NCBI GenBank assembly: GCA_938085105.1
Contig: CALKGK010000005.1
Span: 1-64,000, forward strand
DNA: 64,000 bases
Source: an uncultured Flavobacteriales bacterium
GTDB taxonomy: Bacteria > Bacteroidota > Bacteroidia > Flavobacteriales_D > Sanyastnellaceae
Direction of reading: 5' to 3'
This document shows, piece after piece, positions 1 through 64,000 of the stretch. The notes under the pieces were generated by a model. That model searched no databases. It was given only the letters and a program-made list of their open reading frames with translations, and had not been told where the DNA came from. Both the position numbers and the translations under genes were made by a program. Numbering within the stretch: position 1 is the stretch's first letter; each line of letters starts with the position of its first letter.

Positions 1-173
1 TTCATGCTTTGAACCATGATCACCCCTAAAGCCAAGGCGGTTCCAATGATTCCGTACATGTGAAAGGCCTTGAATTGGAACATCTCATAAATTCTGAACC
101 AAGATGCGGCTTCTGATTTATACATGGTGATTCCAAAGACAATTCCAATAAGTAAATAGATAATGCTTCTCAT
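1..173 (-). CDS. YeeE/YedE-like (DUF6691-type) membrane protein, partial
   Basis: Only the first 57 codons are visible; the gene runs off the left edge. The start ATG is at 173, 2 bp after the stop of the porin gene, so it is the third gene of that operon. The visible part is a hydrophobic N-terminal segment (MRSIIYLLIGIVFGITMYKS), then AASWFRIYEMFQFKAFHMYG and a second membrane segment. This pattern is typical of the second half-sized member of paired YeeE/YedE sulfur-transport proteins (DUF6691), which accompany a partner such as the one at 1577-2134. The inferred role is inner-membrane import of thiosulfate or sulfane sulfur. The pairing supports the call, but too little is visible to see the conserved cysteines. 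Confidence 0.75.
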   Translation of the reverse strand, partial: MRSIIYLLIGIVFGITMYKSEAASWFRIYEMFQFKAFHMYGIIGTALALGVIMVQSM

Positions 174-175
174 CC

Positions 176-1570
176 TTAAAAATTAAAATTCGTTACAAAA
201 TTGATTTGTTGATAGTTGCTTACATTGAACAGCTCTTCCGGTGTGCTGTCGTATAAATTTTGCTTCACTACATAGAGCAAAGCCATGTCTAGTCCTTCTA
301 AAAACCCGTGAAAATGATAGTTCAGACGAGCATTCATCTGCACGTAATCATCGATGCCATATTTGTTGAAACGATGATCTTCCGGTTCTGCACCGAGCAC
401 CGCTGTGCACTCGATCAAAGTTGTCAAATCGGTTTTCTTAAACTTTTGCTCGTACTTCACCGTAATCACATCCGCATCACCCAAACCTTCGAGCCTTGAA
501 CGCGAAATGGAAGTGTAGAACTGATCTCTTCCCAGAGCTTTCGGAAATAGAAAGCGACCGGAATCGAAAGCATGCGTATAGGCCACCGACCAACGAGCCG
601 ATTTTTGATGCTTTTCGATTAGTGTGCTCACCACCATCCCCTGCTCCTCTTCTTCGATATACTGGAATTCATCGCTTTGCGCCATGTTCCCCATGGGGAG
701 TTGAAATAGCACTTGTGTTCCGATAGTCCAGCTCTTGAGCTTCAGCTTGCCTTCTAACCAAGAAGAATTGTTGATGCGGTCCAAGTAGATGTTGTAAAAA
801 TGAACATTCAACTTTTCCCACTCCTTTTCGTAATCGACAACAAAAGCACCGCGGCTATGGGTTTCGCCGTGATAATCGGCGCTATGTCCGTCTCTCGTGC
901 TCCCATTGTTCACCAGACCGATGGCTTCGTTAAAATCATACCACTCCACCGTACTTCTCGGGGAAACACCGTAAAGGGCTGTAAGTGCTAGTTTTTGTTG
1001 CTTCTTCAAGTTCAAATTCAAGCTGGCACCTTTGAATACAAATGGCTTCATTCTTCCATCACTCTCGTTGATGAGCGGGGTGTCTTGAAATTCAAACTTC
1101 CCAAAGCTGAAAAAGCCTTTTTTGAAATGATAGGTCAAATAAAGTTCCTCCAAGCGATCGAGATCGTGGAAGTTGTCGGTGTCTTCAATATCGTAAAGCT
1201 CGTGCTCCCATTTTGAAGCTCCTCCGCCAATGGAATCAAACGCATTCAGGTTGGAAGAAAATGTTTGATAGGTAAAGACTCCCTTCACCCCAAACTCAAA
1301 CCCTTTGTAACGCTTGGTGGTCATGGCGATAGCTCCTCCTGTGGCATTGGAGAAATAATCGGTCAGAGCTCCTTCGTTCAGGGTGCTCATGAAGTAATTG
1401 CGAACGTGTCCGTGCAAGTGGGCGTGCTGAAAAACCTCAATGAATGAAGTGGCCGTGCACAGGGTGCTATCCTTTTCTTCGGTGGGGTGTTCGCCTTGTG
1501 CTAAGCTTACTCCCATCGACCCGAAAAAAACCGCAAAAACCAGCAAATGAAGCCTCATGGTCCGTTTCAT
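176..1570 (-). CDS. OprD-like outer-membrane porin of the sulfur operon
   Basis: A 464-residue protein with a signal peptide (residues about 1-25, ending VSLAQG) and a C-terminal phenylalanine (NFVTNFNF), as expected for a Bam-inserted beta-barrel. After the signal comes a His-rich stretch (HAHLHGHVRNYF, about residues 49-60), then alternating beta-strand sequence throughout. The opening HGHxRNYF and the overall layout resemble the OprD-like porin family of Bacteroidota. It lies between two YeeE/YedE transporter genes, with 6 bp to the upstream gene and 2 bp to the downstream one, so it is almost certainly cotranscribed. I infer that it admits a sulfur oxyanion or other small anion to the periplasm; the substrate is not shown by the sequence. 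Confidence 0.75.
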   Translation of the reverse strand: MKRTMRLHLLVFAVFFGSMGVSLAQGEHPTEEKDSTLCTATSFIEVFQHAHLHGHVRNYFMSTLNEGALTDYFSNATGGAIAMTTKRYKGFEFGVKGVFTYQTFSSNLNAFDSIGGGASKWEHELYDIEDTDNFHDLDRLEELYLTYHFKKGFFSFGKFEFQDTPLINESDGRMKPFVFKGASLNLNLKKQQKLALTALYGVSPRSTVEWYDFNEAIGLVNNGSTRDGHSADYHGETHSRGAFVVDYEKEWEKLNVHFYNIYLDRINNSSWLEGKLKLKSWTIGTQVLFQLPMGNMAQSDEFQYIEEEEQGMVVSTLIEKHQKSARWSVAYTHAFDSGRFLFPKALGRDQFYTSISRSRLEGLGDADVITVKYEQKFKKTDLTTLIECTAVLGAEPEDHRFNKYGIDDYVQMNARLNYHFHGFLEGLDMALLYVVKQNLYDSTPEELFNVSNYQQINFVTNFNF

Positions 1571-1576
1571 GCTGAA

Positions 1577-2134
1577 TTAAAAAATCAGTGGAAAGATGAA
1601 GTGAATCATCGTCAAACCGCCCAAAAAGAAGCCAATTACCGCAATGAGCGAAGGAAGTTGAAGATCACTCAAACCAGAGATGGCATGACCCGAAGTGCAA
1701 CCTCCCGCATAGCGCGCTCCGAAGCCCACCAAGAACCCGCCAATGATGAGAATGGCCCAAACCTTCCAAGAATTGAGCGACTCCAATGCGAAAAGTTCTG
1801 TTGGCAAGTAGGCCTCCCCTGCGCTTGTGAATCCTTTCGATTGTAGATCGTTCACCACACTTTCTGCGATTTCCACCCCTGCTCCATTGCTCAAACCGAA
1901 GTGGGCAATCGCTCCCCCGATGATGGCTCCGAGCACCACCATCAAGTTCCATCGTTGGCTCTTCCAGTCGAACTTAAAGAACTCCGCCCGTTTATCTGCA
2001 CCGCAAATGGTGCACATCGTTCGGAGGTTTGCAGACATTCCAAAATTCTTTCCTACCATGATCAGTAGAAACATCACTAAAGCAATCATTGCACCCGACA
2101 CATACCAGGGCCAAGGCTCATAAATCCAATCCAT
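1577..2134 (-). CDS. YeeE/YedE family sulfur (thiosulfate) transporter subunit
   Basis: A 185-residue membrane protein with about four hydrophobic segments. The diagnostic motif GGCTSGHA lies at residues 144-151 (Cys146); this conserved CxxGH cysteine in YeeE/TsuA proteins is known to handle thiosulfate. A second pair, TMCTICG (Cys41, Cys44), lies after the first membrane segment. At half the length of full YeeE, it would work with the DUF6691-like partner whose start is at 173. First gene of a three-gene operon (this gene, porin, partner). It has its own promoter with a GTAAC-N4-GTTAC palindrome at 2186-2199 and a terminator upstream that separates it from the SQR gene. Family assignment is secure; thiosulfate as substrate is inferred from the family. 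Confidence 0.88.
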   Translation of the reverse strand: MDWIYEPWPWYVSGAMIALVMFLLIMVGKNFGMSANLRTMCTICGADKRAEFFKFDWKSQRWNLMVVLGAIIGGAIAHFGLSNGAGVEIAESVVNDLQSKGFTSAGEAYLPTELFALESLNSWKVWAILIIGGFLVGFGARYAGGCTSGHAISGLSDLQLPSLIAVIGFFLGGLTMIHFIFPLIF

Positions 2135-2155
2135 CTCTTTGTTTTTTTAGTTGTG

Positions 2156-2199
2156 CAAAAGTGGGGTTGTTTTTGTAGAATGAAGGTAACTGATGTTAC
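2156..2199 (-). promoter_or_regulatory. Promoter of the YeeE-porin operon with Crp-type operator
   Basis: On the minus strand the palindrome GTAACATCAGTTAC (2186-2199) is followed by 22 nt and a -7 element CACTTTTG (2156-2163; consensus TAnnTTTG). The operator centre would lie near -41, the class II position for a Crp/Fnr activator. No -33 TTTG element is present. The arrangement is repeated at 6317-6360 and, more weakly, at 7057-7100. Confidence 0.7.
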
Positions 2200-2229
2200 A
2201 TCATGCTCGTTTTTTATTAGAAATTCTAG

Positions 2230-2264
2230 AAAAAAAAAGGAGGGATCCCCACCCCTCCTTTTTC
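2230..2264. terminator. Terminator after the SQR operon
   Basis: An inverted repeat AAGGAGGG ... CCCCTCCTT flanked by A and T runs on both sides. In the minus direction it follows the SQR stop codon by about 50 nt and ends the TauE-to-SQR operon, so the YeeE operon needs its own promoter. Confidence 0.75.
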
Positions 2265-2315
2265 CTTCATCTTTCAGCACCTTCCAACTTCACGTTCAGT
2301 TGTTCGTCAAGTTCC

Positions 2316-3560
2316 TTAGACGTTTTCTCCCTTCATCATTTTATTCCAATACATGTTCGGGAGCATGTATTTCTTCAACATCCAAAGTCTCCAATGCTCT
2401 TTCGAAGAGTCAAAAACCAACATTTGCTTCAGCTTTGGGTCTGGGGTGAAATTGTTCTTGTAATCAAATTCTGCCAAGACCATTTTACCGTAATCGGTAA
2501 CGAGCGGACAACTGGAATAGCCGTTGTAACGCATCGCTCCTATTTTCTGATCTTTCATCAAATGCATGAGGTGATCTACCACGATGGGCACTTGTTTCCG
2601 AATTGCTGCACCGGTTTTGGCGGTTGGCAAAGCAGCAACATCACCCAAACCGAAGATGTTCGCGTGTTCTTTGTGCTGCATGGTGTTGATGTCCACATTC
2701 AACCATCCGGCCTCATTCACCAAGCTTGAATTTGCAACAAACTTAGGTGCTACTGAAGGCGGTGCTGTGTGCATCAAATCAAAGTGAATTCCCACCATTC
2801 CGTCGGCTTCACTAACTTTGATGTCCTTGTGTTGAAACTCTTTGGTATTGTCGCCCAAAGCATACCAAGCAATCTTCTTGTCCACATCAATCTTTTTCAA
2901 TTGATAGCCATACCGAAGGTTGATGTCCTTGCGCTCTACGACTTCCATCAAGGTTTTGGCGATTTCCTTCACACCAAAAATCACTCCACCAGGGAAGGCG
3001 AAAACAACATCTGTTTTTGAACGCACGCCTGATTTTTTGAAATAACTCTCAGCGAGGTAGGCAATCTTTTGGGGTGCTCCTCCGCATTTGATCGGAGTTG
3101 TAGGTTGAGTGAACAAGGCTGTCCCTCCTTTGAAGTTTTTAATGGCAGACCACACCGCTTTTGGATCGGTGTAATTCGAAACTACGAGACCTTTGTTCAT
3201 CGCTTCTTCCAAACCTTCAACCAAAGATAAATCGTAAGCCAAACCTGGCGCAACCACCAAGTAATCATAGGCTATCGAACTTCCATCTTTCAGCAAAACT
3301 TCGTTCTTCTCTGGCGCAAAACCACTTGCATATTCCTTTATCCAAGTAACTTGGCTGGGCATGACTTCGGACATTGGTTTTGAGGTTTTCTCATAGTCAT
3401 AAGTTCCGGCTCCTACTAAAGTCCAAGCGGGTTGGTAGTAGTGTGTTGAGGCGGGTTCAATGATGGCAATGTCCAGCGAGCTGTCTTTTTTCAGAAGTTG
3501 TCCTGCGGTCATTATGCCTGCAGAACCTCCTCCTATGATCAGGATTTGATGCTTTTTCAT
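2316..3560 (-). CDS. sqr: Sulfide:quinone oxidoreductase, type II (SQOR-like)
   Basis: A 414-residue FAD flavoprotein that oxidises sulfide and passes electrons to the quinone pool, producing a persulfide or polysulfide. The FAD-binding GGGSAG motif is at residues 10-15. The protein has exactly two cysteines, Cys159 in TPIKCGGAPQK and Cys351 in GYSSCPLV. These match the two redox cysteines of mitochondrial SQOR-type enzymes, whose flanking motifs (PVKCAGAPQK, GYTSCPLV) are nearly identical. The second nucleotide motif, NIFGLGDVAALPTAKTGAA, and the membrane-binding C-terminal part (MLPNMYWNKMMKG) are also typical. Last gene of the operon with TauE, the CstB-like protein and rhodanese; a terminator follows. 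Its persulfide product is the likely substrate of the dioxygenase upstream. Confidence 0.93.
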   Translation of the reverse strand: MKKHQILIIGGGSAGIMTAGQLLKKDSSLDIAIIEPASTHYYQPAWTLVGAGTYDYEKTSKPMSEVMPSQVTWIKEYASGFAPEKNEVLLKDGSSIAYDYLVVAPGLAYDLSLVEGLEEAMNKGLVVSNYTDPKAVWSAIKNFKGGTALFTQPTTPIKCGGAPQKIAYLAESYFKKSGVRSKTDVVFAFPGGVIFGVKEIAKTLMEVVERKDINLRYGYQLKKIDVDKKIAWYALGDNTKEFQHKDIKVSEADGMVGIHFDLMHTAPPSVAPKFVANSSLVNEAGWLNVDINTMQHKEHANIFGLGDVAALPTAKTGAAIRKQVPIVVDHLMHLMKDQKIGAMRYNGYSSCPLVTDYGKMVLAEFDYKNNFTPDPKLKQMLVFDSSKEHWRLWMLKKYMLPNMYWNKMMKGENV

Positions 3561-3633
3561 GGATTTTGGGTTAAGGTGTTAAAATTTCTGCTTTGTGATC
3601 GTCGTTCAGTTTTAAGGTAATCTTCTCAAAAAG

Positions 3634-3948
3634 TTAACCGCGAACGATCTCTCCTTGCCAAGCCGAGATACCACCAAGCAAATTGAAGGTGTTCTTGAAG
3701 CCTGATTTCTCAAGCAAGCCACACGCTACTTGACTTCTTTGTCCGCTTCTGCAATAAACATATACGTTTTTCGTCTCGTCCAAATTTGAAATTTGAGCCA
3801 TAAACCCGTTGGTGTTCATCACATCTGCTTTATTGGCGTTGGGAATGATGCCATCGGCCCATTCTGCTGGAGTTCTAACGTCGAGGAGCAATGCGTTGTC
3901 ATCTTGAGCAAGCAGCTCTTGCAATTGTTTTTGATCGATATTTTTCAT
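3634..3948 (-). CDS. Single-domain rhodanese sulfurtransferase
   Basis: A 104-residue rhodanese with the active-site loop YCRSGQRS (Cys about 67), which would carry a persulfide. The domain starts LLLDVRTPAEW and ends with the usual LLGGISAW. No signal peptide, so cytoplasmic. It lies 19 bp after the CstB-like gene and 73 bp before the SQR gene in the same orientation. The inferred role is moving sulfane sulfur between the SQR product (glutathione or another thiol persulfide) and the dioxygenase. The catalytic residues are complete, unlike in the middle domain of its neighbour. Confidence 0.92.
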   Translation of the reverse strand: MKNIDQKQLQELLAQDDNALLLDVRTPAEWADGIIPNANKADVMNTNGFMAQISNLDETKNVYVYCRSGQRSQVACGLLEKSGFKNTFNLLGGISAWQGEIVRG

Positions 3949-3967
3949 GGTCGTTTTTTTCGTTTGA

Positions 3968-5377
3968 TTATTTGATAGTTGATGGGCAAACGTAGTCGCT
4001 CACTTCTACTCCGGCCTCTTTAATTGCCGCGAAGCCGCCTGCTACATCGATAAAATTGTGGATTCCTCTACTCTTTAGAATGGAAGCGGCAATCATGCTT
4101 CTGTATCCTCCAGCACAGTGAATGAAGAAGTTCTCTTCGCTCGGGAAAGCACTGAGGTGATCGTTGAGGTAATCGAGCGGTGTGTTTTCTGCTTGAAGAA
4201 CGTGTTCCGAGATGTACTCACCTGATTTTCTCACATCAAAAACCAAAGACTTTTCTTCCAAACTTCCTTTCCACTCTTCAGCGCTCACTTGGCTTACGGT
4301 GTCGTATTCTTTGGCTGATTTTCTCCAGGTTTCAAACCCACCATCGAGGTAACCAATGGTATTGTCAAAACCTACACGAGACAAACGAGTGATCACCTCT
4401 TTCTCTCTTCCTTTATCAGCGACCAAAAGAATCTCTTGATTTACATCCATCAACAAAGCTCCAACCCAAGGTGCAAAGCCTCCATCAATGCCGATAAAAA
4501 TAGAGCGAGGTACGTGTCCTTTCGCAAAATCTTCCACGCTTCTCACGTCCAAAACAACGGCTCCTGTTTCATTTGCCGCAGCTTCGAATTCGTCAGCATT
4601 CATGGAATGACTCCCTTTTTTGAGCACTTCATCAATGTCAGCATAGCCTTCTTTGTTCATTTTCACGTTGAGTGGGAAGTACTGTGGTGGAGGAAGGAGT
4701 CCGTCGGTCACTTCTTGGATGAACTCTTCTTTGGTCATATCAGCGCGCAAAGCATAGTTGCTCTCTTTCTGTCCGCCAATGCTTCCTACTGTTTCCTTAC
4801 TCAAGTTTTTACCACAAGCTGATCCGGCACCGTGAGCTGGATAAACGATCACATCATCCGCCAAAGTCATCACTTTATTTCGAAGACTATCGTAGAGATG
4901 TCCAGCCAAATCTTCTTGAGTCAAGTCGGCTCCTTTTTGCGCCAAATCTGGTCTACCTACATCTCCTAAGAACAAAGTATCACCGCTAAAGAGTGCGTGA
5001 TCTTTTCCATTTTCATCGCGAAGCAAGTAACACGAACTTTCCATGGTGTGTCCTGGAGTATGCAAAACAACAATGCTCACATCTCCCAATGGGAATACTT
5101 GTTCATCCTTTGCTGTAATTGAATCAAAGCTCGTCGTAGCATTTGGTCCGAATACGATAGGTGCTCCTGTTGCTTTTGCGAGGGTGAGGTGACCACTCAC
5201 GAAATCGGCATGGAAGTGCGTTTCAAAAATGTATTTGATTTTGGCATCGTCTTTCTGAGCGCGATCCAAATACGGTTGTACTTCACGGAGAGGGTCAATA
5301 ATGGCTACTTCTCCTTTGCTCTCTATGTAGTAAGCTCCTTGAGCTAAACATCCGGTGTATATTTGTTCTATTGTCAT
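3968..5377 (-). CDS. CstB-like persulfide dioxygenase-rhodanese fusion
   Basis: 469 residues from the ATG at 5377, preferred over the ATG 30 nt upstream because the protein then begins MTIEQIYTGC as in relatives. Residues 1-230 are a metallo-beta-lactamase-fold persulfide dioxygenase (ETHE1-like): THFHAD at 53-58, TPGHT at 108-111, SGDTLF from 131 and PAHGAGSACGK at 180-190, giving the mononuclear iron ligands and a nearby Cys188. Residues about 255-355 form a rhodanese-like domain without the catalytic cysteine (LLVADKGRE). Residues about 365-460 form an intact rhodanese (HCAGGYRS, Cys421). This three-part order matches Staphylococcus CstB, which turns persulfide into sulfite and thiosulfate. 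The neighbouring exporter could remove the sulfite. Confidence 0.9.
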   Translation of the reverse strand: MTIEQIYTGCLAQGAYYIESKGEVAIIDPLREVQPYLDRAQKDDAKIKYIFETHFHADFVSGHLTLAKATGAPIVFGPNATTSFDSITAKDEQVFPLGDVSIVVLHTPGHTMESSCYLLRDENGKDHALFSGDTLFLGDVGRPDLAQKGADLTQEDLAGHLYDSLRNKVMTLADDVIVYPAHGAGSACGKNLSKETVGSIGGQKESNYALRADMTKEEFIQEVTDGLLPPPQYFPLNVKMNKEGYADIDEVLKKGSHSMNADEFEAAANETGAVVLDVRSVEDFAKGHVPRSIFIGIDGGFAPWVGALLMDVNQEILLVADKGREKEVITRLSRVGFDNTIGYLDGGFETWRKSAKEYDTVSQVSAEEWKGSLEEKSLVFDVRKSGEYISEHVLQAENTPLDYLNDHLSAFPSEENFFIHCAGGYRSMIAASILKSRGIHNFIDVAGGFAAIKEAGVEVSDYVCPSTIK

Positions 5378-5469
5378 TTTTGATTGTATTAAGTGATCTC
5401 GCCCCATTTTCAGGGGACTTTATTTGAACCAGTCCTCACCTGATGTGCTCGGACCTTGTTCTATTTTGT

Positions 5470-6279
5470 TTAAATGAAAAGTTCTTTTCCAATAATGTAA
5501 ACCCCCATGATGAGGACAAACCATCCAAAGCCTTTTTTCAGCTTTTTACCATCGATGTACTTGTTGAGGAAGATCCCTAAGAAGATACCCACGACAGATA
5601 AAGAAGTGAACGACAAGAGGAAGGTCCAATCGATTTCGAGATTTTCTACGTCGCCAATGAAGCCAATCAAGGATTTGATGGCGATGATGAGCAAACTGGT
5701 TGCAACCGCTTTTTTCATGGGTAGTTTTGCGAGCAACACAAGTGCTGGGATAATTAAAAATCCACCACCTGCACCAACGATACCGGTGAGTAGACCAACC
5801 ACAATTCCTTCAAGCACAATCATGGGGTAATTGTATTGTACCTCCCCTTCTTCGCCACCATCGCCGCGTTTGCTTTTCATCATTGAAATGGCCGCAACCA
5901 CCATAATGATTGCAAAGAATACCATGATTGCGATGCTCTTCGTTACAAGAAAATCTCCTACATGGAACAATTCGTCTGGAATGGCCGGAACGATGAATTT
6001 TCGCGTGCTGTAAACGGCAATGAAAGCAGGAATGGCGAAGACAATCGCTGTTTTAAAATCAACCAGACCTTTTTGCATGTTTCGAATGGCCCCCACAAGT
6101 GCCGAAACCCCCACTACGAAAAGTGAATATGCCGTTGCGATGACAGGGTCCAATGCAAGCAAGTAAACCAAAACGGGAACGGTAAGGATGGAACCTCCAC
6201 CTCCAATGAGTCCGAGAACCAGACCGATGAGCAGTGCTCCAATAAATCCAAAAATACCTGCTGTGCTAGTGAGTTCCAT
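5470..6279 (-). CDS. TauE/SafE family sulfite (sulfonate) exporter
   Basis: A 269-residue inner-membrane protein with about eight hydrophobic segments and the internal repeat typical of TauE/SafE: GLIGGGGSILTVPVLVYLL near residues 22-40 and GIVGAGGGFLIIPALVLL near residues 166-184. The family exports sulfite, sulfoacetate or related anions. It is the first gene of the operon leading to the CstB-like protein, rhodanese and SQR, which suggests it removes the sulfite made by persulfide oxidation. The promoter upstream carries the palindrome at 6347-6360 and a perfect -7 element. The family is secure; sulfite as substrate rests on context. Confidence 0.88.
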   Translation of the reverse strand: MELTSTAGIFGFIGALLIGLVLGLIGGGGSILTVPVLVYLLALDPVIATAYSLFVVGVSALVGAIRNMQKGLVDFKTAIVFAIPAFIAVYSTRKFIVPAIPDELFHVGDFLVTKSIAIMVFFAIIMVVAAISMMKSKRGDGGEEGEVQYNYPMIVLEGIVVGLLTGIVGAGGGFLIIPALVLLAKLPMKKAVATSLLIIAIKSLIGFIGDVENLEIDWTFLLSFTSLSVVGIFLGIFLNKYIDGKKLKKGFGWFVLIMGVYIIGKELFI

Positions 6280-6316
6280 AATTTGTTTGTGTGTAAGTAA
6301 GTGTTGTTATCGAAGG

Positions 6317-6360
6317 CAAAATTAGTGTCCTAAATCCACCACCACAGTAACTTGCGTTAC
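6317..6360 (-). promoter_or_regulatory. Promoter of the TauE-CstB-rhodanese-SQR operon with operator
   Basis: The minus strand reads GTAACGCAAGTTAC (6347-6360), then 22 nt, then TAATTTTG (6317-6324), a perfect match to the Bacteroidota -7 consensus TAnnTTTG. The operator-to--7 distance is identical to that at 2156-2199. The TauE start codon lies about 38 nt further on. Confidence 0.75.
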
Positions 6361-6365
6361 AGAGC

Positions 6366-7001
6366 TCATTCGAGGTCGAGAATTTCAATCATGTTCCTTC
6401 CGAGTTTCACTTTCCCTTGATTTTCGAGCGTCTTGAGCAAACGACTTACCACCACTCTCGATGTATGTAGATCATAGGCCATGTCTTGATGCGTGGTATG
6501 AATGGTTTTCGATCCACTCACTTTGGCCTTGTCTCTGAGGTATTTCACCAAGCGCTCGTCCATTTTCATGAATGCAATGGAATCGATGGTATCCAACATT
6601 TCCATCATCCTGCCGTGATAGCTTTTGAAAACAAAATCGCGCCAGCTTTTATACTTGCTGGTCCACTCTTCCATTTTTTGAATGGGCACCATGATGAGTT
6701 TGGCATCCGTTTCGGCAATGGCTCTGATTTCACTTTTGGTTTCGCCCAAACAACAGGTGAGCGTCATTGCACAAGTATCTCCTCGTTCCAAGAAGTATAG
6801 AAGCAATTCATCTCCTTCATCATCGTCTCGAAGAATTTTGATGGCTCCACTCACCAAAAGCGGCATGGATTTAATGTATTGGCCAATATCCATCAACTGA
6901 AAACCTTCTGAAACCTCTTTGAAGGTTCCTACTCTGCCAATTTCGTCAAGGAGTGCTTGCTCGAAAAGGTGTCCGTAACTTTCTTTTAATTCCTGTATCA
7001 T
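6366..7001 (-). CDS. Crp/Fnr family regulator, likely activator of the sulfide regulon
   Basis: 211 residues from the ATG at 7001; an in-frame ATG at 7037 would add 12 basic residues. The N-terminal half is a cyclic-nucleotide-binding-like beta-roll (residues about 20-110). The C-terminal half is a Crp-type winged helix: THQDMAYDLH followed by the recognition helix SRVVVSRLLKTLENQG (about 181-196). It has three cysteines, Cys77, Cys83 and Cys84, in DTCAMTLTCCLGE on the beta-roll, and lacks the N-terminal cysteine set of Fe-S FNR proteins. A palindrome lies 86 bp upstream of its start. Its place beside the sulfur operons, and the shared operators, make it the likely regulator. The signal could be a sulfur species acting on the cysteines, but that is inference. 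Confidence 0.85.
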   Translation of the reverse strand: MIQELKESYGHLFEQALLDEIGRVGTFKEVSEGFQLMDIGQYIKSMPLLVSGAIKILRDDDEGDELLLYFLERGDTCAMTLTCCLGETKSEIRAIAETDAKLIMVPIQKMEEWTSKYKSWRDFVFKSYHGRMMEMLDTIDSIAFMKMDERLVKYLRDKAKVSGSKTIHTTHQDMAYDLHTSRVVVSRLLKTLENQGKVKLGRNMIEILDLE

Positions 7002-7056
7002 CGAATGTTTACGTTTAAAGTTGAATTCAAGAAGCAAGGCTTATCTTGAACAGCGT

Positions 7057-7100
7057 GCAAGATATCTTCTCTGCTCTGAACTCTGTGTAACTTTGGTTAC
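7057..7100 (-). promoter_or_regulatory. Operator and probable promoter of the crp-like gene
   Basis: The palindrome GTAACTTTGGTTAC (7087-7100) is the third copy of the GTAAC-N4-GTTAC operator. On the minus strand, 22 nt further on, is TATCTTGC (7057-7064), an imperfect -7 element at the same spacing as in the two operon promoters, so the regulator may control itself. On the plus strand no good -7 element occurs at that distance, so control of the cupredoxin gene is less clear. Confidence 0.55.
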
Positions 7101-7215
7101 GGATTTTCACCCCAGCTCTTCCGTATTATCCCAAATCAATCACTAGAATGTGATCAACTTGTGATGTCTGATTCCATTTTTTGTCTCAATTTAGCCGAAA
7201 CTAAACACATTACAC

Positions 7216-7806
7216 ATGAAAAAACTCTTACTCTTTAGTGCCTTTCTAAGCATCGCTTCTTTTGCCTTGGCAGAAACCTTCATTGTTGAAAATGCAGGAA
7301 TGACTTTTACTCCCGACGAACTCAACATTGTTGAAGGTGACGAGGTAACTTGGAACATTGGGAATGGACACAACGTTGTTGAGGTGAGCGAAGCCACTTG
7401 GATGATGAACGGAAGCACTGCAAACGGAGGATTTAGCCTGCCTTTTGGTGGTGGATCTGTTACATTTGATGTCCCTGGAACTTACTACTATGTATGCACA
7501 CCGCATGCTGGAAACGGAATGAAAGGACAAATTACCGTTAGTCCGATTTCAAACATTGCCAGCGTAAAAGTTGATCCAAGCATTTCAATGTACCCGAACC
7601 CAAGCAAAGGAAACTTGAACTTGGAATTGGACCCCAACTTCATTCAAAATGTGGAAATCATTGCACTTAACGGTCAAGTTTTCGCCAACTTCAAAGTAGC
7701 ACAATCGCTCACTAAAATTTCAGTTGCTGAGTTGAACCAAGGAATTTACTTCGTGCGCTTTATTGGTGCTGAAGAAATCATCACTCGCCGATTGGTGATT
7801 GAATAA
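7216..7806 (+). CDS. Secreted plastocyanin/azurin-like copper protein with T9SS tail
   Basis: A 196-residue protein. Signal peptide at residues 1-20 (ending FALAE). A cupredoxin domain (about 21-110) follows, with a complete type 1 copper site: His52 in GNGHNV, Cys94 and His97 in YYVCTPHAG, and Met102 in GNGMKG. Residues about 120-196 form a type A T9SS sorting domain (YPNPSKGNL ... ELNQGIYFVRF), so the copper protein should be exported across the outer membrane and attached to the cell surface. It is transcribed divergently from the crp-like gene; one GTAAC-N4-GTTAC site lies in the shared intergenic region. The probable role is electron transfer; its partner is unknown. Confidence 0.88.
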   Translation: MKKLLLFSAFLSIASFALAETFIVENAGMTFTPDELNIVEGDEVTWNIGNGHNVVEVSEATWMMNGSTANGGFSLPFGGGSVTFDVPGTYYYVCTPHAGNGMKGQITVSPISNIASVKVDPSISMYPNPSKGNLNLELDPNFIQNVEIIALNGQVFANFKVAQSLTKISVAELNQGIYFVRFIGAEEIITRRLVIE

Positions 7807-7830
7807 TTTGAATTCCGATTTATTGAAAAG

Positions 7831-7858
7831 GCCTGAGCATCTCGCTCGGGCTTTTTTT
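7831..7858. terminator. Bidirectional terminator between convergent genes
   Basis: A GCCTGAGC-ATCTC-GCTCGGGC hairpin (one G-U pair) followed by seven T residues. It ends the cupredoxin transcript and overlaps the stop codon of the convergent gene. Confidence 0.85.
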
Positions 7859-8546
7859 ATTCTTCAACCTTCCTCAAATAAAATGACTGCTCAAAGTAAT
7901 TGTTGTAGGTCTCCCCAATACTCTCATAGCCAGCGGTGAGTACCATGTAGTTGCCGTAAACTTCAGCCTTTATCGGAACAAGACGATAATAGGGCGTGAA
8001 GTATGTCAGTAGCGCAATCCATTCATGCAGTGGCTTTATATCCATTGCTGCGCATCCCATCTGCAATACTCCGTGTTCCTTGGTTTCTTCATGATTGGCC
8101 CTTTCCTCTAAGAGGAGCTCATCTAGAACAGGAATACCTATGCTATAATACACCGAATGGTTTTGCTGAAAAATAAGCTCATAGCTCTCCTCTTGATTTT
8201 TCAAAGCAGAAGCGTTGTTGTAAGCTTGATGCTCCTCATATTCCGCCAAGTTCGATAGTAAGCGCTCAAAAGCTCCTTGGGCAGTGCTGTCCAGAAGAGC
8301 GGCAGCCGATTTCAATCGTTCTTGCGTACTGAAAACCTCCCCCATAACGGTTTGATAATCGCGATGTTCAGTAGGGGTTCCGGGAGCAAAATCCTCGGTC
8401 GACCTCCCTCCTGCTGCATCAGCTTCAAGGCTCAAGGCCGTTATTTTGTGCTGAAGGGATCGAATCTCACACCTCAAAGCATCTTCTTGGGCAAAAGTCA
8501 AAGCGCTCAAGCTCAGAGATAAAAAAAGCAGTACAAGGTCTTTCAT
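7857..8546 (-). CDS. Secreted protein of unknown function
   Basis: About 229 residues from the ATG at 8546, chosen because it gives a clean signal peptide (MKDLVLLFLSLSLSALTFAQ). An ATG at 8624 would add 26 polar residues in front. After the signal there is a short, probably helical or coiled-coil segment (EIRSLQHKITALSLEADA), then a central region rich in Glu, Ala and Gln, and a C-terminal beta-rich part ending FEQSFYLRKVEE. I do not recognise a family. No T9SS tail and no lipobox, so periplasmic or outer-membrane associated. Divergent from the delta-60 repeat gene. Confidence 0.65.
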   Translation of the reverse strand: MKDLVLLFLSLSLSALTFAQEDALRCEIRSLQHKITALSLEADAAGGRSTEDFAPGTPTEHRDYQTVMGEVFSTQERLKSAAALLDSTAQGAFERLLSNLAEYEEHQAYNNASALKNQEESYELIFQQNHSVYYSIGIPVLDELLLEERANHEETKEHGVLQMGCAAMDIKPLHEWIALLTYFTPYYRLVPIKAEVYGNYMVLTAGYESIGETYNNYFEQSFYLRKVEE

Positions 8547-8641
8547 TTGTGGATTTATTGTTCTCTTTTTTTGGGAGGATTCCAAACTGAAAGGTAGCAG
8601 ATTCTCCTTAGATTCGTAACTCATTTTTAATGCAACACCTT

Positions 8642-10777
8642 ATGAAAACTTTCCCCCACTTATTAACGCTTCTCGCTTTTTTCACCTACTCTCACACCTT
8701 CCTAGCACAAAGCTCGGGTTCACTCGACCCCACTTTTGGAGATGATGGTTTGGTACTCTTGCTCCCAAACGATGATGATAATGTGGCAACTTCACTGCAA
8801 ATTCAAGCCGACGGTAGTATGCTAATTGGTGGATATACGAACAGTCCGATTTTTGGCAAAAACTTTCTCCTCGTGAAACTCAATGAAGATGGAAGCATGG
8901 ACAGCTCTTTTGGTGATGATGGAATGGTGAGCACGGACATTGGTTTGGGGAGCGATGATGTGGCAAATGCCATGGCGCTCGATCTTGATGGAAACATCTA
9001 TTTAGCAGGATATAGTGATGATGGAAGTGACCAAGATGCCTGTGTTGTTAAATACAGTCCAACGGGTGAATTGGACTTGGATTTTGGAACAGATGGAAAA
9101 GTGATAAGTGATTATGATGAGGGGCTGACTGATGAACTGAAGTGCATCGAAATCTCATTGCTTACCGGAGAAATCAACGTTGGCGGAAGTGTGGAAATTA
9201 CCTCTACTCAATCGCGACCAGTGATTGCAAAATATGCTGCCGACGGTACTTTGGTGGATGGTTTTGGAAATGGCGGAGTGGCTTTGATCAATGAAGATCC
9301 CTTCGACACCAATCACCTCTACACCGTTGAAAGCTTAAAAATTCGCCCCAACGGTAAAATAACCGCCGTTGGATGGAAAGACTTCCCCGCCATCAATTGG
9401 AGTGCGGATTACATGAGCATTCGCGTGAATAGTGACGGAACTTTGGACAATACCTTCGCCCAAGATGGTGTGAATACCTACAATGGAAACTTCAATGGGA
9501 ACGACAAAGCTTTTGACCTCATCTTGGAATCTGACGACACCTTCAAGATGGCCGGAGGAGGGTACGTGAACGATTTGAAATACATCTTCACTGGCTTCGG
9601 AATTCAAGCAAACGGAAGTGTTGGCACCTGGTCAGCAGGCAGTGAGTTCAGCGGAATCTTTGACGACGCCATTGCATACGACATCGAGCAAGACAGCCAG
9701 GATCGCTACGTTTTTGCGGGTAGTGTAGGTGATGCAACGAAAGACATTGCCATTGTTCGTTTTGATTCCAATGGAGCGGTGGATGATGATTTTGCTCCTG
9801 ACGGACAAATCCGAGATAATTTTGATTCCAACGATGTTAATGAATTGTTTGCGCTTGGGATTCAAGGAGACGATAAAATTGTGGTTGCGGGGTATTCTGG
9901 GGACGCATTCTTGATTGCGCGTTACTTGGGGGAAGACCAAGCTCAGTTGAATGATTTCGACTTGGCTACCCCTGCGAATGGGAGCAATGACATCAACTTC
10001 AGCGCCATTAACCTCAACTGGACCAATGCCTTTGGAGCAGACAATTATGAAGTGCAATGGGACACTTCAAGCGATTTTGACGCCAATCCACAAAGCGCTA
10101 CCCCAACTGCATCCATTCAACTGGTCACCAACCTACTAAGCGATCAAACTTACTACTGGAGAGTTCGTGCTATTGCTGGAGAAGAAGAAGGAGATTGGAC
10201 CGCCACATGGAGCTTTACGACCAACGGATTAAATAATTTTGAATTGGAGAGTCCGAGCAACGGAGCTGAAGATCAAATCATTTGGAACACCTTGCTTCAG
10301 TGGGAAGACAATCTTGGTTCTGAAGTTTACGAAGTGGAATTTGACACCTCCGTGGACTTTGATCAAGCACCGATTCTTGAAACCGTGAACGAGAGCGAAT
10401 TTCTTTTGGACGACCTCATCACCGCAACCACCTATTACTGGAGAGTTCGAGCGGGTGATGGTTCCAACTTTGGAGATTGGAGCCAAACATGGAGTTTCAT
10501 TACCGAGTTAGGGATCAATGTTGATGAAACAATCAAATCTACATTCGAAACTTACCCCAACCCAGTAGTGGATCAACTCTACATCACAAGCAGTGAAGGT
10601 ATTTCTTCTGTTGACGTTCTCATTACCGATCTTCAAGGGAGAATTGTGCTTAGCGAAGGACGCATCAACGAGGTTTCGAAAATTGATCTATCGTCACTTT
10701 TGAAAGGACACTACTTTCTACAAATCCTTAACGAAGAGGGAAGATTACTGTTCCAAGACAAAATTGTGAAAATCTAA
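8642..10777 (+). CDS. Delta-60 repeat / fibronectin III secreted T9SS protein
   Basis: About 711 residues from the ATG at 8642, which directly starts the signal peptide (MKTFPHLLTLLAFF...FLAQ); an ATG at 8630 is 4 codons upstream. Residues about 28-430 hold repeated delta-60 units of the form GxxDxxFGxDGxV (LDPTFGDDGLV, MDSSFGDDGMV, LDLDFGTDGKV, LDNTFAQDGVN, VDDDFAPDGQI), expected to form a beta-propeller-like surface domain. Two fibronectin III-like units follow (each with TYYWRVRA and GDW). The tail (YPNPVVDQLYI...KGHYFLQIL) is a type A T9SS sorting domain. Surface or extracellular; exact role unknown, possibly adhesion. Confidence 0.88.
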   Translation: MKTFPHLLTLLAFFTYSHTFLAQSSGSLDPTFGDDGLVLLLPNDDDNVATSLQIQADGSMLIGGYTNSPIFGKNFLLVKLNEDGSMDSSFGDDGMVSTDIGLGSDDVANAMALDLDGNIYLAGYSDDGSDQDACVVKYSPTGELDLDFGTDGKVISDYDEGLTDELKCIEISLLTGEINVGGSVEITSTQSRPVIAKYAADGTLVDGFGNGGVALINEDPFDTNHLYTVESLKIRPNGKITAVGWKDFPAINWSADYMSIRVNSDGTLDNTFAQDGVNTYNGNFNGNDKAFDLILESDDTFKMAGGGYVNDLKYIFTGFGIQANGSVGTWSAGSEFSGIFDDAIAYDIEQDSQDRYVFAGSVGDATKDIAIVRFDSNGAVDDDFAPDGQIRDNFDSNDVNELFALGIQGDDKIVVAGYSGDAFLIARYLGEDQAQLNDFDLATPANGSNDINFSAINLNWTNAFGADNYEVQWDTSSDFDANPQSATPTASIQLVTNLLSDQTYYWRVRAIAGEEEGDWTATWSFTTNGLNNFELESPSNGAEDQIIWNTLLQWEDNLGSEVYEVEFDTSVDFDQAPILETVNESEFLLDDLITATTYYWRVRAGDGSNFGDWSQTWSFITELGINVDETIKSTFETYPNPVVDQLYITSSEGISSVDVLITDLQGRIVLSEGRINEVSKIDLSSLLKGHYFLQILNEEGRLLFQDKIVKI

Positions 10778-10855
10778 TCTTCGTGAGAGCAGGATTTTCG
10801 AACAATCCTCCTCTAAGACGCTGTGATCCAATCCTTTACTATGTACTTTCAGTGC

Positions 10856-12115
10856 ATGGGGAAGGTTCATTTGCTTTCTGTTTGTATGCTTATTCGGCGC
10901 TCATTTGCAGGCTCAAGACTTTGTGAATGGTGACTCAGAACACCCCTATGCCGTTACAGCAGCAACTCCTGAAGGGTGGCAATCTGTATCATACAATGCC
11001 CCTTTTTGTTTAGCCAATAATTGGATTACGGCTAGTCTGGACATCACCTCCAGCACTGGCCCAAATTCAAACTCGGGAATCAATGCATTTCCTTCCAGTG
11101 GAAACACATTTGTGAGTGGATTGTATGCAACTAACGACGAGAGTTTACTCTTCTTTCATGAAGGAATCGAACAAGTGGTTTATGGCTTGCTACCGGGGTC
11201 AACATACGATGTTTGTTTTGATCAAGCCATCATTGCTCAAAACTCTGTTAGCGATCGCACGGGCGCTTGGGAAGTGTTTGTCGATAGTACCTCCATTGGA
11301 GTGAGTGAATTAAGTACGAATTACGGATTGGCTTATGGAGATCCTGCCGTAGAATGGGAGTCCCGTTGCATTTCTTTCCAAGCAAGTAGCGACAATCACT
11401 TGATCAGCTTTCTGCCTTGGGATAATGATACGCTCACCCAATTTATTGGCACTGGAAACGCAGGGGCTCTGCGCATGGGCATCGACAAGATTTACATCCC
11501 TCCATGTTACATTCCTGTTGATTTACCGGACACCGTTTTCTTATGTGGGCCGTCTGATTTGGTAGAAGTAGCACCTGTCATACCTCAAAGGAAGCATTGG
11601 GCTCTGGAGCAATGGAACTGAAAGCCTCAATATCGAAATTAGTGAACCCGGTATGTACTCCCTCGAAGCTGCCCTCTTGGCTTGCATTGGAAGGGATTCC
11701 GTGATGGTGGTTGAAATCCCCATACCTACCCCTTCTCGATTCCATAGTATTCACTGAAAGCGCGGAACTGAACATTCAGCTCGAACAGTCGGGTTGCATC
11801 TATGAAACCTCGGCCGATTGGAGTTTTTGCGAATGCAGCTATGAACACGTGATGCCCAACATTTTTACTCCTAATCAGGATGGAGACAATGAAAGCTTTC
11901 GTCCGCTCATCATGACCGGAACATTTGATTTAGAAATGGAAATTTACAACCGCTGGGGCCAATTGCTTTTTGAGAAACAAGGCCTGAACAGTTCTTGGGA
12001 TGGACGACTAGCTGGTGAGGAAGTCGCCGAAGGGGTCTATTACTATGTCGTTCGTAGCAAAGACGCTAGAGGGCGCTGGTACGAAGATCAAGGAATGCTC
12101 ACCTTACTTCGGTAG
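10856..12115 (+). pseudogene. CHU_C-type T9SS surface protein broken by three +1 frameshifts
   Basis: Read in pieces, this locus encodes one protein of about 418 residues. The signal peptide MGRFICFLFVCLFGAHLQAQ needs one G removed from GGGG at 10858-10861. A domain of about 210 residues (DFVNGDSEHPYAV ... MGIDKIYIPPC) is open at 10905-11621. Frame is lost again in CAAA at 11586-11589; removing one A restores PQGSIGLWSNGTESLNI. It is lost a third time in CCCC at 11729-11732. The last open segment (11711-12115) ends with the gliding-motility-associated C-terminal (CHU_C, T9SS type B) domain: MPNIFTPNQDGDN, IYNRWGQLLFE, SWDGRLAGE, GVYYYVV. All three changes are single extra bases in short homopolymers, so it is either true decay or sequencing error. 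Confidence 0.82.
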
Positions 12116-12116
12116 A

Positions 12117-12956
12117 TCAAGGGATGTACTTGACGTCCTTGAAGTCTGGCTTTCGTTTCTCCAAAAAGGCATTCCTACCTTCTTTCGCTTCATCGGTCAT
12201 GTATGCCAAGCGGGTTGCTTCTCCGGCAAAAACCTGTTGTCCTACCATACCATCATCGGTGAGGTTGAAAGCAAATTTGAGCATCTTGATTGAAGTTGGA
12301 GATTTGGCCAAGATTTCTTGTGCCCACTCGTAAGCGGTATCTTCCAACTCGTCGTGTGGAATGGCGGCATTCACCATGCCCATTTCTACCGCTTCTTGGG
12401 CTGAATAATTTCTTCCGAGGAAAAAGATTTCTCTCGCCTTTTTCTGTCCAACCATCTTAGCGAGGTAGGCTGACCCATAGCCACCGTCGAAACTGGTTAC
12501 ATCGGCATCGGTTTGCTTGAAAATGGCGTGTTCCTTACTCGCAAGCGTCAAATCACAAACCACGTGCAACGAGTGTCCGCCACCAACAGCCCATCCCGGA
12601 ACAACAGCAATCACTGCTTTCGGCATGAAGCGAATGAGTCGTTGCACCTCCAAGATGTTCAAGCGTGGCATTCCGTCGTCATCCACATAGCCTTGATGTC
12701 CGCGAGCATTCTGATCACCACCGCTGCAAAAAGAGTACACTCCATCTTTTGTGCTTGGTCCCTCAGCAGAGAGCAAAACCACACCAATATTTACATCTTC
12801 TCTGGCATCCAAAAAAGCTTGATACAATTCTCCCACTGTTTTTGGTCGGAATGCGTTTCTTACATTCGGACGGTTGAAGGCAATTCTAGCCACTCCCCCG
12901 CTCTTTTTATAGGTGATGTCTTCAAACTCTCTTACGGTGGTCCAATTTGCGCTCAT
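12117..12956 (-). CDS. menB: 1,4-dihydroxy-2-naphthoyl-CoA synthase
   Basis: A 279-residue crotonase-fold enzyme that closes the second ring of menaquinone by converting o-succinylbenzoyl-CoA. Characteristic MenB stretches are FNRPNVRNAFRPKTV, FCSGGDQNARG (oxyanion-hole region), VPGWAVGGGHSLHVVCDLT, FKQTDADVTSFDGGYGSAYLA with its acidic residue, and the C-terminal LEKRKPDFKDV. Length is normal for the family. It converges with the frameshifted T9SS gene with only 1 bp between stops. No other men genes are visible here. Menaquinone is the expected electron acceptor for the SQR of this organism, though the two loci are not linked. Confidence 0.95.
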   Translation of the reverse strand: MSANWTTVREFEDITYKKSGGVARIAFNRPNVRNAFRPKTVGELYQAFLDAREDVNIGVVLLSAEGPSTKDGVYSFCSGGDQNARGHQGYVDDDGMPRLNILEVQRLIRFMPKAVIAVVPGWAVGGGHSLHVVCDLTLASKEHAIFKQTDADVTSFDGGYGSAYLAKMVGQKKAREIFFLGRNYSAQEAVEMGMVNAAIPHDELEDTAYEWAQEILAKSPTSIKMLKFAFNLTDDGMVGQQVFAGEATRLAYMTDEAKEGRNAFLEKRKPDFKDVKYIP

Positions 12957-13087
12957 GCTTGATTTGTTTTGTGCTGCAATTTAGCAGTTTTGGTCGGCTT
13001 TCAGAACTTCATGCCATTCATAAAACAGCTTTCATGAAGCCCAAAGAGTTAAGTTCACTGGACTTCGTAATTCTTGAAGCAAACAAA

Positions 13088-13783
13088 TTACAATTTGATC
13101 ATGCGTTCCGTTCCCAGAATAGAATGAGCACGACTGATCAACTGCAGGTAATACATTCCCGATACTAAGTGCGAAAGGTCCAATTTTGTTTCTTCATCAT
13201 CCAAAAGAAGGTATTCCACTTCTCTTCCTTGACTGTCTAAAATGATGAGCGTAGCGGGTGCTCCATTATTCATTACAGCGCATTGATCTTCCACGAGATT
13301 TGGGTAGATACTGAATCTTTTGGACGAGTTCATCCACCTTGCACTTATGGATGAAATCTCCTCTTCCACCCCTCCACTGTCATTCAAAATAGCCCAATTG
13401 CCAATAAACGAACCCGGAATCACTTCGATTTCTTCCCAAAACAAGGTGTCGACTATTGTACAAATCAGGCCTTCCAACTCGTTTGAGATAATTAGTTCTA
13501 CTTGCATGGAATCATTTGTGGGAACATCATGCTCAAAAAGAATTTGTCCTTGCTCAAATGCGTCACCAGAGCTCATTTCTTCATGCACTGTTTCTCCAGA
13601 GAAAGTGGTGATATGCCAAGTACATTCATTCGCAAAACCCGACGGTATGTTAAAAAAACCGGGATGATAAAGTTGTATGAAGGTTTCATCTGATGCCGAA
13701 ACGGACACCGAAACGGTGGAGCATTGTGCTTTTGCGGATACTACAGAGATGAGAAAAAATAAAAATGTTAAGGTGTTTTTCAT
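13088..13783 (-). CDS. Secreted protein with T9SS type A sorting domain
   Basis: A 231-residue protein with a signal peptide at residues 1-20 (MKNTLTFLFFLISVVSAKAQ). A beta-rich region of about 120 residues, starting CSTVSVSVSASDETFIQL, matches no family I know. The C-terminal part (about 155-231) is a sorting domain: FSIYPNLVEDQCAV, LIILDSQGREV, and LSHLVSGMYYLQLI, with PNL replacing the usual PNP. Likely a surface or released protein. Monocistronic, followed by a 131-bp gap before menB. Confidence 0.75.
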   Translation of the reverse strand: MKNTLTFLFFLISVVSAKAQCSTVSVSVSASDETFIQLYHPGFFNIPSGFANECTWHITTFSGETVHEEMSSGDAFEQGQILFEHDVPTNDSMQVELIISNELEGLICTIVDTLFWEEIEVIPGSFIGNWAILNDSGGVEEEISSISARWMNSSKRFSIYPNLVEDQCAVMNNGAPATLIILDSQGREVEYLLLDDEETKLDLSHLVSGMYYLQLISRAHSILGTERMIKL

Positions 13784-13832
13784 GGTTAAAGTTTGTCGTT
13801 TTTGAGGAGGCTCTAGCTTTTTTTCGGTTCAA

Positions 13833-14351
13833 TCATAGTACTCCATATTTGTCTTTCAAAACACCAAGGTGATGAAGCTCGTGTCCGGCAATTAAGTATC
13901 CTAGTCCATGCACAGACAAGGTCAAATCATTGCTAAACATCCCACTTTTGTTCATGGCATCCGAATTAAAACCTTCGAACATCACCATGCTTGCTTCTCG
14001 CTGAGCAGCATATTCATTGGCGAGTTGGGTGATGGAATAATCCTTCAAATCCAAATTCCCGACAAAGCCCTCATGGTCAAACCCTGGAAGCTTGTCTTGG
14101 TGTCCGCGAGCAAAAGAAAGCGCCCGAAAACACATGATTCGTTCCGTATCGATGATGTGCATGATAAGCTCTGCTATGCTCCATTTATCGGGTGCATAGC
14201 TCGAGTGCAATTGATCTTGGGAAAGCGACGAAATCAGGCTCACATGTGCCTTTCCTTGATCTTGAAGCACCGGAATTAAATCCTTGTCTTCCACCAAGGA
14301 AATGTAGTATTTAAAATAATCACTGAAGGGATGAAGTTCTGCTTTGCTCAT
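13833..14351 (-). CDS. DinB family protein
   Basis: A 172-residue protein of the DinB/YfiT-like four-helix metalloenzyme fold. Three histidines are spaced as in metal-binding DinB proteins: a helix with MHIIDTERIM (about 65-75) and the C-terminal GHELHHLGVLKDKY (about 155-168). The motif KWSIAELIMHIIDTE is typical. These proteins are thought to be nickel- or zinc-binding thiol transferases, often active with bacillithiol or another low-molecular-weight thiol. Substrate unknown. Stands alone on the minus strand. Confidence 0.85.
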   Translation of the reverse strand: MSKAELHPFSDYFKYYISLVEDKDLIPVLQDQGKAHVSLISSLSQDQLHSSYAPDKWSIAELIMHIIDTERIMCFRALSFARGHQDKLPGFDHEGFVGNLDLKDYSITQLANEYAAQREASMVMFEGFNSDAMNKSGMFSNDLTLSVHGLGYLIAGHELHHLGVLKDKYGVL

Positions 14352-14542
14352 TGCATTGGGACTTTAATTTCAAGGTAAAACGCTCACTTTCGAAAAACCA
14401 CTTATTGTAAAAAGTATACCGCTTACGTTTTCCCCACCACCGCTGACTCATTTGCTACCGAAAACGAGGAAGTGTTACAGTATCTTTAATCGAAAGTAAG
14501 TTTCGTTATAATACTCTTGGAAGTATTTGGTTAAGGTTTCAG

Positions 14543-14568
14543 GAAGGATCAGCAAAGGCTGGTCCTTC
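14543..14568. other. Strong hairpin in intergenic region
   Basis: GAAGGATCAGC-AAAG-GCTGGTCCTTC forms an 11-bp stem with one G-U pair. No T run follows on the minus strand, and on the plus strand only TTAGTTT follows, so it may be a weak terminator for the outer-membrane-protein operon ending at 14591. The rest of 14352-14590 shows nothing else I recognise. Confidence 0.5.
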
Positions 14569-14590
14569 TTAGTTTCAGGCTTATTTTAAA

Positions 14591-15493
14591 TCAAATGCTC
14601 ACGGTGAAGAAGATTTGTGTGTTGATGAGTTGGTCGTCAAAACTCCCCATCACAATTCGATCTCGAGACAATTTCATTCCTAGGTGCGCTTCGTATTTAT
14701 CTGCAAAAAAGAGCTCTACTCCCGTTTCACCATAAAACCCAAAGCCTGTTCCTGTGAGGTTTCCTACCGGACCGTTGAAGTTATTCGGACCAACGAAGCC
14801 TACCCAGAGATCATAGGTATTTCCTTCAATTTCGAGATAATTTGCATTCAAACGGACCGCCGTCATGGCTGCTCCAAAGCCAAAAAACCAATTGCTTGTT
14901 TCATTGATCATCAAACCGGTTCGGTACCCCAAGCTTAGCGCCAAACGATCTTCTTCGCCAATGATGTTGTACAAACGAATGTCTTGAGTTCCCTGTCCGT
15001 TATCTGGCAAAAGGTTGGTTACCAAAGAAAATTTGTCGGCTGCCTTCAAGTTGGCATAGTTCATATCCAAGACAATGGCGTTTTCATTGTTGAAGCGAAA
15101 CATGGTTCGGAAACCAACCATTAACCCCGGGTTGTAGCGCATGTTCGCAGGAGAAGAATCGAAAGGAATGGTGAATCCTTCTGCTCCAATGGAGTTTTGC
15201 ACTTGCTGAGGGGTTGTTCCGAGGAAGAGCCGACTTTCGATCGTATTCATCACCGCTTGATTGTCGTTCAAGCTATACAAACCGGCACCACTATAAAACG
15301 GAGCACTGGCTTTGTTGGCAAGATAAGTACCGATATTAAGTCCAAATGAAATCCCTCGACGCTCATCCTCTTCTTCATCCAGTTCTTCTTGAAAGAGGGG
15401 AAGTCTCAATTTTGAATCCAGGTTTTGAGCTTGGGCGGAGTTGTTAAATCCGAAAATAACGAAAAGACAAAAGAGAAAAGACAAACGCTTCAT
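14591..15493 (-). CDS. Outer-membrane beta-barrel protein
   Basis: About 300 residues from the ATG at 15493, which gives a clean signal peptide (MKRLSFLFCLFVIFGF...AQAQ). An acidic linker (FQEELDEEEDERRG) follows, then repeated amphipathic strands with glycine and aromatic residues: ISFGLNIGTYLAN, YNPGLMVGFRTMFRF, LALSLGYRTGLMI, WFFGFGAAMTAV. The protein ends in a strand (INTQIFFTVSI). This fits the general outer-membrane beta-barrel family of Bacteroidota; no ligand can be deduced. It lies 30 bp downstream of the cyclophilin lipoprotein gene in the same orientation, so probably one transcript. Confidence 0.75.
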   Translation of the reverse strand: MKRLSFLFCLFVIFGFNNSAQAQNLDSKLRLPLFQEELDEEEDERRGISFGLNIGTYLANKASAPFYSGAGLYSLNDNQAVMNTIESRLFLGTTPQQVQNSIGAEGFTIPFDSSPANMRYNPGLMVGFRTMFRFNNENAIVLDMNYANLKAADKFSLVTNLLPDNGQGTQDIRLYNIIGEEDRLALSLGYRTGLMINETSNWFFGFGAAMTAVRLNANYLEIEGNTYDLWVGFVGPNNFNGPVGNLTGTGFGFYGETGVELFFADKYEAHLGMKLSRDRIVMGSFDDQLINTQIFFTVSI

Positions 15494-15523
15494 AGCAGTG
15501 ATTTTTATCAAAAATACCGAAAA

Positions 15524-16375
15524 CTATTCATTGGGGAGCACCTCCATGCTTAAACCCACATGCTGAATGGGCCAATTCGATGCATCCACTTCCACGTTGG
15601 CGATTTCATCAACCACATTCAAGCCTTTCACCACCCTTCCAAAGACGGTATGTTCCATGTCCAAATGAATGGCCCCACCTTCTTTTTTATAGCGTTCTTT
15701 TTGAACTTCTGTATAGGAGATTCCCTTTTCTTCTTCGGCTTGAAAAATGTGCACGTTGTGGTATTTGGTGCCTTGAACAATATAAAAATCATAGGCGCTG
15801 GAGCATTTTTCTGGATTGTCGTCATAAATCCGACTCATGGCAATTGCTCCCCGAAAGTGAGGGTGCTTCAAAGTCATTTCTTGAGGAATGCAGTAGGAGC
15901 CAATCAACATACGGTCTGCGGCGGCCTCGACTTCTTCGCTGTTTCCCGATTGAATCATGAACCCTTTGATCACACGAAGCACTTCTGTAGGTGAATAATA
16001 ACCGCGGTTCACGAGGTAGATGAAGTTGGCGCGATGCAAAGGAGTATCATCGAAAAGCTCCACGATGATGTCTCCAAAATCGGTTGTAATCTTGACCCGG
16101 TTTTCAGGATGGTCTTCAGCATATTGGCGAAGGAATTCTTCCGCGTTCTTTTCATTGAGTCGGGGAAAACCTTTGGGCTTTGGTGCAGCTTCTTCCTCCA
16201 CTTTTGGCTCGGTCTTTTTGACTTGAACTTCTTGTGCGCTTTGAGGTGATTCGCTCTCAGAGTCTTGTTTCGCACCGGAGCATGAAATCATTTGAAAAGC
16301 CATCAACCCGAAAAATATTAGCCTCCAATAAAAGGAGTTAGAAACCTCTAATTTGCTCAAGAAATTGTTTTTCAT
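15524..16375 (-). CDS. Cyclophilin-type peptidyl-prolyl isomerase lipoprotein
   Basis: About 283 residues from the ATG at 16375. The N-terminus is a lipoprotein signal (LIFFGLMAFQMISCSG, Cys about 32), then an acidic and Lys-rich linker. A cyclophilin domain follows (about 70-283): KITTDFGDIIVELFDDTPLH, NFIYLVNRGYYSPTEVLRVI, KGFMIQSG, GAIAMSR, SSAYDFYIVQG, HTVFGRVVKGLNVVDEIANV. It catalyses prolyl isomerisation during folding of envelope proteins. Compared with single-domain cyclophilins it has an insertion (about 205-230; EEEKGISYTEVQKERYKKEG) between the QG strand and HTVFG, usual in Bacteroidota lipoprotein forms. One of three PPIase genes in this 5-kb stretch. Confidence 0.9.
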   Translation of the reverse strand: MKNNFLSKLEVSNSFYWRLIFFGLMAFQMISCSGAKQDSESESPQSAQEVQVKKTEPKVEEEAAPKPKGFPRLNEKNAEEFLRQYAEDHPENRVKITTDFGDIIVELFDDTPLHRANFIYLVNRGYYSPTEVLRVIKGFMIQSGNSEEVEAAADRMLIGSYCIPQEMTLKHPHFRGAIAMSRIYDDNPEKCSSAYDFYIVQGTKYHNVHIFQAEEEKGISYTEVQKERYKKEGGAIHLDMEHTVFGRVVKGLNVVDEIANVEVDASNWPIQHVGLSMEVLPNE

Positions 16376-16407
16376 GCCACGAAAATAAGGCATATCTCCA
16401 GATGATA

Positions 16408-16437
16408 AAAAGCACCCCGAAATTGGAGTGCTTTTAG
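16408..16437. terminator. Bidirectional terminator
   Basis: AAAAAGCACCCC-GAAATT-GGAGTGCTTTTA: an 8-bp stem flanked by A and T runs. On the minus strand it ends the transcript of the BNR-repeat gene. Confidence 0.75.
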
Positions 16438-16457
16438 TATCAAGTCATTGGCCGCAT

Positions 16458-17723
16458 TCAGTTCTTGATAAATCGGACCGTTTCCCCCTGATATACAAGA
16501 AAGTACATGCCTGCTAACAATGATGCTGTATTCAAAACACCATCGCTCTTTCCGCTGGAAACTTCTAATCCACTGGCAGATAAAATTCGATAAGGTGTGT
16601 CGATTTCACCTTGAACAAAAAGAACATCATTGCAAGGGTTGGGGTACACCTGTAATGATTCGCGGTCAACACTTGGTACATTAACTGCGCCGTCAAAGCC
16701 CGGTGTGGAGGTGAATACATCTTGGAATAGGGTAAAAAGTTGTTCCTCGATGTGAAAGTAGATGGGAATGGGTGCAACAACGTAACCTTCTGGAAATCCG
16801 GCTGCATCACCGGCTGAGAAATTTGGACTCTCGAGGCTTGAGACGATGTATTTGGGAGTGTCATTGAAGTTCGTGCCGTCCGGGTTGATGGAAGCAAACA
16901 CATAATCGTTTACTGCATGGATTTCGGCAACCCAAGCATTCGAATGGGTGAAGATTTCAGAGGAGTTGGTGAGCGACCAAGAATTCCCACCATCGTTGGA
17001 GAAATAGATGTCGCTCCCCCCCTGCGCTGGGGCCGCTGAAACGAAAAGTCGATTTTCTCCATTACTGGCAATAACGTTCCCTTGAAAACCAGCAGGCAAA
17101 CCGGTGGTTCCTGTCGGACTCCAAGTTATTCCATTATCGCTGCTTTTATAGATTTCTGTAGCTGATGTTGCAAACCAAGTAGCTCCTTGAACACAGAGAT
17201 CGACCACAACAAAATTGATGTTTCTGTTGGTCCACGATGTGCTCGCTGTGTTTTTCACAAAAAGCTGAGTAGCGTCGTAAGCAACCATTTGATCGTTGTT
17301 CATGGCTTTTAGATTGAAAGCCGCTTTGCCCGTTCCCGACCAATGATCGGGTAAGCCTTCGTTATCACTGATCCAACTCGTGCCATTATCTGTGGTGTAT
17401 TCATAGCTGTAGGCCAAACTCACGTTTCGAACAGCAGCGTATAGTCGGCCGTGAATGCCTGTCAAAGTTGCAATTTGATCTTCCGGAAAAGTAGTCATTG
17501 GCGCAGACCAAGTAAGTCCGCGATCTTCACTAACAACAAAATTATTGAAGGCTGTTGGTCCTGCTCCGCTCGCATAAACGACATCGCCAAGGTGAGCACT
17601 TGAAGTGATGTAATAAGCGCCTGAAGCATCGAGTGCATTTGTTCCTTGCCAAGTTTGAGCTGAAGGGAATAAGCTCGCGACAAAGAAAATAAGTGTTAAA
17701 AAGGAGGTGTAAAGGTGTCTCAT
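16458..17723 (-). CDS. BNR-repeat secreted protein with T9SS sorting domain
   Basis: A 421-residue protein. Signal peptide at residues 1-22 (LFPSAQ). Several BNR/Asp-box-like units appear (SEDRGLTWS, TTDNGTSWI, SSDNGITWS, SNDGGNSWS), as in sialidase-like or Vps10-like beta-propellers. No sialidase catalytic residues are evident, so enzyme activity is not claimed. Residues about 350-421 form a T9SS type A sorting tail (VYPNPCNDVLFVQG, ILSASGLEVSS, ASLLAGMYFLVYQGE). Likely a surface-exposed or released propeller protein of unknown ligand. Confidence 0.82.
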   Translation of the reverse strand: MRHLYTSFLTLIFFVASLFPSAQTWQGTNALDASGAYYITSSAHLGDVVYASGAGPTAFNNFVVSEDRGLTWSAPMTTFPEDQIATLTGIHGRLYAAVRNVSLAYSYEYTTDNGTSWISDNEGLPDHWSGTGKAAFNLKAMNNDQMVAYDATQLFVKNTASTSWTNRNINFVVVDLCVQGATWFATSATEIYKSSDNGITWSPTGTTGLPAGFQGNVIASNGENRLFVSAAPAQGGSDIYFSNDGGNSWSLTNSSEIFTHSNAWVAEIHAVNDYVFASINPDGTNFNDTPKYIVSSLESPNFSAGDAAGFPEGYVVAPIPIYFHIEEQLFTLFQDVFTSTPGFDGAVNVPSVDRESLQVYPNPCNDVLFVQGEIDTPYRILSASGLEVSSGKSDGVLNTASLLAGMYFLVYQGETVRFIKN

Positions 17724-17938
17724 TTTGACTTGTTTTAGACTTCAAAAATCATTCAAACCCAACAACTCCTGCTCCGACATCTGCCCTATTCTCCTCAAAA
17801 TCAGTTCAAAAAAGGACGAATACAAAAGCCATTAAATCATAACGAATAACAATCCACATCATAATAACTATAAATCATCACTTATGAACTTTTCAATTTA
17901 ATGCATGCTTATTTCGTAAACATCTAAAAATGCGAAAC

Positions 17939-18697
17939 ATGAAAATCTTCCTCTATTTAATCCTCCCCCTTGCTTTAGCGAGCTGCACCGTTATTCGTCC
18001 GGGAGAAGTTGGTGTAAAACAAAAATTCGGGCAGCTTTCCGAGCAGACCTATACCAAAGGTGCTGTATGGTTCAATCCTTTTTATGCGAAAGTGATTAAG
18101 ACCGACATTCAGATCAACGATTTAGAACTTTCCTTGAACTTACCGAGCAAGGAAGGTTTGAGTGTTACTGCACAGATCTCCATTCTGTATAAGATTGATC
18201 CAAGCTCCATGCAGACCTTCATTCAGAACATCGGTGGTCAGCACGAAGCCATCATATCCAATGTATTTCGATCAGCATCGGCCGACATTTGTGCTCAGTA
18301 CTATGCAAAAGACATGCACTCTGGAATGCGGGCGGCCATTGAAGCAGCCATCTTGGCTCGAATGGACGAACTTCTCCGACCTCAAGGCATCATCATTGAA
18401 GCCGTGTTGATGAAAAGCATTCAGTTGCCTGCAGGACTCGCCAGCTCTATTGAACGGAAGTTGCAAGCGGAACAAGACGTGATGCGAATGGAGTTTGTGC
18501 TTCAGCAAGAGCAGTTGGAAGCAGAGCGAAAAGTGATTGAAGCCACCGGTTCAAAAGACGCACAGATTATTTTATCGGAAGGTTTAACGGAAGAAATCAT
18601 TCGAATCAGAAACATCGAAGCCTTTTTGGAACTGGCTAAATCCAGCAATAGTAAAATAATTGTTACCGATGGTAAATCTCCTCTACTGGTTGAATAA
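17939..18697 (+). CDS. SPFH/prohibitin-domain lipoprotein
   Basis: About 252 residues from the ATG at 17939; an ATG at 17930 adds MRN. A lipobox (ALASC, Cys about 15) is followed by an SPFH/Band 7 domain (about 20-185): TVIRPGEVGVKQKFGQL, KTDIQINDLEL, GLSVTAQISILYKIDP, FRSASADICAQYYAKDMHS. The C-terminal part is a helical coiled coil (LQAEQDVMRMEFVLQQEQLE). Prohibitin-like proteins form membrane-associated rings; lipidation of the N-terminus instead of a transmembrane helix is common in Bacteroidota. Monocistronic, in a 206-bp AT-rich upstream gap with no clear promoter. It converges with the FKBP operon. Confidence 0.88.
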   Translation: MKIFLYLILPLALASCTVIRPGEVGVKQKFGQLSEQTYTKGAVWFNPFYAKVIKTDIQINDLELSLNLPSKEGLSVTAQISILYKIDPSSMQTFIQNIGGQHEAIISNVFRSASADICAQYYAKDMHSGMRAAIEAAILARMDELLRPQGIIIEAVLMKSIQLPAGLASSIERKLQAEQDVMRMEFVLQQEQLEAERKVIEATGSKDAQIILSEGLTEEIIRIRNIEAFLELAKSSNSKIIVTDGKSPLLVE

Positions 18698-18733
18698 GCA
18701 AGCCGCTGTTCGTGGGGAAGCGATTCGAAAAAA

Positions 18734-19630
18734 TCAATCTACCACAGGGGGGAGCGGCATCAGTTCGACCTCAAAAATAAGCGGGGTTTTTGGTGGGACA
18801 ATTCCACTTGTTGAACCCTGGTTTCCAAAGGCCAAGAAGGGCGGGCAGACGAGTTCTGTTCGTTCTCCTACGCTCATTTTTGGGAGAATCAACTCAATGG
18901 CGCGAACCACTTGTCCGGATTTCCCAAGCGGAAAATAAATGTACTCCGAGCTGTCTTTCGCCACGTCAAACACTTTTCCATCCAGAAAAGTTCCTTTGAG
19001 CTTTACAGCTATTTCTTCTCCGTACTGAACGTTCTCTCCGTCCGGTATTGAATCGAGGAACCTCCAATAAACGCCCTGGTACAAATCGAAGGCTTCGATG
19101 TCTCCCTTTCCTTCCATCCAATGTTGAAGTTCAAAAGACTCCTTGGCTTCTCGTTCCAAGCGGAGGGCATATTGATAATCGGCATACGCCAAGCTGTCCA
19201 TCGTGTTTCTCACCTTCAAGTCGAGGCGCATCATTACGGTGTCGTTCACTCCCACTCCATCGTTGGAGAACTCATCAAAAACGCCTTCACGAAGAAATGA
19301 AAAGGGCACCAGGAAAGAAACACTGTCTTCCAAACTCAAATCCAATATCGAATGGAGCAATACCGAGTCCTTCACCCAAAAATCTTGATCCTTCATTTCA
19401 ACCCCAAAACCACTTTGATAGCTCGGATATGCATCGCGCAGCAATCCCAAAGAAACTTCCCATTCAGCGTAAGCCAAATCTTTGAGTTGGGGGCCTTCTC
19501 CTAAAGTGTGCCACTTGAAAAAGGCGTTCTCTTTGATTTCGGTGAATCCAGGATGGGGTTCTGAACAAGACATTAGAACAGCGAAGGAGGCAAGAATACA
19601 CCCTATCAATTTGAACTTAAGGAGCTTCAT
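18734..19630 (-). CDS. FKBP-type peptidyl-prolyl isomerase lipoprotein
   Basis: 298 residues from the ATG at 19630, which overlaps the stop of the preceding gene (TAATG), indicating translational coupling; the longer reading from 19666 is less likely. Lipobox in ASFAVLMSC (Cys about 21). The C-terminal domain (about 185-295) is FKBP-like: GEEIAVKLKGTFLDGKVFD, FPLGKSGQVVRAIELILPKM, GERTELVCPPFLAFGNQG, PPKTPLIFEVELM. The N-terminal 160 residues are helical and unclassified. Last gene of nrnA-gldI-like-FKBP. Expected to assist folding of envelope or motility proteins. Confidence 0.85.
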   Translation of the reverse strand: MKLLKFKLIGCILASFAVLMSCSEPHPGFTEIKENAFFKWHTLGEGPQLKDLAYAEWEVSLGLLRDAYPSYQSGFGVEMKDQDFWVKDSVLLHSILDLSLEDSVSFLVPFSFLREGVFDEFSNDGVGVNDTVMMRLDLKVRNTMDSLAYADYQYALRLEREAKESFELQHWMEGKGDIEAFDLYQGVYWRFLDSIPDGENVQYGEEIAVKLKGTFLDGKVFDVAKDSSEYIYFPLGKSGQVVRAIELILPKMSVGERTELVCPPFLAFGNQGSTSGIVPPKTPLIFEVELMPLPPVVD

Positions 19631-20178
19631 TACTGTGCGAGTTCTTTGATATGAATGCTGATCCACAATGGAGTATTCCCTGGAATTTTAACTTGGTCTC
19701 CCGTAAAACCAAAAGCCAATCTGCTCGGTAAAATTAACTCGGCACGGTCTCCCACATTCATGAGCTGAGCTGCTTCGTGCAAACCTGAAACGACGTTATC
19801 TTGTCCCACTGTGAAGGTCATCAGACCATTGGCTTCACTGCTGTAAGCTACACTGCCATCGAGGAACTTCATCTCGTATTCGCATGAAATGCGGTCGCCT
19901 TCAAATACGGGTTTTCCACTCCCCTCTTCAAAGATCCAATAGCGCAATCCGGTATCGCTCGACAAGCTTTCCCAAGTTTGGGTTTTGAGGAATTCCTCAA
20001 TGCGTTCATTTTCTACAGCCACATTTTTTCGGTGCATTTCGATGAGCTGTTCATCTACTGATTGTGGGCTTTGCTCTTGATACTCTTGAGTACGTTCTTC
20101 ACATCCGGTGCATGACAACAAGCTCAGCACCCAAAAACTCGCGAACAGACCGTACCTTATGGTTCCTTTGCTGATCAT
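19630..20178 (-). CDS. GldI-like FKBP peptidyl-prolyl isomerase lipoprotein
   Basis: A 182-residue lipoprotein (lipobox LSLLSC, Cys about 23) with a helical linker (EQLIEMHRKNVAVENERIEEFL) and a C-terminal FKBP domain: FEGDRISCEYEMKFLDGSV, FTVGQDNVVSGLHEAAQLM, GDRAELILPSRLAFGFTGD, IPGNTPLWISIHI. Size and layout fit GldI, the FKBP-like lipoprotein needed for gliding motility in Flavobacteria, and linkage to a DHH phosphoesterase gene is consistent with that. Its start overlaps the nrnA stop by 4 bp. Several FKBP lipoproteins occur per genome, so I give the name as GldI-like only. Confidence 0.75.
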   Translation of the reverse strand: MISKGTIRYGLFASFWVLSLLSCTGCEERTQEYQEQSPQSVDEQLIEMHRKNVAVENERIEEFLKTQTWESLSSDTGLRYWIFEEGSGKPVFEGDRISCEYEMKFLDGSVAYSSEANGLMTFTVGQDNVVSGLHEAAQLMNVGDRAELILPSRLAFGFTGDQVKIPGNTPLWISIHIKELAQ

Positions 20179-21203
20179 TTTAGCTCAAGTTGAGATGAAT
20201 ATCCTTTGATGGCCGTTTTGAACTGCTCCAGAACTTCTTCAATGCTCGCAGCACTTACCGCACCACCTGCCGCATTTTTGTGTCCACCACCATTAAAATG
20301 TGCCCGAGCAAATTCATTCACATCAAAATTTCCTTTTGACCTGAACGACATCTTCACTTTATTATTCCCTTCACGAATGAAAACCGCGCACTGCACTCCA
20401 TCAATGCTCAAGGCTTGATTCACCAATCCCTCGGTGTCTCCCGCGCGGTAATGGTGCTTGTCCAACTCCTCCTTCGAAAGCGAAATGATGGCGACGGCAA
20501 GGTCTTCCATCACTTCCAATTTTTCACTCAAGGCATAGCCCACGAGTTTGAGTCGGTCCAACAAATTGGTATCGTAAACAGCCATGTGTACTTTACTATG
20601 ATCGAGTCCGTTTTCAATCAACTGCGCCGCAATGCGGTGTGTTTTAGCTTCCACGCTAGAAAAACGAAAGGATCCGCTATCGGTCATGATCCCACAATAA
20701 ATGCATTCGGCCATTTCGGAATCAATCATGGAAACGTCTCCCGCAGCTTCGATGAATTCATACACCATTTGGGCGGTAGAACAACTCGTGGTATCGGAAA
20801 AGGTCACCTCCGCATAATCGGACGGCTGTTGATGATGATCAATCATGACCATGGTTGCTTCGCTATTCCTCAAGGAATCTGCCATGTTGCCCGTTCTTGA
20901 TAAGTCATTGTAATCCAGCGTAAAAACAAGATCTGCTTGAGCAATCAGTGCTTCCCCTTTGTCTGTATTGGCATCGAAGATCTGCACCTCTTCATTCCCC
21001 TTCATCCAATGAAGAAAAGTGGGGTAATCGTCGGGCAAGATCACGGTATTTTCAAAGCCCTTCGCTCTCAAATAATGGCTCAAAGCCAAGGTGCTTCCCA
21101 CGGCATCACCATCGGGTGAACGGTGTCCGGTAATCACAATGTTTTTCGCCTGAGCGCACATTTGAAGAACTGCGCTAACGTTTTCAGAATTGATTTTATG
21201 CAT
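20175..21203 (-). CDS. nrnA: DHH/DHHA1 nanoRNase / pAp phosphatase
   Basis: A 342-residue cytoplasmic phosphoesterase. N-terminal DHH domain: ITGHRSPDGDAVGS at residues 24-37, FTLDYND at 94-100 and the DHH signature in VMIDHHQQP (Asp-His-His at 122-124), which bind two Mn ions. C-terminal DHHA1 domain with FARAHFNGGGHKNAAGG (about 304-320), the substrate-binding loop. NrnA-type proteins degrade 2-5 nt RNA and dephosphorylate pAp. First gene of a tightly coupled operon with the GldI-like and FKBP lipoproteins (4-bp overlap, then TAATG). Confidence 0.93.
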   Translation of the reverse strand: MHKINSENVSAVLQMCAQAKNIVITGHRSPDGDAVGSTLALSHYLRAKGFENTVILPDDYPTFLHWMKGNEEVQIFDANTDKGEALIAQADLVFTLDYNDLSRTGNMADSLRNSEATMVMIDHHQQPSDYAEVTFSDTTSCSTAQMVYEFIEAAGDVSMIDSEMAECIYCGIMTDSGSFRFSSVEAKTHRIAAQLIENGLDHSKVHMAVYDTNLLDRLKLVGYALSEKLEVMEDLAVAIISLSKEELDKHHYRAGDTEGLVNQALSIDGVQCAVFIREGNNKVKMSFRSKGNFDVNEFARAHFNGGGHKNAAGGAVSAASIEEVLEQFKTAIKGYSSQLELK

Positions 21204-21306
21204 GCCACAAAGCTACAAATACCCGTGCATTGTGGGCCATAATCTTTCTCTTTGTATTCCTGAAGATCAAATAGCACTTCTCTGCTTGATGTCGTACTTT
21301 TGTTTC

Positions 21307-21825
21307 ATGCAAAAGCAAATCCTCTTTTTGGGATTTTTCATTTGGGTTTTGGGCAGTTCTTTTCTGCTTGATGACGCGATGGAAGATGCTCACAAGTATT
21401 ATTTTAGTCGGACCGAAATCCAACAAAACGCAGTCACCCAAGCCATGGAGGTCACCGTCAGTATTTTCACGGATGATTTGGAAAAGACTTTGCAAGACGA
21501 TGGCGAGCCCTTGCGTTTGGGCGATTCTCGGGAGCGAAGTGATGTCAAATTTTTGATGGATGATTACCTGAGGTCGCGATTCTCCGTTCAGCTTGATGGC
21601 CGACCCATTCAACTCACTTACCTTGGAAAAGAAGTGGAGCATGACATCACCTACTGTTATTTGGAAGGGGGGAACATTCCATCTGGGAAGCTCATGGAAA
21701 TCAAAAACACAGTACTTCACGAACTGTTTGAGGATCAACTCAACCGAGTAGAAATTTCCTGGAATGGAAAAAGTACCTCTGGAGATCTTACACGAACGAA
21801 CCCTACATTTAGCATCGATTTTTAA
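21307..21825 (+). CDS. DUF6702-like secreted protein
   Basis: 172 residues from the ATG at 21307, which starts a signal peptide (MQKQILFLGFFIWVLGSSF). The upstream extension to 21190 lies over the divergent nrnA start and is unlikely. The mature part begins HKYYFSRTEIQQNAVTQAMEVTVSIFTDDLE, the pattern of DUF6702, a small Bacteroidota family of unknown function that opens with HxYYxSxTxIxxN and an EhxhRhFxDDLE-like motif. No lipobox or T9SS tail. It ends 2 bp before nth, with which it is probably cotranscribed. Confidence 0.78.
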   Translation: MQKQILFLGFFIWVLGSSFLLDDAMEDAHKYYFSRTEIQQNAVTQAMEVTVSIFTDDLEKTLQDDGEPLRLGDSRERSDVKFLMDDYLRSRFSVQLDGRPIQLTYLGKEVEHDITYCYLEGGNIPSGKLMEIKNTVLHELFEDQLNRVEISWNGKSTSGDLTRTNPTFSIDF

Positions 21826-21827
21826 AC

Positions 21828-22478
21828 ATGAAAAAAGCCGAAAAAGCCCAATATGTCATCGATACATTGGAAGAGTTGTATCCAGAAACGCCCGTCCCGC
21901 TCGATCATAGCGACCCTTATACCCTCTTGATTGCCGTTCTCCTTTCTGCTCAGTGCACGGATGAGCGCGTCAACAAAATCACGCCTGCACTGTTCCAGCG
22001 CGCACACACTCCTTTTGAAATGGTAAAGCTCACCGTAGAAGAAATTCGAACTATTATTCGTCCTTGCGGATTGTCGCCCAGCAAATCCAAGGCCATCCAC
22101 CGCCTGAGCGAAATTTTGATTGAAAAGTACCAAGGTGAAGTTCCTGCAAATTTGGACTTGTTAGAAGAATTGCCTGGAGTTGGGCATAAAACCGCTTCCG
22201 TGGTCGTCGCTCAAAGTTTTGGGATTCCCGCTTTTCCTGTGGACACTCACATTCACCGTCTAATGTATCGTTGGGGGCTGACTTCTGGGAAAAATGTTGT
22301 TCAAACTGAACGCGATGCAAAACGATTGTTTCCGGAAGACAAATGGAACAAACTTCACCTCCAAATCATCTTTTATGGTCGGGAATACTCTCCTGCTCGT
22401 GGTTGGAACATTGAAAAGGATTTCATCTCCGCTAAAATTGGTCGGAAAAGCGAAATCAACAAACTAATGAAGAGCTGA
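21828..22478 (+). CDS. nth: Endonuclease III (DNA glycosylase/AP lyase) without Fe-S cysteines
   Basis: A 216-residue helix-hairpin-helix glycosylase for oxidised pyrimidines in base-excision repair. The HhH motif LPGVGHKTAS holds the catalytic Lys121, and the catalytic Asp139 is in FPVDTHIHR; both match the E. coli positions by one residue. QCTDERVN near 42-49 is also conserved. E. coli Nth carries a C-terminal [4Fe-4S] cluster (C-x6-C-x2-C-x5-C). Here that region reads YGREYSPARGWNIEKDF and has no cysteine; the only two cysteines are Cys43 and Cys80. The cluster is therefore absent, while the active site is intact. Two bp after the DUF6702 gene and 1 bp before the ATP-grasp gene. Confidence 0.93.
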   Translation: MKKAEKAQYVIDTLEELYPETPVPLDHSDPYTLLIAVLLSAQCTDERVNKITPALFQRAHTPFEMVKLTVEEIRTIIRPCGLSPSKSKAIHRLSEILIEKYQGEVPANLDLLEELPGVGHKTASVVVAQSFGIPAFPVDTHIHRLMYRWGLTSGKNVVQTERDAKRLFPEDKWNKLHLQIIFYGREYSPARGWNIEKDFISAKIGRKSEINKLMKS

Positions 22479-22479
22479 G

Positions 22480-23361
22480 ATGAAAGGACTTCGAAATCAC
22501 TACCGCGCGTCCATGCCCTTGCCCGAAAAGCTCAGCAAAGACCTTCTTGGCCTTCTTGGCGATGGAATGCGGTGGCTGAAGAACGGTGGCCGGCTGCCTC
22601 GAATCATCACCTACCCCGATTACCCCAGCAAGAAAACCACCATTTACAAAATTGCGAAAGAGCTCGGTTTTCGTTTGAGCAACAAGCCCTTGAGCACATC
22701 AGAAGCTGTTCTCTTTTTTGAAGACAAAACCACAAAAAGCAGTGCTGAAGACGCTTTCCTTCGCAGACAAAAGCGAGTGTTGAATTTGAAGTGTACCGAC
22801 ATCTCCAAAGTAAAAGTAGATGAAGTGCATCAAACGATTTTCAATTACAACACCTTCGTTAATCCTGCTACCCATCAAGGAAAAGCCGTTTTAAAGAGCG
22901 ACGAAAATGCCATGCACGATGGGAAAATCATCGAGTGTCCGCAAGAAAACCTCCCTTCCAACAAAGTCGTTCAAGTAGTGATTGACAACACCGTCGACAC
23001 AGACACTGTAATGGACTACCGCATTGCTCTTATTGGAAACCAACTGCCCGTTGCATACAAGAAGTTCAAGAGCATGGAGAAACGTTTTACCAACGACGTT
23101 CACCGCTCTGAATTGATCGACCTTCACTCCTTTTTCAGCGATGAGGAACAAAGGCTTATCTTGGCATTTGCCGAAGCCATGGAACTTGATTTTGCAGAGT
23201 TTGATGTGCTGCGCGACAATCTTAGTGGGAAGATGTACATCATCGACGTAAATACAACCCCATACGGTCCGCCAGCAGAACTTCCCGAAGCAGACCTTTC
23301 AAGAGCGGTAAAAGCTTTGAGTAAGGCCTTCCGCGATTTGATATCCACCCCGGACAATTAG
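22480..23361 (+). CDS. ATP-grasp-like protein of unknown substrate
   Basis: A 293-residue cytoplasmic protein. The C-terminal third reads AEFDVLRDNLSGKMYIIDVN then TTPYGPPAELPE, which fits the metal-binding last strands of an ATP-grasp ligase (acidic residues and Asn binding Mg-ATP). A lysine-rich strand (GKAVLKSDENAMHDGKIIECP) would lie in the ATP-binding part. Such proteins join a carboxylate to an amine or thiol, or make cell-surface polymers; the substrate cannot be told. It starts 1 bp after nth and ends with a terminator at 23368, so the three genes from 21307 form one operon. Confidence 0.72.
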   Translation: MKGLRNHYRASMPLPEKLSKDLLGLLGDGMRWLKNGGRLPRIITYPDYPSKKTTIYKIAKELGFRLSNKPLSTSEAVLFFEDKTTKSSAEDAFLRRQKRVLNLKCTDISKVKVDEVHQTIFNYNTFVNPATHQGKAVLKSDENAMHDGKIIECPQENLPSNKVVQVVIDNTVDTDTVMDYRIALIGNQLPVAYKKFKSMEKRFTNDVHRSELIDLHSFFSDEEQRLILAFAEAMELDFAEFDVLRDNLSGKMYIIDVNTTPYGPPAELPEADLSRAVKALSKAFRDLISTPDN

Positions 23362-23367
23362 GCTTAG

Positions 23368-23397
23368 AAAAAAGGACCAGCTGAGCCAGTCCTTTTC
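23368..23397 (+). terminator. Terminator after the ATP-grasp gene
   Basis: AAAAAAGGACCAGCTGAGCCAGTCCTTTT: stem AAAGGAC/GTCCTTT followed by TTCTCTT. It lies between convergent genes and may also serve fabI. Confidence 0.75.
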
Positions 23398-23454
23398 TCT
23401 TAAAATCATCTTATTCAATCATCTCATTCAAAAATAGAATGAAATGCGTCTTTT

Positions 23455-24273
23455 CTATTTGTTTTCGAATTTCTCGATCACTTGCTGTGTTACTCCCGTA
23501 TTGCTGAACCCACCATCGTGGAAGAGGTTTTGCATGGTAACGTATTTCGTGAGGTCGGAGAACATTGCGATGCAGTAATTCGCACAAGATTCCGCATCTG
23601 CATTTCCGAGCGGACTCATTTGTTCGGAGTACGAAATAAACTCATCGAATCCTTTCACACCGCTACCTGCAGTTGTAACAGTTGGCGACTGTGAAATCGT
23701 GTTTACTCTCACTTTTTTAGCAACGCCATAGTGGTATCCGAAGCTACGGGTAATGCTTTCGAGGAGTGATTTGGCATCTGCCATATCGTTGTAATCTGGG
23801 AAAATACGTTGTGCAGCGATGTAAGTCAAAGCCACAACAGACCCCCATTCGTTCAAAGCATCCAAATCTTTACAAACCGCCAAAGTTTTGTGCAGTGAAA
23901 TGGCACTCACATCCATTGTTTGGTGGTACCAGTTGTAGTTCACCTCGGTGTAGTGCTTGTTTTTTCTCACGTTGGGCGACATCCCGATGGAGTGCAAGAC
24001 AAAATCAATCTTACCACCAAACTCATCCATAGCACCTTGGACCAAGTTTTTCAAATCGTCGATATTGGTTGCATCTGCTGGAATCACCTTCGCACCACCG
24101 CATTTTGCAGCGAGTTCATTGATCTCCCCCATTCTCATGGCCACTGGAGCATTGGTCAATACGAATTCAGCACCAGCCGCGTGAGCCTGCTCTGCTACTT
24201 TCCATGCAATCGATTGGCTGTTCAAGGCGCCAAAAATGATTCCCTTTTTTCCTTTTAATAGCTCTGGAGTCAT
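23455..24273 (-). CDS. fabI: Enoyl-[acyl-carrier-protein] reductase (NADH)
   Basis: A 272-residue short-chain dehydrogenase that does the last reduction in fatty-acid elongation. The cofactor loop GALNSQSIAW (14-23) is the FabI form of the Rossmann glycine motif (G-x5-SIA). The active site has Tyr151 (LTYIAAQR) and Tyr161-x6-Lys168 (YNDMADAK). Ser96 lies in VLHSIGM. Length is about ten residues above E. coli FabI, with a longer substrate loop (ISQSPTVTTAGSGVKGFDEF), as usual in Bacteroidota. Monocistronic; the 250-bp upstream gap holds a terminator of the next gene. Confidence 0.94.
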   Translation of the reverse strand: MTPELLKGKKGIIFGALNSQSIAWKVAEQAHAAGAEFVLTNAPVAMRMGEINELAAKCGGAKVIPADATNIDDLKNLVQGAMDEFGGKIDFVLHSIGMSPNVRKNKHYTEVNYNWYHQTMDVSAISLHKTLAVCKDLDALNEWGSVVALTYIAAQRIFPDYNDMADAKSLLESITRSFGYHYGVAKKVRVNTISQSPTVTTAGSGVKGFDEFISYSEQMSPLGNADAESCANYCIAMFSDLTKYVTMQNLFHDGGFSNTGVTQQVIEKFENK

Positions 24274-24328
24274 AATCTCTTTTGTTTTGAAGCGGTAAAT
24301 CTACTTTAAAAAAATGTTGATAACCAAA

Positions 24329-24357
24329 AAGTCCCACACTCTTGCGGGACTTAATGG
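24329..24357 (-). terminator. Terminator after the GlcD-type oxidase gene
   Basis: On the minus strand AAGTCCC-GCAAGAGTGT-GGGACTT followed by TTTGG. It lies 170 nt after the stop of the FAD oxidase. Nothing else is recognised in 24274-24523. Confidence 0.75.
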
Positions 24358-24523
24358 CTTAAACTGAAAAACTAAAAACTATTAAATTACTCTGTTGAGA
24401 ACGATAAACGACCATCGTTCTATCTCAACTAACTTAAAACAGGTCAAAGATACGGCCACAAAGTGCAGCTCCATAAGCTTTTCGGGCTTTTTCGTTAAAC
24501 GGTTGTTTTTCTTCGATAACTGG

Positions 24524-25933
24524 TTATTTCTGCTCCGGAAAGATCTTCCCTGGGTTAAGGATTCCCTTCGGATCGAAGGCTTTTTTGATGGATCGCATCA
24601 AGTCGAGTTGCACTTTTCCGAAAGCAATGGGCATGTATTCTTTTTGAACCAAACCAATTCCATGCTCTCCGCTCAAGGTTCCACCAAGCGCCACACATAG
24701 CTCAAAAATCTTGGTAATGGCTTTTGGAAGTTGATGGTCCCACGTTTCTTGATCCAAATCTCCTCGAAGAATGTTCACATGCAGGTTCCCATCACCAGCG
24801 TGGCCGTAACAAACACTTTCAAAACCAAAGCTTTGCCCAATCTCTTTCACCCCGCTCAAAAGCTCAGGCAAAGCGAAACGGGGAACAACGGTGTCTTCTT
24901 CCTTATAAATAGAGTGCGCCTTCACCGCCTCTCCCACACGTCTTCTCAAAAACCACAACTTTTCCTTCTGCGCTTCACTTTCGGCAAAGAAAACATCTTC
25001 TGGGTCAAAGGCATCAAGGGTGGTCATCACGAGTTCGCATTGTTTCATCACCTCCTCTTCATCGTTTCCGTCCATTTCAATAAGCAACTGGGCCTGACAT
25101 TCATCGCTTAAAGGAAAAGGGGCCTCTCCTGTGAATTTCTGGGCCAAAAGCACCGCATCGCGTTCCATAAATTCTAGGGCTGAAGGACTCAATCCCGCTT
25201 TAAAAATACCGCTCACTGCTCTGCACGCATCGGTAGCAGAACGAAAAGGAACGAGCATCAAACGGTTTAATCTTGGAAGTGGAAGGAGTTTCAAAGTGGC
25301 TGAAGTAATCACTCCCAAGGTGCCTTCACTCCCCACCATGAGCTGAGTGAGGTTGTATCCCGTTGAATTCTTTAAAGTATTTGCCCCTGTTTGAATGATC
25401 TCTCCATTGGGGAGCACTACTTCTAAATTGAGCACAAAATCTTTCGTCACACCGTACTTCACCGCTCGGGGTCCGCCAGAATTCTCCGCCAAATTCCCAC
25501 CAATAAAACACGTCCCTCTGCTTGCTGGATCAGGAGCATAGAACAATCCGCATTCTGCCACCTTTTCTTGAAGTACTTGGGTAATCACCCCCGGTTGAGT
25601 TAGCACTTGCTGGTTGTCTTCATCGATCTTCAAAATGGCATTCATTCGTTCCAAACACAATCCTACTCCGCCGTGTACACTCAAAGCTCCACCGCTCAGT
25701 CCGGTTCGAGCACCAATGGGTGTAACCGGTAAGTTGTTCTGATAGCAGTAAGCCATAATCATGGAAACCTCTTCTGTACTTTTAGGGAATACAACTAGCT
25801 CTGGAGGAAAAGAGAGGTCTTCTGTATGGTCTTTTCCGTAAGCCTTTCTTCCCTCCTCATCGAGCAGGATTTGATTGCTTTCCAAGTGTTGAACAAAATA
25901 CTGAAAATGGACTTCCTCAAGGGGAGTAAACAT
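24524..25933 (-). CDS. FAD-linked oxidase (GlcD-type glycolate / D-lactate dehydrogenase)
   Basis: A 469-residue flavoprotein. The N-terminal PCMH-type FAD domain (about 35-215) has PVTPIGARTGLSGGALSV, ILKIDEDNQQVLTQPGV, FYAPDPASRGTCFIGGNLAE and GSEGTLGVITSATLKLLPLP. The C-terminal FAD-oxidase domain has VCYGHAGDGNLHVNIL and LSGEHGIGLVQKEYM, whose histidines bind the substrate carboxylate. This is the GlcD/D-lactate dehydrogenase family; glycolate, D-lactate or D-2-hydroxyglutarate cannot be told apart by sequence. No GlcE or GlcF gene is adjacent. The start at 25933 lies close to, and divergent from, the DPP-IV gene. Confidence 0.88.
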   Translation of the reverse strand: MFTPLEEVHFQYFVQHLESNQILLDEEGRKAYGKDHTEDLSFPPELVVFPKSTEEVSMIMAYCYQNNLPVTPIGARTGLSGGALSVHGGVGLCLERMNAILKIDEDNQQVLTQPGVITQVLQEKVAECGLFYAPDPASRGTCFIGGNLAENSGGPRAVKYGVTKDFVLNLEVVLPNGEIIQTGANTLKNSTGYNLTQLMVGSEGTLGVITSATLKLLPLPRLNRLMLVPFRSATDACRAVSGIFKAGLSPSALEFMERDAVLLAQKFTGEAPFPLSDECQAQLLIEMDGNDEEEVMKQCELVMTTLDAFDPEDVFFAESEAQKEKLWFLRRRVGEAVKAHSIYKEEDTVVPRFALPELLSGVKEIGQSFGFESVCYGHAGDGNLHVNILRGDLDQETWDHQLPKAITKIFELCVALGGTLSGEHGIGLVQKEYMPIAFGKVQLDLMRSIKKAFDPKGILNPGKIFPEQK

Positions 25934-26026
25934 GGTATTGCTTTTGTGTATGATGATTCTATGAAGAGAAGCGAAAGGTTTTTTTTATCTTCGGCCGTTC
26001 TCAGTTCAAAAGTAATGCATAATCAC

Positions 26027-28249
26027 ATGAATAAAATATCCCTTCTTTTTCTTTGTTTGAGCGCTTTCATGGTTTCCAGTACAGCAGCCATCGCCCAGAA
26101 AAAAGAAATTAAAAAATCCCTGAGCAACGAATCCATTTGGGCCAGTGGAGAATTCAGCGCTAGCTACGTTTCTGGAGTTCGTTCGATGAAAGATGGTGAG
26201 CATTACACGAGCATGGACTACAGCAAAGAAAATGGTGTTGAAATCAATAAGTACAGCTACAAAACGGGAGAAAAAGTGGCTACCCTCGCCAGCTCTTTGA
26301 GTATTTTCTCAAAAGCTGAAACGAACATCGACGATTACGAATTTAGCGCAGATGAAAGTCAGTTGTTGATTTCGACCGAAACGGAAAGCATTTACCGCCA
26401 TTCAAGTAGAGCCAACTATTACATCTACAACATCGAAAAACAAAAGGCCTTTCCACTGAGCGATTTCAACAAAGGGAAACAACGCCTGGCTTGTTTCTCA
26501 CCTGAGGGAAATAGGGTGGCTTTTGTTCGCGATAACGACATTTATGTGCTTGATGTGAAGTACCGGAAGGAGATTCGCGTTACCGAAGATGGTAAGATGA
26601 ATGAGATCATCAACGGTGCTACGGATTGGGTGTACGAAGAAGAATTTGGTTTCGATAAAGGTTTGTATTGGTCGCCCGAAGGAAATCGTTTGGCCTACTA
26701 CAAATTCGACGAAACGAAAGTGAAGGAATTTCAAATGGCGATGTACGGTTCGCTCTACCCCGACCAGTACACCTTCAAATACCCAAAAGCCGGAGAAACC
26801 AACAGTAAAGTGAGCATCTACGTGTATGACCTGGCTTCAAACACCTCCAAGCAAGTAGACACCGGAAAGGAAGACGATCAATACATTCCAAGAATTAAGT
26901 GGACCGAAGACAATGACGCTCTTTGTGTGATGCGTTTGAACAGACACCAAAATCATTTGGAATTCTTGCTCACTGACATCTCCAAACCTCAGCCCTTTCA
27001 GTTGGAAACCAGCCTGATCTATGAAGAGCGTTCAAGCACTTACATCGAAATCAACGACAACTTGATCTTTTTGGACGGTGGAAAAGGCTTTTTATGGAAT
27101 TCTGAAAAGGACGGCTACAACCACATCTACCAGTTCGATATGAACGGCAAGCAAGTGCAGCAAGTGACATCTGGCGAGTGGGATGTAATTACCTTTTACG
27201 GATATGATGAGCGCAGCGGACAAGTGTACTACAGTTCTTCCGCCAAAAGCACCTTAGAAGAACACATCTACGCCAAAGGGTTGAAGAAACGCTCCTTCAA
27301 CCAACTTACCGAACGCAAAGGTCAACACTCCGCCGATTTCAGCGAAGGCTTCAAGTATTTCATCGATTACCATACTGACGCCAACACGCCTTACTACATC
27401 ACCTTAAAGAACGGCAGAGGAAAAACCATCCGTGTGTTGGAAGACAATGCACGATTGAAAGCTACATTGGCCTCTTACGAGCTTCAACCCAAAGAATTTT
27501 TCACCTTCACGAACAGTGAGGGCATTGATTTGAACTGTTGGATGATCAAACCCGCGAATTTTGACCCCAACAAGGAATACCCGGTATATGTTAATATTTA
27601 CGGTGGTCCGGGACACAACACCGTTGTTGATTCATGGGAAGGGAGAAACTACCTCTTTCACCAGTTGCTCGCTCAAGAAGGCTACATTGTTGCTAGTGTT
27701 GATCCACGAGGAACCATGTACCGCGGAAAAGAATTCAAGCACAGTACCTACATGCAATTGGGCAAACTAGAAACCCAGGATTTTATCGATTTTGGAAAGC
27801 ACCTTGCCGCTCAAAGTTATGTTGATGGAAAGCGCATTGGAATTCAAGGATGGAGCTATGGAGGATACATGACCAGCCTTGCCATGACCAAGGGCGCCGA
27901 AGTGTACAGCATGGGAATTGCTGTAGCACCTGTTACCAACTGGAGGTATTACGATTCCATTTACACCGAGCGATTCATGCGCACCCCGCAGGAAAATGCA
28001 GATGGATATGACGACAATTCTCCCATCAACCATGTGGACAAGCTCAAAGGTCCATTTTTGCTCGTTCATGGAAGTGCGGATGACAACGTGCATTACCAGA
28101 ACACCATGGAAATGATCGATGCCCTTGTTCGCGCAAACAAGCAATTTGACCTTTTCATCTACCCCAACAAAAATCATGGCATTTATGGTGGAAATACTCG
28201 ACTCCACCTCTTCACGAAAATGACCAATTTTATAAAAGCCAACCTGTAA
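26027..28249 (+). CDS. Dipeptidyl-peptidase IV family serine protease
   Basis: About 740 residues from the ATG at 26027, which begins a signal peptide (MNKISLLFLCLSAFMVSSTAAIAQ); longer starts overlap the divergent oxidase gene. The N-terminal eight-bladed propeller includes DWVYEEEFGF, the double-Glu motif of DPP-IV that binds the free amino terminus. The C-terminal alpha/beta hydrolase has the nucleophile GWSYGGYM, the acid in HGSADDNVHYQN and the base in YPNKNHGIYGG. It removes Xaa-Pro or Xaa-Ala dipeptides in the periplasm. Two peptide transporters follow 39 bp and further downstream, a clear peptide-use module. Confidence 0.93.
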   Translation: MNKISLLFLCLSAFMVSSTAAIAQKKEIKKSLSNESIWASGEFSASYVSGVRSMKDGEHYTSMDYSKENGVEINKYSYKTGEKVATLASSLSIFSKAETNIDDYEFSADESQLLISTETESIYRHSSRANYYIYNIEKQKAFPLSDFNKGKQRLACFSPEGNRVAFVRDNDIYVLDVKYRKEIRVTEDGKMNEIINGATDWVYEEEFGFDKGLYWSPEGNRLAYYKFDETKVKEFQMAMYGSLYPDQYTFKYPKAGETNSKVSIYVYDLASNTSKQVDTGKEDDQYIPRIKWTEDNDALCVMRLNRHQNHLEFLLTDISKPQPFQLETSLIYEERSSTYIEINDNLIFLDGGKGFLWNSEKDGYNHIYQFDMNGKQVQQVTSGEWDVITFYGYDERSGQVYYSSSAKSTLEEHIYAKGLKKRSFNQLTERKGQHSADFSEGFKYFIDYHTDANTPYYITLKNGRGKTIRVLEDNARLKATLASYELQPKEFFTFTNSEGIDLNCWMIKPANFDPNKEYPVYVNIYGGPGHNTVVDSWEGRNYLFHQLLAQEGYIVASVDPRGTMYRGKEFKHSTYMQLGKLETQDFIDFGKHLAAQSYVDGKRIGIQGWSYGGYMTSLAMTKGAEVYSMGIAVAPVTNWRYYDSIYTERFMRTPQENADGYDDNSPINHVDKLKGPFLLVHGSADDNVHYQNTMEMIDALVRANKQFDLFIYPNKNHGIYGGNTRLHLFTKMTNFIKANL

Positions 28250-28288
28250 GAAACTTCGAAAGGAAGAGAAACCTAAACCAATAGAACC

Positions 28289-30148
28289 ATGAATCAACAA
28301 CGCTCAGAAATTCTCGGACATCCTACTGGATTGTTTGTCCTGTTCTTCACCGAAATGTGGGAACGCTTCTCCTATTATGGAATGCGTGCCATTTTGGTAC
28401 TTTACATCACGACCAGTGTTACTGACATCAACCCAGGATTGGGTTGGTCTGAAACCGAAGCACTCGAACTTTACGGCTGGTACACCATGTTGGTATATGT
28501 GATGTCAATTCCCGGCGGTATTTTGGCTGATAAGTGGCTCGGACAGAAGCGAAGTGTAATGATCGGTGGATTGATACTCGTTGCTGGTCATGGAATCTTG
28601 GCCGTAGAGCAAATGTGGGCATTTTACTCTGGTCTAGCCTTGATTGTGATTGGTGTGGGTGGATTGAAACCCAACATCTCCACCATGGTTGGAGGATTGT
28701 ACCCCGAAGGTGACATTCGAAGAGACAAAGGTTTTACCATCTTTTATATCGGAATTAACCTCGGAGCAGCCCTCTCTTCTTTAGCTGTAGGTTACATCGG
28801 TGAGAACATCGGGTGGCACTATGGGTTTGGGCTAGCTGGAATTGGAATGTTGCTTGGACAAGTGGTTTATATGCTTGGACAAAAACACCTGACTGGAATT
28901 GGGGACAAGCCCAAGCTCGGTGCGAAAAGCGGTGATGAAAACGCGGGAAGTTCCTTGGGTGAATTGCTTGTGAGAGCCATCAAAACGCCAGCATCATTGA
29001 TTGTTAGTTTGCTTATTATCGGTTTCTCGATCTATCTTTTAGCTACGGGAACTGTTGGATACGGACTCCTCGGCATCTTCTTGGCCGTCGTTGTTGGTTT
29101 GATGATTGCCATCTACCAAGAGCTCACCAAAATTGAAAAAGACCGATATGTGGTTTTGCTCCTATCCTTCATCATTGTCATTGTCTTCTGGGGCGCATTT
29201 GAGCAAGCTGGTGGACTCATGAACCTATACACAAAGGACAAAGTGAATCGTGTTGTGGGAGGATTTGAAATTCCTGCATCTGTATTCCAAAGTGTGAATG
29301 CTATTTTCATCATTATCTTTGGTACCATTGTAGCCAACTTCTGGGCGAAGCGAAAAATCAAAGGGAAAGAATCTTCTTCACTCTTCAAAATGGCCATCGG
29401 TACCATCATCATGGGTGTTGGTTTCCTCGCCATGGTGAAAGCTTCTCTTGAAGTACTCTCTACAGGTGAGGCAGCCTTGATTTGGATCATTGTGGCCTAC
29501 CTACTCCACACCATTGGTGAGTTGAGTGCTAGTCCGGTTGCACTCTCATTCATCACCAAATTGGCTCCAGCGAAGTACGTTTCTATTTTGATGGGGGTTT
29601 ATTTTGCTGCCACAGGACTAGGAAACAAAGTTGCCGGTGCCATTGGTGAGGCGTCACAAACTGAAGGAATTGAAGTACGTATTGCTTCCAACAGTACCAT
29701 GGAAAGTCTAACATTCGCTCCACTCGACTCCTTGAAAAAAGCAGCCTCGTTTGAAGTCAGCACTATGGCATATGTGGACAATCAGTCGCTCATCATCAAG
29801 GACGAAAAAGGAACAGAAATTCAGAACATGTTGACCTTTGACGAGGAAAACAAAGCGCGATTGATCGAACAAATGAGTGGTGAAGAACACAGCAACAACG
29901 ATCCGCTTGTAGTGAATTTCAGTTTTGAGAACGCCAAAGATGCCAAGTCACTGAAAGACGACACAGCCAATGCAGTTGCCTTGGGCAATTATACATCTGA
30001 GGTTGAAGTCTTCAAAGTTGCGAACAAACGAGAACTGAACACCTTCTTGATGATTTTCATCTTCACTCTTGGGTTTGGTTTGATCCTCATACTCTTCTTG
30101 AAAAAATTGAAAGCACTCACCCACGGTGTGGAAGAGGCTGAGAAATAA
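28289..30148 (+). CDS. POT family proton:di/tripeptide symporter with periplasmic insert
   Basis: A 619-residue major-facilitator protein. The proton-coupling motif ExxERFxYY is present as EMWERFSYYGMRA (about 18-30), and GGLKPNISTMVG and FTIFYIGINLGA are family motifs. POT proteins usually have about 500 residues; here about 120 extra polar residues (about 455-578, VRIASNSTMESLTFAP to SEVEVFKVANKRELN) come between the penultimate and last membrane segments, a loop predicted periplasmic. It is 39 bp after the DPP-IV gene and 8 bp before a second POT gene. Expected to import the dipeptides made by DPP-IV. The role of the insert is unknown. Confidence 0.92.
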   Translation: MNQQRSEILGHPTGLFVLFFTEMWERFSYYGMRAILVLYITTSVTDINPGLGWSETEALELYGWYTMLVYVMSIPGGILADKWLGQKRSVMIGGLILVAGHGILAVEQMWAFYSGLALIVIGVGGLKPNISTMVGGLYPEGDIRRDKGFTIFYIGINLGAALSSLAVGYIGENIGWHYGFGLAGIGMLLGQVVYMLGQKHLTGIGDKPKLGAKSGDENAGSSLGELLVRAIKTPASLIVSLLIIGFSIYLLATGTVGYGLLGIFLAVVVGLMIAIYQELTKIEKDRYVVLLLSFIIVIVFWGAFEQAGGLMNLYTKDKVNRVVGGFEIPASVFQSVNAIFIIIFGTIVANFWAKRKIKGKESSSLFKMAIGTIIMGVGFLAMVKASLEVLSTGEAALIWIIVAYLLHTIGELSASPVALSFITKLAPAKYVSILMGVYFAATGLGNKVAGAIGEASQTEGIEVRIASNSTMESLTFAPLDSLKKAASFEVSTMAYVDNQSLIIKDEKGTEIQNMLTFDEENKARLIEQMSGEEHSNNDPLVVNFSFENAKDAKSLKDDTANAVALGNYTSEVEVFKVANKRELNTFLMIFIFTLGFGLILILFLKKLKALTHGVEEAEK

Positions 30149-30156
30149 TTGAAGCT

Positions 30157-31701
30157 ATGTCGTTAACTGTCGGACTCTTAATCTTTGCATGGGTATTCGT
30201 CTTAGTATGGATTCCCATCGTTATCCTATCACAAAGAAAAGTGCATCCCAAAGCACTTTTCACTTTGTTCTTTGCTGAGCTTTGGGAACGTTTTTCCTTT
30301 TATGGAATGCGTGCCTTGTTGGTGCTTTACATGACCAAGGTGCTCTTCGATCAAATCTCTCAAGGCGAGGCCGATGCCAAAGCTTATGGGATTTATGGAG
30401 CTTACGGTGCACTTGTGTATGGTATGCCTGTTATCGGAGGCTTGTTGGCGGATAAGCTACTCGGTTTCCGAAAAGCCATTCTCTTTGGTGGTATCTTAAT
30501 GGCCATTGGTCACTTCGTGCTTGCCCTTGAGAATACGCTCTTGTTCTACCTTGCTTTGGCATTCATCATTGTTGGAAACGGATTCTTCAAACCCAACATT
30601 TCCAGCTTCTTGGGCACATTTTACGGGGCCAATGATGCACGAAAAGATGGTGCATTTACCATTTTCTACATGGGGGTGAACTTGGGAGCATTCCTCGCGC
30701 CGCTAACTTGTGGATACTTAGGTGAAACCATTGGTTGGCACTGGGGATTCGGTGTGGCTGGAATTGGGATGTTGATCGGACTCGTGGTCTTCTGGGGAAA
30801 CATGCGGAAGTTCGAAGACAAAGGAAACATGCCGGAACTCGGCGCGCGTTCTTTGATTGGTGCTTTTAAGTTTAATCACCTCGTCATTCTCGCTTCCATT
30901 CTATTGGTGCCCTTGTGTGCGCTGATGCTTAACTTGAACGACTACCTCCTCTACATTCTCTTAACGCTTGGAGTGGTGATCATTGGTTATTTGATTATCT
31001 ATTCGTTGCTCATTGCTGAGAAACAAGAAGGTCGAAGACTGCTCACCGTTGTGGTTTTGTTCTTCTTTCACATGCTCTTTTGGGCCCTGTTTGAGCAAGC
31101 CGGTGGATCACTAACCCTCTTTGCTGAGCGAAATGTAGATCGTATGGTGATGGGAAGCGAAATCCCAACGTCCATCTTCCAATCGGTGAATCCTTTGTTC
31201 ATCATTCTTCTTGCGCCAGTGTTCTCTTGGTTCTGGTTGAAACTGAACAAAACAGGGAAAGAGCCGAGTACCCCAATGAAATTTGTACTCGGACTATTCC
31301 AACTTGGTTTAGGGTTTGGAATCATTGTTTTTGCAGCAAAATTCATGTCCAACGACGGAATGGTTCCTGTCATCTTCTTGATTCTCATGTATCTATTGCA
31401 TACCATGGGTGAGCTTTGCCTTTCCCCTATTGGTTTGTCGATGGTAACCAAACTCAGCCCTGGAAAAATCGTAGGCTTTGTGATGGGTGCCTGGTTCCTG
31501 TCCATCTCCTTTGCACACGAATTGGCGGCATTTTTAGGAAAACAAACCACCATTCCTTCTGAAAACGCGAGCACGGCAGAAACCTTGATGGGCTTTAGTG
31601 ACGTGTATCTCGTTTGGGGCTTTTATGTGGTGATGGGTGGAACGGTCCTCCTTCTCCTCTTGGTACCTACCTTAAAGAAGTGGATGTCGGGCATCAACTA
31701 A
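30157..31701 (+). CDS. POT family proton:di/tripeptide symporter
   Basis: A 514-residue peptide transporter, paralogue of the preceding gene (both share ERFSxYGMRAxLVLY, FKPNIS, FTIFYMGVNLGA and SIFQSVNPLFI). The ExxERFxYY motif is AELWERFSFYGMRA. Unlike its neighbour it has a normal short loop before the last helix and an extra N-terminal hydrophobic segment (SLTVGLLIFAWVFVLVWIPI). Tandem POT genes probably differ in peptide preference. A strong terminator closes the DPP-POT-POT operon. Confidence 0.93.
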   Translation: MSLTVGLLIFAWVFVLVWIPIVILSQRKVHPKALFTLFFAELWERFSFYGMRALLVLYMTKVLFDQISQGEADAKAYGIYGAYGALVYGMPVIGGLLADKLLGFRKAILFGGILMAIGHFVLALENTLLFYLALAFIIVGNGFFKPNISSFLGTFYGANDARKDGAFTIFYMGVNLGAFLAPLTCGYLGETIGWHWGFGVAGIGMLIGLVVFWGNMRKFEDKGNMPELGARSLIGAFKFNHLVILASILLVPLCALMLNLNDYLLYILLTLGVVIIGYLIIYSLLIAEKQEGRRLLTVVVLFFFHMLFWALFEQAGGSLTLFAERNVDRMVMGSEIPTSIFQSVNPLFIILLAPVFSWFWLKLNKTGKEPSTPMKFVLGLFQLGLGFGIIVFAAKFMSNDGMVPVIFLILMYLLHTMGELCLSPIGLSMVTKLSPGKIVGFVMGAWFLSISFAHELAAFLGKQTTIPSENASTAETLMGFSDVYLVWGFYVVMGGTVLLLLLVPTLKKWMSGIN

Positions 31702-31727
31702 ACTCAAGCCACTTAACATACTTTCAA

Positions 31728-31758
31728 AGCAGGAGCCTTCATCGCTCCTGCTTTTTTT
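31728..31758 (+). terminator. Terminator of the DPP-IV/POT operon
   Basis: AGCAGGAGC-CTTCATC-GCTCCTGCT followed by seven T residues: a 9-bp perfect stem. Confidence 0.9.
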
Positions 31759-31763
31759 GCATC

Positions 31764-31793
31764 TTTGTAGGGCAGCATTAGGAAATGCCTTTG
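31764..31793 (+). promoter_or_regulatory. Promoter of the thioredoxin-like gene
   Basis: TTTG at 31764-31767, an 18-nt spacer, and TGCCTTTG at 31786-31793, close to the Bacteroidota consensus TTTG-N19-TAnnTTTG. The start codon is 37 nt downstream. Confidence 0.5.
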
Positions 31794-31830
31794 GTATGTT
31801 CCTTGTATTGATTGCAGTAAATACTATTCC

Positions 31831-32376
31831 ATGAAGAAATTGACCTTTTTGCTCTTATTGATGATTTCGTCTTTTGCCATTCAGGCGCAAAGTCAGCAAA
31901 TCAATTGGATGAGCATCGAAGAAGCCGTAGAAGCCAATAAAAAAGAGCCTCGAAAAATTTTGATTGACGTTTACACCAAGTGGTGCGGACCGTGCAAGAT
32001 GATGATGAAAAACACCTTCACCAATGCCGATGTCATCAGCTATATCAACGCTAATTTTTACGCAGTAAAGTTTGACGCTGAATCTCCAGATGCGGTAACC
32101 TTCAAAGGTCAATTGTTTGAAAATCCTGATTACAATCCAGAAGCTAAAGGAAGAAACGGAGTACACCAGTTTTCAAGAGCGCTTCAAGTGAGAGCTTATC
32201 CTACCATTGTTTATTTGGACGAAGGATTGAATGTCATAGCACCTATCAGCGGTTACAGAACTCCCCCACAGTTGGAGTTGTATCTGAAGTTGGTTGCTGA
32301 GGAAGCCTACAAAACCGTAGTTACAGAAGACGATTGGGCAGAATATCAGGCAAATTTTAAGCCCACGTTCAACTAA
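31831..32376 (+). CDS. Periplasmic thioredoxin-family protein
   Basis: A 181-residue protein with a signal peptide (residues 1-20, ending FAIQAQ). The thioredoxin domain has the redox motif TKWCGPCKMM (Cys52, Cys55). Downstream, RAYPTIVYLDEG carries the cis-proline after the usual beta strand. Unlike cytoplasmic thioredoxin it has an insert after the active site (FENPDYNPEAKGRNGVHQFS), as in DUF255 or thioredoxin_7 types. Probably reduces or repairs disulfides in the envelope. Monocistronic, with a promoter at 31764 and a terminator at 32398. Confidence 0.9.
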   Translation: MKKLTFLLLLMISSFAIQAQSQQINWMSIEEAVEANKKEPRKILIDVYTKWCGPCKMMMKNTFTNADVISYINANFYAVKFDAESPDAVTFKGQLFENPDYNPEAKGRNGVHQFSRALQVRAYPTIVYLDEGLNVIAPISGYRTPPQLELYLKLVAEEAYKTVVTEDDWAEYQANFKPTFN

Positions 32377-32397
32377 TTGAAGACTTAATTGTTCTTG

Positions 32398-32420
32398 AGG
32401 AGGCTACGGTCTCCTTTTTT
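32398..32420 (+). terminator. Terminator after the thioredoxin-like gene
   Basis: AGGAG-GCTACGGT-CTCCT followed by a T run; a short 5-bp stem, but well placed 22 nt after the stop. Confidence 0.6.
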
Positions 32421-32480
32421 GTGTAACCAAGACCTGAAAAAGGAAGTATAAGGCTCGATTGGCCTTTGATTTTTAGCTAT

Positions 32481-32511
32481 ATTGCTAACCGTTTTTAACA
32501 CTATAAATTTG
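32481..32511 (+). promoter_or_regulatory. Promoter of gltA, almost at the start codon
   Basis: ATTG (32481-32484), exactly 19 nt, then TAAATTTG (32504-32511), a perfect -7 element. The gltA ATG is at 32519, so the predicted transcript start is only a few nucleotides before the start codon and leaves no room for a ribosome-binding site. Confidence 0.55.
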
Positions 32512-32518
32512 CATCGAA

Positions 32519-33805
32519 ATGAGCGAAACTGCACGGATAATTCTTGACGGAAAAGAGTACGAACTACCAGTAATTGTTGGAACTGAGGATGAAAAAGCCA
32601 TCGACATCAGTAAACTTCGTAGTGCTTCCGGTTACATTACTATTGACCCCGGATTCAAGAATACCGGTTCCTGCAAATCTGCCATCACTTACCTCGATGG
32701 TGAAAATGGTATTCTAAGATACCGTGGTTATCCTATCGAACAACTGGCTGAAAAAGCTTCTTTTCTTGAAGTGGCTTACCTTTTGATTAAGGGTGACCTT
32801 CCCAATCAAAAAGAATTGGATTGGTTTGTGAACAGCATCACCAAGCACACTTTGGTGCACGAAGACATGAAGCGTTTCTTCGAAGCGTTTCCAACAGACG
32901 CTCACCCCATGGGGATTCTTTCCTCGATGATTGCGAGCTTGTCTACCTTCTACCCAGAATCTCAAAACCCGAACCGTTCGATCGAAGATGTGGAATTGAC
33001 CATGCATCGAGTAATTGCCAAGTTGCCAACGCTCGCGGCTCAAGCATACAAGAACAACATGGGGCATCCTGTAGTATATCCAAACAATGGACTTTCTTAC
33101 ACTGAGAACTTCCTTCAAATGATGTTTGGACTTCCTACTGAAGATTATAAAGTGAATCCAGTGGTGAATGACGCATTGAACAAATTGCTCATTCTTCACG
33201 CCGATCACGAACAAAACTGTTCTGCTTCCACGGTAAGAATCGTTGGTTCATCGCAAGCAAACCTCTACTCTGCAATTTCTGCGGGTATCGCTGCACTTTG
33301 GGGTCCACTTCACGGTGGTGCAAACCAAGCAGTGATTGAAATGCTCGAAACCATTAAGAACGATGGTGGTGGTTTGCAAAAATGGGTAGATAAAGCAAAA
33401 GATAAATCAGACAGCTTCCGCTTGATGGGCTTTGGTCACCGCGTTTACAAAAACTTTGACCCTCGTGCGAAAATCATCAAGAAAGCAGCAGACGATGTGC
33501 TTGACGCTTTGGGAATTGATGATCCAGTATTGGAAATCGCCAAAGAACTTGAAGCTGTTGCATTGAAAGACCAGTACTTTGTGGATCGTGGACTCTATCC
33601 TAACGTTGATTTCTATTCAGGAATCATCTACAGAGCATTGGGCATCCCAACCGACATGTTTACAGTAATGTTTGCCATCGGACGTTTGCCAGGATGGATC
33701 GCTCAATGGAAAGAAATGGTTGAAATGGGAGAACCCATTGGTCGACCACGTCAAGTTTACACAGGAGCGAACGATCGCAACTATGTGGACATCAGCAATA
33801 GATAA
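32519..33805 (+). CDS. gltA: Citrate synthase (type II)
   Basis: A 428-residue enzyme that condenses oxaloacetate with acetyl-CoA as the first step of the TCA cycle. The N-terminal domain of about 50 residues (ARIILDGKEYELPVIVGTED) marks the type II, NADH-regulated hexameric class. The motifs are GYPIEQLAEKASFLEV, LHADHEQNCSASTVR and LWGPLHGGANQAV (catalytic His), MGFGHRVYKNFDPRA (catalytic His and Arg) and VDFYSGI (catalytic Asp). Length is normal. Monocistronic, with its own promoter and terminator. Confidence 0.96.
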   Translation: MSETARIILDGKEYELPVIVGTEDEKAIDISKLRSASGYITIDPGFKNTGSCKSAITYLDGENGILRYRGYPIEQLAEKASFLEVAYLLIKGDLPNQKELDWFVNSITKHTLVHEDMKRFFEAFPTDAHPMGILSSMIASLSTFYPESQNPNRSIEDVELTMHRVIAKLPTLAAQAYKNNMGHPVVYPNNGLSYTENFLQMMFGLPTEDYKVNPVVNDALNKLLILHADHEQNCSASTVRIVGSSQANLYSAISAGIAALWGPLHGGANQAVIEMLETIKNDGGGLQKWVDKAKDKSDSFRLMGFGHRVYKNFDPRAKIIKKAADDVLDALGIDDPVLEIAKELEAVALKDQYFVDRGLYPNVDFYSGIIYRALGIPTDMFTVMFAIGRLPGWIAQWKEMVEMGEPIGRPRQVYTGANDRNYVDISNR

Positions 33806-33824
33806 TAAAGAATCGAACTACCTT

Positions 33825-33853
33825 AAAGGCCCTGCAACTGTGGGGCCTTTTTT
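33825..33853 (+). terminator. Terminator after gltA
   Basis: AAAGGCCC-TGCAACTGT-GGGGCCTTTTTT: an 8-bp stem with six T residues. Confidence 0.88.
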
Positions 33854-33865
33854 ATATTTGAAAAT

Positions 33866-34633
33866 ATGAACGCAACAGAACAAGGAGGTGTTTCAAGCAG
33901 CATCTCAAACGGAATCGCTACCATCACCTTTCATCATCCCCTCAGCAATAGCTTACCGGGAAAAGTACTTCAAGCTTTGGCAGATGAAATCACAGCCTGC
34001 GGAAAAAAAGAAGAGGTTTTGGCCATCTTGCTTCAATCTGAAGGAGAACGTGCTTTTTGTGCAGGTGCAAGCTTTGATGAATTGATCAGCATTGAAGACG
34101 AAAAAACAGGTAAGATCTTTTTCTCCGGTTTTGCCAAGGTCATCAACGCAGCCCGAACTTGCCCAAAACTCATTGTTGGTCGTGTCCAAGGTAAAGCTGT
34201 TGGTGGAGGCGTTGGTTTGGCGAGCGCTGTGGATTACTGCTTCGCCACTAAATTTGCTTCAGTAAAACTATCGGAGCTTGCGGTAGGTATCGGGCCTTTT
34301 GTTGTTGGACCGGCAGTTCAACGAAAAATAGGAGTATCAGCAATGAGCCAACTCGCCATCAACGCCACCGAATGGCAAAGCGCAGAATGGGCTCGTGAAA
34401 AAGGTCTTTACACTGAAGTGTTTGATTCCATTGAAGAAATGGATACCGCTATTGCATCGCTCACCCAAAAACTAGCAAAAAGCAACCCTGAGGCCATGAG
34501 AATGCTGAAAGGTATCTTCTGGGAAGGAACCGAGAATTGGGACGAATTGTTGTCTACCCGAGCGGCCATGAGCGGAGAATTGGTCTTGTCCGACTTTTCT
34601 AAATCAGCCATTTCTGCTTTCAAGAAAAAATAG
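33866..34633 (+). CDS. Enoyl-CoA hydratase/isomerase family protein
   Basis: A 255-residue crotonase-fold enzyme. The oxyanion-hole strands are seen in RAFCAGASFDEL (about 60-72) and VGRVQGKAVGGGVGLAS (about 105-121). A glutamate follows in VKLSELAVGIGP (about 135-146), where hydratases have a catalytic acid. The first catalytic glutamate position of true hydratases is less clear, so isomerase or other activity is possible. Closest in feel to the PaaG/LiuC-like group; the substrate cannot be named. It starts only 13 bp after the gltA terminator, with no obvious promoter, so read-through may feed it. Confidence 0.85.
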   Translation: MNATEQGGVSSSISNGIATITFHHPLSNSLPGKVLQALADEITACGKKEEVLAILLQSEGERAFCAGASFDELISIEDEKTGKIFFSGFAKVINAARTCPKLIVGRVQGKAVGGGVGLASAVDYCFATKFASVKLSELAVGIGPFVVGPAVQRKIGVSAMSQLAINATEWQSAEWAREKGLYTEVFDSIEEMDTAIASLTQKLAKSNPEAMRMLKGIFWEGTENWDELLSTRAAMSGELVLSDFSKSAISAFKKK

Positions 34634-34663
34634 GAACTTCTCTGAAAAATAGATGAACATTCC

Positions 34664-34710
34664 AATCCAGTGCGGCGAACTCTTCGGAATTCATTGCACT
34701 GGATTTTTTT
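34664..34710 (+). terminator. Terminator after the enoyl-CoA hydratase gene
   Basis: AATCCAGTGC ... GCACTGGATT, a perfect 10-bp stem with a 22-nt loop, followed by a T run. Confidence 0.85.
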
Positions 34711-34781
34711 GTTTTGATTGAATCGTTTTTTAAGCCGCTTTCTCCTTTTTTCAGGCGGATGAGCGAATTCAATTGCTTGAA

Positions 34782-34823
34782 ACCAAAAAGGAGCACCTTA
34801 GCGTTGAAGGCACTCCTTTTGGT
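34782..34823 (-). terminator. Terminator of the 34841-35542 gene
   Basis: On the minus strand ACCAAAAGGAGTGCCTT-CAACGCT-AAGGTGCTCCTTTTTGGT, a long stem of about 17 bp, 18 nt after the stop codon. Confidence 0.8.
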
Positions 34824-34840
34824 TTGTTTGTTGGTCTATG

Positions 34841-35542
34841 TTATCTTTTTCCGTTGTAGATATCAAAGGTGTTCCAAAGGGCATCTTCTTTTGGCGCTTG
34901 AAGGAAGAAACTACTTCCCCCGAGAATGGCTCCTGCTACCATCAATGGATTGAACTGAATCACCCCAGTTTGGCTAATGAAGCCACCGGCCAGCATTCCA
35001 ATTCCGCCAGAGACCATACCTCTTTGTAGCCATTGGAACTTACGAAAGCGCTTGAGCTCTTGAAAAGCTTCAGCGTTTTCTCGTACATCCAAACGGAGGT
35101 TGGCATAATTGGCGCGTTGCAAGTTACCGTTGTTTTTCGTGTAAAAATCGATTACTTGTCCTTTCGCAAGGCTGTTCGGCTGGGCGTTTTTGCTTTCATC
35201 AATTGAAATTTTATCTCCAGCATAGGGATCGATGTCCACTGCCTCATAAATGCTTAGAGAACCAAGGTAGGTGCGCATGGCATAAATATCGTCGTCTTTC
35301 GCATTCGGAATCTTGGCAAACAAGCCAAAATTCGTTTTGAACTTTGAAATTTCTGCCACTTGAAAATCCTGCTTGTCTGCTAAAATTTTTGGCTGTTTTA
35401 GAATGGGATGAACGTAGGCTACGTTTTGAGCCATAATGGTATCTCCAGATTGAAGCACCACAAAAAGTGATGGTGGATTGCTCATTTGAGCGGTCGACCC
35501 GAAGGCGACAAGTGCTAATATTAGTGTAAAGTAGGGTTTCAT
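34841..35542 (-). CDS. Secreted protein of unknown function
   Basis: A 233-residue protein with a signal peptide (residues 1-18, ending GSTAQ). The middle contains VVLQSGDTIMAQNVAYVHP and YAGDKISID, beta-strand-like, and a helical stretch with LRLDVRENAEAFQELKRFRK. Near the C-terminus there are two glycine-rich hydrophobic segments (GMVSGGIGMLAGGFI and LMVAGAILGGSSFFL) that look like a membrane hairpin. I know no matching family. Stands alone, with a clear terminator. Confidence 0.65.
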   Translation of the reverse strand: MKPYFTLILALVAFGSTAQMSNPPSLFVVLQSGDTIMAQNVAYVHPILKQPKILADKQDFQVAEISKFKTNFGLFAKIPNAKDDDIYAMRTYLGSLSIYEAVDIDPYAGDKISIDESKNAQPNSLAKGQVIDFYTKNNGNLQRANYANLRLDVRENAEAFQELKRFRKFQWLQRGMVSGGIGMLAGGFISQTGVIQFNPLMVAGAILGGSSFFLQAPKEDALWNTFDIYNGKR

Positions 35543-35742
35543 GGTGAATGTGTTTTGATTACTTTAACGAGAATGAGCCCAATGAAGTTTCACAAACACC
35601 GTGTGTAATTCAACCCTAAAAAAACAACAGAACACTGATAAACAAGAGAATAGGTCTTCTTGTAGAAGAAATCGAAGAATATACCTACAAGAGTGTTGGC
35701 ATTATATCCCACCAGTACTTCGTCGAAGCCCACAAATTCCAA

Positions 35743-35994
35743 TTATTCCCATCCCTCCAAAGCCGCTTGAGCCTCTTCTTCACTGATCACCTGATCTGCC
35801 AAGAAAGCCTTGACTGCTTTCGTAAAATCTTCTTTGCGAACGAAGATCTTAATTCCTCCTGTAGCTGCCCCGTATCCCAAAGCCGCCGCATGTTCATCTT
35901 CCACAAAAAAGTGAATGTCTCGCGACTCCAAAGTTCTTCTGACCTGGATGGTATCAGCGTAGAAATTGCCGGTGTAAATTAGAATTCGCTCCAT
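35743..35994 (-). CDS. DUF2007-type small protein
   Basis: 83 residues from the ATG at 35994 (MERILIYTGNFYADTIQVRR); the reading from 36027 adds 11 residues that do not fit the family. It has the layout of DUF2007 putative signal-transducing proteins: a beta-alpha-beta start, LESRDIHFFVEDEHAAAL, a glycine-rich turn and an IKIFVRKEDFTKAVKAF strand-helix. Function unknown; cytoplasmic. The 200-bp gap from 35543 to 35742 shows nothing recognisable. Confidence 0.75.
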   Translation of the reverse strand: MERILIYTGNFYADTIQVRRTLESRDIHFFVEDEHAAALGYGAATGGIKIFVRKEDFTKAVKAFLADQVISEEEAQAALEGWE

Positions 35995-36062
35995 ATTCAC
36001 TAAAAAAATTGGGGATGCAGAAAGCACCTTACCTTCCGCACCCCTAAAAATAAGCCCTTTTC

Positions 36063-36608
36063 TTAATTTACCGAAATGGGGAAAGACACCTCAATATCCG
36101 TGTCTCCTGGATCGCAAGTTCCGTCCTTCACCCCTGGCTGGTGCTTCAGAGTAATCGTCACGTTTCCTGAACCACTGGTAGCAGTTGACCAGTTACTCTC
36201 AATACCAATGCCGTAGATTCCGTCACTATCTGCGTAGGCCACATCGATGTCCGAAATGCCCTCAAACCCGAAACAGAAAAGGTGCTCATCGCCCTCCTCT
36301 TCAACTTCAAGTGTGATGTCTTCAAACTCACCATCAGCTTCATTCAAAACCTGAATGGTAGCAGTGTATTGTGTGTTTTCATTCAGTTCTAAATCGCTAA
36401 CAATTACAGGATCATCTCCCCCTGGTCCGTCCAAATCGCGAAAAGAAGCATTAAAAGTGTCGGTACCATCAGAAAGTTCCAACAAAAGCGTTGTGATCAA
36501 TTCTTCCTCATTCACTTCAGGAGGTGTTTCAAGTTCTTCTTCATCTTTTTTACAAGCTCCGAAGAATACCAGAGCGAATAGAAGGAATAAAACATGGCTT
36601 TTGTTCAT
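36063..36608 (-). CDS. TonB-receptor-associated lipoprotein
   Basis: 181 residues from the ATG at 36608, which gives a lipoprotein signal (MNKSHVLFLLFALVFFGACKK, Cys19). After an acidic linker (DEEELETPPEVNEEE) come beta strands (TTLLLELSDGTDTFNASFRD) and a C-terminal stretch of conserved look (ITLKHQPGVKDGTCDPGDTD, then IEVSFPISVN). The last pattern is familiar from Bacteroidota lipoproteins that accompany TonB-dependent receptors. It lies 44 bp after the receptor gene in the same direction, so it is probably a surface partner in ligand capture. Metal binding is possible but not shown. Confidence 0.7.
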   Translation of the reverse strand: MNKSHVLFLLFALVFFGACKKDEEELETPPEVNEEELITTLLLELSDGTDTFNASFRDLDGPGGDDPVIVSDLELNENTQYTATIQVLNEADGEFEDITLEVEEEGDEHLFCFGFEGISDIDVAYADSDGIYGIGIESNWSTATSGSGNVTITLKHQPGVKDGTCDPGDTDIEVSFPISVN

Positions 36609-36651
36609 GGTGTTGATTTGAAATAATGATTTGTTTTTCATCTGTTTGAGT

Positions 36652-38937
36652 TTAATTGAATTGATATTTTAAGTTGATGTTTAGTGTTCTTCCCGGCTCA
36701 GGTGCAAAGAATCGTTGTCTGTTCAGGTAGTCCCAATACTTCACATCAAAGAGGTTCCACAGTTCAAAACCAACAGAGAAACTCGATTTTTTCACTTGGA
36801 ATTTAGAACTGGCTTTAAGTGTGAAGAGGTGGACGGCTTCGGGCGGAAGGCTGACTTCAAGACTTGCATCAAAATGTTGCTGCCGAGCGGTGAATTGATG
36901 TTCTACTGCAAACGAAAGGAGTCCCCATTTTTTGGTTTTTCTTTCATGTTTGATAAAAAGCGTATGCTGAAAAGGCGGGATTTGGGGCAGTGCTCCACCT
37001 TTAAGCTTCTCTGCACGAACAAAGGAAAGGGATTGCCCCACCTGTAATGCATCCAAATAGTAGTTCACGATGGCCTCTCCCCCATAGAAATTCGCATTTG
37101 TTTGCTGCTGATCAAAAACGGGGAATGCACCTCGAATGGTTAAGACCGGTTGGGAGCGTGGATCGAGAAATACATAGTTGTCGATACGATGGTAGTAGGT
37201 GTTGATTTGAACTTTTAGACGATCAAATGTTTTGCTCCCCTGCCACTGGATTTTGTACGCCCGTTCGGTGCGAAGATCAGGGTCGCCATATTCCAGTGCT
37301 GCGGCTCCATGGTGTAAACCCGAGGCAAAAAGTTCGTTCACCGATGGAACTCTACCTAAGGTACTCAGTTCTAGTCGCCATTGGGCATCCTTTGAAATCT
37401 TATTCTCCAGGACCACAGCTGCATTCAGGTTTGATCTTTCTTGTTCCAGCCTTTGAAAGTGGTCGTTTTCCAGCAAAAAGAGTGTTCTACGAAGCACATC
37501 CCAACGAAGGATGCTTTTCAATTTCCACTTTTTATCCCAAGCAAAGACGTGTTGCACGAAAGTAGCCAAGCGTTCTTCCTGGTGATTGGGAATGAAGATG
37601 ACGGCACCATTGGTGTTTTTCATTGTGAATGCTTGAGCAGCAATTTCCCACTTGTTCCGTCCTTCAGACCGCTGCCACTTCAGTTCTGAATTCCACGTGG
37701 TTTTATTGAGCTCCATGCTCGCATTTCCATCTGCATTTCCTCGAATGGCATCAAACTCTTGCCTTTGGTTGAATTGTCTGCCCAAACGAAAGAGCAACGA
37801 CCCTGTTAAGAATCTTTTTTCCTTGAACTTGAATTGAAGAAAGTCGTGAAGCACTTCTTGTCTCGGTAAGTCTAGATCATAGGAAAAAGGAGCTTGAACG
37901 CGCAATTCATCACTCTCAATGGCTGCATTAAGGTCTGTCAAATTTCCAATGTGAGCACCTTGAAAAATGCCTAAGTGCGACTGGAATTGAGCGTAATGCA
38001 GCTCGAAAATTCTTTTCTTGGGCGCGAACTGAAGATCATAGGACCAGTGCATATTTTCTGAGCCTGTATTTCGGAGTGTGCCTAATGGGGTCCGAATATC
38101 TCCACCTTTACTGGTGAACCCTTGCAAACGCCACGAAACTTTTGATCTTTCGTTGCTTTGGTGCATCTCCAAGAAAGCGCTTCCTCTTCGGTCTTGATCG
38201 CTTGTTGAGAGCTGAAAATTCAAGTGGAGTTGATCGTCCTGTTCAAACTTCTTTTTCTTCAGTAAAAGTACCCCTCCCACACCTTCAGCTGAAAGTTGGA
38301 GTGCACACACCTCATCGAGCAAAACAAGCTCATCATAGAACCCTGGAAAAAGTTCTGGTGCGTGCTCCTCTCCCCACTGCTGAGCATAAAGCGGAACACC
38401 ATCCACCCCAAGTTGGAGGCGGGAACCGGAGTATGCCCTAACCAAGGGCTTCCCTGTATTGGAACCCGATGATTTCCTTCGAATCGCAGGTAAAGCAGCA
38501 CCGATGGAACTGAAATCCCTTGCTGCTGTTGATGAAACGCCAGAGAGCTCAAGGCGCTCCATGGTTTTGACTTCGGTCGACTTCACTTCACTCACCAGGA
38601 CTGGGGCAAAGAAATACTTGGAAAGCACCAATTCATGCTCCAAATACAAATTTTCTAGTCCTGTGGTATTGAGACGGAGGGTTTCGTACCCCAAAAAGGA
38701 AACATAGATCGCAATACTATCAGCACAAGGAAGTTGCAATTGATACTCTCCTTCTTCGTTGCTTGCTGTTTGAAACTCTGCACCATTCGTAAGAACACGA
38801 ATATGGGCAAATTCCAAAGGAGCAGCCGTTTTCTGCTCACTTACAAAGCCTTGAATAAGAATGGTACATACACCTTCTTGGGCTGAAGTACGCGTGAAGA
38901 TGACGCCAAAGAGGGCCACCAAAACAAAGTACTTCAT
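36652..38937 (-). CDS. TonB-dependent receptor with carboxypeptidase-like N-terminal domain
   Basis: A 761-residue outer-membrane receptor. Signal peptide at residues 1-19 (FTRTSAQE). Residues about 24-105 form a CarboxypepD_reg-like beta-sandwich (ILIQGFVSEQKTAAPLEFAH ... LGYETLRLNTTG). A plug domain follows (about 120-235; ALPAIRRKSSGSNTGKPLVR, VDGVPLYAQQWGEEHAPELF). The barrel fills the rest and ends LNINLKYQFN. A His-rich small-protein gene lies upstream and a lipoprotein gene downstream, and the shared promoter carries a palindrome, which suggests a metal-regulated uptake operon (zinc or copper are candidates). The ligand is not proved by sequence. Confidence 0.88.
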   Translation of the reverse strand: MKYFVLVALFGVIFTRTSAQEGVCTILIQGFVSEQKTAAPLEFAHIRVLTNGAEFQTASNEEGEYQLQLPCADSIAIYVSFLGYETLRLNTTGLENLYLEHELVLSKYFFAPVLVSEVKSTEVKTMERLELSGVSSTAARDFSSIGAALPAIRRKSSGSNTGKPLVRAYSGSRLQLGVDGVPLYAQQWGEEHAPELFPGFYDELVLLDEVCALQLSAEGVGGVLLLKKKKFEQDDQLHLNFQLSTSDQDRRGSAFLEMHQSNERSKVSWRLQGFTSKGGDIRTPLGTLRNTGSENMHWSYDLQFAPKKRIFELHYAQFQSHLGIFQGAHIGNLTDLNAAIESDELRVQAPFSYDLDLPRQEVLHDFLQFKFKEKRFLTGSLLFRLGRQFNQRQEFDAIRGNADGNASMELNKTTWNSELKWQRSEGRNKWEIAAQAFTMKNTNGAVIFIPNHQEERLATFVQHVFAWDKKWKLKSILRWDVLRRTLFLLENDHFQRLEQERSNLNAAVVLENKISKDAQWRLELSTLGRVPSVNELFASGLHHGAAALEYGDPDLRTERAYKIQWQGSKTFDRLKVQINTYYHRIDNYVFLDPRSQPVLTIRGAFPVFDQQQTNANFYGGEAIVNYYLDALQVGQSLSFVRAEKLKGGALPQIPPFQHTLFIKHERKTKKWGLLSFAVEHQFTARQQHFDASLEVSLPPEAVHLFTLKASSKFQVKKSSFSVGFELWNLFDVKYWDYLNRQRFFAPEPGRTLNINLKYQFN

Positions 38938-38974
38938 GAAAGAAATGAAAATTGATGAATAATAAGCGGAGAGC

Positions 38975-39277
38975 TTACATCACCGGCGGGGCTCGAGAGG
39001 GATGAAGTGAATGGAGTTCTGAAAGGTACAAGGCAGCGAACCGCTCACTAGGGTTTGGACCGAAGGACGATGCCCTATTTCTCCCATCCTCTTGGGTGTC
39101 TTGAAAAAGATGAATCAGCTCAATTTCGCACAGGGCACACGCTTCATTGATTGCTTGAAGTGCGAAAAAAGCATCCTGATTTGAATCATCATGTGATCCA
39201 GCATCAGCAATTTCTGTGTGATCATGCTCGTGGTGGTGCAAGTAAGCCACTGGAGTAATTATCCAGAGCACCAACAA
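38975..39277 (-). CDS. His-rich membrane-anchored small protein, start uncertain
   Basis: About 100 residues if it begins at the TTG at 39277. A membrane segment (LVLWIITPVAYL) leads to HHHEHDH, then a Cys pair in EACALCEIELIHLF and a C-terminal SRAPPVM. The frame stays open upstream to about 39320 (KWSEKISVHIALLL), but contains no ATG. An ATG out of frame by one base at 39309 would give M-S-E-K-I-S-V if one base were removed. A frameshift near the start, or a non-ATG start, is therefore possible. First gene of the TonB-receptor operon, 37 bp before it. The histidines suggest metal binding. No family name known. Confidence 0.6.
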   Translation of the reverse strand: MLVLWIITPVAYLHHHEHDHTEIADAGSHDDSNQDAFFALQAINEACALCEIELIHLFQDTQEDGRNRASSFGPNPSERFAALYLSELHSLHPSRAPPVM

Positions 39278-39320
39278 AAGAGCGATGTGAACCGATATTT
39301 TTTCAGACCATTTGATAAGA

Positions 39321-39356
39321 CAAAGCTAGTTAAAGCGAAGCTTCACCTATTGAAGC
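39321..39356 (-). promoter_or_regulatory. Promoter and palindromic operator of the TonB-receptor operon
   Basis: On the minus strand TAGCTTTG (39321-39328) is a perfect -7 element. Twelve nt upstream is the palindrome GCTTCA-N5-TGAAGC (39340-39356), positioned over the -20 to -36 region, where a repressor would block polymerase. A metal-sensing repressor (Fur/Zur type) is one possibility. Confidence 0.5.
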
Positions 39357-39438
39357 AATCACTAAAAAAAAACAATTGTGAAGAATTCACCTCTCCTTGA
39401 ATCCTTCTGTTATCGCGTCCAAGTGCTTCAGGGAGGTA

Positions 39439-39804
39439 TCAAATTACACTCTTCAACCATTCTCCAATTTCTCGAAGGTCCTGAATATTCATCGGTTTTG
39501 AAACGAAACGTTGAACCTTGGTGTGGTATTCTTTTTCCAGCAGTGGAAGGTCGTTAGAATAGGCACTGCAAATCTTAATGGGCAAGTTTTCAAAACGTTT
39601 CTGAAGCATGGGTACAATCGAAAATCCGTTGCCATCGGGAAGATTTAAATCCAAGATTGCAGCATCGAGATCTGTCTCCGACAATATCGTTTTTGCTTGT
39701 TTTAAATCATGAGCTGGATAAGTTTGAAATCCGATTTTTTTCAATACCACATCAAACAGCATTACGATGTCCTTCTCATCATCCAATATCAATACCTTCT
39801 TCAT
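39439..39804 (-). CDS. Stand-alone response-regulator receiver protein
   Basis: A 121-residue CheY-like domain with all conserved residues: acidic pair in LILDDEKD (Asp8, Asp9), phospho-acceptor Asp52 in AAILDLNLPDGNG, Ser/Thr position in KICSAYS and Lys in RFVSKPM. There is no output domain. Its ATG overlaps the TGA of the histidine-kinase remnant by 4 bp, so the two were translationally coupled. Because the kinase has lost its phospho-accepting part, this receiver may lack a cognate input. Confidence 0.85.
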   Translation of the reverse strand: MKKVLILDDEKDIVMLFDVVLKKIGFQTYPAHDLKQAKTILSETDLDAAILDLNLPDGNGFSIVPMLQKRFENLPIKICSAYSNDLPLLEKEYHTKVQRFVSKPMNIQDLREIGEWLKSVI

Positions 39805-40226
39805 CCTTTACTTCGTTTATGCTTAAAGAAAATTTGAAAACGACTTCCTTCGCCCAGCTTTGAATCCACAAGAATCCGAGCTCCATGATCGCGCAGAACG
39901 TTTTGTGTGGTGGTCATGCCCAAGCCCAAACCAGTCGACTTCCCAGTTGAAAAGTGCTCAAAGAGGTTTTCCAACTGTTCTGCACTCATTCCTATTCCAT
40001 TGTCTTCAAAACACAATTGAATCTCTCCTTTCTCTTTAATTTCGTTCACAGAAATACACAATACCGGTTCTTCAACGGTTTCCATCGCTTCCACAGCATT
40101 GGTGAGGATGTTTAAAAAGACGATGGACAAGTGTTTGGCGTCCAAATCCAGGTGAGGGTCGGCATTCATTTCAATCTTCAGGCCCACCTCCCGGAGAGTA
40201 AGCCGGTCTTGAATTAAACCTACAGC
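39801..40226 (-). pseudogene. Histidine kinase, C-terminal ATPase remnant
   Basis: Only the HATPase domain remains. The open frame runs from about 40226, where it is closed by TAG, through LIQDRLTLREVGLKIEMN to the N box (NILTNAVEAM), the G1 box (FEDNGIGM), the F region (LFEHFSTGK) and the G2 box (GLGLGM), and ends KHKRSKG. No phospho-accepting histidine or sensor part is present, and no start codon lies before 40187. The break falls within a few bases of the break in the oppositely oriented sigma-54 regulator. Both facts suggest a deletion that removed the divergent 5' halves of both genes. Confidence 0.85.
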
Positions 40227-40880
40227 CTATTTCTCGATGAAATCGGAAACCTGTCCTACCCTCACCAAGTTCAGCTCCTAAGAGCTATACAGGAGAGAGT
40301 GGTTCGACCAATTGGGAGCGATGATCTCATTCCAGTGGATGTTAGAATCATTGTAGCGACCAATGATTCTTTAAGAAAAAGTATGGATGATGGTGACTTT
40401 CGAGAAGATCTCTATTTTAGGCTGAACGAATTTAGCATCCAACTTTCTCCTTTGCGAGAACGACCAAAAGACATTCCCTCCTACGCTGAACACTTCCTCA
40501 AATTGGCCAATGAACGACTAAATAAGAACATCAAAGGGTTTGACGAAGAATACCTCTCCCACTTAATGAGCTACCCTTGGCACGGAAACCTAAGGGAGCT
40601 CAAAAACACTGTTCAGAGAAGTGCCCTGATGAGTAAAGGAGACCATGTACCTGCGTCAGTACTACCCCAAGAGATCAAAAAACCCCAATTGATTCAAAGC
40701 AACAAAATGGTAGAGTTAGAGACTTTTTCCGATCTCAAAACAGTGACTGAACACGCAGAGCGGAGAGCCATCCAAAATACCTTGGAACGAACGCAACACA
40801 ATAAATCAAAAACGGCTGAACTCTTGGGAATCGACCGAAAGACAATTTACAATAAGATGAAGCAGTTGGGGATCAATTGA
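40218..40880 (+). pseudogene. Sigma-54-dependent (NtrC-family) regulator, C-terminal remnant
   Basis: The frame is open from 40218, just after a TAA. It begins SLFLDEIGNL, the Walker B strand of an AAA+ sigma-54 activator. Then follow VRPIGSDD, RIIVATNDSLRK (sensor I), FRLNEFSIQLSPLRERPKDI and YPWHGNLRELKNTVQR (sensor II). A Fis-type helix-turn-helix ends the protein (NKSKTAELLGIDRKTIYNKM). The Walker A motif, the GAFTGA loop that contacts sigma-54 and any receiver domain are missing, so it cannot remodel polymerase. An internal GTG at 40299 could give a short DNA-binding protein, but a functional product is doubtful. Last 8 bp overlap the next gene. Confidence 0.85.
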
Positions 40881-41550
40881 GCACCGATAGTTTACCGAAA
40901 TACAGGATATCTTTACTCGACTTCATTGCCTCTTTGAAGATTTTTGAAAATTCAATTTCTAACTTATCTCGCTTATCTAACTTGAAGCTTTTACCAAGAG
41001 GGACAGGTCTTCCGTCTACATAAACACAGGTCCATTCCACCTCTATGGACTCGCGATTATCGCTTCTAAAGTCGAATTTCATTTTGCTGTCACCCAAACT
41101 GATGTCAGAATAAAATTTCTCCTGCGCAAAAACATTCATTTGGTCATATTGTTCCCGGTTGAACCTCACCCCTATTTCTACGGAATTGCTATCAATGGAC
41201 TGAACAACAATGGTCAATAAATCACCGTCTTCCTCGAAAGTATCATCATCAACATGCACAATTGGCAACTCATAATCTGCCAACAAATAGCTTGAGTATT
41301 CTTCTTCGACTACCCGAAAGTTCTCAGCATCTCGGAAATTTTCCTTCATGAAGGTTTTGATTGCTTCCTCTTCTTCTTCGCTATGGTCCATGCGAACATT
41401 GGCACTAACAAAAAGGGCTTTATCGCCTTTTTTAGCCACCTCAATCAAGTCGGTAGAAAATATTTCAAATTCAAGGTTTACGGAGCATGCTGCGAGTAAA
41501 AATACAAGCATCACAGAAGCTAGGCTTAGGGTTGATTTCTGGGATTTCAT
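40873..41550 (-). CDS. Lipoprotein of unknown function
   Basis: A 225-residue protein with a lipoprotein signal (MKSQKSTLSLASVMLVFLLA then AC, Cys22). After it come NLEFEIFSTDLIEVAKKGDK and a Glu-rich helix (HSEEEEEAIKTFMKENF), then mixed strands, with TCVYVDGRPVPLGKSFKL and a helical end (EIEFSKIFKEAMKSSKDI). No family recognised. The region just upstream of the ATG contains GTTAAA repeated three times (41553-41571), which may reduce folding at the start. It ends inside the sigma-54 remnant by 8 bp, convergent. Confidence 0.65.
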   Translation of the reverse strand: MKSQKSTLSLASVMLVFLLAACSVNLEFEIFSTDLIEVAKKGDKALFVSANVRMDHSEEEEEAIKTFMKENFRDAENFRVVEEEYSSYLLADYELPIVHVDDDTFEEDGDLLTIVVQSIDSNSVEIGVRFNREQYDQMNVFAQEKFYSDISLGDSKMKFDFRSDNRESIEVEWTCVYVDGRPVPLGKSFKLDKRDKLEIEFSKIFKEAMKSSKDILYFGKLSVLN

Positions 41551-42240
41551 TAAAGTTAAAGTTAAAGTTTACGTTATGCGCCGAATATAAGGATTGATTT
41601 GCTCAGTCAGGTACTGTGAATACTCAAAAGTCATGAACAGCCAAGCAGAAAAGCACATGAGCACTCCTTGCGTTTCTATATCTTGTTAGCAGTCGAGCTC
41701 CTACTCTGAAGATTTGTTCTTATTCGTCCGAAGTTTCCATTCCATAGTATTTCAGCCAATAAACCCTTTTGGAACTTGCAGGAAATCTCAAAAACATCTG
41801 CTGCAGAATAAAACCTGAAATGTTGTTCCGAACAGTAACATATCCAATCGGGAAGGGATTGCAAATAAAAAACTTAAGCTCAAGTTTCTCAATAATTATA
41901 CATCTCCACGACCTCTGTTTACCGCATCCAAATTCCCATGGGAAGTGTAGCATCGGCACTTATGTAAGAAATATAATAAGGTGGGATTTTGCAAAAGTCT
42001 TCGATGAGCAGTCAAAAACGAGTTTAGTCCTACTTACGGTATTATAGCATGCTTTATTATGAAACAAGACCTTGATCCGTTCTATTCTTGGCTGAAGCGA
42101 TCCATCTGAACAAAATGCAAGCGAAATTACCTGCACTACCATCGAGCAAAAACTGGCTTTATCAGAGGAGTTCCCAGGCGAAAGGCTATTGCAAAGTTCA
42201 AGTTGAGCGACCGATTGAGAAAAGAAAATTTCTCTGAAAT
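41551..42240. other. Region of about 0.7 kb without convincing genes
   Basis: Open frames here are short (up to 92 codons at 41769-42047) and lack convincing ribosome-binding sites, signal peptides or familiar motifs. No tRNA, hairpin array or insertion-sequence end is seen. Together with the gene remnants at 39.8-40.9 kb this suggests decayed accessory DNA; the codon content is too degraded to name a parent gene. Confidence 0.5.
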
Positions 42241-42272
42241 AAAAAAACCGACTGGCTTATCCAATCGGTTTT
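42241..42272 (-). terminator. Terminator of tRNA-Ser
   Basis: On the minus strand AAAAAACCGATTGG-ATAAG-CCAGTCGGTTTTTT: a strong stem with one mismatch and a T run, 7 nt beyond the tRNA 3' end. Confidence 0.85.
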
Positions 42273-42278
42273 TTAAGA

Positions 42279-42364
42279 GCGGAGACGGAGGGATTCGAAC
42301 CCCCGGTACCTCGCGGTACAACGGTTTTCAAGACCGCCGCATTCGACCACTCTGCCACGTCTCC
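42279..42364 (-). tRNA. tRNA-Ser (UGA anticodon)
   Basis: An 86-nt class II tRNA. Acceptor stem GGAGACG / CGTCTCC, discriminator G, D-arm TGGCAGAGTGGTCGAATGC, anticodon stem GCGGT-CTTGAAA-ACCG with TGA at 34-36, a long variable arm (GTACCGCGAGGTACC) and the T-arm GGGGGTTCGAATCCCTC. The CCA end is not encoded. It reads UCA and related serine codons. Confidence 0.95.
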
Positions 42365-42368
42365 GCGG

Positions 42369-42400
42369 CAAAGGTAAGTCAATTATTTCTTTTAGGTCAA
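42369..42400 (-). promoter_or_regulatory. Promoter of tRNA-Ser
   Basis: On the minus strand TTGA, a 20-nt spacer and TACCTTTG (42369-42376), a perfect -7 element 4 nt before the mature 5' end, so the transcript would have almost no leader. Confidence 0.55.
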
Positions 42401-42479
42401 GTACACAGGTCTAATTTTTTTGGGAAATTCTGTGTAGCACAATAGTTTCTTAACTTTACACTATACTAATATGTGTATC

Positions 42480-43946
42480 ATGCTGAAACTGTTCAACTTC
42501 CTTCTTCTATCCATTTTTTCAACCAGCGCATTATTTTCAATGGAAGCCTACTTCGATTTGAAAAAGTTTGATCTGGTGGATGGTGATTCTTATATCGAAA
42601 CACAACTTTCCTTTGTGGGAACCTCCGTTTCTTATGCAAAATTGGAAAACGGCGCGCTTTCTTCAGAGATTGAAAGTACCATCATCATCTATCAAAACGA
42701 AGAAATCCTCACCTTCCGCAAGATTGTCATCACTTCACCGGAAGTAAGTGATAGCACTTTGGTGGACTTCATGGATGTTCAGCGCTTTTCTCTTCCAGAG
42801 GGAGATTACCGCATTGAGGTAAAGCTTTTGGACCTGCACAACCCAGAACAAACAGAGCAAAGTTTGGAGCAAGAGTTCAGCATCACCTTTAAAGATACGC
42901 GAATGGAGTTTTCCGACATCATGTTGGTCAAAGCCTTCTCGAAAGCACAAGAGATGACAGAACTAACAAAAAGTGGTTACGACCTCATCCCTTACGTCTC
43001 AGATTACTATTCTTCCAACCAAAGTGTGTTGGCTTTTTATTCTGAATTGTACAGAACAGCGCCATTGTTGGAGGATTCTCTTTTTCTCCTCACCTATTAC
43101 ATTGCGAAGGAAGGAAGCACTGAGGCCATTGGCGAATTTCAAAAGCTCGAAAAGGCAAAATGCCAAGAAGTGGTTCCCATGCTTCATATGTTGGACATCA
43201 GCCAGCTCCCCACAGGTAAATACGACCTCGTTGTAGAAGCGAGAAACCGCATGAACGAAACGATGGTGAATAGAAAAATCACCTTTTCTAGAAACAACTT
43301 TTTGAACGAAGCGAACGAAGACAATGTGGCCTTGATTAACATTGATCAAACCTTTGTAGTGCAGTATGAGGATCGAGATAGTTTGGTGGAGTTCTTGAAC
43401 AGTTGTCACCCCATCTCTTCTAATTTAGAGCGCAACACCGTTCAAAACCAAATGCAAGTGGCCGACCTTGCTACCTTGCAGAAGTACTTCTTCTACTTTT
43501 GGAGCAAACGAGATGAGCGCAACCCAGAACAAGCTTGGTACGACTATCAAAAGGAAGTGAACTTTGTGAATCGGGCATATGGCACGCGAATTAAGAAAGG
43601 ATACCAAACCGATCGAGGACGCGTGTATCTTCAATATGGAGCGCCGAATACCATCGTGCAACGCTACAACCCCGTAAATGTGCTTCCCTATGAGATTTGG
43701 CATTACTACAAAATCAATCAGTTCAATAACAAGCGCTTCCTCTTTTATTCAAGAGAGTCTGTAGGTGTTGATTTTGTACTGCTGCATTCCGATATGCTTG
43801 GTGAAGTTCAAAATAACGACTGGCCAGTGGTAATGCGCACAAAAAATGTCGAAGTTAGCAGTTCGGAAAGTAGCCGAAACAGATCGAACGCTCGAGACAA
43901 TTTCTCTGGCGATGAACTTGAGGATTTGTTCTACAATCCGAGGTAG
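42480..43946 (+). CDS. GWxTD domain-containing protein
   Basis: About 488 residues from the ATG at 42480; an ATG at 42471 adds MCI. Signal-like N-terminus (MLKLFNFLLLSIFSTSALFS). The N-terminal two thirds are beta strands interrupted by a helical part (about 145-215). The GWxTD domain lies near residues 330-440 (YFFYFWSKRDERNPEQAWYD, RAYGTRIKKGYQTDRGRVYL, QYGAPNTIVQRYNPVNVLPY, EIWHYY), with GYQTDRGR in place of GWxTDRGR. These proteins are common in Bacteroidota and acidobacteria; the function is unknown. Likely envelope located. The C-terminus (SSESSRNRSNARDN) is Ser/Arg rich. Confidence 0.85.
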   Translation: MLKLFNFLLLSIFSTSALFSMEAYFDLKKFDLVDGDSYIETQLSFVGTSVSYAKLENGALSSEIESTIIIYQNEEILTFRKIVITSPEVSDSTLVDFMDVQRFSLPEGDYRIEVKLLDLHNPEQTEQSLEQEFSITFKDTRMEFSDIMLVKAFSKAQEMTELTKSGYDLIPYVSDYYSSNQSVLAFYSELYRTAPLLEDSLFLLTYYIAKEGSTEAIGEFQKLEKAKCQEVVPMLHMLDISQLPTGKYDLVVEARNRMNETMVNRKITFSRNNFLNEANEDNVALINIDQTFVVQYEDRDSLVEFLNSCHPISSNLERNTVQNQMQVADLATLQKYFFYFWSKRDERNPEQAWYDYQKEVNFVNRAYGTRIKKGYQTDRGRVYLQYGAPNTIVQRYNPVNVLPYEIWHYYKINQFNNKRFLFYSRESVGVDFVLLHSDMLGEVQNNDWPVVMRTKNVEVSSSESSRNRSNARDNFSGDELEDLFYNPR

Positions 43947-43961
43947 AAATTAAGCTTTGGA

Positions 43962-45020
43962 GTGAAAGAAACAGCAGTTGTTATTTTGAATTGGAATGGT
44001 CTGAAACACCTTCAGAACTTCCTCCCTAAGGTCCTGGAATACAGCAAAGAAACTGCCGACGTGTGGGTGATTGACAATGCCTCCACAGACACTTCAATGG
44101 ACTATATTTCGTCCCTCCCCGAAGTAAAAACCGTTCAGCTCAAGACCAATCATGGATTTTCTAAAGGCTACAATTTAGGTCTCGATCAGATTGAAGCGAA
44201 GAACTATGTTTTGCTCAATTCTGATGTTGAGGTGACAAAAAATTGGCTTTCCCCAGTGCTCAGTTACATGGATGAAGCCGATTTGGCCGCTTGTCAACCC
44301 AAAGTTTTGAGTTATCAGCAAAAAGATCACTTCGAATATGCCGGAGCCACCGGTGGATTTATTGACCGAGATGGCTTTGTTTTTTGTGCTGGAAGGATTT
44401 TTGACACTCACGAAAAAGACGAGGGTCAGTACAACACCAACAAAGAGGTATTCTGGGCATCAGGTGCTGCCTTGTTTGTTCGGGCTGAAGTCTATCATGA
44501 ATGCGGGGGACTCGATGAAGACTTCTTCGCCCACATGGAAGAAATTGATTTGTGTTGGAGGATGAAAAATCGAGGATACCGCATTGGAGCATGCGGCAAC
44601 TCAGTGGTCTATCACGTTGGTGGAGGAACCCTCAATAAAATCAACCCTTTCAAAACCTACCTCAATTTCAGAAATAACCTTTTTATGTTTCTGAAAAATG
44701 AATTTACCAAGCCCATCTTTTTTGCCATTATAAAACGCATGATCCTGGACGGCATTGCTGGAGTGCGCTTCTTAACGGAAGGTAAATTGAGCTATACCCT
44801 AGCCGTCCTTAAAGCACACTTCTCCTTTTACCGGAACGTGCCCCTCATGTGTCGAAAAAGAAAAATCGAAAGGCAAGCACGCACGCATCCAAATCGAACA
44901 GGGCGCTACACCAAGAGCATCCTTGTTTCCTACTTCTTCAAGAAGCAAAAACGCTTTAGTGATTTGAATGCTGCCGATTTCATTCAAGCTACAAAACAAA
45001 GCACCCCAGCTACAAAGTAA
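43962..45020 (+). CDS. Glycosyltransferase family 2 protein
   Basis: A 352-residue enzyme that starts at GTG (43962), chosen because the family start VVILNWNGLKHL follows at once. GT-A motifs: IDNASTDTS (about 36-44), LNSDVEV with the metal-binding Asp, and FWASGAALFVRAEVYHECGG, then DEDFFAHMEEIDLCWR, the acceptor-site block typical of rhamnosyltransferase-like GT2 enzymes. The last 80 residues are basic (CRKRKIERQARTHPNRTG) and could bind the membrane. Probably adds sugars to lipopolysaccharide or other glycans. 15 bp after the GWxTD gene, 37 bp before comEC. Confidence 0.9.
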   Translation: MKETAVVILNWNGLKHLQNFLPKVLEYSKETADVWVIDNASTDTSMDYISSLPEVKTVQLKTNHGFSKGYNLGLDQIEAKNYVLLNSDVEVTKNWLSPVLSYMDEADLAACQPKVLSYQQKDHFEYAGATGGFIDRDGFVFCAGRIFDTHEKDEGQYNTNKEVFWASGAALFVRAEVYHECGGLDEDFFAHMEEIDLCWRMKNRGYRIGACGNSVVYHVGGGTLNKINPFKTYLNFRNNLFMFLKNEFTKPIFFAIIKRMILDGIAGVRFLTEGKLSYTLAVLKAHFSFYRNVPLMCRKRKIERQARTHPNRTGRYTKSILVSYFFKKQKRFSDLNAADFIQATKQSTPATK

Positions 45021-45057
45021 TTTCCTGTCTTTGAATTAAGCTAACGATCTTGAGCGC

Positions 45058-46845
45058 ATGTGGAATAGCATGCCTTTCCTTCGATTACTAATGGTTTACC
45101 TCGCCTGGAGATTTCTAGGAGAGTGGACTTTTCTGCTTATTGCGTCTGCTTTTCTTCTTCATTCACATTTCAAAACCTTCCGAAAAAGAAACCTCATTGG
45201 AGTGATTGGCCTTTTTTTCGCCTTGTCTTGTTTTGAGGGGATTGAGCATTTGCGTCCGAAACTCCCTCCTTTTCAAGTCTTCAATGAGGAACGTGTGGAG
45301 CTGGTTTGTTTGGAGCAGCTCGAATCTGAAAGCGAATACTGGCAGCATTGGAAAGGCCGCCTTTTGGGTCAAGTTGGGAAAGGAGTATTGCTGCATTTCA
45401 AAAAAGAGAACGCGTTTTTTGTGGCCGACACCCTGGTCTTTCGTCCAAAGTGGGAATACTATGAAAATCCTGCATATCCGGGCGACTTTGATCAAAAAAA
45501 GTACATGGAAAGCAAGGGCATCTTTGCTCATAGTTTTGTGAAGGAGTACGTGCATTTGAGCGGAAAACGAACTGAATCAAATCTTCAAATTCAACTTTTC
45601 AGGCAACTCGAAGAGTACTTATCCCCATTTCCAGAGAACCTGAGTGCGCTTTATCTTGCCATGCTTACAGGAAACAAGAAAAACCTGGACACCGAGATCA
45701 AAGTTTCCTTCCAAAGTGCTGGTCTGATGCACATTCTTGCCGTTTCTGGCATGCACGTTGGTTTGCTCGCTGCTATTCCCTTGCTCCTCTTGAAACGAAT
45801 CCCAAAGCTATGGCGCACGGCCCGATACTCATTGCGAATATCTGCTACGCTGCTTGTTTGGTCGTATGCTTTCTTTACCGGACTCTCCCCTTCCATTTGT
45901 CGGGCAGCAGTGATGTTCAGTTTCTTTTTGTGGGCGCCAAACCTGCGAGGAAGACACCAAAAAGTAAATATTCTTTGTGCATCTGCATTTTTGCTTCTTC
46001 TGCTGGAGCCCAGTTGGCTGAGTAACGTGGGCTTTCAATTGTCTTACAGCGCCGTTCTCGGAATTTTCTTGTTGATGCCCATTTTCCAATCGTGGTGGAA
46101 TTGTAAATACCGTCTTTTCAAATACACCCGAGATGCCATGGCGGTTTCCCTATCAGCCCAAATAGCCACCTTGCCCCTATGTCTATATTATTTTCATCAA
46201 TTTCCGAGCTACTTTCTTTTGAGCAACTTGGTCATTGCTCCCCTACTCATTATCATCATCTATCTTCTTCTGTTGCTCATTGTACTTTGTAATGCGGGAA
46301 TTCAATTGGACTCGCTCTACCAATCAATTGAGCATCTTAGCGCATTCACCTTAACCTTGAACAAGGAGATAACAGCACTTCCAAATGCGCTCCTCACCGG
46401 TTTTCATCCAAGCATTGCAGTGGCTTGTTTGATGTACCTCTTGATTGCCATTTTTATCGCTTCAAACAAAAAAGGATTCGCTCGCCATCTTCAATTCATC
46501 ATGCTTCTTTTAGGGGGAATGTTTGCCTTGAAGCTGGATCATTATCACCAGCACAAGGAAGTACACACTTTTTCAAAAAACGGAGAAAATTATCTGCTTT
46601 TGCAAGAAGCAACAGATGCGTGTTTATTCACATCGAAGATGGATGGGTATGATTTTGAACGAACACAAAAAACGTGGCAAAAATACCACGGCGTGAATGT
46701 AATTGGAGTCTCGATATTGAAAGATACGCTTGTTTATGAGCCTTTCGAATACTGTATTAAAAACAAGAAAGTGTATTGGAGCGGTGGAATTTGGCCTTGG
46801 GCCGAAGCGTCGGATTCAGCTCTGATAAATAACGCTTCGAATTAA
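45058..46845 (+). CDS. comEC: ComEC/Rec2-family DNA uptake membrane protein
   Basis: A 595-residue inner-membrane protein. The N-terminal part has two membrane segments and a DUF4131-like OB region (about 60-165; NPAYPGDFDQKKYMESKGI). The competence domain (about 190-470) carries the typical LTGNKKNLDTEIKVSFQSAG, LMHILAVSGMHVGLLAAIPL and GLSPSICRAAVMFSFFL. Full ComEC proteins end in a metallo-beta-lactamase-like domain; here the last 110 residues (HTFSKNGENYLLLQEATDAC onward) do not show its HxHxD motif. It translocates single-stranded DNA in natural transformation. Downstream of the GT2 gene, 37 bp apart. Confidence 0.9.
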   Translation: MWNSMPFLRLLMVYLAWRFLGEWTFLLIASAFLLHSHFKTFRKRNLIGVIGLFFALSCFEGIEHLRPKLPPFQVFNEERVELVCLEQLESESEYWQHWKGRLLGQVGKGVLLHFKKENAFFVADTLVFRPKWEYYENPAYPGDFDQKKYMESKGIFAHSFVKEYVHLSGKRTESNLQIQLFRQLEEYLSPFPENLSALYLAMLTGNKKNLDTEIKVSFQSAGLMHILAVSGMHVGLLAAIPLLLLKRIPKLWRTARYSLRISATLLVWSYAFFTGLSPSICRAAVMFSFFLWAPNLRGRHQKVNILCASAFLLLLLEPSWLSNVGFQLSYSAVLGIFLLMPIFQSWWNCKYRLFKYTRDAMAVSLSAQIATLPLCLYYFHQFPSYFLLSNLVIAPLLIIIIYLLLLLIVLCNAGIQLDSLYQSIEHLSAFTLTLNKEITALPNALLTGFHPSIAVACLMYLLIAIFIASNKKGFARHLQFIMLLLGGMFALKLDHYHQHKEVHTFSKNGENYLLLQEATDACLFTSKMDGYDFERTQKTWQKYHGVNVIGVSILKDTLVYEPFEYCIKNKKVYWSGGIWPWAEASDSALINNASN

Positions 46846-47070
46846 ACAATCGACGTAAGCATCCCATTCTCGGAGTTCAATGATGGGTTGAATTCGCTCC
46901 ACTCGATTGTCTTTGGAGGAGTAGATTGCCTCTACAAAGAAGCCGTCAATTTGAAAGATACATACCACTGCCTTTTTATTGGCTAGGCGCTGAGAAATAC
47001 AGACACCATGATCCCAAAGGTAGTTGGTCATTTCATCGAGAGGCAATTGGCTGAATTCTTGAATGCTCAT
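46816..47070 (-). CDS. Conserved small protein of unknown function
   Basis: An 84-residue cytoplasmic protein: MSIQEFSQLPLDEMTNYLWD, then GVCISQR, an ICxFQIDGFFVEAIYSSKDN-like strand region and RIQPIIELREWDAYVDCLI. This layout is common for short Bacteroidota proteins of unknown role. Its last 30 bp overlap the end of comEC on the other strand. Codon use and an in-frame ATG support it as a real gene, but no function can be given. Confidence 0.68.
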   Translation of the reverse strand: MSIQEFSQLPLDEMTNYLWDHGVCISQRLANKKAVVCIFQIDGFFVEAIYSSKDNRVERIQPIIELREWDAYVDCLIRSVIYQS

Positions 47071-47147
47071 GATCGTGGGTGAAAGTTGTTCTAAATCCTT
47101 GTTCTAAAACAAGACTTTCAACCATATACGCATTCATGTTCAATAGG

Positions 47148-47525
47148 TTACGCTACCATCGGTGCAGTTTCTGCAAATAATCCACTGATAATGTGTGGAA
47201 GGTTAATGAAGTCGCGACGTTTTGAAATGAGCTTGCTCGCTCCCATGGACTTAGCTTCAAGTTCTGTAGCGGTATCGTCCATTGAAGAAAAGAAAACCAT
47301 TGGCGCTTTGATCATGCATTTTCTCATCAATTGAAGCACATCAAAACCAGTAAGTCCGCAAAGACAAATTTCGGATATCACCATATCTGTCCCTTCTGTG
47401 TTGAGATGATCCAATGCCTGCTTTCCGTTTTCAGTGAGGGTCACCTCAAAGCCGAAATCTTCCAAGTACTTCTTGATCAGTTCAGAAGTTACCTTGTCAG
47501 AATCAATGAGTAAGATTCTTTTCAT
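47148..47525 (-). CDS. Receiver-like protein with Glu at the phosphorylation site
   Basis: A 125-residue CheY-fold protein. The acidic pair is present (LLIDSDKV, Asp8 and Asp10), as are a Ser in MVFFSSMDD (Ser80) and a Lys in KLISKRRD (Lys102). The phospho-acceptor position, however, reads MVISEICLCGLTGFD, with Glu52 in place of Asp. Glu often mimics the phosphorylated state, so this is probably a pseudo-receiver fixed in one state. No output domain and no adjacent kinase. Confidence 0.85.
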   Translation of the reverse strand: MKRILLIDSDKVTSELIKKYLEDFGFEVTLTENGKQALDHLNTEGTDMVISEICLCGLTGFDVLQLMRKCMIKAPMVFFSSMDDTATELEAKSMGASKLISKRRDFINLPHIISGLFAETAPMVA

Positions 47526-47635
47526 AGTAGTTGCCGATAGTACGCTGTAAAGATGCGCGCTTTATCCCCATAGTGATGTAGGATTCTGGCGGTTAATATG
47601 GGTGGGATTTGTCCTACAAGCCTTACCTTTACTAC

Positions 47636-48496
47636 ATGAAATTGATTGAATGTCCGCGAGATGCAATGCAAGGCATCGCCCATTTTATTCCCACAGAAAA
47701 GAAGATCGAATACATCCAACTCCTTTTGAATGCTGGTTTCGATACCATTGATTTTGGAAGCTTCGTGTCTCCTAAAGCCATTCCTCAATTGGCAGATACA
47801 GCCGAGGTTCTCCGTGGCCTTGACTTGAGCAAAACCTCGTCAAAACTCTTAGCCATTGTTGCAAATACCCGAGGAGGACGAGATGCTTGTGCTTTTGAAG
47901 AAATCGATTATTTGGGCTTTCCTTTCTCCATCTCTGAGACTTTTCAGCAAAGAAATACCAATTCGAGTATTGCGGATAGCCTCATTCGAGTGGATGAAAT
48001 TCAAAACCTTTGTGTTCAAAACAAGAAAGAGCTGGTGGTCTATATTTCAATGGGCTTTGGTAACCCTTACGGAGATCCTTGGCATCCAGAAATTGCGATG
48101 GAATGGTCTGAAACCCTGCACAAGGAACTCGGCATCAAAATCTTGGCTTTGAGTGATACCATCGGTGTTTCCAACGAAGAGAACATTAGCTCACTTTTTG
48201 AGAATCTAATTCCTGCCTACCCAGAAGTCGCCTTTGGAGCACACTTGCACACCACTCCAAGTACTTGGAAAGAAAAGGTAAGCGCTGCTTACAACGCAGG
48301 CTGCAGAAGAATGGACGGAGCCATCAAAGGCTTTGGAGGATGTCCGATGGCGAGCGATGCGCTCACTGGGAATATGGCCACTGAAAATGTAATTCAATGG
48401 TTAAAAGAAGAAGGGATAGATCACGGGATCAAGGATGATGTTTTGTCGGAAGCACTGAGCATGTCCTCAACAATCATGAATACTCCTGAACACTGA
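47636..48496 (+). CDS. Hydroxymethylglutaryl-CoA lyase
   Basis: About 286 residues from the ATG at 47636 (MKLIECPRDAMQGI), which begins at the conserved ECPRD; a start at 47609 would add nine residues. It is a TIM-barrel enzyme of the HMGL-like family. Metal ligands are in CPRDAMQG (Asp) and GAHLHTTPS (two His). The catalytic cysteine loop is IKGFGGCPMASDALTGNMAT, the HMG-CoA lyase signature. It splits HMG-CoA to acetoacetate and acetyl-CoA at the end of leucine breakdown. Monocistronic. Confidence 0.93.
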   Translation: MKLIECPRDAMQGIAHFIPTEKKIEYIQLLLNAGFDTIDFGSFVSPKAIPQLADTAEVLRGLDLSKTSSKLLAIVANTRGGRDACAFEEIDYLGFPFSISETFQQRNTNSSIADSLIRVDEIQNLCVQNKKELVVYISMGFGNPYGDPWHPEIAMEWSETLHKELGIKILALSDTIGVSNEENISSLFENLIPAYPEVAFGAHLHTTPSTWKEKVSAAYNAGCRRMDGAIKGFGGCPMASDALTGNMATENVIQWLKEEGIDHGIKDDVLSEALSMSSTIMNTPEH

Positions 48497-48747
48497 TGAC
48501 CTTTCATTAAAAAATCAATACTCAGACTGCCTTCAGTTCAAACAGTGGTTAAACGTCTTGAAGGTGTATTTCTTTTGGTACAACTCAATGCACTCGAATT
48601 TTCGCAGGTTGATTCTTACTTTGGAACGTTTCACGGGTAGTTAGGTATTGGTAAGTTAGCTTCGTTTACGGCAAATGAAGCCAAATGTTACGTCTACCCC
48701 CATTAGAAAAAGAACTGAACCAAAATAGGCTCAAGGCACTTTCAATC

Positions 48748-49500
48748 TTAATGTGCGTGAATGGACAAAGCACTTAATGCAATTCCAACCAAAATCGTGA
48801 GCAATTTCAAGGCATTGAATCGATGACCATCGCTGGACTCGAAGATGATGGTGGTCGAAATGTGAAGTAGAATACCAATCAGAATACCGTTTACTGCAGA
48901 GAACAATGCCGTTGGATCACCTCCCCATTGGCTTGATTCCAAGCCGCTGTAGATAAACATCCCTAGTGGAGCCATTAAGGCAAAGACCATAAGTAAAATA
49001 AAGGAGCGACGGACGGAGTTCCCCAAACCAATAAACATGCTCATCAGTACTATTGCAATGGGCAACTTGTGGATGGCCAATCCCCACAAAAGAGCATGTC
49101 CATGGTCGTGATCGTGATGATGATGGTGGGTTCCAAGCGGCATGGCTTCAATCAAAGCGTGCAAACACAAACTGATAAAAACAGCAAGCGGAAATTTGCC
49201 TTTCTTCTCTCCTTGTTCCTTGTGCACGTGTACATGCCCGTGCTCGGCTCCTTGAGACATATACTCCAAAAGCAATTGCATCAGAAAACCACCAATGACG
49301 TACCAACCTAAATAAGGATTTCCACCCGCAAAAACTTCAGGAACCAAATGGAAAAAAATCATCCCCATGAGGTAGGCACCACTAAAGGTTAAGAGCAATT
49401 TAAATGCACCAGTGATGCGTTTACCAAACACAATGACCACCAATGCGCCCAAAACTGCAGAGAGTAAGAGGACACCCGCGTGAGTTAAAATTTCGTTCAT
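48748..49500 (-). CDS. ZIP family divalent metal transporter
   Basis: A 250-residue membrane protein with about eight hydrophobic segments. Segment TM2 has FFHLVPEVF. TM4 carries CLHALIEAMPLG, where His and Glu replace the usual HNxxDG, and TM5 reads LAIHKLPIAIVL. Between them, the loop THHHHHDHDHGH (about 124-135) and an earlier HGHVHVHKE are rich in histidine, a common metal-binding trait of ZIP transporters. Likely imports zinc or another divalent cation. Its start overlaps the methyltransferase stop by 4 bp. The 250-bp region from 48497 to 48747 has no recognised element except a weak hairpin near 48659. Confidence 0.88.
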   Translation of the reverse strand: MNEILTHAGVLLLSAVLGALVVIVFGKRITGAFKLLLTFSGAYLMGMIFFHLVPEVFAGGNPYLGWYVIGGFLMQLLLEYMSQGAEHGHVHVHKEQGEKKGKFPLAVFISLCLHALIEAMPLGTHHHHHDHDHGHALLWGLAIHKLPIAIVLMSMFIGLGNSVRRSFILLMVFALMAPLGMFIYSGLESSQWGGDPTALFSAVNGILIGILLHISTTIIFESSDGHRFNALKLLTILVGIALSALSIHAH

Positions 49501-50255
49501 TTCTTCTTTGCTACAACTAAAAATCGTGGCGAATGTTCCACAGAAAAGGCTTGGAGTTGTTGGTCGCCAAAAGTATAAATTATTTCAAAGTTAAGCTCCT
49601 TCAACCAATCGAGCATTTGCTCTGAACGAATGAACTGCACTCTTTCTTGAAAATGGTAGTCCTTTCCCTGGTCTTTAAAAGAAATGTCTTTGACTATTAT
49701 TCCTTCTTCAATCTTTCTATTGATCTTGAAAACAAGCTCTCTTCCTTCCAACACACGGAACACTTCTTCCTTTGCCACGAGATGACTTTTCACAAAATCA
49801 GCATTCAAAAAATCAATGCAGAAAACGCCATTCTCGTTCAAGTTTTTCTTCACTTCTCTCATCACCTTTTTGTTGTCTTCAACGGAGGAGAAGTAACCAA
49901 AGCTGGTAAAAAGATTGAAAATAGCGTCAAATTTCTGATCAAACTTCAAGTTTCTCATGTCCATTACTTCAAACTCGAGCCCTTGAGGAGCGTCCAATCT
50001 CGCTTCTGCAATACTGTCCGGAGCAAGGTCAACTCCCATAGTGGTGTACCCCAACTCATGCAATGTTCGGGAATGACGCCCCTTCCCACAAGCCAAGTCC
50101 AAGACCCGCTCTGCTGATTTTAATTCAGGAAGCGAACTTAAGTGATGAATAAATGCTTGAGCTTCAGACTCGTTTCGGTAATTATAGAGCAAATGGTAGT
50201 AAGGAGAATTGAACCATTCACTAAACCAAGAATCATTTTTCGTTGTTGTTGACAT
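49497..50255 (-). CDS. Class I SAM-dependent methyltransferase
   Basis: A 252-residue cytoplasmic protein. Motif I is RVLDLACGKGRHS (about 50-62), motif II TTMGVDLAPDSIAEA and motif III EVMDMRNLKFDQKFDAIFNL. This marks a methyltransferase 25/11-like fold. The substrate cannot be told; the C-terminal half contains a small beta sheet typical of small-molecule enzymes. First gene of a two-gene operon with the ZIP transporter (4-bp overlap). Confidence 0.85.
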   Translation of the reverse strand: MSTTTKNDSWFSEWFNSPYYHLLYNYRNESEAQAFIHHLSSLPELKSAERVLDLACGKGRHSRTLHELGYTTMGVDLAPDSIAEARLDAPQGLEFEVMDMRNLKFDQKFDAIFNLFTSFGYFSSVEDNKKVMREVKKNLNENGVFCIDFLNADFVKSHLVAKEEVFRVLEGRELVFKINRKIEEGIIVKDISFKDQGKDYHFQERVQFIRSEQMLDWLKELNFEIIYTFGDQQLQAFSVEHSPRFLVVAKKK

Positions 50256-50285
50256 GATATTGAGAATATTCTGACAAGAGGAAAC

Positions 50286-50315
50286 CTTGTTAAACCAAAT
50301 TCATTGCTAACTTTG
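50286..50315 (+). promoter_or_regulatory. Promoter of the siaC-like gene
   Basis: CTTG (50286-50289), an 18-nt spacer and TAACTTTG (50308-50315), a perfect -7 element. The leader before the ATG at 50437 is about 115 nt. Confidence 0.5.
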
Positions 50316-50436
50316 ATACTGCGGGAGTAAAAATAGCTTTTTGTTTCCGGCAACACGGTTTTGAGCACCTCGAATTCGAAGGTCTCTAAAAAATTGATGA
50401 ACATTAAACGCCCTTTGGCTTAATTGGCGAAGCAAT

Positions 50437-50811
50437 ATGGAAGACATTACTATCTCAGGAACCCCAAAAACTCCTACCGTTGAATTCCTTCAGGAGGAAG
50501 GTACCTTACTGATCAAAGGGAGATCAATCCCTGAAAATTCAATTGAGTTTTACAAGCCCCTGATTGACTGGATTGGAGCATATGCACAATCTCCAAAGGA
50601 AAATACGGAGGTCAGCATTAAATTGGAGTATTTCAATACTTCCTCGTCCAAATGCATCCTTGATGTTTTCAAGAAATTAGAAAGCGTAGGTAGCAGTGTG
50701 CTTATTAAATGGTACTACGAAGAAGACGATGAAGATATGTTGGAGGCTGGAGAAGACTACGATGCTATCATCAACCTTCCTTTCAAAATGATCGAAGTAG
50801 ATGAAATTTAA
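50437..50811 (+). CDS. SiaC-like regulatory phosphoprotein (DUF1987)
   Basis: A 124-residue protein of the SiaC/DUF1987 family. The conserved block EYFNTSSSKCILDVF has Thr68, which lines up with the threonine phosphorylated by SiaB in Pseudomonas SiaC. The N-terminal part (TPTVEFLQEEGTLLIKGRSI) and IPENSIEFYKPL also match the family. SiaC with the SiaB kinase and SiaA phosphatase controls c-di-GMP-linked biofilm formation in Pseudomonas. No siaA, siaB or siaD gene is visible in this window, so its partners are encoded elsewhere or differ. Monocistronic. Confidence 0.9.
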   Translation: MEDITISGTPKTPTVEFLQEEGTLLIKGRSIPENSIEFYKPLIDWIGAYAQSPKENTEVSIKLEYFNTSSSKCILDVFKKLESVGSSVLIKWYYEEDDEDMLEAGEDYDAIINLPFKMIEVDEI

Positions 50812-50856
50812 TTGGGATCAATTCATGGATTGAACTGGTCTTAAGAAAAAGATTGA

Positions 50857-50890
50857 AGGGTGTTTAATTTGTGGTTGAACACCTTTTTTT
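50857..50890. terminator. Terminator between siaC-like and ABC transporter genes
   Basis: GGTGTT-TAATTTGTGGTTG-AACACC followed by seven T residues. It lies between convergent genes and overlaps the last bases of the ABC gene. Confidence 0.7.
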
Positions 50891-53800
50891 ATGCCTCAGA
50901 ATTCGGACGAATGGTTTCTTGAAGCCAAGTTAAGAAGCGCTCAATACCGTCAAGCAAACGTCTCAATCCGTCTACGAAGAGGAGTGCACCCAAAATAAAA
51001 GCCATGGCCCATATCACCAACAAGTTCGCTGAGAAGGTTGTGATGCTCTTACCAAAAAGTTGTTTTGACGGGGCGTAGAAATGTGCACCAAAGAAGCTTC
51101 TATGGACAGGATCGATGTAAATCGGATTGCTCTTTTGAACGAGCTCTCCTTCGTATTCTACAATCTTGTACATCGCGTTTTTGTTGATCACAAACTCTTC
51201 CAACTGCGTATTAAAGTGTGCGTCTCTCAAAGCCAATAAAGCATCTCTTCCACCATTCTCTGAAGAGAAGGTCTTTTCTACATTTTCATGTTTTTCTCTC
51301 GCAGCATTGAACTTATCGATGTAATACTGTTGCAAGGAAGGAAGGTCCAGTTTCAGTGAGTTGAGTACCTCAACATTCACCTTTTCCACATTCAACTGAT
51401 CGATGTCTTCAAAAACAAAGCCTTTTGCACTGAGCTCTTCTTTCTTCACCTCATTGTAGAGAATAGCAACACTTTCTTGAAGTTCTTCCTTTTTGTTTTC
51501 CTCTAACGCCCTCTTTGCCTTAGTGATGTTGTTGTTCATCCCTTCCAACCAGAAGTCCTTTTTCCAATTGTAGTATTTCATTTCCTTTTCATAGGGAAAA
51601 AAGAGTTTTTCGTAATCGTTGTTCTTGAACTGATAAACAGATAGCGCTTCGAAAGCCCAACGCGAGCACATGATGTTTCCAATGAATGGAACTCCTGCTT
51701 GAGAGCTGAAGGCCGGGTTGAGTTTATCAAACTTCACGATCACTCCTGAAAACAAGAGCTGTGGGATGATCAAAATAGGAATGAGGATGTAAATTACCTT
51801 GGCGGAATTGAAGCTGGCACTGATGTTCAGCCCCAACATGTTTGCAAAGCAAGATGTGCTGAAAAGAATCACCCAAAATGGGAAAAGCATTCCATCAATT
51901 TCTAAAATATAGTTTCCAATCAGTACGTAAAGCAAACTTTGAAAGGCCGAAATGAGGAACATAATTCCAATTTTCGACAAAAGATAAGACCCCTTACTTA
52001 GGTTCAAAAACTTCTCTCTTTTCAGAATTTTTTGATCCCGTATGATTTCTTCCGCACTTACCGTTAACCCCAGAAATAGAGATACAATTACGGAAATGAA
52101 GAGGAATTGTGGAATGTTCTCACTTTCTCTGAAGATATAATCTCCTCCTTCACTCGTGTTGAATTTATAGTAACGAACAAAAAAGGCCAATACAAAAGCC
52201 AAGATTGGAGCTTCGAGCATATTGATGAGCATGTATTGTTGGTTCGACAACTTGCTCAAAATATCTCGTTTGAAAAAAACCAACCATTGCTTAAGCTTGG
52301 CAGGAATTTTAAATGCTGTGGTAGGCTGAGTAGTTTCTACTTCGTCTTCGTTGATGTGATTTCCGATCATCACATTGTAGAAGTTATTCCACTCTTTCGG
52401 TGTCACTTTTCGGTGGTCCGTGAGATTTCCATATTCATCAACAACCTTGGATTCAATGATGTTAAAGAGCTGCTCTGGATTGACATTTCCACATTTCGGA
52501 CACTCACTTTCGTTGAGGTTAACGTGGTTCACCAATCGTTTAAAATAAATGATGCTCTCCACCGGATTCCCGTAATAAATGGGGTAACCACCTTGATCGA
52601 GAAGAAAAAGACGGTCAAACATTTTAAAGATGTCGGATGAAGGTTGGTGAATAACCACAAAAATGAGTTTCCCCTTGAGCGTGAGCTCTTTCAGAAGGTC
52701 CATGATGTTCTCAGAGTCGCGAGAGCTCAAACCTGATGTTGGTTCATCTACGAAAAGTACCGCCGGTTCTCGGATCAATTCCAAGGCAATGTTCAATCGC
52801 TTTCTTTGTCCGCCAGAGATGGTCTTCTCCATGGGCGACCCCACCTTCAAACGGCCTGTTTCTTCCAAACCAAGTTGCTGAAGCATTCCTATCACAAGGC
52901 TTTTCAGTTCTTCTTTGCTTTTATCTGCAAAGCACAATTTAGCGTTGTAATAAAGGTTTTGAAAAACGGTGAGCTCCTCAATGAGTAAGTCGTCTTGGGC
53001 GACGTATCCAATCACTCCTTCGATTTGATCTCCTTCCTCATGGATGTTCATACCGTTGATGCTAACGGTTCCATAAGTTGGGGTGTAATTCCCATTCAAG
53101 ACATTCAACAAGGTGGATTTTCCAGAACCACTTCCCCCCATGATCCCAATCAAATTCCCGGAGGTTTCATTGATGTTCAGCTGATGAAGGGCTTGCTTGT
53201 TGCTGGGCTGAAAGTAGTAGGATACGTTTTCTGCTCGAAATTCTATTTTCGACTGTTCATCGTCTTTCAAGAACTGATGAATAACGTCCGAATAGTAAAT
53301 GGGATTGATTCTTGGTCCGCGAACACTGGAACCTTGATTGAACACGTGGCATTGTGTGCTGCTGAGGTTTTGTCCGTTGAGAAAGAGTTCTTGCTGACCA
53401 AAAAAGCGGAGGAAAAACATGTTTTCCTTTTCGATTCGGTAAAAAAGTAATGGGTGATCTAAACCGCTCACCCCCATTTGTCTCACTCCTTGTTCTTCTT
53501 GAGCAATGGCATCTTTGGATACCAAAAGAAAGTCTGAACTCAATTGAAGATCGTCTTCTTTCGTGAGCACCAAACGTTTGATGTTCAGATAAACTTCTTG
53601 TTCGATGTTGAAGGTATCCGCCACTGTTTCGGCAAATTCCCATTCCTGTTCATCGATGTGCTCAAAAGCCGTGATGAACTCAATCAAACGAATAAGCACA
53701 TAGTATTTTTCCCTTTGCGCGAGCTCCTCGTTGATCTGGGTGCAAATGCGCAAAACTTTTACAGAGTTGAGTGAAGTTCTTTTCTGATCGGTGTTTTTTC

Positions 53801-54002
53801 TTCTCGATTTTTTGGCTGCATTGGCTTCGGCGAACTCTTCAAACACCGAAAGGTATTTGTTTACAAGCTCCTGATTCAGCTGTTGTCTGAGGAAAATGGC
53901 AACAATTTCTCTGCTCGATTGCCCCACCTGCCCTTCTCCACTACCCTCACGGGCAATGATAGCAAACAACTGCATCAAAGCTTTTAGTATTCCAGCGCTC
54001 AT
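50889..54002 (-). CDS. Large ABCG-like ABC transporter with TerB-like N-terminal domain
   Basis: A 1037-residue fusion. Residues about 1-145 are helical and resemble TerB-like domains (GILKALMQLFAIIAREG, YVLIRLIEFITAFEHI). Residues about 185-245 form a small beta-rich part. The nucleotide-binding domain (about 250-490) has Walker A GGSGSGKST (289-297), the signature ISGGQRKRLNIAL, Walker B VLFVDEPTSGL and a D-loop. A Cys pair (ECPKCGN) follows near residue 500. The membrane domain of the ABC-2 type begins near 600 (TM segments such as FLFISVIVSLFLGLTV), with a long extracytoplasmic loop (about 790-960) before the last helix (LLVIWAMAFILGALLFV). The order ATPase-then-membrane matches the ABCG/White layout. 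Substrate unknown. Confidence 0.9.
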   Translation of the reverse strand: MSAGILKALMQLFAIIAREGSGEGQVGQSSREIVAIFLRQQLNQELVNKYLSVFEEFAEANAAKKSRRKNTDQKRTSLNSVKVLRICTQINEELAQREKYYVLIRLIEFITAFEHIDEQEWEFAETVADTFNIEQEVYLNIKRLVLTKEDDLQLSSDFLLVSKDAIAQEEQGVRQMGVSGLDHPLLFYRIEKENMFFLRFFGQQELFLNGQNLSSTQCHVFNQGSSVRGPRINPIYYSDVIHQFLKDDEQSKIEFRAENVSYYFQPSNKQALHQLNINETSGNLIGIMGGSGSGKSTLLNVLNGNYTPTYGTVSINGMNIHEEGDQIEGVIGYVAQDDLLIEELTVFQNLYYNAKLCFADKSKEELKSLVIGMLQQLGLEETGRLKVGSPMEKTISGGQRKRLNIALELIREPAVLFVDEPTSGLSSRDSENIMDLLKELTLKGKLIFVVIHQPSSDIFKMFDRLFLLDQGGYPIYYGNPVESIIYFKRLVNHVNLNESECPKCGNVNPEQLFNIIESKVVDEYGNLTDHRKVTPKEWNNFYNVMIGNHINEDEVETTQPTTAFKIPAKLKQWLVFFKRDILSKLSNQQYMLINMLEAPILAFVLAFFVRYYKFNTSEGGDYIFRESENIPQFLFISVIVSLFLGLTVSAEEIIRDQKILKREKFLNLSKGSYLLSKIGIMFLISAFQSLLYVLIGNYILEIDGMLFPFWVILFSTSCFANMLGLNISASFNSAKVIYILIPILIIPQLLFSGVIVKFDKLNPAFSSQAGVPFIGNIMCSRWAFEALSVYQFKNNDYEKLFFPYEKEMKYYNWKKDFWLEGMNNNITKAKRALEENKKEELQESVAILYNEVKKEELSAKGFVFEDIDQLNVEKVNVEVLNSLKLDLPSLQQYYIDKFNAAREKHENVEKTFSSENGGRDALLALRDAHFNTQLEEFVINKNAMYKIVEYEGELVQKSNPIYIDPVHRSFFGAHFYAPSKQLFGKSITTFSANLLVIWAMAFILGALLFVDGLRRLLDGIERFLTWLQETIRPNSEA

Positions 54003-54034
54003 ATTCCTCTTCCTTCCTTAAAGTCGGGGTGAAA

Positions 54035-54445
54035 TTATTGCTTAAAACCAATCAGAAGGACAGCACATCCTGACTCTTGGCGAATTCCGTCGAGATTGGC
54101 TTCGATGGTACAAGTCATTGTTGACTCTACTACGAAGTCCCAAAATGGAGCGTTGGAATGGTCTTGATTGCTAAAGAGAAGATTTCCTTCTTCATCGTAA
54201 ATTCTAAAAATCAAGTTTCCATCATCAGTTCCTGAACAGGCTGCAATTCGATAGGTACTCCCTCCAAAAAGGGTGCTTTCAAATTCCGCTACCTGATCGT
54301 TGTACAAGAGGGCGCGGTAGAATTGACCATCTGAGATGTACTCGCTAGACATGTTGTGTTCGCAGTAACTGGCAATGCTGTCGCATTGTGCACTCATTCC
54401 AATGACCATGAACAATCCGAATGTAAGACTTAAAAAACGTTTCAT
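54035..54445 (-). CDS. Small secreted protein of unknown function
   Basis: 136 residues from the ATG at 54445, chosen for a clean signal peptide (MKRFLSLTFGLFMVIGMSAQ). The mature part begins CDSIASYCEHNMSSEYISDG and carries FRIYDEEGNLLFSNQDHSNA and a beta-rich end with four to five cysteines in total. Probably a small beta-sandwich. No family known. It follows the 54456-55361 lipoprotein gene by 10 bp, so both are likely cotranscribed. Confidence 0.65.
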   Translation of the reverse strand: MKRFLSLTFGLFMVIGMSAQCDSIASYCEHNMSSEYISDGQFYRALLYNDQVAEFESTLFGGSTYRIAACSGTDDGNLIFRIYDEEGNLLFSNQDHSNAPFWDFVVESTMTCTIEANLDGIRQESGCAVLLIGFKQ

Positions 54446-54455
54446 TTGATTGGTT

Positions 54456-55361
54456 TTATTGGATGATGGTGGTTCTAATTTCTTGAATTGTATTTTGAAT
54501 GGCCGCAAATTGTTCTTCGGTCATTTTCACTTCACTCTTGCTGTTGAGGTAAGTTACCTTCTCTTTGGTGTCCGTAATTGGTTTCACGAAGGTGTAGGTC
54601 ATTTCCAAATCGGAATACACTTCTTTCAAAGCCTCGAACTGAGGAATGAGGGTATCTTTCATTGGATCTTCAATTCTCTCAAGAAGTGCGAGGATAGAAT
54701 TGATGGCACTTTGTTGCTCACCAACTCTCGACATCAAAGCAGGGTTGGCTTTAGCCGCACTCAAGGCGATGTGCATCCCTTCAATCCAACCACCGGCCAA
54801 GATCAGGGTGGCAGTTGCGTCTTCTTTATTCTCTTTCAAGTAACGATCTCCAGCGCTAAACAGCTCCGCATTAACGGCGTGCAATGAATCTGGAATATCA
54901 ACGTACTTCGCAAATTTATCGAGTACAGCTTGATCGACCTGATTACGAATATTCAGGTCGTTCGAGAGGCTTTCAATGGCCTTGAAATACAGGATCTTTT
55001 GCTGATTATTGTTGTAGTTGGAAAGGTAAGCCAAGTCTGCTCCATAAACCCCAAGGTTCAATGCCTTCGCAGATCGTGTGGTGTACTTTTCGCGTTCATC
55101 TGGAGCGTTCAAGAGTTCGTCTTGATACGGCACTTTCATCTTTCTGAAGAGAATTGCCGTTTGAACGGGAGACGGAATCGAGAAGATCTCTCCGTCCAAT
55201 TTCATCATGTTTGAAGCTACTGCATTGTCGTTCTGCACTTGAATTTCTTCCTGTGCTTCTTGATGCTCATCACCGCTTTTCTCCTCAGCGCAACCAACAA
55301 GGGCTGCAACACTAAAGAAGGCAATGGTCATTCGGGTGGAGATGGATCCAATTACTTTCAT
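54456..55361 (-). CDS. Helical lipoprotein of unknown function
   Basis: 301 residues from the ATG at 55361, which gives a lipoprotein signal (SISTRMTIAFFSVAALVGC, Cys about 24). An acidic linker (EEKSGDEHQEAQEEIQ) is followed by a long mostly helical domain (YTTRSAKALNLGVYGADLAY, ILYFKAIESLSNDLNI, ILAGGWIEGMHIALSAA, INSILALLERIEDPMKDTL). The pattern GVYGADLAYL and GGWIEGMHIA is seen in other Bacteroidota lipoproteins of unknown role. The region 55362-55612 upstream holds no recognised element. Confidence 0.75.
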   Translation of the reverse strand: MKVIGSISTRMTIAFFSVAALVGCAEEKSGDEHQEAQEEIQVQNDNAVASNMMKLDGEIFSIPSPVQTAILFRKMKVPYQDELLNAPDEREKYTTRSAKALNLGVYGADLAYLSNYNNNQQKILYFKAIESLSNDLNIRNQVDQAVLDKFAKYVDIPDSLHAVNAELFSAGDRYLKENKEDATATLILAGGWIEGMHIALSAAKANPALMSRVGEQQSAINSILALLERIEDPMKDTLIPQFEALKEVYSDLEMTYTFVKPITDTKEKVTYLNSKSEVKMTEEQFAAIQNTIQEIRTTIIQ

Positions 55362-55612
55362 CTGTTCAGTTATTATATTCAATGTTTCTTTGTAGCGTAT
55401 ATCCTCATCTACGCAGAAACCTCTCGTTTGTTCCACAAGTTACAGACTTTTTTAGGGGGAAGCTGTGGGATACCACTTACAAATTGACAAAGCCATGTGA
55501 ACAGCTCTCATTTTCAAAGCATCTGGGAATAATCACTCGCTCAAAGATGACTTTCTCGACCGACTAGATATCAGCCAACGAGAAAAAATGAAAGTGCTGA
55601 TTTGAAACTAAA

Positions 55613-57100
55613 TCACTGTGTTTCGTAACAGCCTTTCTCGATGTTGGAGAAACGTCCTACTCCGGCCAAATCAATGGGGGCGGTATCCACAAAAGGACAC
55701 TGCCAAATGCTGGTGCTGTTGTTCAAGGTGAAGTCATTACTGTTCACCGAGGTGAAAGGTGGTGTTGCTCCGTTCAGAATGTTGAGGTAGAATGCGGGAT
55801 CTTCCACGTCTTCATCAGTGTCAACGGCACAATTGGAGAAAAAATAGGATGCTGGAGGAACGAATTCATCTTCTTGAATGGCGACTGCAAACTCATTGAA
55901 ATCGGTCAATCCAGCATTGTTTCCCCACATGATGCAGTTTCGGAAAAGGGTGTTTTCGAGCGGACGAACGCGGATGTTATTGTTGACGTCCACATAGAAG
56001 TTATTCAGAACGAAACTCGGGTCTTGTCGTGTTCCCTCGCCCCAATAGTTGGCAAAGGTACAATGGTCGAAACGGTAGCTCCCTCCTATGGTGAAGGCTC
56101 CACAAGCCCTTCCACAATTCGTAATGAGATTATTGTATCCGCTCATCTCCGCCCCTTGTGCGAGCAAGCCGATGGCACTCATGTTTTGAATTTTGGTATT
56201 GGTGATTTCCAAGGCATCTGTTCCCGCCGTTTTCACGGTATCCACTTGCACTCCTATGTTTCCATTCTTCAAGATGGCGTAATCAATTCTACTCCCTTCA
56301 CATTGTGAGAGCCAAATTCCACCGCGAACCACGGTAGCTTCCTGCACTCCAAACTGATCTTCAAACTCAAAATTCAATTCGATGCCCCACTGCCCCGGTA
56401 CATTGGCGAACTCCGGTTCTAGTCGGTCGCCTTGGAAACACACCTCATTGCCCAGCACGCCCAAAACCTCGAGCGTTCCACCGCCAACGTAGATCCCCGC
56501 TCCGCGATGACAGAATACCTGGACTCCTTGATTGATGGTGAGCGAACAGTCTTCATCCACCACCACTACTCCATAAATGACGTGTGGTTTATCTGCATTC
56601 CAGATTTCATCGCAGCCCAACAAAGAGATGGATCCCAAACCTCCGTGGAAGTTGGCGTCTTGTCCCCAAGCGGTGAGTTGAACAATTTGATCGTTCCCAT
56701 TGGTTCTGAAAAGCACTTGATCTTCTACGATGAAGGGCAAGTTTTGATTTCCCGGGTCAACGGTCACTTCAACGAAAACAAACATCGAATCGCCAGCGGC
56801 AATCTCTACATCAGAAAAATTCACTCCTGGAACTCCATCCACATTCATTCGGAACATGGAGTTATTTCCTCCTTCAAGCTGAATATTGGAAATCGACACT
56901 GCCTGATCGTTGTTGTTATACACTTTGAGCAATTGAGTCGTACTGCCGATGGTGGTAAATACGGTATCAAAAAGGACGGTATCTGCAGAAAAATCGAGTT
57001 GGGCACTACTATCAGTGGTAACTTGATCCTTCCTACACGAGCTTGCAAAGGCCGCAAGGACAATAAGTGGTAAAAAGAAGATTTTCCAATGTTTCAACAT
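55613..57100 (-). CDS. Parallel beta-helix lipoprotein
   Basis: 495 residues from the ATG at 57100. The signal ends at AFASSCRKD (Cys about 22), a lipobox. An Ig-like domain follows (about 35-135; VFTTIGSTTQLLKVYNNNDQ, GDSMFVFVEVTVDPGN). The rest (about 150-470) has repeated right-handed beta-helix coils: CSLTINQGVQVFCHRGAGIY, VGGGTLEVLGVLG, EGSRIDYAILKNGNIGVQVD, GLLAQGAEMSGYNNLITNCG, CGAFTIGGSYRFDHCTFANY. Beta-helix lipoproteins may bind or cleave polysaccharide; no catalytic site can be pointed to. A separate monocistronic gene. Confidence 0.82.
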   Translation of the reverse strand: MLKHWKIFFLPLIVLAAFASSCRKDQVTTDSSAQLDFSADTVLFDTVFTTIGSTTQLLKVYNNNDQAVSISNIQLEGGNNSMFRMNVDGVPGVNFSDVEIAAGDSMFVFVEVTVDPGNQNLPFIVEDQVLFRTNGNDQIVQLTAWGQDANFHGGLGSISLLGCDEIWNADKPHVIYGVVVVDEDCSLTINQGVQVFCHRGAGIYVGGGTLEVLGVLGNEVCFQGDRLEPEFANVPGQWGIELNFEFEDQFGVQEATVVRGGIWLSQCEGSRIDYAILKNGNIGVQVDTVKTAGTDALEITNTKIQNMSAIGLLAQGAEMSGYNNLITNCGRACGAFTIGGSYRFDHCTFANYWGEGTRQDPSFVLNNFYVDVNNNIRVRPLENTLFRNCIMWGNNAGLTDFNEFAVAIQEDEFVPPASYFFSNCAVDTDEDVEDPAFYLNILNGATPPFTSVNSNDFTLNNSTSIWQCPFVDTAPIDLAGVGRFSNIEKGCYETQ

Positions 57101-57189
57101 GAGTACAAAGATGCAATGATTTTGGTATTGATTAGACGCATTTGAGCAAGGAATATTGTTTATCAAGTCAAATTGCAGCCCAATAAAGA

Positions 57190-57227
57190 AAAAGCCCTTC
57201 TCATCAATGAATGATGGAAGGGCTTTT
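57190..57227 (-). terminator. Terminator after rpoD
   Basis: AAAAGCCCTTC ... GAAGGGCTTTT, a perfect stem of 11 bp with a loop of about 15 nt, followed by TCTTT on the minus strand. Confidence 0.85.
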
Positions 57228-57246
57228 GAATTCAGAAAATACAGGG

Positions 57247-58116
57247 TTATCCCAAGTAGGACTTCAAAATTTTGCTTCGTGAAGTGTGCTTCAAACGACG
57301 AATGGCTTTCTCTTTGATCTGACGAACTCGCTCACGCGTGAGGTCAAATCGTTCCCCAATCTCTTCAAGAGTCATTGGGTGTTCTCCATTCAATCCGAAG
57401 TACAAACGAATCACATCCGCCTCACGAGTGGTGAGGGTCTTCAACGAACGTTCAATTTCTTTTCGAAGCGACTCAGTCATCAGCTCTGTATCTGGCGACG
57501 GTGTTTCTCCCGTTTGGAGTACATCGTACATTGTACTTGAGCTGTCATCACCATCTTTCAAAGGAGCATCCATAGAAACATGGCGACCCGCATTTTTGAG
57601 TGATTGTTTTACTTCGTCCAAAGTCATCTCCAAAACTTCTGCAAGTTCTGCTGCCGTTGGCGGGCGTTCGAACTCTTGCTCCAAACGGGCAAAGGCTTTG
57701 TTGATTTTATTGATAGAGCCAATCTTATTCAAAGGCAAACGAACAATTCTAGATTGCTCAGCAAGTGCCTGAAGAATGGACTGACGAATCCACCAAACTG
57801 CGTAAGAAATGAATTTAAATCCACGGGTTTCATCAAAACGTTGTGCTGCTTTGATTAGACCGAGGTTTCCTTCGTTGATCAAATCAGGAAGTGATAAACC
57901 TTGATTTTGATACTGCTTGGAAACAGATACTACGAACCTCAAATTTGCTTTAGTCAATTTTTCTAGAGCGACTTGGTCACCTTGCTTGATTCGTCGAGCG
58001 AGCTCAACTTCCTCTTCAGCGGTGATTAGATCTACTCTACCTATTTCTTGCAAATACTTATCGAGAGAGGCCGTCTCTCTGTTAGTAACCTGCTTGGTAA
58101 TTTTAAGTTGCCTCAT
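57247..58116 (-). CDS. rpoD: Primary RNA polymerase sigma factor (RpoD/SigA)
   Basis: A 289-residue sigma-70 factor. It lacks region 1.1, as is usual for Bacteroidota. Region 1.2 is [20 protein letters not shown]. Region 2 includes [40 protein letters not shown] and [19 protein letters not shown]. Region 3 is [20 protein letters not shown]. Region 4 is [17 protein letters not shown] and [20 protein letters not shown]. This is the factor expected to recognise the TAnnTTTG promoters seen in this window. It follows pnp and precedes a terminator; the rpsO-pnp-rpoD order is typical for the phylum. Confidence 0.96.
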
Positions 58117-58200
58117 AGTGCTTTACCTCAGGAAATTATATGTTTCTATCTATTAACGTAAAAAATCGAAGAAAGTAACGTTAAATCTTTAAAAATTTAA

Positions 58201-60351
58201 CTAGTTCTCTTTTGTAGCACCTTCTGGTTTAGGCAGAAGTACTTTTCTAGACAACTTCACTTTTCCGGTTTTCGGATCTCTTCCAGTTACTTTAAACTTC
58301 ACCAATTCTCCTTCTTTCAAAACATCTTCTACATTCTGAACACGTTTCCAATCCAATTCGGACACGTGAAGTAGGCCGTCTTGACCAGGAAGGATTTCTA
58401 CAAAGGCTCCGTAAGGCATGATGGTTTTAACTTTTCCTTCATACACTTCACCAATTTCAACAGTTGGTGGGAACACGATGTTCTTGATTCTTCCAACGGC
58501 AGCATCGATTGCTGCTTTGTTATCTGCAGAAACTTCCACGATACCCTTTCCATCTTTCTCGTCGATAGAAACGGTAGCGAGTGTTTCTTTCTGAATCTCT
58601 TGGATAATTTTACCACCAGGTCCGATTACCGCTCCAATCATGTCCGTAGGAATATCGAATGATACGATTCTCGGTGCATGTGGTTTGTAATCTTCGCGTG
58701 GCTGATCCATCGTTTTCATCATCTCACCTAAGATGTGAAGACGACCATCTTTCGCTTGGTACAATGCTTCTTTTAGCAATTCGCTTGAAAGTCCATCAAT
58801 TTTGATGTCCATTTGGCAAGCGGTAATTCCTTTGCTCGTACCTGTTACTTTGAAGTCCATATCTCCGAGGTGATCTTCATCTCCGAGGATATCGCTCAAA
58901 ATTGCATACTTTTTGGTTTCGCTATCCATGATCAATCCCATCGCGATACCAGAAACTGGTCTTTGGATTGGAATACCACCGTCCATCAAAGCCAATGTTC
59001 CGGCGCAAACCGTAGCCATGGATGAAGAACCGTTAGATTCGAGGATATCACTTACCAAACGAATGGTGTAAGGACACTCTTCGTGTGGAGGAAGCACTTG
59101 TTTCAAAGCTCTTAGAGCCAAGTTTCCGTGACCAACCTCTCTTCTGCTCACTCCACGAATCGGACGAGCTTCTCCAGTTGAGAATGGTGGGAAATTGTAG
59201 TGGAGGAGGAATTTCTCATAACGTTGCTCCAAAGCGCCGTCAATCATTTGCTCATCCAACTTGGTACCCAAAGTAAGGGTGGTTAATGACTGTGTTTCAC
59301 CACGAGTAAAAACGGCAGAACCGTGAGTTCCTGGCAAGTAGTCTACTTCACTCCAAATGTTACGAATGTCTGTAGTCTTACGACCATCCAAACGAACACC
59401 ATCGTTCAATAGCGCATCTCTCACCGCTTTTTTCATTACTGACTTGATGTAAGAGCTCAATTGGAAACCCCATTCACTCTTTTCTTCATCAGAAACAGTT
59501 GCCATAAAAGCATCTTTTGCTGCAGAAAAAGCTTCTTTTCTTTCTGCCTTCGAAGCGCCGTTTTTAGCAATTTCGTAGTACTTATTATAGAGTTCAGCGT
59601 GAATACGATCGCGCAACTCATCGTTGTGCTTCTCGTGGCTGTATTCTCTTTTTGGGAAGGCTTTTCCACAAGCTTCAGCAAGTTCCATTTGCGCTTGGCA
59701 ATGAACTTTGATTGCTGCATGTCCTGCTTCGATCGCCGCTACCATTTCATCTTCTGAAACTTCGCTCATTTCACCTTCAACCATCACGATGCTCTCAGCT
59801 GTTCCACCAATCACCATGTCCATATCAGCTTGCTCCAACTCACTAAAAGTGGGGTTGATCACAAACTTACCGTCGATACGTGCAACACGTACTTCAGAAA
59901 TGGGTCCGTTAAATGGAATATCAGAAACAGCGATTGCAGCAGATGCAGCCAAACCTGCCAATGCATCTGGCATGTTGTCTTTGTCTGATGAGATCAACTG
60001 AATCATCACTTGCGTGTCTGAATGGTAATCGTCTGGGAAAATCGGACGAAGGGTTCTATCTACCAAACGCATGGTCAAAACTTCGTTGTCTGATGGACGA
60101 GCTTCTCTTTTGAAGAAGCCTCCTGGGAAGCGACCAGCAGATGCATATTTTTCACGGTAATCTACCGTCAATGGGAGAAAATCAACGTTCTCACCTGCAT
60201 CTTTGTTTGATACTACTGCTGCCAAAAGCATGGTGTCACCCAACTTTACAACAACAGATCCATTGGCTTGTTTAGCCAGTTTACCGGTCTCAATTGTGAT
60301 CGGTTTGCCATCTCCGAGGTCGATGGTCTTTGTGTGTAGTGTGTAATTCAT
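58201..60351 (-). CDS. pnp: Polyribonucleotide nucleotidyltransferase
   Basis: 716 residues from the ATG at 60351 ([14 protein letters not shown]); a start at 60363 adds MYVK. It has two RNase PH domains (about 10-225 and 320-545; [57 protein letters not shown]), then a KH domain ([18 protein letters not shown]) and an S1 domain ([20 protein letters not shown]). It degrades RNA 3' to 5' with phosphate. It follows rpsO with a terminator in between. Confidence 0.97.
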
Positions 60352-60370
60352 CTTTACGTACAAGACTATA

Positions 60371-60409
60371 CCAAAAAAGGCAATTGCCTTTCAATTGCCC
60401 CTTTTTTGG
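60371..60409 (-). terminator. Terminator or processing hairpin between rpsO and pnp
   Basis: CCAAAAAAGGGGCAATTG-AAAGG-CAATTGCCTTTTTTGG: a near-perfect stem. It could partly terminate transcription after rpsO or be a cleavage site that regulates pnp. Confidence 0.7.
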
Positions 60410-60443
60410 TAACTATTTATGATAACTTCTAATAATTCATGTC

Positions 60444-60713
60444 TTACTTACGTAGTCCAAGTTCCTTGACAATCGCTCTGTAGCGATTAATGTCTTTTTT
60501 CGTCAAATAATCAAGGAGTTTTCTACGCTTACCTACCAAACGAATCAAAGATCGTTGGGTGTTGTAGTCCTTTTTGTTTTGCTTCAAGTGCTCTGTAAGG
60601 TGAGCAATTCTGAAAGTAAACATGGCAATTTGCCCTTCTGGAGATCCAGAGTCTTCGGCGTTTTTTCCGTACTTCTCGAAAAATTCTCGCCTTTTTTCCG
60701 TTGTTAAATACAT
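60444..60713 (-). CDS. rpsO: 30S ribosomal protein S15
   Basis: An 89-residue ribosomal protein that binds 16S rRNA early in 30S assembly. Sequence landmarks: FEKYGKNAEDSGSPEGQIAM, RIAHLTEHLKQNKKDYNTQR and LIRLVGKRRKLLDYLTKKDI. The length is standard. The rpsO-pnp arrangement is conserved in most bacteria. Promoter at 60771-60778. Confidence 0.98.
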   Translation of the reverse strand: MYLTTEKRREFFEKYGKNAEDSGSPEGQIAMFTFRIAHLTEHLKQNKKDYNTQRSLIRLVGKRRKLLDYLTKKDINRYRAIVKELGLRK

Positions 60714-60770
60714 ACCAATATCGTTTTGATAATTTTAATGTAATTGAATTGATTAATTTTTATTGCGCTG

Positions 60771-60778
60771 CAAAGGTA
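60771..60778 (-). promoter_or_regulatory. -7 element of the rpsO-pnp promoter
   Basis: On the minus strand TACCTTTG, a perfect match to TAnnTTTG, about 55 nt before the rpsO start. No clear -33 element. Identical to the -7 element of the tRNA-Ser gene. Confidence 0.5.
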
Positions 60779-60804
60779 GCTTTTAATTTCGAGTATGTCG
60801 TGTT

Positions 60805-61647
60805 CTAAGACAACATTTCTAGCGCCAATGAGATCTTCTCTTTTGCATCTTTTCGTTCCACGATGAAATCTAAAAATCCATGCTCAAGCACAAATTCCGA
60901 TCGTTGAAATCCTTCTGGAAGGTCTTTACCGATAGTTTCCTTCACTACACGAGGGCCAGCAAAACCAATCAAAGCATTGGGCTCAGCCACATTCAAATCA
61001 CCCAACATGGCAAAAGACGCGGTTACCCCACCTGTGGTAGGATCTGTTAAATAGGAGATATAAGGAATCCCTTCGATGGAGAGTTGACTTAATTTCGCAC
61101 TTGTTTTCGCCATTTGCATGAGTGAAAAACCTGCTTCCATCATTCGAGCGCCACCTGATTTGCTGATGCAGATGAATGGACATTTGTTCTTCAAAGCATA
61201 ATCAATGGCTTTGGCAATCTTTTCACCAACCACACTTCCCATTGAACCACCAATAAAGGCGAAGTCCATGCAACTGATAACCACTTGCTGACCGTTCATT
61301 TTCCCTGAAGCCGAACGAAGGGCATCCTTCAATCCGGTTTTCTTTTGAGAAGCAACCACACGCGATTTGTACGGCTTTGTATCGTGAAAATCGAGCGGAT
61401 CTTCGGACACCATATTGGCGTTCAACTCGCGAAATTTCCCGTCGTCAAAAAACAAATCGAAATATTCCGAGGAGCCTACGCGCTCGTGGTGACCGCAATG
61501 ACTGCAAACCGACAAGTTTTCGTGATGTTCCTTAGAAGTAGCCACATTCTTACAGCTTGGGCACTTGTACCAAACTCCCTCTGGGATCTCCTTCTTGTCT
61601 TTCGACTCTGTTGTAATACCTTCTTTTATACGCTTAAACCAACCCAT
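60805..61647 (-). CDS. accD: Acetyl-CoA carboxylase carboxyltransferase subunit beta
   Basis: 280 residues from the ATG at 61647 ([11 protein letters not shown]). The longer start at 61674 lies on the -7 promoter element and is excluded. The N-terminal zinc ribbon is WYKCPSCKN and [12 protein letters not shown] (four Cys). The crotonase-like carboxyltransferase core follows: [60 protein letters not shown] and [20 protein letters not shown]. It transfers the carboxyl group from biotin to acetyl-CoA in fatty-acid synthesis, together with AccA. Confidence 0.97.
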
Positions 61648-61671
61648 AGTTGTTCGAACAGATTTAATGTG

Positions 61672-61701
61672 CAAATATAGTTATCCTAATCGGGGAGCAA
61701 C
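61672..61701 (-). promoter_or_regulatory. Promoter of accD
   Basis: GTTG (61698-61701), an 18-nt spacer and TATATTTG (61672-61679), a perfect -7 element, about 25 nt before the ATG at 61647. This supports that start over the one at 61674. Confidence 0.65.
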
Positions 61702-61728
61702 TTTGAAATGCAATTTAGTTTTCAAGAA

Positions 61729-64000
61729 TCAGAATGGATAACCTATTCCGAGGTTGTAATTCAACACGGGTGAGTAGGTGGCATTTTCTCCTGGAAACAC
61801 GTCATCCAAGTAACGATTGTACTCCTCTTTGGGCTCCCAGAACCATTGCTCACCATTGATTTTCGCGGGATCTTTCATTTGCATGGCCACATCAAACCTC
61901 AACAGGAAAAAGTCAAAATCAAATCGAAACCCCATTCCAGCACCTATCGCTAGTTGCGTCCACAACTTCGACGGATCAAAAGCGCTTCCTGGTCGGTCTT
62001 CATCCTCATCCAAAAACCAAATGTTTCCCGCATCCACAAACAAAGCCCCTTCAAAGGTCTCAGTCAACTTAAACCGGTATTCGGCACTTCCTTCCAAACG
62101 AAGTTCTCCAATGTTGTTGAAGGTTACTTGCGAGGTGCTATCGCGATAGGTACCCGGCCCCAATGTTCTTGGATCCCAAGCTCTAATTCCATTGGAACCA
62201 CCCGCGAAATAACTCTTCTCAAAAGGGAGAACCGACAAATTTTCGAGCGGTATCCCCACCCCACCTAGCAATCGAAAAGCAGCGATGTTTTTCTCATCCC
62301 AACGGTAATACCAGCGAAAATCGTTGTCAAACTTCAAATACTCTGCGAATCGAATTCCAGCGATTTGGTAGCTCCCCTGCTCATCCCTCACCGCGTTTTT
62401 CCAACCAAGGTCTTCAGCGAGATTAAAGCCCAAACGAGCCAACAATCCAGCCATTTCTACAGAGAAGCGGTTAAATTTGTACCTCCGTTGCAATCCTGGT
62501 TTTTGCGTATTCACTTCCCAAACACCCCGCAAACTAGCAATGAGGTGATTTTGATATGAGTTGGAAAGAAAATCGTCGCTCAGCGAATTCAAGAGATCAT
62601 CGAAAGCGGCTGACTTACTGATTTTGATGGTACTGAGTTCAGCAAAACCCAAGATACGAGAGCCCGAAGAGCGGTTTTCAATGAAATTCACTCCGTACCT
62701 CAACTGGTAAAGCTGGCGCTCATAATCCGGGCGATTTTGGTAGTTGAACGCCAAACTCAAACTGGATTTTGGCTCGTTGGACTTCTTGAACCGACTCAAG
62801 CCCAAAGGAAACCAGTGATTGAAGTTCAAGGTGATTTGCGGACCAATTTCAAAGGTGTTAAAACGAATGTTCTCGGTTACGTTTTGAGCTGCATCGCCCT
62901 GACTTTCAACAGATGTTAAGGGTTGTTGAGCCTCCACTGCCCCTACAATTCGAAACTCTCCATTTTCTGACCTTGAAAAAACATTCCTGTTTCGGAAAAC
63001 GAGACTTCCAGACAAACCGAACAAACCATCTCGGTGCGTCACCCCTCCTTCTGCCGAGAATGCATATTGTTTATTCGGTGCTAAATAGATTTTACAGTCC
63101 AGCACATTCACATCGTCCCGCTCCTGTTGGGTCATTTGCAAATTCACCGATCGGAACATGGCGAGCTGACTCAACTTTCGATAGGTTTGATCGATGCGCT
63201 GCTTTTGATACATATCACCCTCCTGAAAACTCAGCAAATACAGCAGTAAATCCGGTTTGATCTCTAATGGTCCGTCAGAAAAAAACTGCACACCGTCCAC
63301 CAACATCGTGTCGCTCGGCACCGCGTTTATCTTGCTTGGATCGTAGGTTGTATAAAATGAAATTTGTCCGATAAAAAACTTTGGATGCGGTGTTGAAACC
63401 AAACTATCCTGTCCGGGTAACTCATCTTTTCGCAATGATTTCACCACCATCTCCACATCCACCTTTCGGTCGCCCACAGTAGAATCTGCTCGATAGACAA
63501 TGTAGTCTTTGGAAAAAGTATAGTATCCTCTGTTGTTGAGGTATTTTTGAATGCGCTCGCGCTCCTTGTCCAAAGCATCGATATCGAAAACATCTCCCGT
63601 TTGAATGGAACTCGAGTTCATCAAAAAAGTCTCCCTTGAAGCAATGTTTTCATCCTCAATTTGGAAGCGAATATCACCCACCCTGTAAGCCGTATCTGGG
63701 GTGATCTTATAGTTCACTTTCGCTTTATCTCCTCGTCGATTCAAACTGATTTCTGAGCGAACATCAGCCTTAAAGTATCCGTGCTTCTTAAGATATATAG
63801 AAATCTGGTTTACAGATGTTTCTGTCTTTGAAATATCCAGCACAACCGGAGGCTCTCCAACCGTTGTACTGAGCCAATCTCGCCAAGTAAGCGTATCGGC
63901 AAGAATGGTTCTTCTTTCTTTCTCAGAGAGTGATTTATCTCGTCGATCTTTGCGTTCAACCTTGCGTTCCTTTCTGGCGCCTTTTCGTTCATTAGCGTTT
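61729..64000 (-). CDS. TamL/BamA-like outer-membrane assembly protein, partial
   Basis: About 757 residues are visible; the 5' end lies beyond the right edge. The frame stays open to 64000 (ANERKGARKERKVERKDRRD, then TLTWRDWLSTTVGEPPVVLD), so the ATG-like start at 63843 is only an internal GTG. POTRA-like domains cover the first 300 visible residues (VNQISIYLKKHGYFKADVRS, RIQKYLNNRGYYTFSKDYIV). The C-terminal 16-stranded barrel has the Omp85 motif FAGGSNGIRAWDPRTLGPG with the VRGF-like tip, and ends NYNLGIGYPF. This is the Bacteroidota TamL-type lipoprotein family; its N-terminal lipobox is outside the window. It would help insert or move outer-membrane proteins. Confidence 0.9.
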   Translation of the reverse strand, partial: NANERKGARKERKVERKDRRDKSLSEKERRTILADTLTWRDWLSTTVGEPPVVLDISKTETSVNQISIYLKKHGYFKADVRSEISLNRRGDKAKVNYKITPDTAYRVGDIRFQIEDENIASRETFLMNSSSIQTGDVFDIDALDKERERIQKYLNNRGYYTFSKDYIVYRADSTVGDRKVDVEMVVKSLRKDELPGQDSLVSTPHPKFFIGQISFYTTYDPSKINAVPSDTMLVDGVQFFSDGPLEIKPDLLLYLLSFQEGDMYQKQRIDQTYRKLSQLAMFRSVNLQMTQQERDDVNVLDCKIYLAPNKQYAFSAEGGVTHRDGLFGLSGSLVFRNRNVFSRSENGEFRIVGAVEAQQPLTSVESQGDAAQNVTENIRFNTFEIGPQITLNFNHWFPLGLSRFKKSNEPKSSLSLAFNYQNRPDYERQLYQLRYGVNFIENRSSGSRILGFAELSTIKISKSAAFDDLLNSLSDDFLSNSYQNHLIASLRGVWEVNTQKPGLQRRYKFNRFSVEMAGLLARLGFNLAEDLGWKNAVRDEQGSYQIAGIRFAEYLKFDNDFRWYYRWDEKNIAAFRLLGGVGIPLENLSVLPFEKSYFAGGSNGIRAWDPRTLGPGTYRDSTSQVTFNNIGELRLEGSAEYRFKLTETFEGALFVDAGNIWFLDEDEDRPGSAFDPSKLWTQLAIGAGMGFRFDFDFFLLRFDVAMQMKDPAKINGEQWFWEPKEEYNRYLDDVFPGENATYSPVLNYNLGIGYPF

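Follow-up and report, generated by a model that had tools for sequence, protein, structure and literature searches.

Probable deletion scar in a receiver, sigma-54 regulator and histidine kinase locus of an uncultured Flavobacteriales bacterium

Introduction

How does a sensor-regulator locus come to hold a kinase and a regulator that lie head to head, each without its front half, beside a receiver gene that is whole? The question is raised by positions 39,439 to 40,880 of the window, the whole stretch of 64,000 nucleotides analysed here (contig CALKGK010000005.1, positions 1 to 64,000), which belongs to an uncultured Flavobacteriales bacterium of the Sanyastnellaceae. The original prediction explained the arrangement by a single deletion that had removed the divergent promoters and both N-terminal halves. 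Our analysis indicates that the window probably carries a deletion scar, left by the loss of at least about 1.75 kb from a locus of a receiver gene (REC), a sigma-54 response regulator (RR), and a histidine kinase (HK), with HK-REC on the minus strand and a divergent RR on the plus strand in the probable ancestor. None of the titles listed by a literature search concerned this locus, and neither the scar nor the type of locus is claimed to be new to the literature.

Remnants of the kinase and the regulator

The HK remnant (39801..40226, minus strand) was identified by its reading frame, Pfam, and alignment with relatives, and it consists of the C-terminal HATPase_c domain only. A TAG stop at 40227-40229 is followed on the minus strand by 141 stop-free codons down to 39801, in which the HATPase_c profile (PF02518) is matched over positions 2-109 of 111. 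Pfam found no HisKA or sensor domain in the piece, so that the reduction of the kinase to its ATPase part, as originally predicted, stands. The first HK residue retained corresponds to residues 338-367 in the long kinases of relatives, the shorter kinase frames of G053, G081, G141, and G288 giving lower numbers, and about 340 kinase codons are absent as estimated from the lengths in relatives. Identity to the HATPase_c domain of relatives ranges from 36 to 45%, with G143 as the top match (E 2.8e-29) and G265 as the third among the relatives (399 genomes). The HisKA histidine is required for kinase function. Without a histidine to phosphorylate, the remnant would not be able to work as a kinase.

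The RR remnant (40227..40880, plus strand), likewise identified by frame, Pfam, and alignment, is the C-terminal part of an NtrC-type sigma-54 response regulator from Walker B onward. Its frame is preceded by TAA at 40215-40217, is open from 40218, and ends with a stop at 40878-40880; the earliest start codon listed for this ORF is a GTG at 40299, behind Walker B. Only the last 72 positions of Sigma54_activat (97-168 of 168) are matched, followed by AAA_lid_14 and HTH_8, so that Walker B, the lid, and the Fis-type HTH are kept, as the prediction had it. The AAA+ domain of the piece is incomplete, Walker A and GAFTGA being absent and the GAFTGA of relatives preceding the first window column, and the N-terminal receiver domain of RR is absent by frame and by Pfam search. 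The first residue retained lies at about 237-260 in relatives, with an estimated 245 or so regulator codons absent from lengths in relatives. Matches at E<=1e-42 within the order share 41-56% identity with the piece and occur in 45 of 399 genomes, compared to 3 of 114 genomes in the family (the window's, G013, and G081). Walker A and GAFTGA are required for the function of a sigma-54 activator. The RR remnant is thus predicted to be unable to hydrolyse ATP or to remodel sigma-54 polymerase. As rpoN is still in the genome, the loss of the pathway would be local. The sigma-54 promoter pattern had 50 matches in the window, with 58.2 expected by chance.

In 500 mononucleotide shuffles of 39801-40880, the minus frame reached 141 codons or more in 3 and the plus frame 218 codons or more in none, and as evidence for both remnants the family matches outweigh frame length by far. 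Reading frames inside both remnants are undamaged, and their GC3 (0.458 and 0.450) is ordinary, 35 large ORFs having 0.471 +/- 0.038; both features agree with an event of fairly recent date. A foreign origin by composition was rejected on the same GC3 values.

Behind the kinase piece, the complete single-domain receiver gene REC (39439..39804, minus strand, 121 aa; ORF list and Pfam) covers positions 1-108 of 111 of Response_reg (PF00072), a full receiver domain, and is as intact as had been claimed. Its start and the HK stop share 4 bp. The DDE, LDLNLPD, and KP columns are conserved in an alignment of 17 REC rows, including the residue that we take to be the acceptor Asp, and the acidic pair and the conserved Lys are present. 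The best REC match in the order (399 genomes), and the sole one at E<=1e-14, belongs to an intact operon of the REC-RR-HK type in G309. Of the three genes, REC alone could still give a functional product.

The joint and the missing halves

The homologies of HK and RR meet back to back at 40226/40227 (joint, 40224..40229, by alignment), with no spare base and a possible overlap of 0-3 bp. The original placement of the two breaks within about 10 bp of each other is thereby confirmed and narrowed to about 0-3 bp. The alignment comprised 26 RR rows from 33 loci with RR (L132, L167, L168, L181, L182, L183, and L232 unused) and 29 HK rows from 30 loci with HK (L181 unused). On the RR side relatives read GGTLFLDEIGNLSYENQ and the window reads LFLDEIGNLSYPHQ from 40227, while on the HK side relatives read AIDFCQDRIELLNV and the window AVGLIQDRLTLREV from 40226 downward. 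Judged by the lengths of RR and HK in relatives, at least about 1.75 kb of DNA would be missing here. An invertible (phase-variable) segment was also considered and set aside; the repeats within 38900-42400 are all short (12-25 nt) and imperfect. One inverted pair of 12 nt (40151-40162 / 40255-40266) flanks the joint, but the region has 12 such pairs in all.

The assembly, which consists of 99 contigs and is rated 99.01% complete, contains neither of the N-terminal halves. The sigma-54 interaction domain was found at 10 places in this genome, 3 of them strong and full-length and 6 weak (<=36.1 bits), and the window RR piece is the sole strong partial domain. In the assembly, no N half of the domain occurs outside three proteins that have the whole domain. 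With the N-terminal part of the RR of G013 as query, no orphan RR front half was found among 36 places in the assembly; apart from the three sigma-54 proteins and the edge of the window piece (40224-40301), its matches were of the receiver type. The N-terminal part of the HK of G058 gave no orphan HK front half among 9 places, its matches being partial, mostly to the receiver part of the query, and in other frames.

Flanking genes and the sister genome

The block is bordered on the left by a small gene (38975..39277, minus strand) ahead of a TonB-type receptor gene, also found in G001, and on the right by a DUF7424 lipoprotein-like gene (40873..41550, minus strand; Pfam) that is conserved in place in G001. 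The genus sample consists of two genomes, the window's and G001, which are collinear to the left and to the right of the block over the TonB-type receptor, the small gene, the DUF7424 region, the tRNA region (tRNA-Ser at 42279-42364 in the window), the GWxTD gene, and a glycosyltransferase. No REC, HK, or RR is present in G001 between the small gene (L141 ORF 10100-10393) and the DUF7424 region (frame end 9971). The gap there is about 130 bp, a site defined by BLAST pieces and ORF positions, since the MAFFT alignment is forced across the absent block. The block may have been lost in G001 or gained in the lineage of the window. Since G001, the nearest genome, is without the whole block, the ancestral order cannot be read from a close intact copy.

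These flanks also bear on an artefact, in which the two ends would be joined in the assembly only and the front halves of intact genes would be unassembled or unbinned. A genome in 99 contigs leaves room for this, and a chimeric contig would likewise show a head-to-head junction inside two genes. Against it stand the failure to find the front halves in so complete an assembly, the collinearity of the outer neighbours with G001 on both sides, and the absence of a long repeat at the joint, which make an assembly joint unlikely.

Some observations on the neighbourhood stand apart from the scar. The TonB-type receptor gene of the window, with the gene of the small, His-rich, Cys-containing protein ahead of it (36652-39277 together), is only 46% identical in G001, compared to 80% for the GWxTD neighbour. 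In G053, which belongs to another family, L135 (G053:C122:1000-12000) carries near its REC-RR-HK locus a gene at 8234-9097 that is 86% identical to window 12117-12956 and looks like a member of the enoyl-CoA hydratase family, and at 9098-10972 a TonB-type receptor that shares 30% identity with window 36652-38937.

Intact loci in relatives and the ancestral order

Relatives carry the same set of REC, RR, and HK, full-length and in one neighbourhood, so that the REC, the HK piece, and the RR piece derive from one kind of locus. The 35 relative loci comprised 19 with RR then HK co-directional, 6 convergent, 3 divergent, 5 with RR only, and 2 with HK only. In the co-directional loci REC mostly lies directly ahead of RR, and many f9 genomes have a second kinase between. 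In the divergent loci (G143, G239, and G265), HK stands opposite a series made up of a transporter-like gene, REC, and RR, the receiver thus lying upstream of RR and behind the transporter-like gene, whereas in the window it lies behind HK. Trees of the RR and HK pieces placed the window without firm support. Two loci from named genomes (L049 and L050, out of 80 loci) were examined outside the 35: L049 has an RR without a recognised HK, and in L050 a weak HK match is convergent with the RR.

The window order, HK then REC with a divergent RR, occurred in 0 of the 35 loci, so that the ancestral order is derived from the window itself. HK, with REC behind it, would have been read from the minus strand and a divergent RR from the plus strand. 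One deletion would have taken the sensor and HisKA of HK, the intervening DNA, and the stretch of RR that holds the receiver, Walker A, and GAFTGA. The remaining HK and RR would be non-functional and the pathway dead. The three divergent loci, which include the best HK match, G143, count for the deletion. The single deletion originally proposed thus retains its one joint, its missing halves, and full-length counterparts in relatives, while its divergent ancestor fits less well, with 3 of 35 loci divergent and REC elsewhere in these. Comparison with relatives did yield divergent HK / RR loci; it yielded none in the window order, and it sets a lower bound on the deleted length.

The commonest order in relatives is the co-directional one, from which an inversion followed by a deletion could also be drawn, since breaks inside RR and HK of an RR-HK-REC locus produce exactly such a head-to-head joint of C-terminal parts. 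This route needs two events where, given the coincident breaks, one deletion in a divergent HK-REC / RR locus suffices. It also has to accommodate DUF7424 in its conserved place after the RR end, and an HK directly followed by REC, which was seen in none of the co-directional loci; we consider it improbable. A simple inversion as a one-step account was rejected, as the RR end is followed by DUF7424 where the HK front half would be expected.

As a separate observation, genes resembling MscS-type channels, small lipoproteins, or Dps/ferritin were called by eye near intact REC-RR-HK loci (L129, L130, L131, L133, L134, and L135), neighbours that hint at a role in envelope or osmotic stress.

A parallel loss in G288

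A second reduced locus was found in G288, a genome that shares the genus label g55 with several intact loci and was not among the RR matches in the order. In L234 (G288:C12:250000-260000), positions 5062-5731 hold a complete REC and then a 102-aa, ATPase-only C-terminal end of HK. Both flanks of the G288 locus are collinear with those of G182 and G200, but compared to G200 it is short of about 4 kb (L173 3953-7920) in which RR, a second kinase, and most of HK lie. This is an independent deletion at a locus of the same type. As in the window, REC is complete, HK is cut to its ATPase part, and the RR front half and more are lost; unlike in the window, REC stands ahead of the HK piece, both on one strand, and RR has left no remnant. 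The parallel deletion suggests that the REC / RR / HK locus is dispensable in the order.

The G288 locus also retains, independently, the pair that might be a small working module, formed by REC and the bare ATPase domain, with an RR piece in the window that may still bind DNA through its HTH. Undamaged frames and the overlap of 4 bp between REC and the ATPase piece agree with such a module. HK matches at E<=1e-19 occur in 22 genomes, only 2 of which have such a short frame, in a different gene order, and the genus holds no conserved short form, G001 being without the block, so that a working module is very unlikely. Equally unlikely is the wider proposal that REC / sigma-54 RR / HK loci repeatedly shrink to a receiver and a bare HATPase (window and G288), retained as a regulatory module without a histidine or output of its own. 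Most likely, the locus represents an ordinary loss of a regulator, the broken leftover of a sensor-regulator system with nothing new in it. The deletion scar remains a clear example of a sensor-regulator pathway lost at one joint with its neighbouring genes intact, and it cautions that the two signalling genes which annotation would place here are probably without function.

Comparison with known systems

With the NtrC-type sigma-54 response regulators (bacterial enhancer-binding proteins), the window RR shares the C-terminal part of Sigma54_activat, the AAA lid, and the Fis-type HTH, but it is without the receiver, Walker A, and GAFTGA. With the histidine kinases linked to the regulators of relatives (e.g., G143, G058, and G238), presumably of a Receiver-PAS type, the window HK has HATPase_c in common, but it is without about 340 N-terminal residues, including the phospho-histidine part.
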